A stretch of 49,558 nt of DNA, taken from the NCBI RefSeq assembly GCF_002252665.1, contig NZ_NQKZ01000014.1:1-49558 (forward strand). Reading direction: 5' to 3'. Positions 1 through 49,558 of the stretch are shown here, piece by piece. The DNA comes from Synechococcus sp. 8F6 (GTDB taxonomy: Bacteria > Cyanobacteriota > Cyanobacteriia > PCC-6307 > Cyanobiaceae). Positions within the stretch are counted from its first letter, which is position 1, and each line of letters starts with the position of its first letter. Both the position numbers and the translations under genes were made by a program. The notes beneath the pieces were generated by a model, which searched no databases, was not told the origin of the DNA, and saw nothing but the letters and a program-made list of their open reading frames with translations.

Positions 1-315
1 AAACCTCGCTGGCCCATGGAAAGCATGTAATCTTGGAGCCTTAGTATAATTCAAATTCGGTCGCTATCAAGCGGTCTTGCGATTTTTCAAGGTGCCCATA
101 TTTTGATTTCCGAGGCGACCTGCAACTTGAGCAGCAGGTCCCCCAGATCCTCCTCGTCGCCTGCTTCGTGAGTGGTGAAGGTCGCTGAGTCGGTCACTGG
201 GTCTGGACGCTTGTGCCCATTCTCGCCTGTGGGACTGGGTTTTGCCCGCTATGCGGTGTGTGCATAGTTTCAGCGGATGCCTGTGGAAACACTGTGAGCA
301 GTCGCATCCGCCACC
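1..315. other. Gene-poor leading stretch
   Basis: No convincing gene is seen apart from one possible 36-codon minus-strand frame (87-197). Base composition is less GC-rich than the core genes downstream. A TATAAT hexamer is present at 45-50, but no matching -35 box sits 16-18 nt upstream, so it is not called a promoter. The region could be the tail of an accessory segment that began before the window. Confidence 0.4.
87..197 (-). CDS. Possible 36-residue acidic peptide
   Basis: A minus-strand frame with a GTG start at 197 and TGA at 87-89 encodes a short acidic peptide containing GDEEDLGDLLLKLQ, which could form an amphipathic helix. The frame is closed upstream by a TAG only about 17 codons before the GTG, so it cannot be the end of a long gene. 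No clear ribosome-binding site is seen. The plausible residue composition is the only support; it may be a decayed remnant or chance. Confidence 0.2.
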   Translation of the reverse strand: MTDSATFTTHEAGDEEDLGDLLLKLQVASEIKIWAP

Positions 316-531
316 ATGACCACTCTGACGACCGCTGCCCTTTCCACAGAGATCCTTGAGAGCACCCTGCTCACTCTGGAGCAGATGACCACACGCCTTA
401 CGGTGCTGGCGCTGAATGCCTCAAGGCACCCTGAGCAATCCTACAGAGTACGGATGCTTCTGGGGGACCTGCTGGCGGACATTCAGGACTGTGAGGAGCA
501 GTTGGGGACTTATGCCCCTCTGGACGCCTGA
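316..531 (+). CDS. Hypothetical 71-aa protein
   Basis: This is a short protein of unknown function starting at ATG 316. It looks mostly helical: a Thr/Leu-rich N-terminal half, then a second helix around MLLGDLLADIQDCEEQL. No signal peptide, metal site or recognisable domain is visible. There is no obvious Shine-Dalgarno sequence upstream. Its 3' end overlaps the convergent minus-strand gene at 510-785 by 22 nt. The residue composition is compatible with a real soluble protein, but no family is recognised. Confidence 0.4.
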   Translation: MTTLTTAALSTEILESTLLTLEQMTTRLTVLALNASRHPEQSYRVRMLLGDLLADIQDCEEQLGTYAPLDA

Positions 532-785
532 CACCTCTTGGTCCGCTGGTGCTGCCTGAACGTCCACTGGTTGCCCTTTACGACCATTCCGCAATGCTCA
601 CAGGTGCTTGTGGGGACTTCTTTGATCCAGTTGGCGGGTCGTTCTCCCACCAGTTCCCTGCGTGAGGGGTCAATACCCCTGCCTCGTTGGTAGCGACTGA
701 GTGCAGGCGCAGTCGTGACAAACCCAGTCTCCAGGCATCGGAACAGCAGATACTGCCCTCTGAGGTTTTGGAGTTTTGTTGGCAC
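510..785 (-). CDS. Small protein with C2HC-like zinc-finger motif
   Basis: This 91-residue protein has a GTG start at 785. The C-terminal third contains a Cys-X2-Cys pair (CEHCG) followed by a basic helix with His and Cys (FRQHQRTKRC), the spacing of a C2H2/C2HC zinc finger. That suggests nucleic-acid or protein binding; the target is unknown. The N-terminal half is not recognised. The start lies 8 nt downstream of the stop of the 43-residue secreted peptide gene at 794-925, with an AGAGG ribosome-binding site in between, so the two genes look co-transcribed and possibly translationally coupled. Zinc binding is an inference from residue spacing only. Confidence 0.5.
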   Translation of the reverse strand: MPTKLQNLRGQYLLFRCLETGFVTTAPALSRYQRGRGIDPSRRELVGERPANWIKEVPTSTCEHCGMVVKGNQWTFRQHQRTKRCQASRGA

Positions 786-793
786 CTACACCT

Positions 794-925
794 CTACTTC
801 TTGCTGCCTTCCAGGTCGGTGTCAGATCCGTTCTGATGACCGTTCAAGTGCTTCTCGCAGGCGCTAGCACTCGTGCCCATAAGCAGCGTCACAGCGGTCA
901 GGGCGAGTAGCAACAGGCGCTTCAT
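794..925 (-). CDS. Small exported peptide (43 aa)
   Basis: The gene runs from ATG 925 to TAG 794-796 and encodes 43 residues. It starts with Met-Lys-Arg, followed by a hydrophobic core (LLLLALTAVTLLMG) and a signal-peptidase-like site after SASA. The predicted mature part is only about 21 residues, begins with Cys and is hydrophilic with two His. Cys directly after SASA could instead suggest a lipoprotein, but the preceding residues are a poor lipobox. The next gene on the same strand starts 8 nt downstream. Function is unknown. The clean signal peptide is the main reason to believe it is real. Confidence 0.55.
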   Translation of the reverse strand: MKRLLLLALTAVTLLMGTSASACEKHLNGHQNGSDTDLEGSKK

Positions 926-1061
926 CTGGTCTTGTTAGGTCTTTTGAGCAGGGCATTGGCGTTTCCTGCTCTTGGCGACTGCCTCGGCGATAAGGGACTC
1001 AATGGACTCCTTGACCTTCCCGCCCCATTACGAGTAGTACAGGTGTATCCGCCCGCCAGTG

Positions 1062-1328
1062 ATGCCTGCTGTCCGCCCTGTGCCACCTGCGACCCCCTCT
1101 GAGGAATGGGATTTCCTTGAGTGGAATGTCCTCAAACCCTCCCGCACGGGGTCTGTCTGCATCACCTGCCAGCACTTCCGTTACGAGGTCGGCAAGCATT
1201 GCGTCACCCTTCTTACCTGTCCGATTCATCAGGGTCTGATCCCCCAGGGCGAGCACCTGACAAAAAGGTGCTCTCAGTGGGTTGCTCGGCAGGAGGTGGC
1301 GGTTGGGTGGTGCCCTGAGGGTGGGTGA
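1062..1328 (+). CDS. Small Cys-rich, zinc-ribbon-like protein
   Basis: The protein is 88 residues from ATG 1062; a GTG directly before it at 1059 could also serve as start. The centre carries an ordered Cys/His series: CITCQHF, then GKHC, LLTCPIH and KRCSQW. This resembles small zinc-ribbon or treble-clef proteins, and a structural metal site is likely. No enzymatic domain is seen. A minus-strand ORF covers the same bases (999-1334) but has Arg/Pro/Gly-rich shadow composition, so the plus strand is preferred. Function is unknown. Confidence 0.5.
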   Translation: MPAVRPVPPATPSEEWDFLEWNVLKPSRTGSVCITCQHFRYEVGKHCVTLLTCPIHQGLIPQGEHLTKRCSQWVARQEVAVGWCPEGG

Positions 1329-1505
1329 AACCACCTCTGCTTACGGCAGAAATACTTGCCTAACAATGGATCTGAAGAAAAGATCCCGATCTGAACGTAA
1401 CGACTTCCTGATGGGCACTGGGATTTACGTCTGTCTCCTCCGTAAGCGTTGCGTAAGCGTCGCTCTAGCACCCCTCAAAACCCTTGCAGCAGAACAGATC
1501 TGCTT

Positions 1506-2708
1506 CTACGTCGTGTAATCGGCGTTAATGCGGACATATTGATCCGAGAGGTCGCAACCCCAGGCCACGCCTGAGCCGGGGCCGACGCCCACCACCAGGC
1601 GAATCAGCACCGTGTCGTTGCGGAGGTAGCCGCTGGCGGCGACGCGATCAAAGGCCAGGGGCTGGCCGGCGGCCATCAGCTGGTGCTCGCCCAGCCAGAG
1701 GGCGACGGCGTTTGGATCAAAGGGCACACCGGCGCGGCCGGCGGCGGCCACGATCCGGCCCCAGTTGGGGTCGCGGCCGTGCACGGCGCACTTCACCAGC
1801 GACGAACCGCAGACGGTGCGGGCGATGGCGCGGGCGCCGGCGTCATCGGCCGTGCCCTCCACCTGCATCTCGATCAAACAGGTGGCGCCCTCGCCGTCAC
1901 GGGCGATCGCCTTGGCCAGGTGTTGCGACACCGCCGTCAGGCCGGCCTCCAGCGCCTCGAAGTGCTCGGGGCTTAAGCGCTCGCCGGCTGCAAAGGCCAG
2001 GAACGTGTCGTTGGTGCTGGTGTCGCCGTCCACCGTGATCGCATTGAACGAGCGATCCACCGCCCGCTGCACCATCGCCTGCCACACATCCGCCGGCACG
2101 CCGGCATCACAGGTGAGGGTGCCGAGCATCGTGGCCATGGTGGGGTGGATCATTCCCGACCCCTTGGCCATGCCGCCGAGGCGCACGGTGCGGCCGCCGA
2201 GATCGGCCTCCAGGGCGATCTGCTTGTCCACCAGATCGGTGGTGAGGATCGCCGTGGCCGCCGCCCCGCCACCCTCCGGGCTGAGGGCCGCCACCAGCGG
2301 ATCCAGGCCCGCCAGCAGGGTGGGCATCGGGATCGGCACGCCGATCACGCCGGTGGAGCAGATCAGCACGGCCCCGGCGGCCAGCCCCAGGCGCTCGGCC
2401 ACCGAGGCGGCGGCGGTGAGGCTGTCAGCCAGGCCGTGCTCTCCGGTGCAGGCATTGGCCTGGCCGGAATTGGTGAGCACGGCGCGGGCGTGGCCGCCGC
2501 TGATCGCCAGGCGCTCGGCGCAGAGGTCCACGCAGGCCGCCCGCACCAGGGAGGTGGTGAAGGTGCCGGCGCATACGGCGCCCTCGGGGGCCAGCAGCAG
2601 GGAGAGGTCGGGCTTGCCGGAGGCCTTCAGCCCCGCCGTGATCCCCGCCGCGAGGAAGCCTCTAGGGGCCGTGATGCCGCCGGGAATGGGGTGCCAGGGG
2701 TGGGTCAA
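1506..2708 (-). CDS. argJ: Bifunctional ornithine acetyltransferase / N-acetylglutamate synthase
   Basis: ArgJ transfers the acetyl group from N-acetylornithine to glutamate in the cyclic arginine pathway, and in bifunctional forms also uses acetyl-CoA. The precursor cleaves itself into alpha and beta chains. The cleavage motif MATMLG is present with nucleophile Thr193 (counted from the TTG at 2708), preceded by KGSGMIHPT. The N-terminus PIPGGITAPRGF and the segment ITVDGDTSTND are family signatures. The open frame extends far upstream through coaE, but that part is antisense shadow. TTG 2708 places the start about eight residues before PGG, as I recall for homologues; GTG 2741 is the alternative. 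It is divergent from coaE across about 42 bp. Confidence 0.9.
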   Translation of the reverse strand: MTHPWHPIPGGITAPRGFLAAGITAGLKASGKPDLSLLLAPEGAVCAGTFTTSLVRAACVDLCAERLAISGGHARAVLTNSGQANACTGEHGLADSLTAAASVAERLGLAAGAVLICSTGVIGVPIPMPTLLAGLDPLVAALSPEGGGAAATAILTTDLVDKQIALEADLGGRTVRLGGMAKGSGMIHPTMATMLGTLTCDAGVPADVWQAMVQRAVDRSFNAITVDGDTSTNDTFLAFAAGERLSPEHFEALEAGLTAVSQHLAKAIARDGEGATCLIEMQVEGTADDAGARAIARTVCGSSLVKCAVHGRDPNWGRIVAAAGRAGVPFDPNAVALWLGEHQLMAAGQPLAFDRVAASGYLRNDTVLIRLVVGVGPGSGVAWGCDLSDQYVRINADYTT

Positions 2709-2750
2709 GGCGCTGCGGCCACTGGCTGCATCCTGAACCACACTGATGCG

Positions 2751-3320
2751 ATGGCCTCCACCCCCCAGCGCCGCATCGGCCTCACCGGCGGCATCGCCAG
2801 TGGCAAAAGCAGCGTTGGCCAGCTGTTGGCGGCGAGGGGGCTGCCGGTGCTGGATGCCGATGTCTATGCCCGCGAGGCGCTGGCACCCGGGAGCCCGGGG
2901 GCGCAGGCGGTGCTGGCGCGCTACGGCACGCTCGATCGCGCCGCACTGGGGCGGATCGTGTTTGCCGATGGGGCCGAGCGGCAGTGGCTGGAGCAGCTGG
3001 TGCATCCGCTGGTGCGGGCGCGCTTTGCGGCCGAGCTGGAGCGCCTGGCTGCGGCGCCGGTGGTGGTACTGATGATTCCGCTGCTGTTTGAGGCGGGCCT
3101 CGAAGCGCTCTGCAGCGAGGTGTGGCTGGTGGACTGCGAGGAGGCCCAGCAGCTGGCACGGCTGATGGGGCGCGATCAGCTCAGCGAAGCTGACGCCCGC
3201 GCGCGGATCGCCGCCCAATGGCCCCTTGCGCGCAAACGGGGGCTGGCGGATGTGGTGCTCAACAACCGCGTTGGGCCGCAGCAGCTGGAGCAGGAGGTGG
3301 AGCGGGCGCTCAACCCTTGA
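2751..3320 (+). CDS. coaE: Dephospho-CoA kinase
   Basis: CoaE phosphorylates the ribose 3'-hydroxyl of dephospho-CoA, the last step of coenzyme A synthesis. The 189-residue length is typical. A P-loop GGIASGKS occupies residues 13-20, followed by the family pattern LPVLDADVYAREAL, in which Asp is catalytic. HPLVRARF and IPLLFEAGLE are further CoaE signatures, and LARLMGRDQLSEADARARI matches the lid region. The ATG at 2751 puts the P-loop at the expected distance. The 3' end overlaps the convergent gatB by 11 nt, and the 5' end faces argJ. Confidence 0.93.
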   Translation: MASTPQRRIGLTGGIASGKSSVGQLLAARGLPVLDADVYAREALAPGSPGAQAVLARYGTLDRAALGRIVFADGAERQWLEQLVHPLVRARFAAELERLAAAPVVVLMIPLLFEAGLEALCSEVWLVDCEEAQQLARLMGRDQLSEADARARIAAQWPLARKRGLADVVLNNRVGPQQLEQEVERALNP

Positions 3321-4818
3321 GCTTCTGGCTGAGGATTTGGTTGGCGAGCTTGGGATCGGCCTTGCCGCCGGTTTGCTTCATCAGCTGGCCGACAAAAAAG
3401 CCCTGCAGCTTGGTTTTGCCGCCGCGGAAGGCCTCCACCTCCTCGGGGTGGGCCGCCAGCAGCGCCTCCACGCTCGCCGTGATCGCCGCCGGGTCGCTGA
3501 TCATGCCCAGCCCCCGCTGCTCCACGATCGCCTTGGCAGAACCGCCCCGCTCCAACAGCTCCGGCAGGATCTCCTTGGCGATCTTGCCGCTGATCACACC
3601 GCCCTCGATCAGCTGCACCATCTCCGCCAGCTGATCGGGCCGGAGGGGCAACTCCGCGATCGGGAGCTTGTTGGCGTTCACATATGCAGCAATGTCGCCG
3701 GTAACCCAATTGGAAACGGCTTTGGCTTCGGCCCCGGCCGCCACGGCCGCCTCGAAGTACTCCGCCATCGGGCGTTCATCGGTGAGCACCCGGGCGTCGT
3801 AGATCGACAGCCCCAGCTGATCGGCGTAGCGGTGGCGCTTGGCGGCCGGCAGCTCCGGCAGCTCGGCGCGCCAGGCCTCCCGCTGCGCGGGGCTCACCTC
3901 GATCGGGCCCAGATCCGGATCGGGGAAATAGCGGTAGTCGCTGGCGCCCTCCTTGGAGCGCATGCTCTTGGTGAGCTGCTTGCCCTCATCCCAGAGGCGG
4001 GTTTCCTGCACCACCGGCTCACCTGCCTCATAGGCCTTGATCTGGCGCTGAATCTCGAAATCGATCGCCTTCTGAATGGCGGAGAACGAGTTCATGTTCT
4101 TGATCTCCACCTTCGTGCCGAAGGGGGCATCGGGGCCGCGCCGCACCGAGATGTTCACGTCGCAGCGCAGGGAACCCTCCTGCATGTTGCCGTCGCTCAC
4201 ACCCAGGTAGCGCATGATCCGGCGGATCTCCGAGGCGTATTCCGCGGCTTCGCGGCCGGTGCGCAGATCCGGCTTGCTGACGATCTCAGCCAGGGCCACA
4301 CCAGCGCGGTTGTAGTCCACCAGCGAATGGGTGGAGCCAGCCAGGCGATCGCTGCCGGCGTGCACCAACTTGCCGGCGTCCTCCTCCATGTGCAGGCGCT
4401 CAATGCCGATGCGCTTGAGATATGTGTCCTTGCCTTTTTCGGCCACCTCCACTTCGATCCAGCCGTCTTCGGCGATCGGCTCGTCGTATTGGGAGATCTG
4501 GTAGTTCTTGGGCAGGTCGGGATAGAAATATTGCTTGCGGTCGAATTTGCTGTGTTCAGCGATGTGGAGGTTGAGGGCCAGGCCCGCCTTCACCGCATAC
4601 TCGAGCACCTTCTGATTCAGCACCGGCAAGGTGCCGGGCAGGCCGCACACCACCGGGTCGATGTGAGTGTTGGGGTCGTCGCCGAAGCACGTGGAGGCGC
4701 CGCTGAAGATCTTGCTGGCGGTGCCCAGCTGCACGTGGGTCTCCAGGCCGATCACGGCTTCCCAAGGAGCCTGCTGGGATGGGGCTCGTGATGCTGGGGC
4801 TACTGCCGCGCCTGCCAT
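3310..4818 (-). CDS. gatB: Asp-tRNA(Asn)/Glu-tRNA(Gln) amidotransferase subunit B
   Basis: GatB is the tRNA-binding and kinase subunit of the GatCAB amidotransferase, which converts misacylated Glu-tRNA(Gln) (and Asp-tRNA(Asn)) to the amide form; cyanobacteria use it in place of a glutaminyl-tRNA synthetase. The 502-residue protein begins with an Ala/Pro-rich leader and then WEAVIGLETHVQL, the family start. PVVCGLPGTLPVLN, MEEDAGKLVH and KIEIKNMNSF-like (here VEIKNMNSF) segments follow, and the C-terminal YqeY-like tail ends in LANQILSQKLKG. The ATG at 4818 is the first in frame. gatA and gatC are not in the window, as is usual where the subunits are dispersed. Confidence 0.95.
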   Translation of the reverse strand: MAGAAVAPASRAPSQQAPWEAVIGLETHVQLGTASKIFSGASTCFGDDPNTHIDPVVCGLPGTLPVLNQKVLEYAVKAGLALNLHIAEHSKFDRKQYFYPDLPKNYQISQYDEPIAEDGWIEVEVAEKGKDTYLKRIGIERLHMEEDAGKLVHAGSDRLAGSTHSLVDYNRAGVALAEIVSKPDLRTGREAAEYASEIRRIMRYLGVSDGNMQEGSLRCDVNISVRRGPDAPFGTKVEIKNMNSFSAIQKAIDFEIQRQIKAYEAGEPVVQETRLWDEGKQLTKSMRSKEGASDYRYFPDPDLGPIEVSPAQREAWRAELPELPAAKRHRYADQLGLSIYDARVLTDERPMAEYFEAAVAAGAEAKAVSNWVTGDIAAYVNANKLPIAELPLRPDQLAEMVQLIEGGVISGKIAKEILPELLERGGSAKAIVEQRGLGMISDPAAITASVEALLAAHPEEVEAFRGGKTKLQGFFVGQLMKQTGGKADPKLANQILSQKLKG

Positions 4819-4904
4819 GGCCTGTATCGATGCCTCAGCCGATCCTATGGGGAGCCCCTGGACGCCGGCTTGACGGGGCGAGGTGGCTCCGGGGCGGATC
4901 GTGA

Positions 4905-4933
4905 TTGACGCTGGTTAGCTAAGCTAAAACTAA
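4905..4933 (+). promoter_or_regulatory. Candidate promoter/operator of the first Phd/VapC module
   Basis: A TTGACG box at 4905-4910 is followed by a small inverted repeat TTAGC-taa-GCTAA (4915-4927) and an A/T-rich AACTAA at 4928-4933 at -10 distance (17 nt). An inverted repeat between -35 and -10 just before an antitoxin gene fits the autoregulation usual for Phd/VapC operons. The -10 match is weak, so this is inference. Confidence 0.35.
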
Positions 4934-4953
4934 GTCCAGAAGTTTCTGCGGCC

Positions 4954-5208
4954 ATGGCCTACCCGCCATTCCCCCCTGAGCCAACACCAAGCAACCGGCC
5001 CCAGCTGGTGAATGTGCATGAGGCCAAAACCCAGCTCTCGCGCCTTCTGCTCCAGGTGGAGCAGGGCGAGGAGATCTGGATCGCCAGAGCAGGCAAGCCG
5101 GTCGCCCGCCTCAGCGCCTGGGTACCAAGCCCCAGCGCCGCCCACGCACCAGGCGCCATGCGCCACGCCATTGCCATCGCCGCCAACTTCGACGCACCGC
5201 TGCAATGA
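4954..5208 (+). CDS. Phd/YefM-type antitoxin
   Basis: This 84-residue protein has the Phd/YefM N-terminal DNA-binding pattern: VNVHEAKTQLSRLLLQVEQGEEIWIARAGKPVARL, residues about 22-57, the classic short beta strand, helices and GKPVA turn. It would neutralise the PIN toxin encoded next and repress its own operon. The C-terminal tail, rich in Ala and Pro, would be the toxin-wrapping segment. The toxin ATG overlaps this stop codon (ATGA, 5205-5208). The ATG at 4954 follows a candidate operator at 4915-4927. A solitary, non-toxin role is unlikely given the neighbour. Confidence 0.85.
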   Translation: MAYPPFPPEPTPSNRPQLVNVHEAKTQLSRLLLQVEQGEEIWIARAGKPVARLSAWVPSPSAAHAPGAMRHAIAIAANFDAPLQ

Positions 5209-5618
5209 AACGCCTGCTGCTCGACACCCAGGTGCTGCTCTGGTGGCTGGCGGACGACCCGCGCCTACCGGCCTGGGCCATCGCCGCCGTGCAGGCGCCG
5301 GGGGCCGAGGTGTTCGTGAGCCAGGTGAGCCTCTGGGAACTGGCCCTCAAGCAGCGCCAAGGCCGGGTGCAGCTCGACCTGGCCCGCCTGGAGCAGGAGG
5401 TGACCCGTCAGCACTTCCACTGGCTGCCCCTGCTCAATGAGCACCTGCTGGCCTTGGCCGAGCTGGATAGCAGCGCCGCCCCCAGCGACCTCTTCGACCA
5501 GCTGCTGCTCGTGCAAAGCCGCCAGGAACCACTGCTACTCATCACCGCTGACGCTGCCCTGCGCTCCTGCGGGGCCACGGTGCTGGGGCTGGAGCCAGCG
5601 GCGCCTGCCCAGCCATGA
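5205..5618 (+). CDS. PIN-domain toxin, VapC family
   Basis: This is a predicted Mg2+-dependent ribonuclease of 137 residues. The PIN acidic residues are in place: Asp7 in LLLDTQVLLWW, Glu45 in SLWELAL, Asp98 in DLFDQLLLVQS and Asp116 in LITADAAL. It pairs with the upstream Phd-type antitoxin through a 4-nt ATGA overlap. Unusually, its own stop codon overlaps the ATG of thiO by the same 4-nt arrangement (5615-5618), so a thiamin-synthesis gene sits as the third cistron of a toxin-antitoxin operon. The tRNA or other RNA target is unknown. The intact active site suggests a live toxin. Confidence 0.85.
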   Translation: MKRLLLDTQVLLWWLADDPRLPAWAIAAVQAPGAEVFVSQVSLWELALKQRQGRVQLDLARLEQEVTRQHFHWLPLLNEHLLALAELDSSAAPSDLFDQLLLVQSRQEPLLLITADAALRSCGATVLGLEPAAPAQP

Positions 5619-6724
5619 CTGCAGCCAAGGGGGCAACCATCACGGTGCTGGGGGGCGGCCTGATGGGCCTGGCCCTGGCCCATCAGCTGGCCCGGCGCGG
5701 GGAGTCGGTGCTGGTGCTGAGCCGCCGCCGCAGTGAAGCCGCGGGCTTCGTGGCGGCGGGCATGCTGGCGCCCCACGCCGAAGGGCTCAGCGGCGACCTG
5801 CTGGCCCTGGGCCAGGCGAGCCTGGCGCGCATTCCCGCCTGGGTAGCGCAGATCGAAGCCGACAGCGGCCTGCGCTGCGGCCTGCGGCCCTGCGGCATCG
5901 TGGTGCCCTTCCCCAGCGCCGCCGCACGGGACGCCTACCCCACCGCCGCCTGGGGTGAAGCCCTGGATCGCCGCGGCCTGGAACAGGAGGTGCCCGGCAT
6001 CGGCCCAAGCTGGCAGGCCGGGCTGCTGTTTGCCCAAGACGGCCAGATCGACAACCGCCGCCAGTTGATGCGGGCCCTGGAGCGGGCCTGCGTGGAGCTG
6101 GGGGTGACCTTCCAGGAGGGCACCCAGGTGCTGGGCCTCGAGCGCGACGGGGCCGGCACTCTCCAGGCGGTGCACCTACGCAATGCCGAAGGCGACGCCC
6201 AGCGGCTGCCGGCCCAGCGGGCGGTGCTCGCCTGCGGCGCCTGGAGCGCCAAGCTGTTGCCCGTGCTGCCGGTTGTGCCGGTGAAGGGCCAGATGCTGTC
6301 GCTGCAGGGGCCGCGCCAGGCCCTGGGCCGGGTGATTTTTGGCCCAGGCACCTATCTGGTGCCGCGGGAGGACGGACTGCTGGTGGTGGGGGCGACCAGT
6401 GAGGCCGAGGCGGGGTTCAGCGAGGGGCTGACGCCTGCGGGCCAGCGCCAGCTGCAGGACGGCATCGCCGACCTGCTGCCCGAAGCAAGTGCCTGGCCGC
6501 CGATGGAGCGCTGGTGGGGCTTCCGCCCCTGCACCCCCGACGAGGGGCCGCTGCTGGGGAGAAGTCCGATTGCGGGGCTATGGCTGGCCACCGGCCACCA
6601 CCGCAACGGCGTGCTGCTGGCCGCCATCACCGCCGAGCTGGTGGCAGCGGCCATCAAGGGCGAAGTGTCGGCTGAAGCACACCGCCAACTGGACGCCTTC
6701 AGCTGTCGGCGCTTCTCGCCTTAG
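5615..6724 (+). CDS. thiO: FAD-dependent glycine oxidase for thiamin synthesis
   Basis: ThiO oxidises glycine to the imine used to build the thiazole ring of thiamin. The 369-residue protein opens with a Rossmann FAD-binding motif GGGLMGLALAHQLARRG and the DAO-family AAGMLAPHAEG. Toward the C-terminus come GTYLVPREDGLLVVGATSE, WWGFRPCTPDEGP and LWLATGHHRNGVLLA, the last two closing the FAD site. Many cyanobacterial ThiO proteins are fused to ThiG; here no ThiG follows, since the convergent ndk begins 13 bp past the stop. The start overlaps the upstream VapC stop, implying translational coupling. Another D-amino-acid-oxidase-type activity is possible, but the motif order fits ThiO best. Confidence 0.85.
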   Translation: MTAAKGATITVLGGGLMGLALAHQLARRGESVLVLSRRRSEAAGFVAAGMLAPHAEGLSGDLLALGQASLARIPAWVAQIEADSGLRCGLRPCGIVVPFPSAAARDAYPTAAWGEALDRRGLEQEVPGIGPSWQAGLLFAQDGQIDNRRQLMRALERACVELGVTFQEGTQVLGLERDGAGTLQAVHLRNAEGDAQRLPAQRAVLACGAWSAKLLPVLPVVPVKGQMLSLQGPRQALGRVIFGPGTYLVPREDGLLVVGATSEAEAGFSEGLTPAGQRQLQDGIADLLPEASAWPPMERWWGFRPCTPDEGPLLGRSPIAGLWLATGHHRNGVLLAAITAELVAAAIKGEVSAEAHRQLDAFSCRRFSP

Positions 6725-6737
6725 CGGCCTGGGCGCC

Positions 6738-7223
6738 TCAGCCCTCGACGCGCCAGGTCTGATCGGCTGGGGTCCAGTCGCTCAGTTCGGCGGGGCTGAA
6801 CCAGAGGCCAATCTCGAATTCGGCGGTTTCGGGGGCGTCGGAGCCGTGGATCACGTTGCGACCGATGTTCACGGCCAGATCGCCGCGGATCGTGCCGGGT
6901 TCGGCCTCCAGGGGCTTGGTGGCACCGATCAGTTTGCGGGCGCTGGCGATCACGCCGTCGCCCTCCCACACCATCGCCACCACCGGGCCGGAGGTGATGA
7001 ACTCCACCAGGCCGGCGAAGAAGGGGCGCTCGCGGTGCACGCCGTAGTGGCTCTCGGCCAGCTCACGGCTGGGGGTGAGCTGCTTGAGGCCCACCAGCTT
7101 GAAGCCCTTGCGCTCGAAGCGCCCCAGGATTTCGCCCACCAGGCCGCGCTGAACGCCGTCGGGCTTGATGGCAATGAAGGAGCGTTCGGTGGCCACAGGG
7201 TGCAAAAGCAAAGGTGGCGTCAT
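6738..7223 (-). CDS. ndk: Nucleoside diphosphate kinase
   Basis: Ndk equilibrates the gamma-phosphate between nucleoside di- and triphosphates through a phosphohistidine. The active-site His126 lies in [10 protein letters not shown], and the N-terminal [15 protein letters not shown] is the family signature. With ATG 7223 the protein is 161 residues, slightly longer than usual because of a ten-residue leader before TERSF. The frame stays open upstream to 7373, but that part overlaps the divergent antitoxin gene and is rejected. The gene is convergent with thiO and divergent from the second toxin-antitoxin module. Confidence 0.95.
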
Positions 7224-7244
7224 CGTGTGCGGCAGGCCTGCCGC

Positions 7245-7278
7245 TTGGCAAGCACCCACGCTTCTGACTAGGGTCAGA
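7245..7278 (+). promoter_or_regulatory. Candidate promoter/operator of the second Phd/VapC module
   Basis: TTGGCA (7245-7250) and TAGGGT (7269-7274) are spaced 18 nt. A perfect inverted repeat TCTGAC-tagg-GTCAGA (7263-7278) overlaps the -10 box. This mirrors the layout upstream of the first module, where an inverted repeat also overlaps the promoter, and would suit antitoxin autorepression. The call rests on pattern only. Confidence 0.4.
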
Positions 7279-7296
7279 TGACTATGGGCTGAATGG

Positions 7297-7554
7297 ATGC
7301 CGGGAGCCACCCCGCCCCGCTGGATCTCCAAATCCCAGTTCAAGGCCCATGCGCTGGCGCTGTTCCGCGACATCGAGACCAGTGGTCAACCGCTGGTGGT
7401 GACCGATCACGGCCGGCCGGCACTGGAGGTTCGCCCCTATCGCCCCGCCCCCAACCAAGCGTCCGACCCCCTGCAGCTCCTGCAGGGGGCAGTGCTGCAC
7501 TACGACGACCCCTTCGCGCCCGTCGCCGAAGGCGATTGGGATGCGCTGGCGTGA
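7297..7554 (+). CDS. Phd/YefM-type antitoxin
   Basis: This 85-residue protein carries the Phd-like core [19 protein letters not shown] then [14 protein letters not shown], residues about 9-45, equivalent to the DNA-binding half of the family. The C-terminal half ends in an acidic stretch ([15 protein letters not shown]), suitable for contacting a PIN toxin. The downstream toxin starts at GTG 7551, overlapping this TGA (GTGA). ATG 7297 is chosen; an ATG at 7293 is in another frame. It is not a recent duplicate of the first antitoxin, since the two share the fold pattern but little sequence. Confidence 0.8.
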
Positions 7555-7958
7555 TCCTGCTCGACACCCATGCCCTGATCTGGTGGGTGAATGGCGATCT
7601 GGATCGCCTATCCCCCGCCGCCAAAGCGGCCATCGACGACGCCGGCACTAACCCGCTGGAGCCGGGCCTGCTGGTGTCGGCCATCAGCTGCTGGGAGGTG
7701 GCCATGCTGGTGAGTCGCGGGCGGCTTGCCCTCAGCATCAGTTGCGAGCGCTGGCTTGAGCTGCTGGGCTCGATCCCTGCACTCAGGCTGCTCCCCCTGG
7801 AGCCCCGGGTGGCCGTGGCCGCCACCAACCTTCCCGAACCCTTTCATCCCGATCCCGCCGACCGGTTCCTGGTGGCCCAGGCCCGCGAGCTGGCGATCCC
7901 CCTGGTGAGTGCAGACTCCAAAATCAGGACCTACCCCCACGTGCAGACCCTCTGGTGA
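7551..7958 (+). CDS. PIN-domain toxin, VapC family
   Basis: This second predicted PIN ribonuclease has 135 residues from GTG 7551. Acidic site residues are Asp5 ([11 protein letters not shown]), Glu49 (SCWEVAML), Asp104 (HPDPADRFLVAQA) and Asp122 (VSADSKI); the HPDPADR segment is typical of this VapC subgroup. A longer frame from 7293 exists but runs through the antitoxin gene and is rejected. The TGA overlaps the GTG start of speA (7955-7958), so, as with the first module, the toxin is directly followed by a biosynthetic gene with overlapping stop and start. Confidence 0.85.
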   Translation: MILLDTHALIWWVNGDLDRLSPAAKAAIDDAGTNPLEPGLLVSAISCWEVAMLVSRGRLALSISCERWLELLGSIPALRLLPLEPRVAVAATNLPEPFHPDPADRFLVAQARELAIPLVSADSKIRTYPHVQTLW

Positions 7959-9916
7959 CCCTGACGAACAGCGACACCTGGACTGCTGCCGACAGCGCCG
8001 CCCTCTACGGGTTGGATCGCTGGGGTGATCCCTACTTCTCGGCGAGCGATCGCGGCCACGTGATGGTGCAGCCCCGCGGCGACCGCGGCGGCTCCCTCGA
8101 TCTGGTGGAGCTGGTGCAGGAATTGCAGGGCCGCGACCTGTCGCTGCCGCTGCTGATCCGCTTCGACGACATCCTCGAAGACCGGCTGGAGCGGATCCAC
8201 GGCGCCTTCGAACGCGCCATCGCTCAATACGGCTACGGCGGCCGCTACCAGGGCGTGTTTCCGGTGAAGTGCAACCAGCAGCGCCACGTGGTGGAGGAAC
8301 TGGTGGCCTGCGGCAAGCGCTGGCATTTCGGCCTCGAGGCCGGCAGCAAGGCGGAGCTGCTGATTGCCCTCTCGCTGATTGACGACCCCGAGGCGCTGCT
8401 GATCTGCAACGGCTACAAGGACCAGCGCTACATCGAGACGGCGATCCTGGCGCGGCGGCTGGGCCGCCAGCCGGTGGTGGTGATCGAGCAGGCCGACGAG
8501 GTGGAGCGGATCATCGCCGCCAGCCAGGAGCTGGGCGCCGCTCCCCTGATCGGCATCCGCGCCAAGCTCTCAGCCCGCAGCACCGGCCGCTGGGGCAGCT
8601 CGGTGGGCGAAAGGGCCAAATTCGGGCTGTCGGTGCCCAACCTGCTCGCCACGGTGCAGGCGCTGCGGGCCGCCAACCTGCTCGGCGAGCTGCGGCTGCT
8701 GCACTTCCACGTGGGCAGCCAGATCAACGACATCGCCGTGCTCAAGGACGCCCTGCAGGAAGCCGGCCAGATCTACGGCGAGCTCACCCGGCTGGGGGCG
8801 CCGATGGGCTATCTGGATGTGGGCGGCGGCCTGGGCATCGACTACGACGGCAGCCGCACCGCCAGCGCTGCCTCCACCAACTACTCCCTGCAGAACTACG
8901 CCAACGACGTGGTGGCGACGGTAAAGGAGTGCTGCGCGCCCCACGGCATTCCCGTGCCCACCCTGGTGAGCGAAAGCGGCCGCGCCATCGCCAGCCATTT
9001 CTCGGTGCTGGTGTTTGACGTGCTCGGCGCCGGCAGCCTGCCCGGAGCCGTGCCGCCGCGACAGAACGACGAAGCGCTGATCCTGCGTAACTTGCGCGAC
9101 ACCTACGCCGCGATCACGGCAACTGAGGTCGCGGTGGAAGCCAGCGTTGAGGCGCTGCAGGAGGCCTGGAACGACGCCCTCAAGTTCAAGGACGACGCCC
9201 TGGCCGCCTTCCGCCTCGGCTACCTGGGCCTGCCGGAGCGGGGCCTGGCCGAGCAGCTCACCTGGGCCTGCTGCCAAGCCATCGCCGAGCGGCTGGCCCT
9301 GCTGCCGGCCGAAGCCGTGATCCCCGAGGAGCTGCGCGCCCTGCCGGCGGCCCTGGCCTCCACCTACTACGCCAACCTCTCGGTGTTCCGCTCGGCCCCC
9401 GACACCTGGGCCATCGACCAGCTGTTTCCGGTGCTGCCGATCCACCGGCTCGACGAACGGCCGCAGAGCCTGGGCAGCTTCGCCGACCTCACCTGCGATT
9501 CCGACGGCAAGATCGCCCGCTTCATTGATCCGGCCGGGCGCTCCGGGCGGGGCCAGGTGAAACCGCTGCTCGAGCTGCACAGCCTGCGCGCCGGCGAGCC
9601 CTACTGGATCGGGATGTTCCTCGGCGGGGCTTACCAGGAGGTGATGGGCAACCTGCACAACCTGTTCGGCAGCACCAACGCCGTGCACCTCCGGCTCAAG
9701 GCCAGCGCTGGCTACCAGCTCGACCACGTGGTGCGGGGCGACACCAACGCCGAGGTGCTGGAGGCGATGGAGCACAACCCGGAGCTGCTGCTGGAGCGGC
9801 TGCGGGTGGCCAGCGAAGAGGCGATCGGCCGCGGCCAGCTGCGCATCAGCGACGCCCGCCGCCTGATGGCCCACCTGGAGGCCAGCCTGCGCCAGACCAC
9901 CTACCTGCAGAGCTAA
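7955..9916 (+). CDS. speA: Biosynthetic arginine decarboxylase
   Basis: SpeA is a PLP enzyme converting arginine to agmatine, the entry to polyamine synthesis. The 653-residue length fits the biosynthetic family. GVFPVKCNQQRHVVEEL contains the PLP-binding Lys, followed by FGLEAGSKAELL. HFHVGSQI and YLDVGGGLGIDY are the fold III barrel signatures, and LVSESGRAI and YQEVMGNLHNLFG complete the active site. The GTG start at 7955 overlaps the VapC stop; N-terminal WTAADSAALYGLDRWGDPYF lies at the position I would expect. No ATG is available nearby. It converges with the SIMPL gene with a 4-nt overlap. Confidence 0.93.
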   Translation: MTLTNSDTWTAADSAALYGLDRWGDPYFSASDRGHVMVQPRGDRGGSLDLVELVQELQGRDLSLPLLIRFDDILEDRLERIHGAFERAIAQYGYGGRYQGVFPVKCNQQRHVVEELVACGKRWHFGLEAGSKAELLIALSLIDDPEALLICNGYKDQRYIETAILARRLGRQPVVVIEQADEVERIIAASQELGAAPLIGIRAKLSARSTGRWGSSVGERAKFGLSVPNLLATVQALRAANLLGELRLLHFHVGSQINDIAVLKDALQEAGQIYGELTRLGAPMGYLDVGGGLGIDYDGSRTASAASTNYSLQNYANDVVATVKECCAPHGIPVPTLVSESGRAIASHFSVLVFDVLGAGSLPGAVPPRQNDEALILRNLRDTYAAITATEVAVEASVEALQEAWNDALKFKDDALAAFRLGYLGLPERGLAEQLTWACCQAIAERLALLPAEAVIPEELRALPAALASTYYANLSVFRSAPDTWAIDQLFPVLPIHRLDERPQSLGSFADLTCDSDGKIARFIDPAGRSGRGQVKPLLELHSLRAGEPYWIGMFLGGAYQEVMGNLHNLFGSTNAVHLRLKASAGYQLDHVVRGDTNAEVLEAMEHNPELLLERLRVASEEAIGRGQLRISDARRLMAHLEASLRQTTYLQS

Positions 9917-10611
9917 CGGGCGCAGAAGCGGGCCTGGAGGCTGAGGCGGTCCGTTTGTCCGGGGAGCTCGGCCGGATCAAAGGGGGGAACCGACCCATCC
10001 GCCAGCGCCATCGCCCGCAGCGGCACCGGTCGTGCCCCGCCATCGAGCTGCACCTCCAAGGGCTGAACCACCCGCAACCCCATGGCAGCCGCCACATCCT
10101 GGGCCTGCTGGAGCGCGTCCTGATAGGCCGCCCGCAACAACTGGCGGCGGGCGGAGCGGTCGCCGGCCCCATCGGCCTCAGGAGCCACGGGGGACAGACG
10201 CACGCCGAGCAAACCCCCCACCTGCCGCACCAGCGGCTGCAGCAGGGCAGGGGCCAGCTGGCCCGACACCTGGAGGCTGGCCTGAACCAGCTCAGGCAGA
10301 CCCCGGCTTGCCGGCCGTTTCCAGGTGGACGGCGAGGTGACCTGCAGGTTGCTCACCTGCAGAGCCTGGAGACGGCGGCGAACCTCAGCCAAACGCCGTT
10401 GCAGGCTGGCGAGGGCCGCATCGCTGCTGGGCTCCTCCGCTTCCAGCGCCAAGGAGAAGCGCAGCCGCTGGGTGGGGCGCTTCAACTCGGCACTGCCGCG
10501 GGCTTCCACCACAGCGCCGCCACAGGAGAGCTGGATCTGGGCCTGGGCCCATCCCGGCAGGGGAACCAAGGCCAACACAGCGGGCAGCCACCAGACCACA
10601 CTCCGGCCCAT
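9913..10611 (-). CDS. Exported SIMPL-domain (DUF541) protein
   Basis: This 232-residue protein has a signal peptide (hydrophobic VVWWLPAVLALVPLPG, cleavage near AQA) and a body resembling the SIMPL/DUF541 family of periplasmic proteins. GSAELKRPTQRLRFSLALEAEEPSSDAA fits the first strand-helix unit, and RRQLLRAAYQDALQQAQDVAAAMG matches the conserved helix. A proline-rich C-terminus follows. The molecular role of the family is unclear; some members affect envelope or oxidative-stress phenotypes. It lies 13 bp downstream of the small gene at 10625-10813, likely in the same transcript. The stop overlaps that of speA. Confidence 0.75.
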   Translation of the reverse strand: MGRSVVWWLPAVLALVPLPGWAQAQIQLSCGGAVVEARGSAELKRPTQRLRFSLALEAEEPSSDAALASLQRRLAEVRRRLQALQVSNLQVTSPSTWKRPASRGLPELVQASLQVSGQLAPALLQPLVRQVGGLLGVRLSPVAPEADGAGDRSARRQLLRAAYQDALQQAQDVAAAMGLRVVQPLEVQLDGGARPVPLRAMALADGSVPPFDPAELPGQTDRLSLQARFCAR

Positions 10612-10624
10612 CGGTCCTCTGCGC

Positions 10625-10813
10625 CTACAAACAACAGCTTGGCTGGCGCATCAACTGATCAGCCACATCATGCGGCGTTTGGGTGGGATCCACCCAGGCA
10701 CTGCAGCGGTTGGAGTCGCCGTCGCACCAGCCCTCCAGCTGCAGCCGGCTGCCCAGCAGCACCAGCTGGAAGGTCCAGTCGCGGCGGGCATGAATCACAA
10801 AGGTGCTGGCCAT
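10625..10813 (-). CDS. Small conserved-looking protein (62 aa)
   Basis: From ATG 10813 the product is 62 residues: a beta-rich segment STFVIHARRDWTFQLVLLG, then WCDGDSNRCSAWVDP with two Cys, and a helical end DVADQLMRQ. No signal peptide is seen. The frame extends to 10855 but the additional residues look unrelated. It lies between alaS (89 bp upstream, same strand) and the SIMPL gene (13 bp downstream), so the three may be co-transcribed. Residue composition and intact local context support a real gene. Function is unknown. Confidence 0.6.
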   Translation of the reverse strand: MASTFVIHARRDWTFQLVLLGSRLQLEGWCDGDSNRCSAWVDPTQTPHDVADQLMRQPSCCL

Positions 10814-10902
10814 GGCGCAGCTCCTCACAGCACGAACTGACCCCACAGTTCCCACGCTGTGCCGCCACGCCAGCCGGCGGGAGCAGTTCCCCAGCTGGCC
10901 GC

Positions 10903-13587
10903 TCAGCTCAGCTTCGCCTCCAGCTCTGCGCGCGCCTGCGCCAGCGCCCCATCCAGGGCTGCGCCATCGCGCCCACCAGCCTGGGCCAGGTTGGGCCGGC
11001 CGCCGCCGCCGCCGCCGCAGGCTTTCGCCACCCCACCGATGAAGGCGCCGGCCTTCGGGCCGGCGGCGATCACCGCCTTGCCGAAGGCCGCCACCAGGAT
11101 CACCTTGCCGAGATCAGTGGGATCGGGCAGACCGCCCAGCACCACCGCCGCCCCATCGCCAAGCTGGTCGGCCAGGCCCTGCGCCGCCCCCTGCAGCCCG
11201 GCGCCCTCCACGCCATCGAGGCGGGCCACCATCAGCTGGAAGGGAACGCCACCGGCGCCAGCCCCCACCGCTTGGGCCTGGGCCACAAGCGCTGCGGCCT
11301 TGGCCGCCGCCAGCTCAGCGCGCGCTGCCGCCAGGGCCTTCTGCGTGGCCTTGAGCTCATCGGCCAGCTGGCCCACCCGCTCCACGATCTCGCCGGGCTG
11401 GGCCTTGAAGCGCTCGGCCAAGGGCTTCACCACCGCCTCGCGCTCCTTCAGGTAGGCCAGCACCGCCGGGCCCGCCACCGCCTCAATGCGGCGGATGCCG
11501 GCGGCCACGCCGCTCTCGGCCACGATCTTGAACAGGCCGATCTCGGCGGTGTTGGCCACGTGGGTGCCGCCGCAGAGCTCCATCGACACGCCGGGCACGT
11601 CCACCACCCGCACCACATCGGCGTACTTCTCACCGAACATCGCCACGGCGCCGGCGGCCTTGGCCTGCTCGATCGCCATCTCCGCCACCTGCAGGGTGTG
11701 GGCCTCGCTGATCCAGCCGTTGATCAGGGCCTCGATCTGCTCGAGCTCTGCGGGGTTCACGGCGCGGGGGCAGTGGAAGTCGAAGCGCAGGCGGTCGAAA
11801 TCCACCAGCGAGCCGGCCTGGCCGATGCCGGGATCCACCACCTGCTTGAGCGCCGCCTGCAGCAGGTGGGTGGCCGTGTGGTTGGCCTGGGCGCGGCGAC
11901 GGCAGGCCCGATCCACCTGGGCATTGAGCAGATCGCCCACCGCCAGGCTGCCGCGCTCCACCCGGCCGCTGTGCACAAACACCGAGCGGTTGCGCGAGAC
12001 CGCTTCGATGCTCACGATCACGCCGTCGCCGCCGGTGCCGGTGCCGCTCAGCACGCCGCGATCGCCCACCTGGCCGCCGCCCTCGCCATAGAAGGGGGTG
12101 GAATCGAGCACCAGCTGCACGCTGTCGCCGGCCACCGCGCGCTCCGCCGGTTCGCCGTTCACCACCAGGGCCAGCACGCAGCTGGGGTGCTCCAGGGCCT
12201 CGTAGCCCTTGAAGGCGGTGGCCTCGGCGGCGGAGGCCACCTGATCAATCGCCTCCTGCAGGGTGAGGTCGATGCTCACCGCCGCGGCCTTAGCTCGCTG
12301 GCGTTGGGCCTCCATCGCCGCCTCAAAGCCCGCCAGATCCACCGTGAGGCCGTGCTCCTCAGCGATCTCCTCGGTGAGCTCCAGCGGGAAGCCGTAGGTG
12401 TCGTAGAGCTCGAAGGCCTGGGCGCCGGAGATCTGGCGGGGCTTCGCCGCCAGCACATCCGCCAGCAGCTTCTCGCCCCGCTCCAGGGTTTCCAGGAAGC
12501 GGGCCTCCTCGCGCGCCAGCTCCGCCAGGATCACCTCGCGGCGCTCCACGAGCTGGGGGTAGGCGTCCTGCATCAAGGCGATCGAAGCCTCGCCCATCGC
12601 CGTCAGAAACGGCTTGTCGATGCCGAGGAGCCGTCCGTGGCGCACGACGCGGCGCAACAGCCGGCGCAGGATGTAACCGCGGCCGAGATTGCTGGCCGTC
12701 ACGCCGTCGCAGATCAGCTGGGTGATGGCACGGCTGTGGTCGCCGATCACTTTGAGAGAGGTTTGGCCCTTGTCGCCCTGGGCGCAGTAGTCGATCCCCG
12801 CCAACCCCGCCGCCGTTTCGATCAGCGGATAGATCAGATCGGTTTCATAGTTGTTCGGCACCGCCTGCAGGATCTGGGCCATGCGCTCGAGGCCCATGCC
12901 GGTGTCGATGTTGCGATTGGCCAGCGGCGTGAGGGTGCCCTCCGCGTCGCGGTTGTACTGCATGAACACCAGGTTGTAGAACTCGATGAAACGGCTGTCG
13001 TCCTCCAGATCGATGCCGTCGTTGCCGAGCTCGGGCTTGAAGTCGTAGTAGATCTCCGAGCAGGGGCCGCAGGGGCCGGTGGGGCCTGAGGCCCAGAAGT
13101 TGTCGGCCTCATCCATGCGGATGATCCGCTTGGGGTTCACGCCCACCCCATCGCGCCAGATCGCCTCGGCCTCGTCGTCTTCGCGGAAGACGCTCACCAC
13201 CAAATTTCGAGGCGAGAGCCCGAACACCCCGGTGCTCAGCTCCCAGGCCCACTGGATCGCCTGCTCCTTGAAGTAGTCGCCGAAGGAGAAGTTGCCGAGC
13301 ATCTCGAAAAACGTGTGATGCCGCGCGGTGCGGCCCACGTTTTCGATGTCGTTGGTGCGGATGCACTTCTGAGAACTGGTGGCCCGCGGCGCCGGCCGCT
13401 GCTGCTGCCCTAGGAACACCGGCTTGAACGGCAGCATGCCGGCAATGGTGAGCAGCACCGTGGGGTCGTCGGGAATCAGCGAGGCGCTGGCCATCGGTTG
13501 GTGGCCCCGCTGCTCGTAAAAGTCGAGAAAGGCCGCACGGATCTCGGCGCCGCTCTTGGGCAGTCCGGTGCGGGGATTGGCGGCCAT
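10903..13587 (-). CDS. alaS: Alanyl-tRNA synthetase
   Basis: AlaS charges tRNA(Ala) and edits mischarged Ser and Gly. The product is 894 residues, in the normal range. Class II core: [46 protein letters not shown] and [17 protein letters not shown]. Editing domain: [11 protein letters not shown] with the zinc-binding His pair and ELCGGTHV with Cys and His. C-terminal DHHA1-like segment: a glycine-rich [22 protein letters not shown] 13587 is right for [17 protein letters not shown]; the frame extends to 14940 but only as antisense shadow of the helicase gene. It is divergent from the membrane protein gene at 13650. Confidence 0.97.
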
Positions 13588-13649
13588 GGCGGAGCAAAAC
13601 AACCCTGAGCAGGGCATGATCGCCCAGCACTGGTCCGCGCCCGATCCCT

Positions 13650-14093
13650 GTGTCTGTGGCCGAAAGCGAGCCCCGCGCCCAGCTGCGGCTGCAATCGATC
13701 GGCTGGGCCCTGGCCGCAGCAGCCGTAGCCGGCCTGCTTGAGCTGCTGGCCACCGGGCTCGGTCCTGAGCTGAGCACCGCCCTCGATCCCGCCTTGCGCT
13801 CGGCCGGGTGCGGCTTTTTCTATGGCCTGCTGGCTTTTCACCTGCAGCGGGTCGACCCCGATGACAGCCATCTGCAGGCCGGATTGGTGGGCGCCGTGTG
13901 TGGCATTCGCAGCCTCGGCAGCCCCCTGGAGCTCGTCGCAACCCTGCCCACTGGGCTGATGGGCCTGCCAACTGTGATGATGAAGCTGATTCGCGGGTGG
14001 CTGCCCCTCTGGCTGCCGCTGATCGGCAGCGCCCTGGTGCTGCATTCAGCGCAGCGCCTGGCCCCACGCCTCCTGCCCGCCCGACGGCCTTGA
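13650..14093 (+). CDS. Small integral membrane protein
   Basis: This 147-residue protein, read from GTG 13650, has several hydrophobic stretches: [18 protein letters not shown], a central [10 protein letters not shown], then LVGAVCGI and C-terminal [17 protein letters not shown]. Three or four membrane segments are likely. No catalytic motif is apparent. It is divergent from alaS by 62 bp, and the helicase gene begins 10 bp past its stop, so it probably shares a promoter with the helicase. The family is unknown to me. A reverse-strand reading here is only an extension of the alaS shadow. Confidence 0.6.
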
Positions 14094-14103
14094 GGCCGGG
14101 TTC

Positions 14104-17100
14104 ATGAGTCTGCTGCACGCCACCTGGCTGTTTCCCCCCGAGGGTTCGGGTGGCCGCCTGTTTCTGTGGGCTGACACCTGGCGTGTGGCCACCCCCGCCG
14201 TGCCCAAGCTCGAGGCCCCCGAGCACCCGCTGGCCCTCAACGAAGACGACCTGGCCACCTGGCTCGACGACAACGGCCTCTGGACCGAGGCCCTGCGTCC
14301 GGCCCGGGCCACCCTGAGCCTGCCCAGCCGCAGCCAGGCCGCCAAGGGCCGCCGCACCAGCGCCAGCAGCTGGAGCGGCCTGCCGCTCCAGGCCGGTGAG
14401 CCGATCCCCAAGCAGCTGGAGTGGTGGCCCTGGCAGGTGGAGGGCTGGGCTCTGGATTCGGCCAATGCGGGCGAATGGCTGAGCCAGCTGCCCCTGGCCG
14501 GCGAGCACCCGGAGATGGCCGATGAGCTGCGCTGGTGGAGCCACCTGCAGCGCTGGGCCCTGAGCCTGATTGCCCGGGGCCGCTGGCTGCCCCAGATCGA
14601 CGAGGGCAAGGCCCGCTGGCTGCCGCTGCTCAACCGGGAAGACGACCGCCGCCGCCTGGAAGACCTGGCTAGCGGCCTGCCCCAGGTGGCCACCTGCGCC
14701 CTGGCCGCCGGGCCGATGGGCGATCCGGCCTTGGCTTGCCGGCGCCCAGGCAGCGGCCGGCTGCGGGTGGCCAGCCTGCTGGAGGCGCTGCTCGACGGCC
14801 AGCTGCGGGCGGGCTTCAGCCCCAGCGCCGAAGGCCTCGATCCGCTGCTGGCGGCCTGGCAGAAGGCCCTGGGCAAGGGCGACGGCAGCCTCAACCTGGG
14901 CGAGGAGGAGCTCGAGCGCCTCAGCATCGCCACCCACCACTGGCGCGAGGGCGTGGCGGGCAAGGTGGAGCCGGCCCGCACCTGCCTGGAGCTGTTCACC
15001 CCCGCCGAAGGCGAGGAGCTCTGGGAGCTGCGCTTCGGCTTGCAGGCCGAGGCCGACCCGAGCCTGCGGGTGCCGGCCGCCGCCGTGTGGGCCGCCGGTG
15101 ATCGGGGCCTGCAGATGGGCGAGATCGCTGTGCCCCAGCCCAGCGAGCTGCTGCTGGAGGGCATGGGCCGGGCCTTAACGGTGTTTGAACCGATCCAGCG
15201 GGGCCTGGATTCGGCCACCCCCGAGGCGATGCAGCTCACCCCGGCCGAGGCCTTCGTGCTGGTGCGCACCGGCGCGGCGCAGCTGCGGGACGTGGGCGTG
15301 GGCGTGGTGCTGCCCGCCAGCCTCTCCGGCGGCCTGGCGAGCCGGCTGGGCTTGTCGATCACGGCCGAGTTGCCGAAGAAATCGCGCGGCTTCACCCTGG
15401 GCGAATCGCTCAGCTTCAGCTGGGAATTCATGATCGGTGGGGTCACCCTCACCCTGCGTGACCTGGAGCGCCTGCAGGCCAAGCGCAGCCCGCTGGTGCA
15501 GCACAAGGGCGCCTGGATCGAGCTGCGCCCCGCCGACCTGCGCAACGCCGAGCGGTTCTGCGGCGCCGATCCAGGCCTCAGCCTCGACGATGCCCTGCGG
15601 CTCACCGCCAGCGACGGCGACACCTTCCACCGGCTGCCGGTGCACCGCTTCGACGCCGGTCCGCGGCTGCAGGCGGTGCTGGAGCAGTACCACCAGCAGA
15701 AGGCCCCCGATCCCCTGCCCGCACCGCCGGGCTTCTCCGGGCAATTGCGGCCCTACCAGGAGCGGGGCCTGGGCTGGCTGGCCTTCCTGCACCGCTTCGA
15801 CCAGGGCGCCTGCCTGGCCGACGACATGGGCCTGGGCAAGACGATCCAGCTGCTGGCCTTCCTGCAGCACCTCAAGGCCGAAGAGGAACTGAAGCGGCCG
15901 GTGCTGCTGGTAGCGCCCACCTCGGTGCTCACCAACTGGAAGCGGGAGGCCCACGGCTTCACGCCGGAGCTCTCGGTGCGGGAGCACTACGGCCCGCGCC
16001 GGCCGTCCAGCCCCGAAGCCCTCAAAAAAGCCCTCAAGGGCGTCGATCTGGTGCTCACCAGCTATGGCCTGCTGCAACGCGACAGCGAACTGCTGGAGAG
16101 CGTCGACTGGCAGGGGATGGTGATCGACGAGGCCCAGGCGATCAAGAACCCCAGCGCCAAGCAGAGCCAGGCGGCCCGCGACCTGGCACGCCCCGGCCGG
16201 CTCAGCAAAGGCGGCAGCCGCTTCCGGATCGCCCTGACCGGCACGCCGGTGGAAAACCGCGTCAGCGAGCTGTGGGCGCTGATGGACTTCCTCAACCCCA
16301 AGGTGCTGGGCGACGAGCCCTTCTTCCGCCAGCGCTACCGGCTGCCGATCGAGCGCTACGGCGACATGGCCTCGATGCGCGACCTCAAAGCCCGCGTCGG
16401 GCCCTTCATCCTGCGGCGCCTCAAAACCGATAAGTCGATCATTTCCGACCTGCCGGAGAAGGTGGAGCTGCACGAGTGGGTGGGCCTGGCCCCCGAGCAG
16501 AAGAAGCTCTACAACCGCACCGTCGACGAGAGCCTCGACGCCATCGCCCGCGCGCCCCTGGGCCAGAAGCACGGCCAGGTGCTGGCCCTGCTCACCAAGC
16601 TCAAGCAGATCTGCAACCACCCGGCCCTGGCGCTCAAGGAAGACGCCGACGCCGTGCTCGCCGCCGGCAACGGCAACTTCAGCAGCCGCAGCGCCAAGCT
16701 GCAGCGGCTCGAGGAAATCCTCGAAGAGGTGATCGAAGCGGGCGACCGGGCGTTGCTGTTCACCCAGTTCGCCGAATGGGGCCTGCTGCTCCAGGCCCAC
16801 CTGCAACGCAAGTGGCGCCAGGAGGTGCCGTTCCTGTATGGCAGCACCAGCAAAACCGAACGCCAGGCGATGGTCGACCGCTTCCAGGACGACCCCCGCG
16901 GCCCCCAGCTGTTTCTGCTGTCCCTCAAGGCCGGTGGCGTCGGCCTCAACCTCACCCGCGCCAGCCACGTGTTCCACATCGACCGCTGGTGGAACCCGGC
17001 CGTGGAAAACCAGGCCACCGACCGCGCCTACCGCATCGGCCAGCAGAACCGGGTGCTGGTGCACAAGTTCATCACCAGCGGCTCGGTGGAGGAGAAGATC

Positions 17101-17220
17101 GACCGCATGATCCAGGAGAAGTCGAAGCTGGCCGAGGAGATCGTCGGCTCCGGCGAAGACTGGCTCGGCGGCCTCGATGTGGGCCAGCTCAAAGACCTGG
17201 TCAGCCTCAGTGAGGAGTAA
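14104..17220 (+). CDS. SNF2-family DNA helicase/ATPase
   Basis: This is a large (1038-residue) SWI2/SNF2-type ATPase. The N-terminal half (about 1-540) is the SNF2-associated region found in the bacterial HepA-like group. The ATP-binding lobe begins near 545 with [18 protein letters not shown], Walker [11 protein letters not shown] at about 573-582, and motif [11 protein letters not shown] near 675. Motif III is [10 protein letters not shown]. The C-terminal lobe has [17 protein letters not shown] and [19 protein letters not shown] (motifs V and VI). Such proteins translocate on double-stranded DNA and remodel DNA-protein complexes. A SWIM zinc-finger gene that often lies directly downstream is here displaced by about 3.8 kb of AT-rich DNA. 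Confidence 0.93.
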
Positions 17221-17269
17221 GAGAGGCCTCGGCAAGCAACGCAGGGGACGATTCCACCAGCAACAGGTT

Positions 17270-18205
17270 ATGCAGAAACAGCATAATTCCCGAGGATGCC
17301 ATGTGATAAATTGGACAAGTCGGGCCACCCGACTACAAACCCAACAGCACAAAGTGGCAACTAAAAATTTCGCACAATGCGCTATTGGGCGTGCAGCCTT
17401 GCAAGCGCTTACCGCGAGCGCATTCATTTTTCTTGGGAGCGCCAGCGCAGAGTCACTCAACATAGGGAAGGGCGAAGTTGAGCGATCTATAGCCACAAGA
17501 AGCCAGCCCCCTGTCTCAATAGCGGTGAGAAAAATCACCAATATGGCTGGACAATACGCCGAAGATGGACGAGATGCCGAAGGAAATCTAGTCGGCTGGT
17601 TTAAGCCATCTTACCAAATAAGATTAGCCGAGATTCTGGCAACAGAGCTTTCAAATACCGGCCATTTTACGGTTGTCGAAAGAGACAAGCTTTATGCCGT
17701 ACTAGAAGAGCAGGCCCTCACAGAGGTCAATCCACGGACCGCGGCCAAAAAGGGGAATATAACGGGAGCCAAATATATTATTCTTGCGTCGCTTAGTGAT
17801 TTTGTTCCAAACGTAAATCGCACGCGAAAAAATCAAGACGGACGCGTGCTTATTTTTGCCTTTGGGAACGACAGAGAGAACGTCGAAACCTATGTTGCAT
17901 TTGATCTTAGAGTTATTGATACTACTACCGGAGAAATAGCAATAAGCAGAACGATTGAGGGCACGTCCCAATCCACCCACAAAGCAGACCGATTCGGCAT
18001 GTCATTCGGTTTCTGGGGAGGCGGTGCATCTGAAAATCAAACATCAGAAACAACACCAGCCTCCCGAGCCGTTCGAGCAGCGATGATTAACATTGTTGAA
18101 TATCTAAATTGCTCCCTTTATCTGAAAGACAGCTGTCTCAGCACCTACAAGGCTATGGATGAGAAAAGAAAGATGAATACCAAGGGAACACTGAATTTAT
18201 TTTAA
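17270..18205 (+). CDS. Exported CsgG-family protein (cassette gene 1)
   Basis: CsgG-family proteins form outer-membrane secretion pores for curli, or lie in the periplasm as related LpoB-like factors. Signatures here are PVSIAVRKITNMAGQ, LSNTGHFTVVERDKLYAVLEEQ, GAKYIILASLSDF and YVAFDLRVIDTTTGEIAISRTIEG. A hydrophobic segment ending FLGSASAES gives a signal-peptidase I site; there is no lipobox, unlike E. coli CsgG. The C-terminus carries CSLYLKDSC, a C-X7-C pair shared with the next two genes. From ATG 17270 the product is 311 residues; GTG 17354 would give a cleaner 33-residue signal peptide. DNA is much more AT-rich than the upstream helicase, suggesting transfer. The next gene lies 30 bp downstream. 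Confidence 0.8.
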   Translation: MQKQHNSRGCHVINWTSRATRLQTQQHKVATKNFAQCAIGRAALQALTASAFIFLGSASAESLNIGKGEVERSIATRSQPPVSIAVRKITNMAGQYAEDGRDAEGNLVGWFKPSYQIRLAEILATELSNTGHFTVVERDKLYAVLEEQALTEVNPRTAAKKGNITGAKYIILASLSDFVPNVNRTRKNQDGRVLIFAFGNDRENVETYVAFDLRVIDTTTGEIAISRTIEGTSQSTHKADRFGMSFGFWGGGASENQTSETTPASRAVRAAMINIVEYLNCSLYLKDSCLSTYKAMDEKRKMNTKGTLNLF

Positions 18206-18235
18206 TCCAAACAAACCATACTTGCTATAGTTCTC

Positions 18236-19174
18236 ATGAAAATCAAACCAACTACTCTCACGGTTACCTCTGCAGGCGCAATCATTATCCTCTTGGCGCT
18301 TTCAGGACGATCCGCAGCCAATCAATCCAAAAACCCAGAAAGCTCATCCATATTAAATATCTCTTTGAAAGAGGCAAGATCTCGCATTCTCAAGGATCGT
18401 CCATACAAGATTGATCGCAATGAAAAAGTTAAGGATGTCGAGGTTTATATCAAGCCATTTAGCCTCAAAACAGAAGATGTACCTGATTGGTGGTCGGAAA
18501 AGCAAAGTTATGATCTTGCTAAACTGCTAGAAGAAGCCATGGGATATTATCCAGGGGTAACAATCATTAGAGGAAACTCCTGGGAGGAGAAGACAGTATC
18601 TGAAGAGCTTGGACAGTCATACAATACTGAAAATAATGTCCGAAATCCAAGCCTTGTCAGAGGAGAGCCCACAAATGCTCTGACAATACAACCAGTCGTC
18701 ACCAACTACACATTTCAGGCGTTCAAGCCAAAGAAACGCGGGCTCGGGCTTGTGTTTATTGCAATTACAAACAAATCTTGCAAAACAGAAAGTTTTCTCT
18801 CAACACAAACGGAATTACTGTCTAGCACAAAGGCAATAAGTGGTTCACAGCCACAAGCATCAGCTCCTGACTCGTTTGATCGCAGCTTCACTGCAAGCAT
18901 GGTCCGCACGACAGAAACTGGAGGCACCAGCTTAAATGTCAATGCTCTATTCGCTGGCGCTGGGGGAGGTGATTTTAAACCCCCAGAAAAAGCCACTCGT
19001 GAATTAATATATGACACGGTCGCAGATATTGCCGAAGGCTCCTTTTGCATGTTAAGCGGCAATCAAGATTGTATTTCTTATTACCTTAAAAGAGTACAGC
19101 CCAAGCCAACACCGCCTCAAAAAGACAAGAAGGGGAAAATAATTAAGCCTAAGCCAGAGGAGTTAAAATGCTAA
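18236..19174 (+). CDS. Exported protein, probable diverged CsgG relative (cassette gene 2)
   Basis: This 312-residue secreted protein starts with Met-Lys-Ile-Lys, a hydrophobic core and a cleavage site near GRSAANQ. By eye it follows the same order as its neighbours: VEVYIKPFSLKTEDVPDWW resembles the first CsgG strand, LAKLLEEAMGYYPGVTIIRGN matches the conserved helix and strand (VVER in the others), and near the end CMLSGNQDC has the same C-X7-C spacing, preceded by a helix. The central GARY-IL and DTTTGEI motifs are missing. The C-terminal tail is Lys/Pro-rich. It is probably a degenerate or specialised paralogue; homology is inferred, not proven. Confidence 0.6.
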   Translation: MKIKPTTLTVTSAGAIIILLALSGRSAANQSKNPESSSILNISLKEARSRILKDRPYKIDRNEKVKDVEVYIKPFSLKTEDVPDWWSEKQSYDLAKLLEEAMGYYPGVTIIRGNSWEEKTVSEELGQSYNTENNVRNPSLVRGEPTNALTIQPVVTNYTFQAFKPKKRGLGLVFIAITNKSCKTESFLSTQTELLSSTKAISGSQPQASAPDSFDRSFTASMVRTTETGGTSLNVNALFAGAGGGDFKPPEKATRELIYDTVADIAEGSFCMLSGNQDCISYYLKRVQPKPTPPQKDKKGKIIKPKPEELKC

Positions 19175-19214
19175 TCCATATCAATTTGACTGAGCCCCCA
19201 AAATCTTTTTAATC

Positions 19215-20012
19215 ATGGCTTTTCTCTCTATTTTCCGCTCCTCTGCATCACAACTTACAGCAACCTTGGGTGTGCTTGCATTCTGCTCTCCTCCATCACT
19301 AGCCTATCCATCGATTGCTCAATCTGGACTGGGAAATCGAAGGCCGGTCACTATTGCTGTAAAAGAAATCACTAATACTGTTCCAGGCTTGCCATGGTGG
19401 AATGCATCTACGAGTAGAACTTTAACAACGATGCTTTCCAATGAATTGCAAAGCAGTGGTCATTTTACAGTTGTTGAGCGGCAAGGAATGCGACAAGTAC
19501 TAGATGAGCAGGAGCTTGTAGATGCAGGGATCGTTCGGCCTGCGACTGGACCAAGCAAGGGCATGATGACAGGAGCAAGATATTATATTCTTGGCAGCAT
19601 TAGTGATTATCAGCAAAATGTTGAAACTTCTTCTAGAAGCTCCGGCAGTTCTTTTTTAATTGGCGATAGCTCTAGCAATAGTGGGCAACAGAAAAGCTAT
19701 GTCGCTATAGATATCCGTGTGGTTGATACAACAACAGGGGAAATTGCCTATTCCCGATCAATCGAGGGGACTTCTTCTAATTCCCAACAATCAAAAGGCT
19801 CCTCACTCGGAGTTTCAGGCTTGCTGGGACGATCAACAAGTGAATCTACAACCTCTCGAACACCCGCTTCACGCGCTATTAGAGGAGCCATGATTCAAGT
19901 CGCCGAATATCTTGATTGCGTACTTTATTTGAAAAATGGCTGCCTAGCGGCATATAGTGCTCGCGAAAACATGAGGCGTGAGCGCACAAAAGATGTTCTC
20001 GAACTTTATTAA
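19215..20012 (+). CDS. Exported CsgG-family protein (cassette gene 3)
   Basis: This 265-residue CsgG-family protein has signatures PVTIAVKEITNTV, LQSSGHFTVVERQGMRQVLDEQ, GARYYILGSISDYQQ and YVAIDIRVVDTTTGEIAYSRSIEG. The signal peptide ends near SPPSLAYPS; Cys24 inside it is not in a good lipobox. A Ser/Asn-rich loop (RSSGSSFLIGDSSSNSG) replaces part of the strand pair that forms the transmembrane hairpin in E. coli CsgG, so a pore is not certain. The C-terminus has CVLYLKNGC (C-X7-C). It is clearly paralogous to cassette gene 1. Its last 20 nt overlap the start of cassette gene 4. Confidence 0.82.
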   Translation: MAFLSIFRSSASQLTATLGVLAFCSPPSLAYPSIAQSGLGNRRPVTIAVKEITNTVPGLPWWNASTSRTLTTMLSNELQSSGHFTVVERQGMRQVLDEQELVDAGIVRPATGPSKGMMTGARYYILGSISDYQQNVETSSRSSGSSFLIGDSSSNSGQQKSYVAIDIRVVDTTTGEIAYSRSIEGTSSNSQQSKGSSLGVSGLLGRSTSESTTSRTPASRAIRGAMIQVAEYLDCVLYLKNGCLAAYSARENMRRERTKDVLELY

Positions 20013-20970
20013 ATCTCGGCTTCCGTCTGTCTTGCTGGCGCTCAAGGCTGCCGTAATTAGCTGTTACTACATTTCAGCAACTGCTGTTTTCCCAGCCAAA
20101 GCGGGCAATTTAGTCGAAGGAAAATGTGGCATTCTAGAAACTGGTGCATATTTCACAAAATGCACACTCCTAAAATCTGGAAATCTAATTTCTGCTTTAA
20201 CCAACAATGGTTCAAATTTAATTTTGAATGCAAGCCGCTCAGAGATATTGCGAATTGGTCCCTTGAGCGATGAGGTAAGCAATCTCTCCCCAGAATCCAG
20301 CAAGGGGCTGGGCATCGTTCTTGCAGGTCTTTCAACATCTAAAACTGATGCAGAGAAATCTAATAATGTTAGGATTATATCCTTCATTAAAGATTTCAAT
20401 ACAAGACAAAGTTTTATCTTTATTGCAGACAGACGTCAGGAAAATACTAACAACTTAAGCTTTGTCGCTCCCTATGTAGCGACTCTCAATACCTCTAGCA
20501 CCTCAACCCCTGAGCTGCCCCCCTCAGACGCTTCTGCCTACCTCGAAGAATACGATAGAGCTTTCAATAGAATTCAAGGCCTTTACGACTCTCTTATGTT
20601 TGAAGAGGCAGACCGAGTATTGGACAGAACTATTGCGAGCATTAACAACTTTTCCAAACGCTACTCTGGCTATCAAGGGGCTTTCGAAATCCAAACATTT
20701 CTAAATTCCAGAATCGCTCAGGCCGAATCACTAAGAAGCCTTAAATCCTATGAATACCAACAGGCGCAATGGCAAGCAGAGATGCGATATGCGAGAATCC
20801 AGAAAGAAAAAGCTGACGCAGAAGAGCGGCAAAGACAGCATCAATATAGGCTGGCGGTCGAAAGAAGAAAGACTGCGGAAGCCAACGCCCGACAATGGCT
20901 CGCAATCTGGCTATTGGTGCGCCCACCAAGCGTGAACGTCATCAACAACACAACTGTGATTACACGCTAG
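19993..20970 (+). CDS. Exported coiled-coil protein (cassette gene 4)
   Basis: From ATG 19993 the product is 325 residues. A long hydrophobic N-terminus (SVLLALKAAVISCYYISATAVF) ends at PAKAGN, a likely cleavage site. The first domain contains CGILETGAYFTKC and strand-rich segments. The second half, from about SDASAYLEEYDRAF, is helical, with a Gln/Lys/Glu/Arg coiled coil (KADAEERQRQHQYRLAVERRK broken over about 50 residues), then a hydrophobic stretch WLAIWLLV and a short tail NVINNTTVITR. No known domain is recognised. It overlaps gene 3 by 20 nt, so the two are made together. It might be the cargo, a periplasmic partner or a scaffold for the CsgG-like proteins. Confidence 0.65.
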   Translation: MFSNFIKSRLPSVLLALKAAVISCYYISATAVFPAKAGNLVEGKCGILETGAYFTKCTLLKSGNLISALTNNGSNLILNASRSEILRIGPLSDEVSNLSPESSKGLGIVLAGLSTSKTDAEKSNNVRIISFIKDFNTRQSFIFIADRRQENTNNLSFVAPYVATLNTSSTSTPELPPSDASAYLEEYDRAFNRIQGLYDSLMFEEADRVLDRTIASINNFSKRYSGYQGAFEIQTFLNSRIAQAESLRSLKSYEYQQAQWQAEMRYARIQKEKADAEERQRQHQYRLAVERRKTAEANARQWLAIWLLVRPPSVNVINNTTVITR

Positions 20971-21068
20971 TCCTGAACTCAATATTGGCTTCGCAGCAGC
21001 ACCTGCGTAATTTCAGATTTTTGTAGTTTCTGCATTGACCTAAGCTGATTGGTAGTGGCTTGCTGAGG

Positions 21069-21965
21069 ATGACATCTTCCCCCCACACCACCATCAACAC
21101 CCAGCTCGGCGACCAGGGCCTGGCCCAGCAGCCCTGGTGGGTGGAGCAGTGGATGGAGCTGATCAACTCCTACCGCTACAAGAAGCGGCTGGAGCGCGCC
21201 TGGGAGTACGCCCGCTCCAGCAATGTCACCTCGATCCGCTTCGAGGGCCGGCGGGTGCATGCCCGGGTGCAGGGCACCGGCGAGGAGCCCTACAAGGTGA
21301 AGCTCTGGCTCGACGTGCTCAACGACGACGACTGGGGCTACGTGCTCGATGCCCTCACCCAGAAGGCCCGCTGGTCGGCCCAGCTGCTGGCCGGCGTCAT
21401 GCCCCAGGACATCGAGCGCGCCTTCGCCGCCAGCGGCAAGCGCCTGTTCCCGTTCAAGTTGCAGGAGGTGCGCAGCGAGTGCAGCTGCCCCGACAAGGCC
21501 AACCCCTGCAAGCACGTCAGCGCTGTGTACTACCTGATGGGCGATCGCTTCAGCGAAGACCCCTTTGTGCTGTTCCAGATGCGCGGCCGCACCCGGGCCC
21601 AGCTGCTGGCCGACCTGGCCAAACGGCGGCGCAGGGCGTTGGCGAAACAGGCCAGGCAGGCTGCAGCCGCCAAGGGCTCGCAGCCGGTCGCCGAGGCCGT
21701 TCCGCACCCGGTGCATGCCGCCATCAAGGACCCGAGCCGCTGGTGGCGCTACGGCGCAGCCCTGGATTCGGATCTGGTGGTGATCACCCCGGCCCTGGAA
21801 GGCGACACGGGCCTCGATGCCGCCGGCCCCCTGCCCCTGGCCGAAGAGCCCCGCTTCCCCGAGGCCAATCTCCACTTCCTGGAGCACCTCAAGGCCCACG
21901 GCCAGCAGATCGCCGCCCTGGCCATGGCCAAGGCGATGGGCCCCGTCAACGGTGATGACGGCTGA
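21069..21965 (+). CDS. SWIM zinc-finger domain protein
   Basis: The protein has 298 residues from ATG 21069 (an upstream TTG at 21060 is the alternative). The SWIM signature CSCPDKANPCKHVSAVYYLM has the C-X-C-Xn-C-X-H metal pattern around residues 138-155. N-terminal WWVEQWMELINSYRYKKRLERAWEYAR is typical of cyanobacterial SWIM proteins found beside SNF2 helicases. SWIM domains bind DNA or proteins, and a partnership with the helicase at 14104-17220 is likely. The low-GC cassette now separates the two. The MEKHLA gene overlaps its 3' end by 11 nt. Confidence 0.88.
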   Translation: MTSSPHTTINTQLGDQGLAQQPWWVEQWMELINSYRYKKRLERAWEYARSSNVTSIRFEGRRVHARVQGTGEEPYKVKLWLDVLNDDDWGYVLDALTQKARWSAQLLAGVMPQDIERAFAASGKRLFPFKLQEVRSECSCPDKANPCKHVSAVYYLMGDRFSEDPFVLFQMRGRTRAQLLADLAKRRRRALAKQARQAAAAKGSQPVAEAVPHPVHAAIKDPSRWWRYGAALDSDLVVITPALEGDTGLDAAGPLPLAEEPRFPEANLHFLEHLKAHGQQIAALAMAKAMGPVNGDDG

Positions 21966-22473
21966 ATCCCTGGAATCACCCCCATGGCTGGCGCCGGACG
22001 CCATAGCCCTGGCCGGCCGGCTGGTGTCCAGCCACCAGCAGGCCTTCGCCGCGCCGCTGATCGCCGGTCTGGCGGCCGATGCCTCGCCCCAGTTGATGGC
22101 CCAGGAGCTGTTCGCCGCCGAGGTGGTGGTGCTGGCCCACGACGGCGCCGAACCCGCCGCCGATCCCGGCCCCCGGCTCACCTACGCCAACCGCGCCGCC
22201 CTGCGGCTGTGGCAGCGGTCCTGGGCCGCGATGGTGGGCATGCCGTCGCGGCTTACCGCGGAGCCGGCCGAGCGGGCCAGCCGCAGCCAGGCCCTGGTGG
22301 AGGCCCAGGCCCAGCACGCCCTGACGGGCTACCGAGGCATTCGCATCGACAGCCAGGGCCGCCGCTTCCAGATCGACGGCGCCCGCCTCTGGACCCTGCG
22401 CGACAGCAGCGGCCAACCCTGCGGCCAGGCGGCGGCCTTCAGCCGCTGGTGGCAACTCGCTGGTGGCACCTAG
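21955..22473 (+). CDS. MEKHLA-domain protein
   Basis: The MEKHLA domain is a PAS-like domain found as a single-domain protein in cyanobacteria and at the C-terminus of plant HD-ZIP III factors; its ligand is unsettled. The 172-residue product has RLTYANRAALRLWQRSWAAM, PSRLTAEPAERASRSQAL, then GYRGIRIDSQGRRFQI and LWTLRDSSGQPCGQAAAFS, in the family order. ATG 21955 overlaps the SWIM gene by 11 nt, which supports co-translation with it. Roles in redox or light sensing have been suggested for PAS-like folds; nothing here decides that. Confidence 0.85.
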   Translation: MTAESLESPPWLAPDAIALAGRLVSSHQQAFAAPLIAGLAADASPQLMAQELFAAEVVVLAHDGAEPAADPGPRLTYANRAALRLWQRSWAAMVGMPSRLTAEPAERASRSQALVEAQAQHALTGYRGIRIDSQGRRFQIDGARLWTLRDSSGQPCGQAAAFSRWWQLAGGT

Positions 22474-22587
22474 GGGGCTGCCGGTTGCCCGCACCAACCC
22501 GTGGTGCCAACCGAACAGGGCCGTGAGGGCCGTACCCGGCAGGGCGGTCTGCACCCTGTTGGCGCCCAGCAGGCCGCAGCACATTGG

Positions 22588-22611
22588 CGGAGTTCCGGAG
22601 AACCTCCGATG
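22588..22611 (+). promoter_or_regulatory. Hairpin masking the hsp20 ribosome-binding site (candidate RNA thermometer)
   Basis: CGGAGUUC (22588-22595) pairs with GAA-c-CUCCG (22600-22608) around a CGGA loop, giving eight base pairs with one bulged C. The stem ends exactly at the AUG of hsp20 (22609). The likely Shine-Dalgarno GGAG (22597-22600) lies in the loop and top pair. In an alternative fold, CGGAG 22596-22600 pairs with CUCCG 22604-22608 and hides the site entirely. Small thermometers control hsp20 genes in several bacteria, including the cyanobacterial hsp17 gene. Confidence 0.5.
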
Positions 22612-23058
22612 CTCACCATTCGCCAATCCCCCTTCGATCTGCTCCGCAGCGACCTGCTCGAAGCCGATCTGTTCAAGACCCTTGAGCGTCAGCTCAACAA
22701 CGCCGACATGCAGAAGGCCGCGCGGGTTCCCGCCGCCGAGGTGCACGACGGCCCCGAGGCCTACACCATCGCCTTGGAACTGCCGGGGGTCGACAAGGCC
22801 TCGATCGACGTCAAGGCCACCGACCGCACCCTGGTGATCAGCGCCGAACGGCGCCAGCCCACCCAGAGCGAGCCAGACCAGGCCCAGCCGGCCCCCCTGA
22901 TCAGCGAGATCCGCTACGGCACCTGGAGCCGCAGCTTCCGCTTCCCCGGCGGCATCAACCGCGATGGCCTCGAAGCCCACTACCGCGACGGCGTGCTCAC
23001 CATCACGGCCCCGAAGGCCCAAACCCAAACCACCGTGCAGGTGCACGTGGAGGGTTGA
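22609..23058 (+). CDS. Small heat-shock protein Hsp20/alpha-crystallin family
   Basis: This is an ATP-independent chaperone that holds unfolding proteins. The 149-residue length is typical. The alpha-crystallin domain runs from about residue 42: VPAAEVHDGPEAYTIALELPG, then VKATDRTLVISAERR, SEIRYGTWSRSFRFPGGI and HYRDGVLTITAPK, which is the classic GVLT motif. A short tail ends in VQVHVEG, with VQV as the likely IXI-type anchor. A ribosome-binding site GGAG lies 8 nt upstream, inside a hairpin that could respond to temperature. A strong rho-independent terminator follows 42 nt after the stop. Confidence 0.95.
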   Translation: MLTIRQSPFDLLRSDLLEADLFKTLERQLNNADMQKAARVPAAEVHDGPEAYTIALELPGVDKASIDVKATDRTLVISAERRQPTQSEPDQAQPAPLISEIRYGTWSRSFRFPGGINRDGLEAHYRDGVLTITAPKAQTQTTVQVHVEG

Positions 23059-23100
23059 ACGGGCGGGGGCCCGACCACCGGCAGGAGACACGAGACCCCA

Positions 23101-23128
23101 GGCCCGGCCCCGTGCCGGGCCTTTTTTT
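23101..23128 (+). terminator. Rho-independent terminator after hsp20
   Basis: GGCCCGGC (23101-23108) and GCCGGGCC (23114-23121) form a perfect GC-rich stem with a ccgtg-type loop, followed by seven T residues (23122-23128). It ends the hsp20 transcript and insulates flv3, which starts at 23170. Confidence 0.9.
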
Positions 23129-23169
23129 GAGCGAAGCTTCCTACAGTTATTTCACTTGCTGATGGATCC

Positions 23170-24921
23170 ATGGCTGGTGCCGTCGCGGCCAAACCCCGGC
23201 TCACCCTGCAGTGCGAGGCGATCGGGCCCGACACCACCACGATCCGCTCGCTCGACTGGGATCGCAGCCGCTTCGACATCGAATTCGGCCTGCGCAACGG
23301 CACCACCTACAACAGCTTTCTGGTGCGGGGCGAGCGCACTGCCCTGATCGACACCAGCCACCTCAAATTTGAAAGCAGCTGGCTGCCGCTGCTGCAGGAG
23401 CAGATCGATCCGAAGGCGATCGATCACCTGATCGTGTCCCACACCGAGCCCGACCACTCCGGCCTGATCGGCCACCTGCTCGATCTGAATCCGAACATCG
23501 AGATCGTCGCCTCGAAGGTGGCGATCCAGTTTCTGGAGGATCAGGTGCACCGCCCCTTCAAGAGCCGGGCGGTGAAGAGCGGCGAGGAGCTGGATCTGGG
23601 CACCAACCCCGCCAGTGGCGTGGCGCACCGCTTCGAGTTTCTGAGCGCGCCGAATCTGCACTGGCCCGACACGATCTTCTCGTTCGACCACGGCACCGGC
23701 ATCCTTTACACCTGCGATGCCTTCGGCCTGCACTACTGCTCCGACGACGTCTTTGATGAGGATCCGGGGGCGATCGCGCCCGATTTCCGCTTCTACTACG
23801 ACTGCCTGATGGGCCCCAACGCCCGCAGCGTGCTGCAGGCGATGAAGCGCATGGCTGCCCTGCCGGCGATCACCACCGTGGCCGTGGGCCATGGGCCCCT
23901 GCTGCGCCACCACCTGGGCCTGTGGCTGGACGACTACCGCTCCTGGAGTGAAGGCCGCAGCAGCACCGAGGCCTATGCCGCCGTCTGCTACCTGAGCCAA
24001 TACGGCTTCTGCGATCGCCTCAGCCAGGCGATCGCCCGCGGCATCGGCAAGGCCGGCGCCCAGGTGCAGCTGGTGGATCTGCGCGCCACCGACCCCCAGG
24101 AGCTCAGCGCCCTGGTGGGCGAGGCCAGCGCCGTAGTGGTGCCCACCTGGCCCACCAACCCCGATGCCGAGCTGCAGGCCTCGATCGGCACCCTGCTGGC
24201 CGCCCTCAAGCCGAAGCAGTGGGTGGGCAGCTACGACGCCTTCGGCGGCGACGATGAGCCGATCGACACGGTGGCCAACCAGCTGCGCAGCCTCGGCCAG
24301 AAGACCGCCTTTGAACCGCTGCGCATCCGCCAGGTGCCAGGCGGCCCGGATTATCAACGCTGCGAGGAAGCCGGCACCGACCTGGGCCAGTTGCTCACCA
24401 AGGCGAAGACGATCGCCGCCATGAAGGCCCTCGATGGCGATCTCGACAAGGCGCTCGGACGGCTCAGCGGTGGCCTCTATGTGGTGACCGCCCGCCAGGA
24501 CACACCCGAAGGCAGCCGCAGCTCGGCCATGGTGGCCAGCTGGGTGAGCCAGGCCAGCTTCGAACCGCCCGGCCTCACCGTGGCCGTGGCCAAAGACCGC
24601 GCCATCGAAGCGCTGCTGCAGGTGGGCGACCGCTTCGTGCTCAACATCCTGCGGGAGGACAACCACCAAGAGTTGCTGCGCCACTTCCTCAAGCGCTTCC
24701 CGCCCGGGGCCGATCGCTTCGCCGGCGTAGCCACCCTCGAAGGCGCCGCCGCCGGCGGTCCGGTGCTGGGCGATGCCCTGGCCTACCTGGGCTGCCGCGT
24801 GACGCAGCGGATGGAAGGGCCTGATCACTGGATCATCTACGCCGAAGTGGAGCAGGGCAACGTGGCCGACACCGAGGCCAGCACCGCCGTGCACCACCGC
24901 AAAGTGGGGAACCACTACTGA
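23170..24921 (+). CDS. flv3: Flavodiiron protein Flv3
   Basis: Cyanobacterial Flv3, with Flv1, reduces O2 to water using photosynthetic electrons (Mehler-like reaction). The 583-residue protein has the three-domain cyanobacterial layout: beta-lactamase-like diiron domain (about 30-260), flavodoxin-like domain (about 265-410, starting AAVCYLSQYGFCDRL) and a C-terminal flavin-reductase domain (about 435-583, with SSAMVASWVSQASFEPPG). Diiron ligands are canonical: H91-x-E93-x-D95-H96 (HTEPDH), and later CDAFGLH. Full ligands distinguish Flv3 from Flv1. flv1 starts within the stop codon (TGATG), so the two are translated together. Confidence 0.93.
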   Translation: MAGAVAAKPRLTLQCEAIGPDTTTIRSLDWDRSRFDIEFGLRNGTTYNSFLVRGERTALIDTSHLKFESSWLPLLQEQIDPKAIDHLIVSHTEPDHSGLIGHLLDLNPNIEIVASKVAIQFLEDQVHRPFKSRAVKSGEELDLGTNPASGVAHRFEFLSAPNLHWPDTIFSFDHGTGILYTCDAFGLHYCSDDVFDEDPGAIAPDFRFYYDCLMGPNARSVLQAMKRMAALPAITTVAVGHGPLLRHHLGLWLDDYRSWSEGRSSTEAYAAVCYLSQYGFCDRLSQAIARGIGKAGAQVQLVDLRATDPQELSALVGEASAVVVPTWPTNPDAELQASIGTLLAALKPKQWVGSYDAFGGDDEPIDTVANQLRSLGQKTAFEPLRIRQVPGGPDYQRCEEAGTDLGQLLTKAKTIAAMKALDGDLDKALGRLSGGLYVVTARQDTPEGSRSSAMVASWVSQASFEPPGLTVAVAKDRAIEALLQVGDRFVLNILREDNHQELLRHFLKRFPPGADRFAGVATLEGAAAGGPVLGDALAYLGCRVTQRMEGPDHWIIYAEVEQGNVADTEASTAVHHRKVGNHY

Positions 24922-26753
24922 TGGGCAGTTCGGCCGACCCCAGCAGCGCCCGACGCGTCATCCAGCTGCCCCTCGAGCCTGGCCTGATCTGCCTCAAGGG
25001 GCTCAGCCCCACCCGGCTGCGCTTTGAGGTGGAGTACGGCCTGGAGCGGGGCACCACCGCCAACAGCTTCCTGTTTCCGGCAGCGGCGCTGCTGGTGCAC
25101 CCCCCCGGTGCCTCGTTCGCCGAGCCCTTCCTGACGGAGCTGGCCGCCCTGGTTCCCAGCGACGCCCCACTCAAGGTGGTGGTGGGCGATGTCAACCCCA
25201 ACCGGGTGGCCCTGCTGCATCAGCTGGCGGCCCGCTGGCCGAACACGCTGCTGGTGAGCTCCAACGCCGGCGCCCGCCTGCTGGAGGAACTCTGGAGCCA
25301 GCAGAAACCGGCCAAACCCACTGCCAGCGGCAGCCCCAACGACGCCCCCCCGGCGGCGATCCCGCCACCCCCGCCGGCCCTGCCACCGATCGAGGTGGTG
25401 AAACAGGAGACCAGCCAAGCCCTGGGCGATGGCCACGTGCTGCGCCTGATGCCCACGCCCACCCCCCGCTGGCCCGGGGGGCTGATGGCCTTTGAGGAAA
25501 CCACGGGCCTGCTGATGAGCGGCAAATTTTTTGCCGCTCACCTCTGCAGCGAGAGCTTCGCTGAAGCCAACCGCAGCAGCAGCGAGGAAGACCGCCGCTA
25601 CTTCTACGACTGCCTGATGGCGCCGATGGCCCGGCAGGTGGACGCGGTGGTGGAACGGCTCGAAGAGCTCGACATCCGCACGATCGCCCCTGGCCACGGA
25701 CCGGCGATCAGCGAGAGCTGGCGCAGCCTGCTCAACGACTACCACCGCTGGGGGGCGAGCCAGGAGCGGGCGCGGCTGTCGGTGGCGCTGCTGTTTGCCA
25801 GCGCCTACGGCAACACTGCCGCCATCGCCGACGGCCTGGCCCAGGGGGTGGGTCGCACCGGCGTGAGGGTGGAGAGCATCAACTGTGAATTCACGCCGCC
25901 CGAGCAGCTGCTGGCGGCGATCCGCTCCTGCGACGCGATCCTGATCGGCTCGCCCACCCTCGGCGGCCATGCCCCCACGCCGATCGTCTCGGCCCTGGGC
26001 ACAGTTTTAGCCGAGGGCGACCGCAGCAAGCCGGTGGGCGTGTTCGGCAGCTTCGGCTGGAGCGGCGAAGCCCTGGATCTGCTGGAGAGCAAGCTGCGCG
26101 ACGGCGGCTTCCGCTTTGCCTTCGAGCCGATCAAGGTGAAATTCAGCCCGGATGCGGCCACCCTCAAAACCATCGAGGAAACTGGCACCGCCCTCGGCCG
26201 CCAGCTGCAGGCCGAGCAGCGCAAGGCCCAACGGCGCAGCGCCAGCGGCGGCCTCAGCGAAAGCCGCAGCAACCCTGCCGTGCAGGCCCTGGGCCGGGTG
26301 GTGGGCTCCCTGTGCGTGCTCACCACCAGCAAGGGGGAAGGCAGCAGCCGCCTCAGCAGCGCCATGGTGGCCAGCTGGGTGAGCCAGGCCAGCTTCTCGC
26401 CGCCGGGCTTCACCGTGGCCGTGGCCAAGGATCGGGCGGTGGAGGCGCTGCTCCACATCGGTGATCGCTTCGCCCTCAACGTGCTGGCCTCCGGCCGGGA
26501 AACCGGGCCGATGAAGCAGTTTCTGCAGCCCTTTGCGCCAGGGGCCGACCGCTTCGCCGGCCTGGAGCTCGATGAGAGCCCCAGCGGCCAGCCGATCCTG
26601 CCGGAGGCCCTGGGCTGGCTCGAGGCCACAGTGCAGCAGCGGATGGAATGCGGCGACCACTGGCTGCTCTACGCCCAGGCGAGCCACGGTGGCGTGCTGG
26701 ATGGCAGCGGCACCACAGCCGTGCACCAACGCCGCAGCGGCGCCAACTACTGA
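24921..26753 (+). CDS. flv1: Flavodiiron protein Flv1
   Basis: This is the partner of Flv3 in light-driven O2 reduction, 610 residues with the same three domains. The metal motif is replaced: where Flv3 has H-x-E-x-D-H, this protein has D90, N92, N94 and R95 (GDVNPNR). Loss of the canonical ligands marks the Flv1/Flv2 class. Residues about 128-157 form an Ala/Pro-rich insert (DAPPAAIPPPPPALPPI) absent from the Flv3 here. The flavodoxin-like part starts near SVALLFASAYGNTAAI, and the flavin-reductase part has SSAMVASWVSQASFSPPG. The ATG overlaps the flv3 stop by 1 nt. Confidence 0.93.
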   Translation: MGSSADPSSARRVIQLPLEPGLICLKGLSPTRLRFEVEYGLERGTTANSFLFPAAALLVHPPGASFAEPFLTELAALVPSDAPLKVVVGDVNPNRVALLHQLAARWPNTLLVSSNAGARLLEELWSQQKPAKPTASGSPNDAPPAAIPPPPPALPPIEVVKQETSQALGDGHVLRLMPTPTPRWPGGLMAFEETTGLLMSGKFFAAHLCSESFAEANRSSSEEDRRYFYDCLMAPMARQVDAVVERLEELDIRTIAPGHGPAISESWRSLLNDYHRWGASQERARLSVALLFASAYGNTAAIADGLAQGVGRTGVRVESINCEFTPPEQLLAAIRSCDAILIGSPTLGGHAPTPIVSALGTVLAEGDRSKPVGVFGSFGWSGEALDLLESKLRDGGFRFAFEPIKVKFSPDAATLKTIEETGTALGRQLQAEQRKAQRRSASGGLSESRSNPAVQALGRVVGSLCVLTTSKGEGSSRLSSAMVASWVSQASFSPPGFTVAVAKDRAVEALLHIGDRFALNVLASGRETGPMKQFLQPFAPGADRFAGLELDESPSGQPILPEALGWLEATVQQRMECGDHWLLYAQASHGGVLDGSGTTAVHQRRSGANY

Positions 26754-26891
26754 GCCCATCACGCCCGCCCAGCGCAACCCGCGGCGCATCCCCCCACGTC
26801 CATATGCCCTTACTCATAGCCGGTCCGACTTCGGATAAGCTACGCTCAGCGCCAGCCGCCATCCCCCAAGCCAGTGGACCCCTCCCAGCCC

Positions 26892-27605
26892 ATGGACCTC
26901 TCCAAACCCAGCACCCAGGCCAACCTCGAGGCCGCCTTCGGCGGCGAGAGCATGGCCAACCGCAAATACCTGTTCTTCGCGGAGGTGGCCAAACAGGTTG
27001 GCAACGCTGAGCTCGCCAAGCTGTTTCGCGACACCGCCGCGCAGGAAACCGAGCACGCCTTCGCCCACTTCCGGCTGCTTCACCCCGAGCTGGTGATCGA
27101 CGATCCCGCCAGTCTCTCCGACGCGCAGAAGCAGGCCCTGCTGAGCCGCTGCCTGGAGCTGGCGATCGAGGGCGAAACCTACGAGTACACCACCATGTAC
27201 CCGCAGTTTGCCGCCCAGGCCCGGGCCGACCGCGACTCCGGCGCCGAGGCGGAATTCGACGGGCAGATCGATGAGTCGAAGCAGCACGCCGGCATCTTCC
27301 GCACAGCCGCCAAAAACTTCGGCCTGCTGGAGCCGATCGAGCAGCATCACGCCGAGCGCTACGGCGTCGCCCTGGAAGCCCTGCAGGGCAGGGGTGTGGC
27401 CGGCGAAGCGGCCGAGCCGGTGGCGGGCAAGTGGATCTGCAAGCTCTGCTCGATGATCTACGACCCGGCCGTGGGCGATCCCGATTCCGGCCTGGCCCCG
27501 GGCACGCCGTTTGAGGCCATCCCCGACGACTGGCGCTGCCCGATCTGTGGAGCCCGCAAGGCCAGCTTCGTGCCCTACCGCGAGCCGGAACTCCTCGCGG
27601 CCTGA
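26892..27605 (+). CDS. Rubrerythrin
   Basis: Rubrerythrin is a non-haem diiron peroxidase that removes H2O2. The 237-residue product has a ferritin-like diiron domain ([15 protein letters not shown], with Glu19; QETEHAFAH, with Glu52 and His55; then [13 protein letters not shown] and [11 protein letters not shown]) and a C-terminal rubredoxin domain with two Cys pairs, [11 protein letters not shown] and [11 protein letters not shown] 26892 is chosen; an in-frame GTG at 26874 would add six residues. No strong Shine-Dalgarno is seen for either. It lies 138 bp after flv1 on the same strand, grouping O2- and peroxide-reducing enzymes. Confidence 0.93.
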
Positions 27606-27615
27606 GGATGCACAA

Positions 27616-27640
27616 CTGGGCTGCACTTGTTGTAGCCCAG
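27616..27640 (+). terminator. Hairpin downstream of rubrerythrin, possible terminator
   Basis: CTGGGCT (27616-27622) and AGCCCAG (27634-27640) form a 7-bp stem with an 11-nt loop, 11 nt after the rubrerythrin stop. No T-run follows on the plus strand; an A-rich stretch does, so termination would be weak. It may be an mRNA-end structure instead. Confidence 0.3.
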
Positions 27641-27806
27641 CACACTAAAACAACCCTTTGTCACATCTGAATCCCCTAACGAAAGCCGCCGCCCGGGTCA
27701 GTCATACCAAGCTCTTGGCGGGGCTACAGCGGATCCCTTTCGAGCTGTAACGGCAAAACGGAAACCAATCGGTAGAGACCCGGGATTGCGCATCAAGGAC
27801 GCTCCA

Positions 27807-28052
27807 ATGGCTGGAGCACGATTCGTCCGAATGACCAGCCAAGCCACGATCCGCACCTCCAGCGGTCACCACCCCCTGGGGGCGAGAGTGGCGGTGCGCT
27901 ATCGGGGCTTTGTGCTGATTCCCCAGCCCGATCTCACCTGGTTGGTGCGACCGGAGCGCAGCCCCATGCCCGTGCTTCCCTTCCGGGCGCCGGCCAGCTC
28001 CCTGGAGGATGTCAAAGCCCTGATCGATTGGCGCCTGGGCGACGTGGCCTGA
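27807..28052 (+). CDS. Small conserved-looking protein (81 aa)
   Basis: ATG 27807 has a good Shine-Dalgarno AAGGA at 27795-27799 (7-nt spacing) and gives 81 residues; ATG 27831 is the alternative (73 residues). The sequence is beta-rich with GARVAVRYRGFVLIPQPDLTWLVRP, then a helical end SLEDVKALIDWRLGDVA. No signal peptide or metal site is seen. The protein looks soluble. The function is unknown. About 200 bp of upstream DNA includes an inverted repeat TACAGC/GCTGTA (27725-27749), which might be part of its leader. Confidence 0.6.
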   Translation: MAGARFVRMTSQATIRTSSGHHPLGARVAVRYRGFVLIPQPDLTWLVRPERSPMPVLPFRAPASSLEDVKALIDWRLGDVA

Positions 28053-28066
28053 ACGCCAGAGCAGAG

Positions 28067-28279
28067 TCAGGCAGCCTGGGGCGGGGGCGTGGGGTCGCTG
28101 TGACCCTGGAAGGGCAGCACCAGCGTGGCCCAGTGGTCCGGACGCTGGGGCCGAACACGCCGGGCATGGCGCACACCGAACGGAACCCGCACCACGTTGG
28201 TGCCTTCAACCCTCAGGGTTTGGCCCCCGCCCGAACCGGCGTCGCCTCCGGGTCCAAAACCGTCGTTACTGCCCTTCAT
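28067..28279 (-). CDS. Small hypothetical protein (70 aa)
   Basis: From ATG 28279 with a GGGGA ribosome-binding site just upstream, the product has 70 residues: a glycine-rich start (FGPGGDAGSGGGQTLR), then a basic beta segment NVVRVPFGVRHARRVRP and HWATLVLPF, ending in a Pro-rich tail. No domain is recognised. It converges with the gene at 27807 and follows gcvP on the same strand by about 108 bp. The ribosome-binding site and non-shadow composition are the main support. Confidence 0.5.
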   Translation of the reverse strand: MKGSNDGFGPGGDAGSGGGQTLRVEGTNVVRVPFGVRHARRVRPQRPDHWATLVLPFQGHSDPTPPPQAA

Positions 28280-28387
28280 GATCCCCAAAATGAATGGCGC
28301 TGGCGCTGATTGTGTTGGCAAAGCGGAAATTGGCAACCCCGCCAGCCAACTCCGCGTCAAGTTGTCACAGTGTGAGGCACAACGGGA

Positions 28388-31366
28388 TCACGGAACAGTG
28401 GCCGTTGGCACCGCTTGGGCCAGTTCCTCAACTGATGGGCAGGTGCACACCAGATGACGGTCGCCAAAGGCGTTGTCAATCCGGGCCGCCGCCGGCCAAA
28501 ACTTGCGCTGCCGTTGGGCGTCTCCAGCGGGAAACGCCGCCTGCTGGCGCGTATAAGGCCGGTCCCAGTGATCGGCGGTCACGGCGGCCACGGTGTGGGG
28601 GGCGCGCTTGAGAGGGTTGTTGAGGGGATCGGCGGCGCCGGCCTCGATCGCTGCCGCCTCCAGGCGAATCGCCACCATGGCCCCGCAGAAGCGATCGAGC
28701 TCAGCCAGCGACTCACTTTCGGTGGGCTCCACCATCACCGTGCCCGCCACGGGCCAACTCACGGTGGGGGCATGGAAGCCGTAGTCCATCAGGCGCTTGG
28801 CCAGATCATCGACCTCCAGGCCACAGCTGCGCTTGAGCGGCCGCAGATCGAGAATGCACTCGTGGGCGACGCGTCCCCCCACACCCCGGTAGAGCACCGG
28901 AAAGTGGGGCTCGAGCCGATCGGCGATCAGGTTGGCCGCCAGCAGCGCCACCTGGCTGGCCTGGCGCAGCCCCGCACCCCCCATCATGCGGATGTACATC
29001 CAGCTGATCGGCAGGATGCTGGCGCTGCCCAGCGGTGCCGCCGCCACCGGACCCACCGCAGCCCCGCTCTGGCCTGAAGCTCCGGGCAGAAAGGGCACCA
29101 GATGCTCCGCCACCGCGATCGGCCCCACCCCCGGGCCGCCGCCGCCATGGGGAATGCAGAAGGTCTTGTGCAGGTTGAGGTGGCACACATCAGCCCCGTA
29201 GAGGCCGGGCTTGCACAGGCCCACCTGGGCGTTGAGGTTGGCGCCATCCAGATACACCTGACCGCCGCGGCCGTGCACCAGCTCGCAGATGCGGCGGATG
29301 GCCGGCTCAAACACCCCATGGGTGGAGGGATAGGTGACCATCAACGCCGCCAGGCGCTCGGCGTGGGCCTCGGCCTTGGTCTCCAGGTCGGCCAGATCAA
29401 TGTTGCCCTGGTCATCGCAGGCCACCGGCACCACCTGCAGTCCGGCCATCACCGCACTGGCGGGATTGGTGCCATGGGCGCTGGTGGGGATCAGGCACAC
29501 CGTGCGATGGGCGTCGCCGCGGCTGCGATGCCAGGCCCGGATCGCCAGCAGGCCGGCGTACTCCCCCTGGGAGCCGGCGTTGGGCTGCAGCGAGACACCC
29601 GCAAAGCCGGTGATCGCGGCGAGCCAGCGCTCCAGGTCGGCCGCCAGGTGCCGATAGCCGGCGGTCTGATCAGCCGGCGCCAGGGGGTGCAGCTGGCTGA
29701 AGGCCGGCCAGCTCACCGGCGCCAGCTCGGCGGCGGCATTGAGCTTCATGGTGCAGCTGCCCAGGGGAATCATCCCGTGCACCAGGGAGAGATCCTGGGC
29801 CACCAATTGCTGGATGTAGCGCAGCAGCTCGGTTTCGCTGCGGTAGCGCTGGAAGGGCTCCTGCTGCAGCCAGGCCCCCTGGCGGAGGGGGATGCCGGAG
29901 ACGGATGCAGGGCTGTTTGCGCATTCAAGGTTGTGCAACGTGCTGTTGCACAGCTCCCGGGCCTGGTCCACCCGAGCCTGAGCCGCGGCGCCCCCGTCGC
30001 CCAAGGCCAGCGCCGCGAGCAGCCGATCCAGCTCCTCAGCGTTGCTGCATTCATCGAGGCTGATGCCCACACCGCCTTCGGCCTGGTGCAGGTTGAAGCC
30101 CGCCGCCAGGGCGCCCGCCAGCAGCGCCTCGGCCTGGGCTGGCGGCACCGGCAGCCACAGCGTGTCGAAGCCAGCACCCGCCAGCAACGGCAGCCCCAGG
30201 GCTTCCAGCCCGGCGGCCAGGGCCTGACGCAGCCCCTGGATGCGGCGGGCGATCGCCTCCAACCCCTCAGGGCCGTGGTGCACGGCGTAGAAACCGGCCA
30301 TCACCGCCAGCAACACCTGGGCGGTGCAGATGTTGCTGGTGGCTTTGTCGCGGCGGATGTGCTGCTCGCGGGTTTGCAGCGCCAACCGCAAAGCGGGCCG
30401 GCCCTCGGCATCCACGGAGCGGCCCACCAGCCGTCCGGGGATCTGGCGCTTGTAGGCCTCGCGGGTGGCGAAGAACGCGGCATGGGGCCCACCAAACCCC
30501 ATCGGCACCCCCAGGCGCTGGGTGCTGCCAATGGCGATGTCGGCCCCCAGCTCGCCCACCGGCGCCAGCAGCACTTGGGCCAGGGGATCCACCCCCACCG
30601 CACTGATCACGCCTAGCTCTGCGGCGGCGCACAACAGGGGCTGGGGATCCCAGAGGCGACCGCGCCGGCCCGGCAGCTGGATCAGCAGGCCAAAGACATC
30701 CTCGGGAACCACATCGGCCGCAGCGGCACCGGCAGCCAGCCGCTGGGCCACGGCCTCGGCCGCCACCAATTCCAGGCTGAGGCCTAGAGGCTCGGCCCGG
30801 GTTTGCAGCACCGCCAGGGTTTGGGGAAACACCTCGGCATCCACCCAGAAGCGTCGCGCCTGGCTGCGGCGTCCCACCGCCAGCGCCAGCGCCATCGCTT
30901 CGGCCGCAGCGGTGGCCTCATCCAGCAGGGAGGCATTGGCGATCGGCAAGCCGGTGAGCTCGCTGATCAGGGTTTGAAAATTGAGCAGGGCCTCAAGGCG
31001 CCCCTGCGCGATCTCGGCCTGGTAGGGCGTGTAGGCGGTGTACCAGGCGGGATTTTCGAACACCTGGCGCTGGATCACCGCTGGCGTGGCGGTGGCGTAG
31101 TAACCCTGACCGATCAGAGAGCGCAGCACGGTGTTGCCGCCGGCAATCGCCGCCAGCTCCGCCAGGGCCTGGGCCTCACTGCAGGGCTGCGGCAGCCCTT
31201 GCAACGCCACCTCGGGGGGGAGCAGCAGATCGGCGGGCACCACCTGGGCTGAGAGGTCTTCGATGCTGGCGGCGCCCAGCTCCGCCAGCATGCGCCGCTG
31301 CTCGTCGGCACTGGGGCCGATGTGGCGCCCCACAAAGGACAGATCTGCGTCCAGCGTGCCTCCCAT
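28388..31366 (-). CDS. gcvP: Glycine dehydrogenase (decarboxylating), P protein
   Basis: GcvP is the PLP-dependent P protein of the glycine cleavage system, which decarboxylates glycine and passes the aminomethyl group to lipoyl-GcvH; in cyanobacteria it also handles photorespiratory glycine. The 992-residue size fits the single-chain form. Start: [17 protein letters not shown]. Signatures: [40 protein letters not shown] (spread near residues 85-125), [11 protein letters not shown] and [17 protein letters not shown] with the PLP-binding Lys. Its ATG overlaps the gcvH stop (TGATG), so H and P proteins are co-translated. Confidence 0.97.
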
Positions 31367-31755
31367 CAGGCTCCCTGCAGCTTGGCGGCGTAGGTGGCCG
31401 CATCCATCAAGCCATCGAGCTGGCCGGGATCACTGGGCTCGAGCATCAGCAGCCAGCCCTCGCCGTAGGGGTCGTTCTGCAACTCCTCCGGACTGGCCAA
31501 CACCGCTTCATTGCGGGCCACCACAACGCCGCTCACCGGCGCCAGCAGATCCTCCACGGCCTTCACCGACTCGACACTGCCGAAGCTGACACCCTGCTGC
31601 AGGCTGGCGCCCACCTCGGGAAGCTCCACAAACACGATGTCGCCGAGCTGGTCGATGGCAAAGGCACTCAGGCCCAGCCGCAGCCGCCCCCCCTCGGGGC
31701 ACACGGTTTCGTGGCTGTCGGCGTAGCGGCGATCGTCGGGATAGCTGAGCGCCAT
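31366..31755 (-). CDS. gcvH: Glycine cleavage system H protein
   Basis: GcvH carries the aminomethyl intermediate on a lipoyl group between the P, T and L proteins. The 129-residue length is typical. Lipoyl attachment is at Lys65 within [36 protein letters not shown] precedes it, and [22 protein letters not shown] closes the fold. ATG 31755 is right for the family N-terminus ([14 protein letters not shown]). gcvP follows with a 1-nt overlap. gcvT is not in the window. The upstream methionine-gamma-lyase-like gene is 109 bp away, with a strong inverted repeat between them. Confidence 0.96.
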
Positions 31756-31840
31756 CGCGGAAACGGAAAGTGGCCCCAGTTTGTCCGACCTGGCGCGATC
31801 GAGCGCGGCGAGGTCTGCACCCACTGGCACAGCGCTCCCC

Positions 31841-31865
31841 AATTCCGTACAAGTTGTACGGAATT
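31841..31865. promoter_or_regulatory. Perfect 12-bp inverted repeat between MGL-like gene and gcvH
   Basis: AATTCCGTACAA-g-TTGTACGGAATT is a perfect 25-nt inverted repeat centred on 31853. Its end touches the stop codon of the MGL-like gene. It is AT-rich for this neighbourhood, has a single-base centre (too tight for a normal hairpin loop), and lacks a T-run, so an operator bound by a dimeric regulator before gcvHP is at least as likely as a terminator. Confidence 0.5.
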
Positions 31866-33139
31866 CAGACGCTCCTTTCGCGAAGGGTTGGTGCATCCAA
31901 CAGCCCAACCCCGTGAAGCGCCAGCAGGGCTCGGTCCAGGGCGATCTGGGCATGGGCCCGGTGGGTGCCGCCCTGGGCGAAAAGCACATAGGGCTCCCGC
32001 AGCGGTGCATCGGCCGACCACTCGCTGGTGCTGCCATCGATGAAGGTGCCGCCGGCCATCACCAGATCGCTGGCATAACCAGGCATCGGCGCCGGCACCG
32101 GATCGAGATAGGCGCCCACCGGCGAGGCGGCCTGAAAGGCCCGACACACCACCTTGAGCCGCTCGGGATCGCCCAGCCGCACCGCCTGGATCACATCGCT
32201 GCGGGGTGCACCGGGCAGGGGGTTCACCGCATAGCCCAGATCGCTGAACACCTGGGCCACCAGCTCACTGCAGATCAGGGCCTCCGCCACCATCTGAGGA
32301 GCCAGAAACAGCCCCTGAAACAACAGGCGGTTGAGGTCGAAGCTGGTGCCGCCCTCGCCACCGATGCCCGGGGCGGTGAGGCGGCAGCAGGCCTGCTCCA
32401 CCAGCTCAGCCCGGCCCGCCACATAGCCGCCGGTGGGGGCGATGGTGCCGCCGAGATTTTTGATCAGAGAGCCGGCGATCAGATCGGCACCCACCGCCGT
32501 GGGCTCCTGGTCTTCGACCAGCTCGCCATAGCAGTTGTCCACAAACACCACGCAGCCAGGCTGCAGCGCCTTGACCCGGGCGCACAGCCTGCCGATCTCC
32601 GCCACCGACAGCGACGGCCGCCAGCTGTAGCCGCAGCTGCGCTGAATCAGCACCATGCGGGTGGGCGGCGCCAGGGCCGCCTCGAGCCCGGCGTCATCCA
32701 CAAGGCCCGCCGCGGTGAGGGGCAGTTCGTCGTAGGTGATGCCGAACTCCGCCAGGGATCCCTGGCCGCTGCCACGGATGCCGATCACTTCCTCAAGGGT
32801 GTCGTAGGGGCGGCCGGTGAGGGCCAGCAGGCGATCGCCGGGGCGCAGCACACCAAACAGCGCCGCCGCGATGGCGTGGGTGCCGCTGACGAACTGGAGC
32901 CGCACCGCCGCGGCTTCCGCCTGCAGCACCCGGGCCGCCACCCGATCCAACACCTCCCGGCCCTGGTCGCCATGGCCGTAGCCGCTCACCGACGCAAAGT
33001 GCTGCACCCCCAGCCGCTCGGCGGCGAAGGCCTCCAGCACCCGGGCCAGCCGCGGCTGCACGGCATCGGTGTGGCGGGCAGCGGCGCTGGCCGTGGCAGC
33101 AACCGCAGCGGCCACCCGTTCTGCAGCCCAGTCGGTCAT
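31865..33139 (-). CDS. PLP-dependent methionine gamma-lyase-like protein
   Basis: This 424-residue fold-type I PLP enzyme belongs to the family annotated as methionine gamma-lyase or aluminium-resistance protein. Signs: HFASVSGYGHGDQGREVLDRV, VSGTHAIAAALFGVLRPGDRLL, FVDNCYGELVEDQEP (the Asp contacts the PLP ring), and GSLIKNLGGTIAPTGGYVAG, with Lys as Schiff-base residue. The C-terminal part has GTFIDGSTSEWSADAPLREPY. The true substrate in cyanobacteria is not established. It lies upstream of gcvHP on the same strand and is divergent from desaturase 1. ATG 33139 gives the expected N-terminus. Confidence 0.85.
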   Translation of the reverse strand: MTDWAAERVAAAVAATASAAARHTDAVQPRLARVLEAFAAERLGVQHFASVSGYGHGDQGREVLDRVAARVLQAEAAAVRLQFVSGTHAIAAALFGVLRPGDRLLALTGRPYDTLEEVIGIRGSGQGSLAEFGITYDELPLTAAGLVDDAGLEAALAPPTRMVLIQRSCGYSWRPSLSVAEIGRLCARVKALQPGCVVFVDNCYGELVEDQEPTAVGADLIAGSLIKNLGGTIAPTGGYVAGRAELVEQACCRLTAPGIGGEGGTSFDLNRLLFQGLFLAPQMVAEALICSELVAQVFSDLGYAVNPLPGAPRSDVIQAVRLGDPERLKVVCRAFQAASPVGAYLDPVPAPMPGYASDLVMAGGTFIDGSTSEWSADAPLREPYVLFAQGGTHRAHAQIALDRALLALHGVGLLDAPTLRERSV

Positions 33140-33235
33140 CCCCTTGCCATGCGGCCAGGCTCCATGTTGCCGGGCACTGCGCAGTTAGATTTCTCGCCGC
33201 TGTCCCACGGCGCCATTGCCAAGGCGTTACCGGGC

Positions 33236-34252
33236 ATGCATCACCCGGAGAATGCGTTGGTTCTGAGTACTGATCCGGCCCGCCACAACCGTGACACCAA
33301 CGGTGCAGCGCCAGGCCTGAATGCCCAGGTTCTGAAGGTCGAAGCCCCCAGCACCGCAGCCCCCAGCAGTCAGGACGAGCTCCGCATCCGTGCGTCGCTG
33401 GTTTCTGCACGCGATCCCCTGCCGCCGCGGCAACGCAAATTCAAGACCGGCACCACCGGCTTCATGCTGGCGATGCACGTGGGGGCGGTGTTTGCCCTGC
33501 TGCCGCGCTTCTGGAGCTGGCAGGCCGTGGTGGTGCTGGCCGTTCTGTATTGGACGACCGTGCTGGGCGTGACCCTGGGCCTGCACCGGCTGGTGACCCA
33601 CCGCAGCTTCAGCGCCCCCCAATGGCTGGAGCGCCTGCTGGTGCTGATGGGAGCCCTGGCCTGTCAGAGCGGCCCGATCGAGTGGGTGGGGCTGCACCGC
33701 CACCACCACAAGTATTCCGACCAACCCAACGACCACCACGACGCCGGCCGCGGCCTGTGGTGGGCCCACAGCGCCTGGATGCTGCATGAGATTCCGGCCC
33801 TGCAGCACGTGCAGCGGCTCACCGGCGACCTGCAGCGCGACCCCTTCTACCGCTGGCTCGACCGCTGGTTTCTGCTGCTGCAGCTTCCCCTCGCCGCCGG
33901 CCTCTACTGGTATGGCAACGCTGCCCAGGTGCACGGCGGTGGCCTGGGCCTGGTGCTCTGGGCGATCCCACTGCGGCTTGTGATCGTGTATCACGTCACC
34001 TGGCTGGTGAATTCCGCCACCCACTTCTGCGGCTACCGCAACTTCGACTGCCCCGACCGCTCCCGCAATTGCTGGTGGGTGGCGATCCTCAGCTTCGGCG
34101 AGGGCTGGCACAACAACCACCACGCCTTCCCCCATTCGGCGCGCCACGGCCTGCGCTGGTTTGAATTCGACATCACCTGGCAGCACATCAAGCTGCTGCG
34201 GGCTCTGGGCTGGGCCAAGCGGATGCGGGTGGCCAGCTACCGGTCGTCCTGA
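33236..34252 (+). CDS. Acyl-lipid fatty-acid desaturase (DesC-like), copy 1
   Basis: This is a membrane diiron desaturase, most like cyanobacterial delta-9 DesC. All three histidine boxes are present: HRLVTH, HRHHHKYSD and EGWHNNHHAFPHSARHG. Hydrophobic pairs flank them (MLAMHVGAVFALLPRFW, VVVLAVLYWTTVLGVTLGLH, and AIPLRLVIVYHVTWLVNSATH). ATG 33236 gives 338 residues and leaves room for a promoter after the divergent MGL-like gene; ATG 33149 or 33164 would lengthen the N-terminus but leave little space. The 60-residue N-terminal part is not conserved in copy 2. Position specificity cannot be read from sequence alone. Confidence 0.88.
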   Translation: MHHPENALVLSTDPARHNRDTNGAAPGLNAQVLKVEAPSTAAPSSQDELRIRASLVSARDPLPPRQRKFKTGTTGFMLAMHVGAVFALLPRFWSWQAVVVLAVLYWTTVLGVTLGLHRLVTHRSFSAPQWLERLLVLMGALACQSGPIEWVGLHRHHHKYSDQPNDHHDAGRGLWWAHSAWMLHEIPALQHVQRLTGDLQRDPFYRWLDRWFLLLQLPLAAGLYWYGNAAQVHGGGLGLVLWAIPLRLVIVYHVTWLVNSATHFCGYRNFDCPDRSRNCWWVAILSFGEGWHNNHHAFPHSARHGLRWFEFDITWQHIKLLRALGWAKRMRVASYRSS

Positions 34253-35061
34253 AGGCCGCCACTCAACAGGCTGCAGCCCGGATCGCGCAACTGCTGCCGG
34301 ATCGCCGCCGCCAGATCCAGCTGACCGCGGCCGGTCTCGCCCACCACGCCCATGGCCCGCGCCTGCTGGCGCAGCAACTCCAGAAACTGATCCGGCCCCA
34401 GATCTCCCTCACCCGTCGCCCCGAGCCGGGCCAGGGTGCGGCGCAGATCGGGGAGTTCGCTGTCGAGTTCGGCGGCCGAAAAATCTCGCTGGCCGGCCAT
34501 CACCTCGGCGAAACGCTCCCGCCGCTGGCGCTTCTCCACCGGATAGGCCGCCATCAGTTGATCGCGGCAGAGGCGCCAGGGCTGACCAGCCGTGAACAAC
34601 TGGGACAGCGCCGCACTCAACGGCCCTGCCTCGTCGCTGGTAATGCGCAGGTCGAAGGCCACCGGCGGCTGGCGCAGCCCCACAAACACCTCCAGCAGCT
34701 CGCCCGGGCCCAGCACCGGAGCGCCCTCATCCTGAACAGGAAGGGCCGAGGTTTCCAGAGCCAGCACCAGTTCGGGGCTATCGGCCAGCCGCTGGCGCAG
34801 GCCTTCACCCAGGGTGCCCCCCCGCACCTCAGCGGCGAGCAACTGGTTGATGCGGCCCAGCGCCAGGAACACCTCCGGCCCCGGGGACGCCAACTTGCCG
34901 TTGCGCAACATCGACAGCTGGGAGTTGTGGACCCGGCCCAGATCCAGGGCCTCCGCCAGGGCCGGCAAGACCCGATGCGACCAGCCGTTGCGCTCGTGCC
35001 ACACCTTGATCAGATGGGCGAACGCAACCCTGCCGGAGAGGAGATCTTCCCGATATCCCAC
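34237..35061 (-). CDS. Putative helix-turn-helix regulator
   Basis: The 274-residue product is read from GTG 35061. Near the N-terminus, LPALAEALDLGRVHNSQLSMLRNGKLASPGPEVFLALGRIN (broken over about residues 32-72) resembles an XRE-like helix-turn-helix in which HNSQLSMLRNG would be the recognition helix. The rest is helical with no recognised domain. The upstream frame reaches 35319, but only across the desaturase gene. It is divergent from desaturase 2, with a perfect palindrome in the 54-bp gap, and its 3' end overlaps desaturase 1 by 16 nt. A role in regulating the desaturases is inferred from position. Confidence 0.55.
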   Translation of the reverse strand: MGYREDLLSGRVAFAHLIKVWHERNGWSHRVLPALAEALDLGRVHNSQLSMLRNGKLASPGPEVFLALGRINQLLAAEVRGGTLGEGLRQRLADSPELVLALETSALPVQDEGAPVLGPGELLEVFVGLRQPPVAFDLRITSDEAGPLSAALSQLFTAGQPWRLCRDQLMAAYPVEKRQRRERFAEVMAGQRDFSAAELDSELPDLRRTLARLGATGEGDLGPDQFLELLRQQARAMGVVGETGRGQLDLAAAIRQQLRDPGCSLLSGGLQDDR

Positions 35062-35064
35062 GCG

Positions 35065-35093
35065 ATACGGATCCGTATTGCTACTATTGTAGC
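35065..35093. promoter_or_regulatory. Palindromic operator candidate between regulator and desaturase 2
   Basis: ATACGGATCCGTAT (35065-35078) is a perfect 14-bp palindrome, and GCTAC-tatt-GTAGC (35080-35093) is a second inverted repeat right beside it. TACAAT on the minus strand (35091-35086) is a good -10 for the regulator gene; TACTAT on the plus strand (35082-35087) could serve desaturase 2. Overlapping divergent promoters with a palindrome suggest joint control. Confidence 0.5.
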
Positions 35094-35115
35094 GATCAGT
35101 TCGGAGTCGGTCCGC

Positions 35116-36102
35116 ATGGCCGCGCCAGTTAAGCCAGCCGCACCAGTTAAGCCAGCCACCTATCGCCTGGCCACCCGCAAGCCTGCCCTCATCAATAAGG
35201 GCGTCAGCGGGCAAAGGCGGGCCGAGGCCCTGCACCAGCCCCGCCGCGGCGAAGCGCCCAGCAGCAAGGGGCCGAAAAGCACCAGCTGGGTCACGATCGG
35301 CTTCATGGTGGTGATCCACGGGCTGGCCCTGGTAGCCCTGCTACCCCAGTTCTGGAGTGGGCCCGCCCTGGCCAGCTTCCTGGTGCTCTATTGGGTTACC
35401 GCCTGCCTGGGCGTGACCATCGGCTACCACCGGATGCTGAGCCACCGCTCCTTCCGGGTGCCCCAGTGGCTGGAGCGCTTCTTCGCCACCTGCGGCGCCC
35501 TCAGCTGCCAGCACGGCCCGATCGACTGGGTGGGCCTGCACCGCCACCACCACAAGTTTTCTGATACCGACGTGGATCACCACACCAGCCTCAAGGGCTT
35601 CTGGTGGAGCCACATGGGCTGGATGTTTGCCCCCATCCCCGCCATGGGAGCGGTGCCCCGCCTCACCGGCGATCTGGCCAAGGATCCCTACTACCGCTGG
35701 CTGAACAACAACTTCCTGCTGCTGCAGATCCCCCTGGCCGCCCTGCTCTTCTGGATCGGCACCGCCACGGGTGCCGGCGGCTGGGGCCTGGTGCTGTGGG
35801 GCATCCCCTTGCGCCTGGTGATCGTCTACCACTGCACCTGGCTGGTGAATTCGGCCACCCACCTCTGGGGTGAGGTGAGCCACGACAGCGGCGACGGCTC
35901 CCGCAACAACGCCTGGGTGGCGGCGCTCACCTTCGGCGAGGGCTGGCACAACAACCACCACGCCTATCCCCATTCGGCCCGCCACGGCTTCGGCCGACAG
36001 ATCGATCTCACCTGGCAGCACATCCGGCTGATGCGGGCCCTGGGCCTGGCTCACCAGGTGCGCCTGCCCGCTGCGGCCGCCAGAGCGGGAAGCAGGGGCT
36101 GA
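35116..36102 (+). CDS. Acyl-lipid fatty-acid desaturase (DesC-like), copy 2
   Basis: This 328-residue protein is closely related to copy 1 at 33236. Histidine boxes: HRMLSH, HRHHHKFSD and EGWHNNHHAYPHSARHG. WLEALF-type segments such as VPQWLERFFATCGALSCQHGP follow, and IPLRLVIVYHCTWLVNSATH is nearly identical in both copies. The N-terminus carries a tandem repeat APVKPA-APVKPA, encoded by two exact 15-bp copies (35125-35139 and 35143-35157). ATG 35116 is supported by a short leader after the operator region. The two copies flank a possible regulator. Substrate position (delta-9 is likely) is inferred. Confidence 0.9.
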   Translation: MAAPVKPAAPVKPATYRLATRKPALINKGVSGQRRAEALHQPRRGEAPSSKGPKSTSWVTIGFMVVIHGLALVALLPQFWSGPALASFLVLYWVTACLGVTIGYHRMLSHRSFRVPQWLERFFATCGALSCQHGPIDWVGLHRHHHKFSDTDVDHHTSLKGFWWSHMGWMFAPIPAMGAVPRLTGDLAKDPYYRWLNNNFLLLQIPLAALLFWIGTATGAGGWGLVLWGIPLRLVIVYHCTWLVNSATHLWGEVSHDSGDGSRNNAWVAALTFGEGWHNNHHAYPHSARHGFGRQIDLTWQHIRLMRALGLAHQVRLPAAAARAGSRG

Positions 36103-36138
36103 GACCTCCATAGAATGCATGGATGAAGGGTGATTCCC

Positions 36139-36348
36139 ATGCAGTTCACGCTTGAGGTCGAAAGGGAGGCAGACGGCCGCTGGCTTGCTGAGGTTGCTCA
36201 GCTGCCAGGCGCGCTCGCTTACGGGGCCTCAGCAGATGAAGCAATGACGAAAGCCGAAGCCCTCGCCCTGCGAGCCCTGGCCGAGCAACTTGAGCATGGG
36301 GAAGCTGTGCCTCGCGACATCAGCATCGTGGTCCCAACTGCGGCATGA
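36139..36348 (+). CDS. HicB-like antitoxin
   Basis: This 69-residue protein has the partial RNase-H-like HicB fold: FTLEVEREADGRWLAEVAQLPGALAYGASADEAMTKAEALALRALA (whole protein, shown in part). The pattern W-AEV-LPG--AYG-S--EA is diagnostic. It lacks the C-terminal ribbon-helix-helix or HTH domain of longer HicB proteins, so DNA binding may be done otherwise or not at all. ATG 36139 is used; a GTG at 36130 is possible. The toxin ATG overlaps the stop (ATGA). Antitoxin comes before toxin, the reverse of the E. coli hicAB order. Confidence 0.85.
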   Translation: MQFTLEVEREADGRWLAEVAQLPGALAYGASADEAMTKAEALALRALAEQLEHGEAVPRDISIVVPTAA

Positions 36349-36557
36349 GCCAGTGGCCGTCGGTCAAAGCCAGGAGAGTTTTGGCGGCCTTGATGAACCT
36401 TGGCTGGAGGGTCAAACGCCAGAGCGGTTCGCATCAAACCTTGTGCCGTGAAGGCTGGTCCGACGTCGTTTTTGCCTTCCACGATGGGGAGGAAATCGGT
36501 CCTCGCATGCTCGCCAGGATTGCCAAACACACTGGACTGAAACCCGAACACCTTTAA
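36345..36557 (+). CDS. HicA-like mRNA interferase toxin
   Basis: HicA toxins cleave mRNA using a dsRNA-binding-like fold with a catalytic His. The 70-residue product has KARRVLAALMNLGWRVKRQSGSHQTL, where the GSH triad holds the expected His, and ends HDGEEIGPRMLARIAKHTGL, which is the family C-terminal helix. It overlaps hicB by 4 nt, an operon arrangement. Intact motifs suggest it is active. It is the third toxin-antitoxin module in the window. A 230-bp gap to rplI follows. Confidence 0.88.
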   Translation: MSQWPSVKARRVLAALMNLGWRVKRQSGSHQTLCREGWSDVVFAFHDGEEIGPRMLARIAKHTGLKPEHL

Positions 36558-36789
36558 TGCGCTAGTGGCCCCACTCCAGCTGAAGGTCCAGGGCCCGCAG
36601 CTCAAGGGGACACGACGGAAGGATTCACGCCGGTAGCGCCGGAGAGATCGGCGTAGCGCTTGTTCAGCGCAGCGATTCGGCCTCAGTCATCAGCGGGCAT
36701 GGGCACCGCTGGGAGATGGCGGCACAGGGGGGCCACACACACTGATCTAATCTGAGAGGCCGCATCCCGTTAAATCGTCAGTTATCCCC

Positions 36790-37248
36790 ATGGCCAAGCG
36801 CGTTCAAGTGGTCCTCAACGCAGACGTTCTCAGCCTGGGTAAGGACGGGGATCTGGTGGAGGTGGCCCCGGGTTATGCCCGCAACTTCCTTGTGCCCACC
36901 GGCAAGGCCGTGCCCGTCACCGCCGCGGTGCTGCGCCAGGTGGAGGCCCGCCGGGCCAAGGAAGCGGAGCGCCAGGCTGCCCTCAAAGCTGAAGCGGTTG
37001 CCTTCCGCACCGCCCTCGACACCATCGGCCGCTTCACCGTCAAGAAGCAAACCGGTGGCGACGACGTGCTGTTCGGCACCGTGACCAACGGCGACGTGGC
37101 AGAAGCCATCGAGGCCGCCACCAAGAAAGAAGTGGATCGCCGCGACATCCTGGTGCCGGAGATCCACCGCACCGGCGCCTACAAGGTGCAGGTCAAGCTC
37201 CACCCTGAAGTCACCGCCGAGATCAACCTGGAAGTGGTCAGCCACTAA
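36790..37248 (+). CDS. rplI: 50S ribosomal protein L9
   Basis: L9 binds domain V of 23S rRNA and has two globular domains joined by a long helix. The 152-residue product has [37 protein letters not shown] at the N-terminus (residues 5-41), with the family signature GYARNFLVP. The connecting helix is [17 protein letters not shown], and the C-terminal domain contains [14 protein letters not shown]. The ATG is the first in frame. A rho-independent terminator follows, and dnaB lies 144 bp downstream, a common cyanobacterial pairing. Confidence 0.97.
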
Positions 37249-37273
37249 CGCCCCCAGCCTCCTAGGCGTCCGA

Positions 37274-37300
37274 GCCACCCCACCCGTGGGGTGGCTTTTT
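37274..37300 (+). terminator. Rho-independent terminator after rplI
   Basis: GCCACCCC (37274-37281) and GGGGTGGC (37288-37295) form an 8-bp stem, followed by TTTTT (37296-37300). It separates rplI from dnaB. Confidence 0.9.
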
Positions 37301-37392
37301 GCTGAACACCCCAGCGGCAGCGCCCAATCGCTGGTCAAACCACGCCTAACCCGGCAGGATGGACAACCCGGCGTTCCTGCCCTCCAAAGCCG

Positions 37393-38802
37393 ATGGTGAG
37401 CGTTCCCCTCAACCCGCCCGGCCGCGAGCGCGCCGGTAGTCCCAAGGGCGGGCGCAACGGCGATGCCGAGGCGCGCTTTGAGGCCCTGCCCGACTCCGTG
37501 CCCCCCCAGAACCTGGAGGCCGAGGAGGCCGTGCTGGGCGGAATCCTGCTCGACCCCGATGCCATCGGCCGCGTGGCCGACGTGCTGCAGCCGGAAGCCT
37601 TCTACCTCTCCGCCCACCGCGAGATCTACCGCACAGCGGTGATGCTGCACAGCCAGGGCAAGCCCACCGACCTCACGGCCATGTGCGCCTGGTTGGCCGA
37701 CACCGGTGCCCTCGAGAAGGTAGGCGGCCAGGGAAGGCTGGTGGAACTGGTGGAGCGCACGATCTCCACCGCCTCGATCGACCAGGTGGCCCGCCTGGTG
37801 ATGGACAAGTTTCTGCGGCGCCAGCTGATCCGCTCCGGCAACGAAGTGATCGCCCTGGGCTTCGACCAGAGCAAGCCGATGGAGCAGGTGCTCGATGAGG
37901 CCGAGCAAAAGATCTTCGCGATCAGCCAGGAAAAGCCCAGCACCGGCCTCACCCCCACCGCTGAAATCCTCACCAGCACCTTCAACGAGATCGAAAGCCG
38001 CTCGCTGGGCACCGCCGTCGCTGGCATCCCCTGCAACTTCTACGACCTCGATGCCATCACCCAGGGACTGCAGCGCAGCGACCTGATCATCGTGGCGGGC
38101 CGGCCGGCGATGGGCAAAACCTCGATCGTGCTCAACATCGCCAAGAACGTCGCCCAGATCCACGCCCTGCCGGTGTGCGTGTTCTCGCTGGAGATGAGCA
38201 AGGAGCAGCTCACCTACCGCCTGCTGTCGATGGAGGTGGGCATTGAAAGCGGCCGGCTGCGCACCGGCCGGCTGCAGCAGGAGGAGTGGCCCCTGCTGGG
38301 CCAGGGCATCAACAGCCTCGGCCAACTTCCCCTGTTCCTCGACGACAAACCCAACTCCGGCGTGCTGGAGATGCGCTCCCTCTGCCGCCGGCTGATGGCC
38401 GAAACCGGCAAGGAGCTGGGCCTGATCGTGATCGACTACCTGCAGCTGATGGAGGGCTCCACCCCCGACAACCGGGTGCAGGAGCTGTCCCGCATCACCC
38501 GGGGCCTCAAGGGCATGGCCCGCGAACTCAACGTGCCGGTGATCGCCCTCTCCCAGCTGAGCCGTGGCGTCGAATCGCGCACCAACAAGCGACCCATGCT
38601 CAGTGACCTACGCGAATCGGGCTCAATCGAGCAGGACGCTGACCTGGTGCTGATGATCTACCGCGACGAGTACTACAACCCCGAAACCGCCGACCGGGGC
38701 ATCACCGAAGTGATCGTGACCAAGCACCGCAACGGCCCAGTGGGCACCGTGAAACTGCTGTTTGAGCCCCAGTTCACCCGGTTCCGCAACCTGGCTGCCT
38801 GA
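37393..38802 (+). CDS. dnaB: Replicative DNA helicase
   Basis: DnaB is the hexameric helicase at replication forks. The 469-residue product starts with a low-complexity Gly/Pro leader, then PPQNLEAEEAVLGGILLD, the N-terminal domain. Walker A is GRPAMGKTS near residue 237, then FSLEMSKEQLTYRLLS (H1a), LGLIVIDYLQLM (Walker B) and SQLSRGVESRTNKRPMLSDL with the arginine finger region and RESGSIEQDADLV. No intein interrupts the motor domain, although cyanobacterial DnaB often carries one. ATG 37393 is used. The next gene starts 3 bp after the stop. Confidence 0.97.
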   Translation: MVSVPLNPPGRERAGSPKGGRNGDAEARFEALPDSVPPQNLEAEEAVLGGILLDPDAIGRVADVLQPEAFYLSAHREIYRTAVMLHSQGKPTDLTAMCAWLADTGALEKVGGQGRLVELVERTISTASIDQVARLVMDKFLRRQLIRSGNEVIALGFDQSKPMEQVLDEAEQKIFAISQEKPSTGLTPTAEILTSTFNEIESRSLGTAVAGIPCNFYDLDAITQGLQRSDLIIVAGRPAMGKTSIVLNIAKNVAQIHALPVCVFSLEMSKEQLTYRLLSMEVGIESGRLRTGRLQQEEWPLLGQGINSLGQLPLFLDDKPNSGVLEMRSLCRRLMAETGKELGLIVIDYLQLMEGSTPDNRVQELSRITRGLKGMARELNVPVIALSQLSRGVESRTNKRPMLSDLRESGSIEQDADLVLMIYRDEYYNPETADRGITEVIVTKHRNGPVGTVKLLFEPQFTRFRNLAA

Positions 38803-38805
38803 TCC

Positions 38806-39585
38806 ATGTCACCAGACCGGGCGCCGCTCACGGTATTGACAGTGCAAACCGGCCACCGCTACCCCGATCTGTGGGTGAGCCGGCTGGCCGCGATGCTGGC
38901 CCGGCACCTGCCGGAAGCCCATCGCTTCATCATTTACACCGATCGTCCGGAAGCAGGTCGCTTCGAGCCCCCCGGCGCCGCACACCAGCAGCTGGAGGTG
39001 CGGGATCTGCAGGGCGGCTCCCTGCAGGGCTTTTTCGGCAAACTGCGCCTGTTCGACCAGACCCTCACCGGCACAGATCCCTTTTTGTTTCTCGACAGCA
39101 CCCTGGTGATCCGCGCCAGCCTGGAGCCCCTGATCGCGATGGGCCGCAGCAGCAGCGCCAGTGTGATCGGCGTGCGCGACTGGAACTACCCGATCCTCAA
39201 TTCCTCCGTGCTCTGGTGCCGGCCCGACGCCCACACCCAGGCAGTGTGGGACGCGTGGCAGCAGGGGCGCTACGCCGACATCGTCTTCCCTGGCGACCAG
39301 AACGTCATCTTTCACGTTTTCGGCGAGACCGCGCCAGCCGCCCTCACCTACTGGCCCGAAGGCCTGGTGAGCTCCTACAAGGCGCTGCGCAAACTGGCCC
39401 GGCGCGATCCCGAGGCGGCCCAGCGCGAGCTTGCTGCCAGCACGATCCTCAAATTCCATGGCAGGCCCAAGCCCGACGAGGTGTTGCACCCCTGGCGCCA
39501 TCCCCAGCACACGATCCTGCGCCACCCGCTGCATCCTCGGCTCTGGAGTTACCTGGCCGATGACGTGCGCCGCCACTGGCACTAA
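38806..39585 (+). CDS. GT8-like glycosyltransferase-type protein
   Basis: This 259-residue protein looks like a GT-A fold sugar transferase. TVQTGHRYPDLWVSRLAAML starts it; FLFLDSTLVIRASLEPLI resembles the GT8 metal-site segment, but with Asp-Ser-Thr instead of D-x-D. ILNSSVLWCRPD and FPGDQNVIFHVF match the later GT8 pattern (NsGvm and DQ). The changed DxD suggests another metal mode or loss of activity. It starts 3 bp after dnaB and precedes mnmG by 36 bp. GC content is as in the core genes, so it is probably an old resident. Donor and acceptor are unknown. Confidence 0.55.
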   Translation: MSPDRAPLTVLTVQTGHRYPDLWVSRLAAMLARHLPEAHRFIIYTDRPEAGRFEPPGAAHQQLEVRDLQGGSLQGFFGKLRLFDQTLTGTDPFLFLDSTLVIRASLEPLIAMGRSSSASVIGVRDWNYPILNSSVLWCRPDAHTQAVWDAWQQGRYADIVFPGDQNVIFHVFGETAPAALTYWPEGLVSSYKALRKLARRDPEAAQRELAASTILKFHGRPKPDEVLHPWRHPQHTILRHPLHPRLWSYLADDVRRHWH

Positions 39586-39621
39586 CGGCACTGGCACGAA
39601 CGCCGGGTTTGAATAGAAGGC

Positions 39622-41580
39622 ATGACCATGACCGCTACACCCACTGAGCACTTCGATGTGATCGTGGTGGGCGGCGGCCACGCCGGCTGTGAAGCGGCCC
39701 TCACCGCGGCTCGGCTGGGGCTGAACACGGCCCTGTTTTCGCTCAATCTCGATCGCATCGCCTGGCAGCCCTGCAACCCGGCGGTGGGCGGGCCGGCCAA
39801 GAGCCAGCTGGTGCATGAGGTGGATGCCCTCGGCGGTGTGATCGGCCGACTCGCCGATGCCACGGCTCTGCAGAAGCGGGTGCTCAACGCCAGCCGCGGC
39901 CCAGCCGTGTGGGCTCTGCGCGCCCAAACCGACAAGCGCCAGTACGCCCGCCAGATGCTGCAGCTGCTGCAGCACACACCCAATCTGGCCCTGCGCGAAG
40001 CGATGGTGACGGGACTGGAGGTGGAGGGGGCAGAAAACGGGGGAACAGACGGTGGCGCCCGGATCACCGGCGTGCGCACCTATTTCGGCAGCGTCTATGC
40101 CGCGCCGGCCGTGATCCTCACCACCGGCACCTTCCTGGGAGGCCAGATCTGGGTAGGGCACCAGTCGATGCCGGCAGGCCGGGCCGGCGAACAGCCCGCC
40201 GAGGGGCTCACCGAGGCCCTCGAGGCACTGGGCTTCCAGATGGGCCGCCTCAAGACCGGCACCCCCGCTCGGGTGGACCGGCGCAGCATCGCCCTCGACC
40301 AACTGGAAGAGCAGCCCAGCGATGCCCACGATCGCTTCTTCTCGTTTGATCCGGCGGCCTGGGTGAGCGGCGAGCCGATGAGCTGCCACATCACCCGCAC
40401 CACCGCCGCCACCCACCAGCTGATCCGCGACAACCTTCACCTCACGCCGATCTACGGCGGTGTGATCGACAGCAAGGGCCCCCGCTACTGCCCGTCGATC
40501 GAAGACAAGATCGTGCGCTTTGCCGACAAGGAGAGTCACCAGATTTTCCTGGAGCCCGAAGGCCGCGACACCCCCGAGATCTACGTGCAGGGCTTCTCCA
40601 CCGGCCTGCCGGAGCGGCTGCAGCTGGAGCTGCTGCGCACCCTGCCGGGCCTGGAGCAGTGCGTGATGCTGCGGCCCGCCTACGCCGTCGACTACGACTA
40701 CCTGCCCGCCACCCAGCTCAAAGCCAGCCTGGAAACCAAGCGGGTGGCGGGGCTCTATGCCGCTGGCCAGCTCAACGGCACCACCGGCTACGAGGAAGCC
40801 GCCGCCCAGGGGCTGGTGGCGGGCCTCAACGCCGCCCGGCAGGTGCGCGGCCAGAGCGCGGTGCACTTCCCCCGGGAGGGCAGCTACATCGGCACGATGA
40901 TCGATGACCTGATCACCAAGGATCTCCGCGAGCCCTACCGGGTGCTCACCAGCCGCAGCGAATACCGGCTGGTGCTGCGCGGCGACAACGCCGACCGGCG
41001 CCTCACCCCTCTAGGCCGCGAGCTGGGGCTGATCGACGACCGGCGCTGGGAGATCTACAACCGCAAACAGAAGGCCATTGGGGCCGAAAAACAGCGGCTC
41101 GAAACGGTGCGCCTCAAGGGCAGCGACCCAGCAGCCTCGACCGTGGAAGCCGCCACCGGCGCGTCCATCAGGGGCTCGATCACCCTGGCCGACTTGCTCC
41201 GCCGCTCCGGCTTCCACAGCAGCGATCTGGTGCAGCACGGCCTGGCTGATGCCGAGCTGCCGGCCGATGTGCGGGAAGGCGCCGAGATCGACATCAAATA
41301 CAGCGGCTACCTGGCCCGCCAGCAGCAGCAGATCGACCAGGTGAAAAAGCAAGCACACCGGCCGATTCCCGCCGGCGTCGATTACGCCAGCATCGGCACC
41401 CTCTCAAAGGAAGCGCGCGAAAAGCTCACCGCCGTGCAGCCGAGCAGCCTGGGCCAGGCCTCACGGGTGCCGGGCGTCAGCCCGGCCGATATCACCGCCC
41501 TGATGCTGTGGCTGGAGATCCGCAGGCGCCAAGACTCGTCAAGCCCCCAAAGCCTCGGTAGCGTGAAAGCCAGCACGTGA
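39622..41580 (+). CDS. mnmG: tRNA uridine-5-carboxymethylaminomethyl modification enzyme
   Basis: MnmG (GidA), with MnmE, adds carboxymethylaminomethyl to the wobble uridine of several tRNAs using FAD and folate. The 652-residue length is normal. N-terminal FAD motif: [21 protein letters not shown]. Family signatures: [47 protein letters not shown] split by a strand, [20 protein letters not shown], and [19 protein letters not shown]. The C-terminal MnmE-binding region ends with [24 protein letters not shown] 39622 has AGAAGG about 5 nt upstream. Confidence 0.97.
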
Positions 41581-41593
41581 GCAGGGGCGCTAG

Positions 41594-42415
41594 GTGAGTC
41601 CGGTACGCGGGATCCCCACCTCGAGGGCCTACTGGGAGCTCAAGGCCGAACAGATGCTTAACCGCGTGTTTGAGCCGGAAAACCCGATCGAGGTTAAGGT
41701 CTGCGACGCCCCCAACATCCCCCTCGAGCCAAGGGATCTGACGACCCCACCGAAGCCAGGCCCAACCACGCAAGCAAACCCTCGATTCCGAAGCTGGATC
41801 GACCAGCTCGGCCACCAGCCGAGTTGGTTGCTGGCCGGAGCCAGCGTCACGGGGATGCTGATGGCCGGGATGGCCCTAGTCGTGTTGGGAGTGTGGAACC
41901 ACAGCCAGCAAGCAATCCGCCAGGAACGCACCATGCTGCTGATCGAGCGGCTGCGAGCCATAGGACCCGGCACCACGGCCGCCGCTGAAACTGCCACCCA
42001 GGCAGAAGCCACAAAGCCAACGCACCAGGATGGCGAGCTGCCACCGCCGCCGCCGGGTGGCGGCGAACCCTGGATGGAAGAACTGGCCACCCTGCCCGCG
42101 AGCCACGCCCCCGCGGCCTCCATGCTCCAGGTGCCTATCAACAGCTGGATCACCAGCCCCGCTCCAGCCGCGACAGGCGACGCAAGCAGCTCCAGCGGCG
42201 GAGGCGGTGGAAGCGCACCCCAACTGGTGGGCGTGGTGCAGGTGCCCGGCCAGAGCGGGTCGGCCATCTTTCAACTCGGCGGTAGCTCCACCAGCGCCGC
42301 CGTGGGCGAAAGCATCGGCAGCAGCGGCTGGCGCCTGCGCTCAGCCAGTGGCGACAGTGCTTTGATCGAGAAGGGCGGCGAACAGCGGAGGGTGAGTATC
42401 AGCAATGGTTATTGA
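41594..42415 (+). CDS. Membrane protein with PilP/GspC-like C-terminal domain
   Basis: This 273-residue protein starts at GTG 41594, 13 bp after mnmG. A single transmembrane segment (WLLAGASVTGMLMAGMALVVLGVW) lies near residues 78-102, followed by a Thr/Ala/Pro/Ser/Gly-rich linker (PPPPPGGGEP; SSSSGGGGGS). The last 60 residues, QLVGVVQVPGQSGSAIFQLGG to GWRLRSASGDSALIEKGGEQRRVSI, resemble the HR/PilP fold of type IV pilus and type II secretion inner-membrane proteins. A pilus or secretion role is inferred. The stop codon overlaps a TTG start of the first island gene, at the point where composition turns AT-rich. Confidence 0.6.
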   Translation: MSPVRGIPTSRAYWELKAEQMLNRVFEPENPIEVKVCDAPNIPLEPRDLTTPPKPGPTTQANPRFRSWIDQLGHQPSWLLAGASVTGMLMAGMALVVLGVWNHSQQAIRQERTMLLIERLRAIGPGTTAAAETATQAEATKPTHQDGELPPPPPGGGEPWMEELATLPASHAPAASMLQVPINSWITSPAPAATGDASSSSGGGGGSAPQLVGVVQVPGQSGSAIFQLGGSSTSAAVGESIGSSGWRLRSASGDSALIEKGGEQRRVSISNGY

Positions 42416-43632
42416 TCGACCAAGCAGTGGATCACAGCCGACATCACTCAACCAAAGTGCATGCACAGTCGCAACAACATAGGCAAAAGCAAAAAGGGGA
42501 ACCCCAGACAGCAGTGAAAACAAAAGCAACGAATAAAAATCAATCAGGCAGCCGGGCAAGGTTCGCACAACGATTCCTAAACCTGCTCTGCGGCAAAACG
42601 GCCAAACCCTATTACAACGAAAACACATTCTTCGTGTGGGAACCTTGCTCGAGATCCCACGCAGAGGTCGTTCCGGGCTACTGCAAACTCCTGCTCGATA
42701 CCGGATACGACGTATCGGTACTCATTGAGCCTAAGCGGATCGACGAAGGGCTTTTCTGCAACTTTACACACGAAAGGCTGCATATCAACCGGCTATCAAA
42801 AAGAGCCACACAGAAATTCTTCAAAGAAAATGGGTTGGCCTCTTCATCAGGCATCCTCGTGACGACGGTGGGCAAACTCACTCCCAACGCCGACTACGAT
42901 CATGCGAGTGGACTATTTGCTCCACTCAACCAAAACCAACGGGTTCTTCTAGTCGAGCACGACATCAAAAATGGTGCAGACCTCGGCACGCTAACAAGTG
43001 ATATCATCACACTGCGGGAAACAGACTACAAGAACTCAATTACAACGCCAGTCAATCCTCACTATTTTGGGGAGTTAGGGGAGCATCAAAAAGAAGCGCG
43101 CACAATCTTTGCAACAGTTGGCGCAATCAGAGATAAACGCAGAAACAGCGATCTGCTGATCAGCGCCGTTGAGGGGCTTCATCAAAAGGGAGTCAGCAAC
43201 TTTAGCGTTCTCGTCATCGGCAAAAATAATCCCAGCGCCATTCCCAGACATTTGCAGCAGTATTTCCTCCACTTAGGCCGCTTAACATTCCAGGAACTCT
43301 ACGAGCAAATGCAATGCTGTGATTTTCTTCTGCCATTGCTTGACCCGAACAACCCAAGCCACAGACGCTACATCACAACCGGCACCAGCGGCACATTTCA
43401 ATTGGCACTTGGCTTTCACAAGCCAGTGATATTAGAACAGTCATTTGCGCCCATCAATAAACTCAACGAGAGCAATTCAGTCATCTACGACGGCAACAGC
43501 GATTTCCTCATCGCAATGGAAAAAGCCATTATGATGACACCAGATCACTACGACTCGCTTCAAAAAGCTGTTGCCGAAACAGCCAGGTCAATCTATGCTG
43601 AGTCACTTGAGAATCTAAAGAGTCTGATATGA
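42412..43632 (+). CDS. GT-B-like glycosyltransferase
   Basis: The frame encodes up to 406 residues from TTG 42412; GTG 42514 (with AGGGGA upstream) would drop a 34-residue Gln/His/Lys-rich leader. The body looks like a two-lobed GT-B transferase: FFVWEPCSRSHAEVVPGYCKLLLDTGYDVSVL at the start, a central TIFATVGAIRDKRRNSDLLISA, VLVIGKN, and TTGTSGTFQLALGFHKPVILEQ, which matches the nucleotide-sugar end of the second lobe. Donor and acceptor are unknown. It overlaps the next gene by 4 nt (ATGA). DNA is distinctly AT-richer than the preceding gene. Confidence 0.6.
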   Translation: MIDQAVDHSRHHSTKVHAQSQQHRQKQKGEPQTAVKTKATNKNQSGSRARFAQRFLNLLCGKTAKPYYNENTFFVWEPCSRSHAEVVPGYCKLLLDTGYDVSVLIEPKRIDEGLFCNFTHERLHINRLSKRATQKFFKENGLASSSGILVTTVGKLTPNADYDHASGLFAPLNQNQRVLLVEHDIKNGADLGTLTSDIITLRETDYKNSITTPVNPHYFGELGEHQKEARTIFATVGAIRDKRRNSDLLISAVEGLHQKGVSNFSVLVIGKNNPSAIPRHLQQYFLHLGRLTFQELYEQMQCCDFLLPLLDPNNPSHRRYITTGTSGTFQLALGFHKPVILEQSFAPINKLNESNSVIYDGNSDFLIAMEKAIMMTPDHYDSLQKAVAETARSIYAESLENLKSLI

Positions 43633-44558
43633 GCACAACAACAGTCCCTATCGTCTTTGCATTTGACAGGCGCGTCTTACGTCCAGCCGCTGTCGCGATC
43701 AGGAGTCTTATCGATGCAGCACAGAAAGACACAACCTATCAGATTCATATATTACACCCCGGATTTAGCACAAAGATAAACGCAGCTTTCGCTGACATTG
43801 CCAAGGAAACTCGCCACACAGTCGTTTTTCATAAAATCGACAATAACCGGTTTAAGGGGCTTCCATCAGGGGGCGGAAGCTGGACCGAGGTCGTCTATTA
43901 TCGATTTTTAATCCCCGAGCTACTCACTAAATGCGATCGCGCCATTTATTCAGATATTGACGTCTACTTCAAGGGCGATTTGTCGTCTTTGATGGATATA
44001 GACATGAAGGGCGCTCCAATTGGAGCAGTCATTGGCGAAGTGAATAGCCCTGCGATGAAATGCCACAACCACTTCCCCGAAAACAACTCTAAATATGTAT
44101 ACATGTCGGGCTTCTTGCTCATGGACTTGAGCAAGATGCGCAGAGAAACACTCACCGAAAGACTCTTAAATACCGCAAAGAGGTATGGCAAAAGACTTAA
44201 GATGTTCGACTTAGACGCACTAAATCTGACCTGCAGCCACATTCATTCGCTGCCATTTGAATATTGCGTATTAGAGACGGTTTACGAGGAGCAGTCAGTC
44301 CGGAGCGCTCCTGAATTCTCATGGCTGTCAGATCATTACTCAATCGACGACCTTGAAGGTGCCAAGATCAATACTAAGATTATTCATTATGCAGGCCCAC
44401 TAGGAAAGCCTTGGCGGAGAGCAAATCAACCCAGCTACTACAAACAGGCGCTGAGTTGTGTTCCAGCAACTCTGAATAGGAAAACATGGCGGGACATTCG
44501 CAAGTACTGGAGTAGCCGACTCGCCAACATGGTTCGCGGCGAGCGAACTCTAAGATAG
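43629..44558 (+). CDS. GT8-family glycosyltransferase (LgtC-like)
   Basis: This 309-residue GT8 member uses a UDP-hexose, typically transferring Gal or Glc with retention. VPIVFAFDRRVLRPAAVAIRSLID is the family start. CDRAIYSDIDVYFKGDLSSL contains the D-x-D metal motif (DID). YMSGFLLMDLSKMR and FDLDALNLTC match the central GT8 pattern, and IIHYAGPLGKPWRR is the C-terminal motif. A basic tail (RKYWSSRLANMVRGERTLR) could touch the membrane. It overlaps the upstream GT by 4 nt and is followed by the GT10 gene after 32 bp. Confidence 0.9.
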   Translation: MSTTTVPIVFAFDRRVLRPAAVAIRSLIDAAQKDTTYQIHILHPGFSTKINAAFADIAKETRHTVVFHKIDNNRFKGLPSGGGSWTEVVYYRFLIPELLTKCDRAIYSDIDVYFKGDLSSLMDIDMKGAPIGAVIGEVNSPAMKCHNHFPENNSKYVYMSGFLLMDLSKMRRETLTERLLNTAKRYGKRLKMFDLDALNLTCSHIHSLPFEYCVLETVYEEQSVRSAPEFSWLSDHYSIDDLEGAKINTKIIHYAGPLGKPWRRANQPSYYKQALSCVPATLNRKTWRDIRKYWSSRLANMVRGERTLR

Positions 44559-44590
44559 CCTCTTGCAATTAACAACAATTGAGATAATCC

Positions 44591-45604
44591 ATGAAATGGA
44601 ATTTTGGACAAGTCGCAATTGATCGACTGAGAGGCAAGCGGACATCGGCAACGACCATTTCCAAGCCATACAAAAGAATATATCTTCCTGTCTACAATAG
44701 CAACCATAATCTTAATTCCGAAGAGCCCTCTATCTTTAATGAAGAAGGCCAGACAATGCGCACTTTTTTTCTGCGGGATGCCCAATGGGCACACCACCCA
44801 AGCTACATGCAGTCGAAGTATTTTATCTGGGACCGCTACAATATAGGTCTAAATACCCACTTCTATACCCACAATGCAATGCTGGAGACAATGGGGACTC
44901 CAGCAAGACGCTACGGTATACTTTGGGAATCAGAAGCTTTAGTCCCAAAAGACTACACTCTATTTGCCCGCCACAAGAGCCTAGCGGAAGAGTTTAATTT
45001 TATTTTTACGTTCAGCGAAGATATTCTTGAGGCTGTACCAAATGCCCGCTTTTTTCCGGGGTGTGCCAGCGCCTGGTATGGCAACAAGATTGGTGGCGGC
45101 ATGCTTTCAAATACAGCCTATCTTAGAAAAACAAAAGGCATTTCTATACTGTCATCTGCAAAATTTCAAACTAGATTCCACAAGTTTCGGCTTGAACTCG
45201 CCAGAAAGCTCAAGGAGAATGACCATGTTGATACCTATGGCACGTTTGATGGCGGAACACAAGTTCAGCTAAGTGAAACGTTGACGGATTACCGTTTTTC
45301 ATTCGCCATTGAGAACGATCTTAAGCCTTTATTCTTTACAGAGCGGCTAACAAGTTGCTTTGCCGCAATGACAATTCCGATTTATTTAGGAGCCAGCAAG
45401 ATTGATCAGTTTTTCAATCCAGATGGGATCATCCAGTTAAAAGCATCTGACTTGGATGACATTGAAAAAATCATCCAATTATGCACACCTGCAGAATATG
45501 AACGACGGCTTCCTGCTATTGTGGACAACTATAACCGCGTAAAGCCTTTCCTCAATGCGAATGATTGGTTGTACGAAAACTATTTCAAACAAAACGGGGA
45601 TTAA
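44591..45604 (+). CDS. GT10-family fucosyltransferase (alpha-1,3/1,4 type)
   Basis: GT10 enzymes add fucose from GDP-fucose to GlcNAc in alpha-1,3 or alpha-1,4 linkage. The 337-residue product has the donor-binding signature YRFSFAIENDLKPLFFTERL then CFAAMTIPIYLGA, and FFNPDGIIQL. Upstream, GILWESEALVPKDY and FIFTFSEDIL suit the first lobe. No signal peptide is seen. ATG 44591 is used, 32 bp after the GT8 gene. With a GT11 gene in the same island, a doubly fucosylated glycan is possible. Linkage is inferred from family membership. Confidence 0.85.
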   Translation: MKWNFGQVAIDRLRGKRTSATTISKPYKRIYLPVYNSNHNLNSEEPSIFNEEGQTMRTFFLRDAQWAHHPSYMQSKYFIWDRYNIGLNTHFYTHNAMLETMGTPARRYGILWESEALVPKDYTLFARHKSLAEEFNFIFTFSEDILEAVPNARFFPGCASAWYGNKIGGGMLSNTAYLRKTKGISILSSAKFQTRFHKFRLELARKLKENDHVDTYGTFDGGTQVQLSETLTDYRFSFAIENDLKPLFFTERLTSCFAAMTIPIYLGASKIDQFFNPDGIIQLKASDLDDIEKIIQLCTPAEYERRLPAIVDNYNRVKPFLNANDWLYENYFKQNGD

Positions 45605-45681
45605 TGGCAAATCCAAGTGATCTATCCTACGAGAAATAGTCCACAAGATTGGTCCCGGTAAACCTTCTTAGCTACAGATCA

Positions 45682-46644
45682 ATGACCAACAAAACTATGG
45701 ATGCTCTTGACATCCTCAGCGGTTTCCTCCGCTCCAATGCTCTCAGAAGGGCGCTTTCAGAGGGCTTCTGCTTTGAATCAATTGATGATGAGCGGTTGGC
45801 TAATCAGAAGATTATCTCACAACGGCCCAAGTTGGCTCGAGAGACAATAAGTCTTGTTCATTCATCAAGGACATCTCTGCAAGAGAATGTTCAATATCTT
45901 CACGAGCGCATCCTCGCGGCGATGGCAATGCGCGAGGCTTTGCCTATTATTAGATTTGCTGACGGCGAATATGCATTTTATTCGCTAAGTCTGGCTTGCA
46001 ATGGTCTCTACAAGCAAGCCAGAAGTCGACGAGAGATTCAGGCTGTGCTGGCGAAACACATCCATGCCCTTGAATATGTGCAGACAAAAGGCTTTATAGC
46101 TCCGCTAATCTTCCCGGGCAATCTACAGTTCCATCCATCACTAAAAAAAATTTTGGGGCTTAAAGAAAAGCCTGGTTCGGCTCTTTCTTTTATACGCTTG
46201 TTGTCCTCACACGGTATTCGTCTTACGCCGGATCATTATGTTCCATTTTATGCGATCTATGCTTATCTCACTTCTAACACATTTTTGAGCGCTTGTGGAG
46301 GCAAGAATATCTGCATACTGAACTCTGACCTTAACATGAAGCTTGCTAATGAGTGGTTTAATAAAGGTGGCAGCGGAGCGCGGATCAGTTCGGTTTGCAT
46401 ACCCTCAGAGTATGTGGCTACAAGTTGGCAGCACTACAAAAATGATATACTTTTGCAAATCCCCAGAGAGACAGATATCTGTCTTGTTGGAGCAGGGATC
46501 GGATCCCTCGAAGTCTGCGCTGATATCAGCCAGTCTTTCTCCATTCCAGCTATTGATGCTGGTCATGTCATAAATATGATTAATAGTAGAGTCGATAAGT
46601 CTGCGGGTGCCCGCCTCTTCACAGAGTGGAAACAGAATGCTTGA
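45682..46644 (+). CDS. GT-D-fold glycosyltransferase-like protein
   Basis: From ATG 45682 the product has 320 residues (the frame opens at 45649). LPIIRFADGEYAFYSLSL matches the RFGDGE-type signature of GT-D-fold transferases (the fold first described in DUF1792 proteins), with Asp-Gly-Glu as the likely metal or donor site. The C-terminal CLVGAGIGSLEVCADI and PAIDAGHVINMINSR fit the end of that domain. N-terminal helices (about 1-75) are not recognised. It lies between the two fucosyltransferases, and its last 8 nt overlap the GT11 start. It probably adds one sugar of the same glycan. Confidence 0.65.
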   Translation: MTNKTMDALDILSGFLRSNALRRALSEGFCFESIDDERLANQKIISQRPKLARETISLVHSSRTSLQENVQYLHERILAAMAMREALPIIRFADGEYAFYSLSLACNGLYKQARSRREIQAVLAKHIHALEYVQTKGFIAPLIFPGNLQFHPSLKKILGLKEKPGSALSFIRLLSSHGIRLTPDHYVPFYAIYAYLTSNTFLSACGGKNICILNSDLNMKLANEWFNKGGSGARISSVCIPSEYVATSWQHYKNDILLQIPRETDICLVGAGIGSLEVCADISQSFSIPAIDAGHVINMINSRVDKSAGARLFTEWKQNA

Positions 46645-47452
46645 AAAGGGGGTGTATGTCTGCCTAGAAGGTGGTCTTGGCAATCAACTGTTTATGTATG
46701 CAGCTGGGAAGGCCTTGGCTTATCGAAATAACACCAAGTTATTCATAGACACTGAATCTGGATTTCGAGATGATTTAAGGTATCAGCGCAATTACTCGCT
46801 CGACATTTTTGATGTCAATTTTCAGCACTTCCAAATGTGCAACTTTGAGGATACAAGAGTAAAGAGGCTAATTAACAAGTTCGGGCCAATGCAATATCGG
46901 AATGTACTCTTGGAAAAGAAGGTCAAGAGCCTACAGAATGTTCATGTAAACAAAGCCATTGAACTTAGGGGATATTGGCAATCAGAAGATCACTTTAAAG
47001 GCCAATGGAAGCATTTATCAAGTGAACTTGAATACGCAATACATCTATCAGTTGAATCGGCAAGGATCTTAGAGAAAATTCATTCCTCTAAAACGTCAGT
47101 TGCTGTTCATTTCCGCACAGTAGATTATCGCCATGTTCTTCCAGCCGATTATTACTCGAGAGCCTTTGAATATCTAAATAACCATTTTTCAGGAGCTCAT
47201 TACATGATATTTGCGGATAGCCCTAAGGGCATTAACCCAGAGCCGTTCTCAGGCTTGAATCATACGGTTGTACGTACCGACGATCACCGCGAGGACTTCT
47301 TCCTGATGAGCAGCTGCAGCCATCAGATCCTTGCAAACAGCACATATAGCTGGTGGGCTGCATACCTTAATAAAAATTCCGACAAAAAAATCTTGGCTCC
47401 CAGGAGATGGGGATTCAAAATTGAGACTCCGCCCTCATGGCAGCTAGTTTAA
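46637..47452 (+). CDS. GT11-family fucosyltransferase (alpha-1,2 type)
   Basis: GT11 enzymes typically add fucose to galactose in alpha-1,2 linkage from GDP-fucose. The 271-residue product has the N-terminal signature CLEGGLGNQLFMYAAGKALAY, ELRGYWQSEDHF, a motif I variant VAVHFRTVDYRHV (most family members have HxRRGDY), and SSCSHQILANSTYSWWAAYL, the conserved C-terminal NSTFSWW-type segment. The change of RGD to TVD could affect catalysis, but the first Arg is kept. ATG 46637 overlaps the upstream stop. It is the last gene of the island before the insertion sequences. Confidence 0.9.
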   Translation: MLEKGVYVCLEGGLGNQLFMYAAGKALAYRNNTKLFIDTESGFRDDLRYQRNYSLDIFDVNFQHFQMCNFEDTRVKRLINKFGPMQYRNVLLEKKVKSLQNVHVNKAIELRGYWQSEDHFKGQWKHLSSELEYAIHLSVESARILEKIHSSKTSVAVHFRTVDYRHVLPADYYSRAFEYLNNHFSGAHYMIFADSPKGINPEPFSGLNHTVVRTDDHREDFFLMSSCSHQILANSTYSWWAAYLNKNSDKKILAPRRWGFKIETPPSWQLV

Positions 47453-47744
47453 CTGCAGCGAAGCCTCTGCTAATTAATTTTCGGCGTAACAGCAATATTA
47501 TTTAGTTGTTGCCTGTAGGTATGATTAGGGACTCCTGAAAAAGCCAGATCGGGTAGCGCCCCTCCGAGTGGTGTAACTCAGGAGGTCCTGTGACCCTTTC
47601 CGGAGGGTGAACAGGAGCAGTCAAGAGATGACTGCTTGGAAGCTGATTGCGCAGCTCCATTCATCCACTATGAACCCTGATCGCTGAATTGGCAACTCAG
47701 CGATCGATGTGTTCTGTGTAGATCGAGGGAGGAGCTGGTGCGCT
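47453..47744. other. Structured non-coding stretch between GT island and IS256 remnant
   Basis: No gene is seen in these 292 bp. There are three clear inverted repeats: ACCCT-ttccgg-AGGGT (47593-47608), GCAGTCA-agaga-TGACTGC (47617-47635) and GATCGCTGA-9 nt-TCAGCGATC (47679-47705). The segment from about 47530 (GGACTCCTGAAAAAGCC) onward looks like mobile-element flanking DNA. The outer end of the IS256 element should fall in this stretch, but its terminal repeat cannot be fixed because the opposite end is outside the window. Confidence 0.4.
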
Positions 47745-48560
47745 TCAGCGGATGGTTGCTGCCGCCTTCTTGGCTGGATCAGCTTCGGTGAGCTCCAGCG
47801 GCTCTTCCGGCTCCGGGATCTTGGCCATGGTGGCCTCGGAGAAGAAGCGCCGACGCTCCAGCTGCCATTCCTCCTGCTGCTCCAGCAGCTGGCTGCCCAC
47901 CAACCGCACGATCGCAGCGTCGTTGGGGAAGATCCCGACCACGTTGGTGCGGCGTTTGATTTCCTTGTTGAGCCGCTCAAGCGGGTTGGTGCTCCAGACC
48001 TTGCGCCAGTGCTCCTGGGGGAAGTGCAAGAAGGCCAACACGTCATCGCGAGCGGCGTCCATTACCGGCACAGCGCCGGGAAACTGCTTGCGCAGCATCT
48101 CGGTGACCCGCTGCCAGTGGGAGCGCACTTGCTCAGGGGCCTGGATGACGAACACGGCCTTCATGGCGGCGGCCACCATGTCCTGGCCGGCCTTGGGGAC
48201 GTGAGACAGCAGGTTGCGTAAGAAGTGCACCCGGCAGCGCTGCCAGCTACTGCCCTGGAACATCCGCCTGATCGCTGCCGTCAGCCCCAGGTGCGCATCT
48301 GAGATCACCAGCCGATTTCCAGTCAGGCCACGCTCTTTGAGGGAACTGAGGAACTGGCGCCAGAAGCCCTCAGCCTCGCTGTCACCCACGGCAATGCCGA
48401 GCACCTCGCGGTAGCCGAGGGCATTGATGCCGATCGCTACCACCACGGCCCGCGAAACCACCTGCATGTTCTGCCCCAGACGGCCGTGGAGGTAGGTGGC
48501 ATCGAGGTAGACGTACGGGTAGCGGGCATGGTCCAACGGCCGGCACAGAAAGGCTTTCAC
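47745..48560 (-). pseudogene. IS256-family transposase, 5' part missing
   Basis: The 271-residue frame covers the catalytic and C-terminal parts of an IS256/Mutator-type DDE transposase. YVYLDATYLHGR has the first Asp, LVISDAHLGLTAAIRRMF the second, and WSTNPLERLNKEIKRRTNVVGIFP the conserved end region with the third acidic residue. Family members are near 400 residues, so about 130 N-terminal residues are absent. Homology stops at VKAFL, just where the IS3-family element begins, so the gene was interrupted by that insertion; the 5' piece probably lies beyond the right end of the window. GTG 48560 is only the first codon in the surviving frame. Confidence 0.85.
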
Positions 48561-48625
48561 CCCCCGGTTTCAGGAAAGATGTCACCCCTCTGATCAGTAC
48601 ACCTGGGGGCTTGAGGACATGACCA

Positions 48626-49132
48626 ATGCGTCGTTACAGCGAGGCCGTCAAGGCTGACGTGAGAAGGCGGATGAGCCCGCCGCACCGCCAGAGCGTGGCT
48701 CGGATTTCAGAAGAGCTGGGCATTCACGTGGTGACCCTCTACAACTGGAGAAAGATTTGGCGGTTACAGGGAGAGGTGGTGCCGGCTTCCGAGAAGGAAC
48801 CAGAGGGCTGGAGTGCTGCCGACAAATTCACGGTGGTGCTGGAGAGCGCTGGCCTGAATGCCACCGAACTCAGTGGCTACTGCCGGGAGCGGGGGCTGTT
48901 TCCTGAGCAGGTGGAGCGTTGGCGGCAGGCTGCCCAGGATGCCAACGCAAAGCCAGTGCTCACCTTGAAAGAGCAGAAGGAGCTCGAGAAGCTCCGCGCC
49001 CAGGACCAGCGGGAGATCAAGGCTCTCAAGAAAGAGCTACAGCGCAAGGAGAAGGCCATGGCGGAGATGGCGGCCTTGCTGGTGCTGCGAAAAAAGTGGG
49101 AAGCCTTCTGTTCGGAGGACGCGGAAGGCTGA
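48626..49132 (+). CDS. IS3-family transposase OrfA
   Basis: OrfA is the DNA-binding subunit of IS3-type elements. The 168-residue product has an HTH (RISEELGIHVVTLYNWRKIWR, shown across residues 26-46), a second HTH-like repeat (LNATELSGYCRERGLFPEQVERWR) and a leucine-zipper-like coiled coil rich in Glu/Lys/Leu (LEKLRAQDQREIKALKKEL) leading to AEMAALLVLRKKWEAF. The A6G slippery site at 49090-49096 lies 12 codons before the stop, so part of the ribosomes would shift to orfB and make the OrfAB transposase. Confidence 0.92.
   Translation: MRRYSEAVKADVRRRMSPPHRQSVARISEELGIHVVTLYNWRKIWRLQGEVVPASEKEPEGWSAADKFTVVLESAGLNATELSGYCRERGLFPEQVERWRQAAQDANAKPVLTLKEQKELEKLRAQDQREIKALKKELQRKEKAMAEMAALLVLRKKWEAFCSEDAEG
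49090..49130 (+). promoter_or_regulatory. Programmed -1 ribosomal frameshift signal
   Basis: The heptamer A-AAA-AAG (49090-49096) is in the correct phase of orfA (CGA AAA AAG). Five nt further, AGCCTTC (49102-49108) pairs with GAAGGCT (49124-49130) to form a 7-bp stem with a 15-nt loop, a standard stimulator. A -1 shift enters the frame of orfB (AAA AAA GTG), which is open to the window end. Confidence 0.85.
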
Positions 49133-49558
49133 CCAGTGCCGCGCACCGGCAGAAGGCGATCGAGCTGATCAGCGAGGCCAATGCCGCTGGCGCGGCTCTG
49201 GTGCCTGCCTGCTGCGAGATCGGGATCTCTCTGCGCACCCTCAAACGCTGGCGCAAGGCCTTTGGTGGTGATGGGGACGGCGTGGATCGCCGTAAAGGCA
49301 GTGACCGCCTGGTGGGTCACCGCCTGAGCGAGGAGGAACGACAGCGGATCCTGCTGACGTGTAATCAGCCGGAGTACGCCTCGCTGCCGCCGGGACAGAT
49401 CGTGCCGGCGCTGGCCGATCAGGGCCTCTTTATCGGCTCTGAATCAAGCTTTTATAGGGTGCTGCACCAGGCAGGGCAGTGCCACCGCCGCGGGCGTGCA
49501 CGGCTGCCGCAGGAACCGCGCTCGGTGCCGCGTCTCAGGGCGGATCGCCCCAACCAGG
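49096..49558 (+). CDS. IS3-family transposase OrfB, N-terminal part
   Basis: This frame, -1 relative to orfA, is open from before the slippery site to the window end. It encodes RQKAIELISEANAAGAALV, an HTH segment EIGISLRTLKRWRKAF, RLSEEERQRILLTCNQPEYAS, then LPPGQIVPALADQGLFIGSESSFYRVL, typical of the region before the DDE integrase core in IS3 OrfB. The core itself should start just beyond 49558. It is likely made as an OrfAB fusion by frameshifting; GTG 49096 is only a possible independent start. Confidence 0.85.
   Translation, partial: MGSLLFGGRGRLTSAAHRQKAIELISEANAAGAALVPACCEIGISLRTLKRWRKAFGGDGDGVDRRKGSDRLVGHRLSEEERQRILLTCNQPEYASLPPGQIVPALADQGLFIGSESSFYRVLHQAGQCHRRGRARLPQEPRSVPRLRADRPNQ

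Follow-up and report, generated by a model that had tools for sequence, protein, structure and literature searches.

A four-gene insert in Synechococcus sp. 8F6 that may encode an outer-membrane-associated complex of CsgG-superfamily proteins

Results

The window, that is, the whole stretch of 49,558 nucleotides of Synechococcus sp. 8F6 that was analysed, contains an AT-rich insert of 3.8 kb (17221..21059, no strand assigned), which runs from the stop codon of a SNF2 helicase gene (14104..17220, + strand) to the start codon of a SWIM zinc-finger gene (21060..21965, + strand), both flanks being identified by Pfam. According to the ORF list the insert is filled by four genes of the same strand, here called A to D. 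Gene A (17354..18205, +) encodes an exported CsgG-family protein, as judged from PF03783 and from its grouping with A-type CsgGs; gene B (18236..19174, +) an exported protein of predicted CsgG fold and fixed partner of A, on the basis of hhalign, a structural model and its position after A; gene C (19215..20012, +) a further exported CsgG-family protein (PF03783); and gene D (19993..20970, +) an exported protein with cysteine in its N-terminal part and, C-terminally, a long helix, as read from its ORF, model and relatives. The frame of A is open from 17177, with an ATG at 17270 and its stop at 18205, and the GTG at 17354 (283 aa) suits its signal peptide; D is taken to start at the ATG at 19993, its ORF being also open from a GTG at 19978. 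The spacing is 30 nt between A and B and 40 nt between B and C, and C and D overlap by 20 nt. The preliminary description of this DNA had reported four consecutive same-strand genes in AT-rich DNA, and both points hold: the + strand ORFs lie in that place, and their GC content is 0.44-0.47 (GC3 0.34-0.43) against 0.69-0.71 (GC3 0.92-0.93) in the two flanking genes.

The cassette looks like a foreign insert in a picocyanobacterial genome. None of A to D has a match at 15 SNF2/SWIM junctions from 14 same-genus relatives, hence the insert is missing there; another same-genus relative, G533, falls outside this count because it has no SWIM match. In one relative the equivalent junction is occupied by a nucleotidyltransferase pair. 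An inverted repeat (17270-17289 / 21016-21035) was considered for the ends of the insert and rejected, other repeat pairs in the region being equally good. As to tRNA-guided insertion, the window holds no tRNA gene; a tRNA is present in five of the nine source regions scanned (L045, L048, L049, L065 and L067). Scans for promoters and terminators returned 6 of each, against 5.8 and 3.5 (sd 2.1), respectively, in shuffled sequences.

Profile searches place A and C in the CsgG family, as had been proposed, with 111.7 bits (E 4e-32) and 128.1 bits (E 3.6e-37) against the Pfam cut-off of 20.8 bits for PF03783, and they are the only matches to it in the whole genome. An A/C profile run against the PDB matched the chains of E. 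coli CsgG and nothing else (best E 2e-12). The CsgG equivalog PRK15184 of NCBIfam gives 34.3 bits for C and 11.7 for A against a cut-off of 505, the HfaB equivalog matches C weakly (E 5.4e-5, 22.5 bits), far below its 300-bit cut-off, and both proteins stay below the 110.55-bit cut-off of the NCBIfam LpoB equivalog. In a tree built from 21 CsgGs of this group, with six sequences chosen by hand from the other CsgG family, A joins six A-type CsgGs from other genomes with support 99/98.

Some of these scores bear on whether a pore exists at all. A periplasmic scaffold lacking a pore, in which rings like those of FlgT or LpoB would encircle or activate some other machine of the envelope and D would be the strut, is conceivable yet rather unlikely. 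Consistent with it, C (35.8 bits) and A (23.6 bits) both exceed the 22.3-bit cut-off of LpoB (PF13036), C weakly resembles FlgT_M (18.8 bits, below the cut-off of 31.2), L045 and L067 have, close to the cassette, exported proteins with sub-threshold resemblance to FlgT_N/LPP20, and four Prochlorococcus CsgGs lack the first hairpin region. Against it, the PF03783 scores of A and C are far above those for LpoB and FlgT, and among the 21 CsgGs compared, 17 have a first loop of hairpin length and all 21 have a second loop. In the window A and C retain both loops (29 and 34 residues). The strand-like alternation of the two loops did not rise above that of shuffled sequences in 37 of 38 tests, one loop of A being the exception. 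Each of the four CsgGs without the first loop adjoins one that retains it, which hints at hetero-oligomers; it speaks against giving this much weight that, according to the tree, the loss was a single evolutionary event.

Gene B has no Pfam family at E<=1. Its alignment matches the CsgG alignment with a pairwise E of 5e-7 in hhalign, and its predicted structure matches CsgG (Foldseek E 1.6e-5, VIA Z 9.9). A search with the B profile also reached a CsgG gene in a different genome (E 3.2e-6) at a site inside the CsgG gene of L052; this match, in G041, was rejected as a B gene, being the CsgG gene itself, and was counted as evidence of homology. From profile comparison and predicted structure B is thus assigned to the CsgG superfamily, which bears out the earlier call of a distant relative. 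The assignment does not single out CsgG itself: several other families resemble B to within 1 Z unit, among them FlgT (Z 9.6), which together with the LPHT ring is tied with CsgG in VIA-align, a tie that agrees with the scaffold too, and PelC reaches Z 8.0.

Gene D, described earlier as belonging to no known family, indeed has no Pfam match at E<=1 and no family in the libraries scanned. In its predicted structure the helices alone are confident and well ordered, the N-terminal part lies mostly below pLDDT 40, and a fold search gave a best E of 0.12, with no recognisable fold. A PH-like fold guessed for the N-terminal part from its pattern was dropped, with no Pfam support and given the low pLDDT there, and profile comparison does not make D a relative of CsgG (E 0.2). 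The relatives of D differ strongly in length and N-terminus. Prochlorococcus D and the short D are weakly linked (hhalign E 0.003, probability 10%) when the shared window D is left out; the comparison of the two D-family alignments A4 and A5 was discarded as circular because both include it. A secretion channel with D as its cargo, in the way that CsgG exports CsgA, would accord with the export of D, its overlap with C and its variable length and N-terminus; it is nonetheless improbable, for D has no curlin repeat match and its conserved part is a long helix instead of a repeat, the modelled helices being well ordered.

By eye, A, B and C carry apparent signal peptides with plausible signal-peptidase I sites, as claimed for all four proteins; D has an AKA|GN site and a competing Cys24 in a lipobox-like context (VISC), and its signal class is ambiguous because its homologues do not retain this cysteine. 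The first cysteine of B is residue 182. No lipobox is present in A or C, in agreement with the view that they are not lipoproteins, nor in 20 of the 21 CsgGs checked from this group.

No curli genes had been seen beside the cassette, and the genome searches for curlin repeats and CsgF agree. Among the 14 cassette-related genomes none exceeds the cut-off for curlin repeats (PF07012; two at E 0.28 and 0.44) or for CsgF (PF10614; three at E 0.11-0.36), and in the window genome neither profile matches at E<=1, E. coli as positive control exceeding both cut-offs. The preliminary description went too far in treating a CsgG without curli and without a lipobox as a departure from the norm: the latter is usual in this group, and the former is not in itself unusual, since in a published survey only 171 of the 601 hits to PF03783 were linked with curli (PMC3521004).

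Recurrence of the cassette

B directly follows an A-type CsgG in all seven loci read, and in 14 genomes a CsgG cluster includes a gene of the D family. The window and three Prochlorococcus genomes have all four gene kinds together in a single cluster; Prochlorococcus marinus MIT 9107 is one carrier. The idea of one four-gene cassette holds for these, but A-B and C-D are also found apart; therefore the cassette is two modules, A-B and C-D. Three genomes count against the proposed complex: in G576 A and B occur with no D detected, in G093 no D-linked CsgG goes with D, and in G061 the CsgG is readable in two frames. An additional exported gene accompanies the cassette in Prochlorococcus, and among the genomes searched the B and D families are confined to this cyanobacterial family. 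These results refer to a first set of 20 regions, with genes read in L044-L050, L052, L053, L063 and part of L051 and with L054-L062 left out, and to a second of 12, in which L104 and L106-L108 were read, L105 served as a BLAST target only and L109-L115 were left out. Profiles A1 and A5-A8 were built partly from genomes later searched, so that recall there is partly by construction, and the scan of the genome collection for B relies on two short peptide patterns.

A survey of co-occurrence had been proposed, with homologues that never occur together named beforehand as the outcome against the claim; the homologues do co-occur elsewhere, and the conserved co-occurrence of the four gene kinds favours a separate, curli-less device of CsgG-fold proteins. 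A chance assembly of unrelated or decaying genes in an island, for which one could cite the island-like composition, the patchy presence and a remnant of D in G075, is exceedingly unlikely: each of the four genes has an open frame and conserved motifs, and the same families cluster in differing gene surroundings, a recurrence that already contradicts it. Nor are the second and fourth genes decayed fragments, B having a CsgG fold and D representing an intact conserved family.

The suggestion of a phage-defence-like device fared worse. An anti-phage or phage-derived origin could be read into the island-like insert, the nucleotidyltransferase pair at the junction of a relative, and a PHROG of unknown function that matches both C (E 5.4e-9) and A (E 7.4e-5), and CsgG is known in phages (PMC9004378). 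Yet it is very unlikely: PADLOC matches none of six proteins at E<=1, tblastn of C and of Prochlorococcus D returned no phage record, and the viral contigs yielded no confirmed relative of B or D.

Discussion

The cassette may be regarded, with about even confidence, as a block acquired by insertion whose genes encode a complex of CsgG-superfamily proteins associated with the outer membrane. Such a complex is probably undescribed, the literature searched containing no description of the cassette, and probably unrelated to curli fibres. A, B and C would assemble as one ring or several, lying against the inner face of the outer membrane; A and/or C might supply a barrel or else enclose a different barrel as a collar, and B might serve the ring of A as a specialised subunit. 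Through its long helix D could act as a periplasmic or surface partner, be it a cap, an anchor or an exported cargo. The likely work of the complex would be the export or anchoring of an envelope component, comparable to what HfaB or PelC does, and without curli.

A bolder reading, which is put forward tentatively and is itself rather doubtful, sees here an undescribed outer-membrane machine of picocyanobacteria, a hetero-oligomer of different CsgG-fold subunits, some with a barrel and others having lost it, served by the B and D families and by the further exported gene of Prochlorococcus. To my knowledge the solved CsgG channels are all homomeric, so a hetero-oligomeric machine of this fold, if true, would be the first of its kind. 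Much of the photosynthesis in the ocean is carried out by Prochlorococcus and Synechococcus, yet little is known about the way in which these organisms export surface material and anchor it. An envelope cassette that recurs, with a patchy distribution, and includes several subunits of CsgG fold offers concrete targets for deletion and allows hetero-oligomerisation of CsgG rings to be tested.

Among known systems, E. coli CsgG shares with the cassette the PF03783 domain of A and C, the fold predicted for B and the export signals; it differs in that the cassette has several dissimilar subunits in one cluster, the partners B and D, and no lipobox in A to C, and in that neither curlin repeats nor CsgF were detected with the cassette. 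The periplasmic rings of FlgT and of the Vibrio type are alike in the tied fold scores of B described above, and unlike in that the FlgT_M match of C stays below cut-off; as far as I know, flagella are not expected in these cyanobacteria. The CsgG/CsgF pairs of phages (PMC9004378) likewise have CsgG without CsgA and CsgB, although CsgF is present in them, and C matches only a PHROG profile, no phage record having been hit by tblastn. HfaB, the holdfast anchor of Caulobacter, is CsgG-like and works without the curli set (PMC6707917), and C matches it weakly; C remains far below the HfaB cut-off, however, and the cassette groups three CsgG-fold genes. Finally, PelC, which the model of B resembles, is a lipoprotein, unlike A to C, yet its ring on PelB (PMC12141448), a periplasmic ring seated on an outer-membrane barrel, is a possible architecture for the cassette.

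Layout and insertion site of the cassette

The four genes A (17354..18205), B (18236..19174), C (19215..20012) and D (19993..20970) occupy 17.2-20.97 kb of the + strand, with gaps of 30, 40 and -20 nt; given such small gaps, they likely form one transcription unit. The source genome measures 2.51 Mb, the window being a single contig of it. Cassette genes have a GC content of 0.44-0.47 (GC3 0.34-0.43), and the flanks are far GC-richer: an SNF2 helicase gene (14104..17220; GC 0.705, GC3 0.926) and a SWIM zinc-finger gene (21060..21965; 0.688 and 0.920), both typed by Pfam. A and C match PF03783, the CsgG family; for B and D, Pfam gives nothing at E<=1; and a genome search found no PF03783 protein beyond A and C.

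The SNF2/SWIM junction is visible in 14 of 15 same-genus relatives, making 15 junctions (two in G509), and none of A-D has a match at the relatives' junction loci (E<=1e-5). The two genes lie 10-51 nt apart at seven junctions, 154-161 nt at two and 736-760 nt at six. The one longer filling scanned (L120:735-1477; L118, L119, L123, L130 and L132 have similar ones of 736-760 nt) pairs a nucleotidyltransferase with a substrate-binding gene (PF08780, Polbeta); the junction thus takes varied inserts and looks like a hot spot for insertion. In G159, from another genus, part of a D gene lies at the edge of a contig, next to the same SWIM gene, hence D at this site is not exclusive to the window.

A second AT-rich stretch (42412-47452, GC 0.43-0.47), carrying GT8, GT10, GT11 and two weaker glycosyltransferase genes, looks like a surface-glycan island; transposase genes follow at 47748-49129.

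Recurrence of the gene pairs

B directly follows an A-type CsgG gene in all seven A-type loci read, namely the window, G093, G094, MIT 9107, AG-402-A08, AH-716-J09 and AG-449-J16. Fourteen genomes have a D-family gene within a CsgG cluster (the window's, G093, MIT 9107, AH-716-J09, AG-449-J16, G067, G041, G066, G436, G061, G519, G156, G169 and G552). MIT 9107 (G568, L066), AG-402-A08 (G576, L068) and AG-439-G12 (G094, L064) were each counted once. All four gene kinds come together in a single cluster in the window, MIT 9107, AH-716-J09 and AG-449-J16, the CsgG standing in for C in the latter three belonging to a clade other than that of window C.

Several arrangements count against a fixed four-gene unit: D with a CsgG and without A and B in nine of the 14 D-cluster genomes; A, B and D without a second CsgG in G093; cassette parts spread over three contigs in G094; and A and B with no D match in G576, a genome 86% complete.

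B was found in 3 of 201 family genomes (its own included) and, from 73 candidate stretches of the genome collection, in five loci, all Prochlorococcus. D was found by single-sequence search in 7 of 201 family genomes, its own and a 31-residue remnant counted, and by profile search in 5 of 339 phylum genomes, its own counted and all of the same family. The CsgG group of the cassette, delimited by my own cut of >180 bits, is present in 13 of 400 family genomes; the remaining matches, <155 bits, are mostly a second CsgG family and include the D-linked CsgG of G436.

Neither B nor D was confirmed in viral contigs, and tblastn of C and of Prochlorococcus D against phage records gave no match. One PHROG of unknown function is matched by C (E 5.4e-9) and A (7.4e-5), indicating that distant phage relatives exist.

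Affinities of B and D

In profile-profile comparison 200 columns of the B alignment matched CsgG at a pairwise E of 5e-7 (probability 92.5), two control comparisons giving E 0.23 and 0.32; a search of 14 genomes with the B profile gave six hits, five of them B genes and the sixth a CsgG gene (E 3.2e-6). An AlphaFold2 model from six sequences (mean pLDDT 59.6, pTM 0.65) had 20 Foldseek matches in the PDB at E<=0.001, headed by H. pylori HpaA (5.9e-6) and pre-pore CsgG (1.6e-5). VIA-align scored CsgG at Z 9.9 (194 residues, rmsd 4.8), tied with FlgT (9.6) and the LPHT ring (9.3). Membership of B is well supported at the level of the CsgG superfamily, without singling out a branch of it.

Window D has no match in Pfam, NCBIfam or PADLOC, and reaches E 0.06 and 0.10 at best against PHROGs. 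The Prochlorococcus-type D (~290 aa, five aligned) matches it over 172 columns (E 1.2e-7) and, like it, has the motif GKCG and a further Cys. A short D, the helical part alone, occurs in five same-family genomes (G061, G156, G169, G519, G552), with 28-36% identity to window D (three aligned); with window D left out, its match to Prochlorococcus D is weak (E 0.003). The D model (mean pLDDT 54, pTM 0.36) is confident chiefly in helices, the longest at 233-312, and found no fold match in the PDB (best E 0.12). In G075, a 61-codon remnant (L051:10025-10210) keeps only the D C-terminus, and this genome is not in the set with a PF03783 match, which hints that D decays where the CsgG has been lost. 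The CsgG gene of G061 is split over two frames (L048:10098-10724; second piece G061:C1:411973-412131), by either frameshift or sequencing error.

In seven of the loci read (L045, L049, L052, L053, L065, L066, L108) D is accompanied by an exported gene, E, and five of the seven proteins show by eye a lipobox-like Cys (L049 and L053 do not); L067 gave no match. E was found in 7 of 14 genomes searched; the window genome gave no match. Exported proteins near the cassette in two Prochlorococcus-type loci (L045:3314-7534, L067:10991-11863) have sub-threshold similarity to FlgT_N or LPP20 (best E 0.0017), FlgT itself combining a domain of this kind with one like CsgG. Small exported proteins beside the cassette in two genomes (L052:2893-3348, L108:9666-10073), with no Pfam family over cut-off, appear to share an NKCK motif.

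CsgG phylogeny and hairpin loops

In the tree of 27 CsgGs, window A clusters with six A-type proteins (support 99/98), window C is placed weakly with the short-D group (84/68), and a third clade (100/99) holds the D-linked CsgGs from Prochlorococcus-type loci. E. coli CsgG is described as a nonamer with a 36-strand barrel, four strands per subunit (PMC4551309). In window A and C both loops are long enough for a hairpin (29 and 34 residues). The first loop is cut to 3 residues in four CsgGs (the second copy of L049, L065, L066, L067), which are one clade (99/99), and is retained by another CsgG in each of those loci, by all 11 single-CsgG loci of the group, and by the CsgG on the third contig of G094. 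This pattern is consistent with a mixed ring whose subunits divide the work, but it reflects a single event in evolution. One loop of 38 showed more strand-like alternation than shuffled sequence (p<=0.05).

LpoB matches of A and C also exceed the cut-off, in favour of the main rival, a scaffold without a pore, which I hold to be possible and rather improbable. I read A, B and C as subunits of rings associated with the outer membrane; the preferred role of the complex, at about even chances, would be export or anchoring in the manner of HfaB or PelC.

Comparison with known systems

No description of the cassette was found among open-licence papers, mostly judged on title and abstract opening; the CsgG fold is known, and in that literature no account was found of the recurring gene set that includes families B and D. 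CsgG-family proteins without curli are reported to be common (PMC3521004), and also to be found in phages (PMC9004378). A and C have two nearly invariant C-terminal cysteines. The cyanobacterial protein sll1835, labelled csgG, has been catalogued in fractions of the periplasm, the outer and inner membranes and the thylakoid as well as in the extracellular fraction (PMC7880944), and a disulfide is reported as measured in it (PMC13214033); by analogy, this disulfide may be the same as the cysteine pair of A and C.
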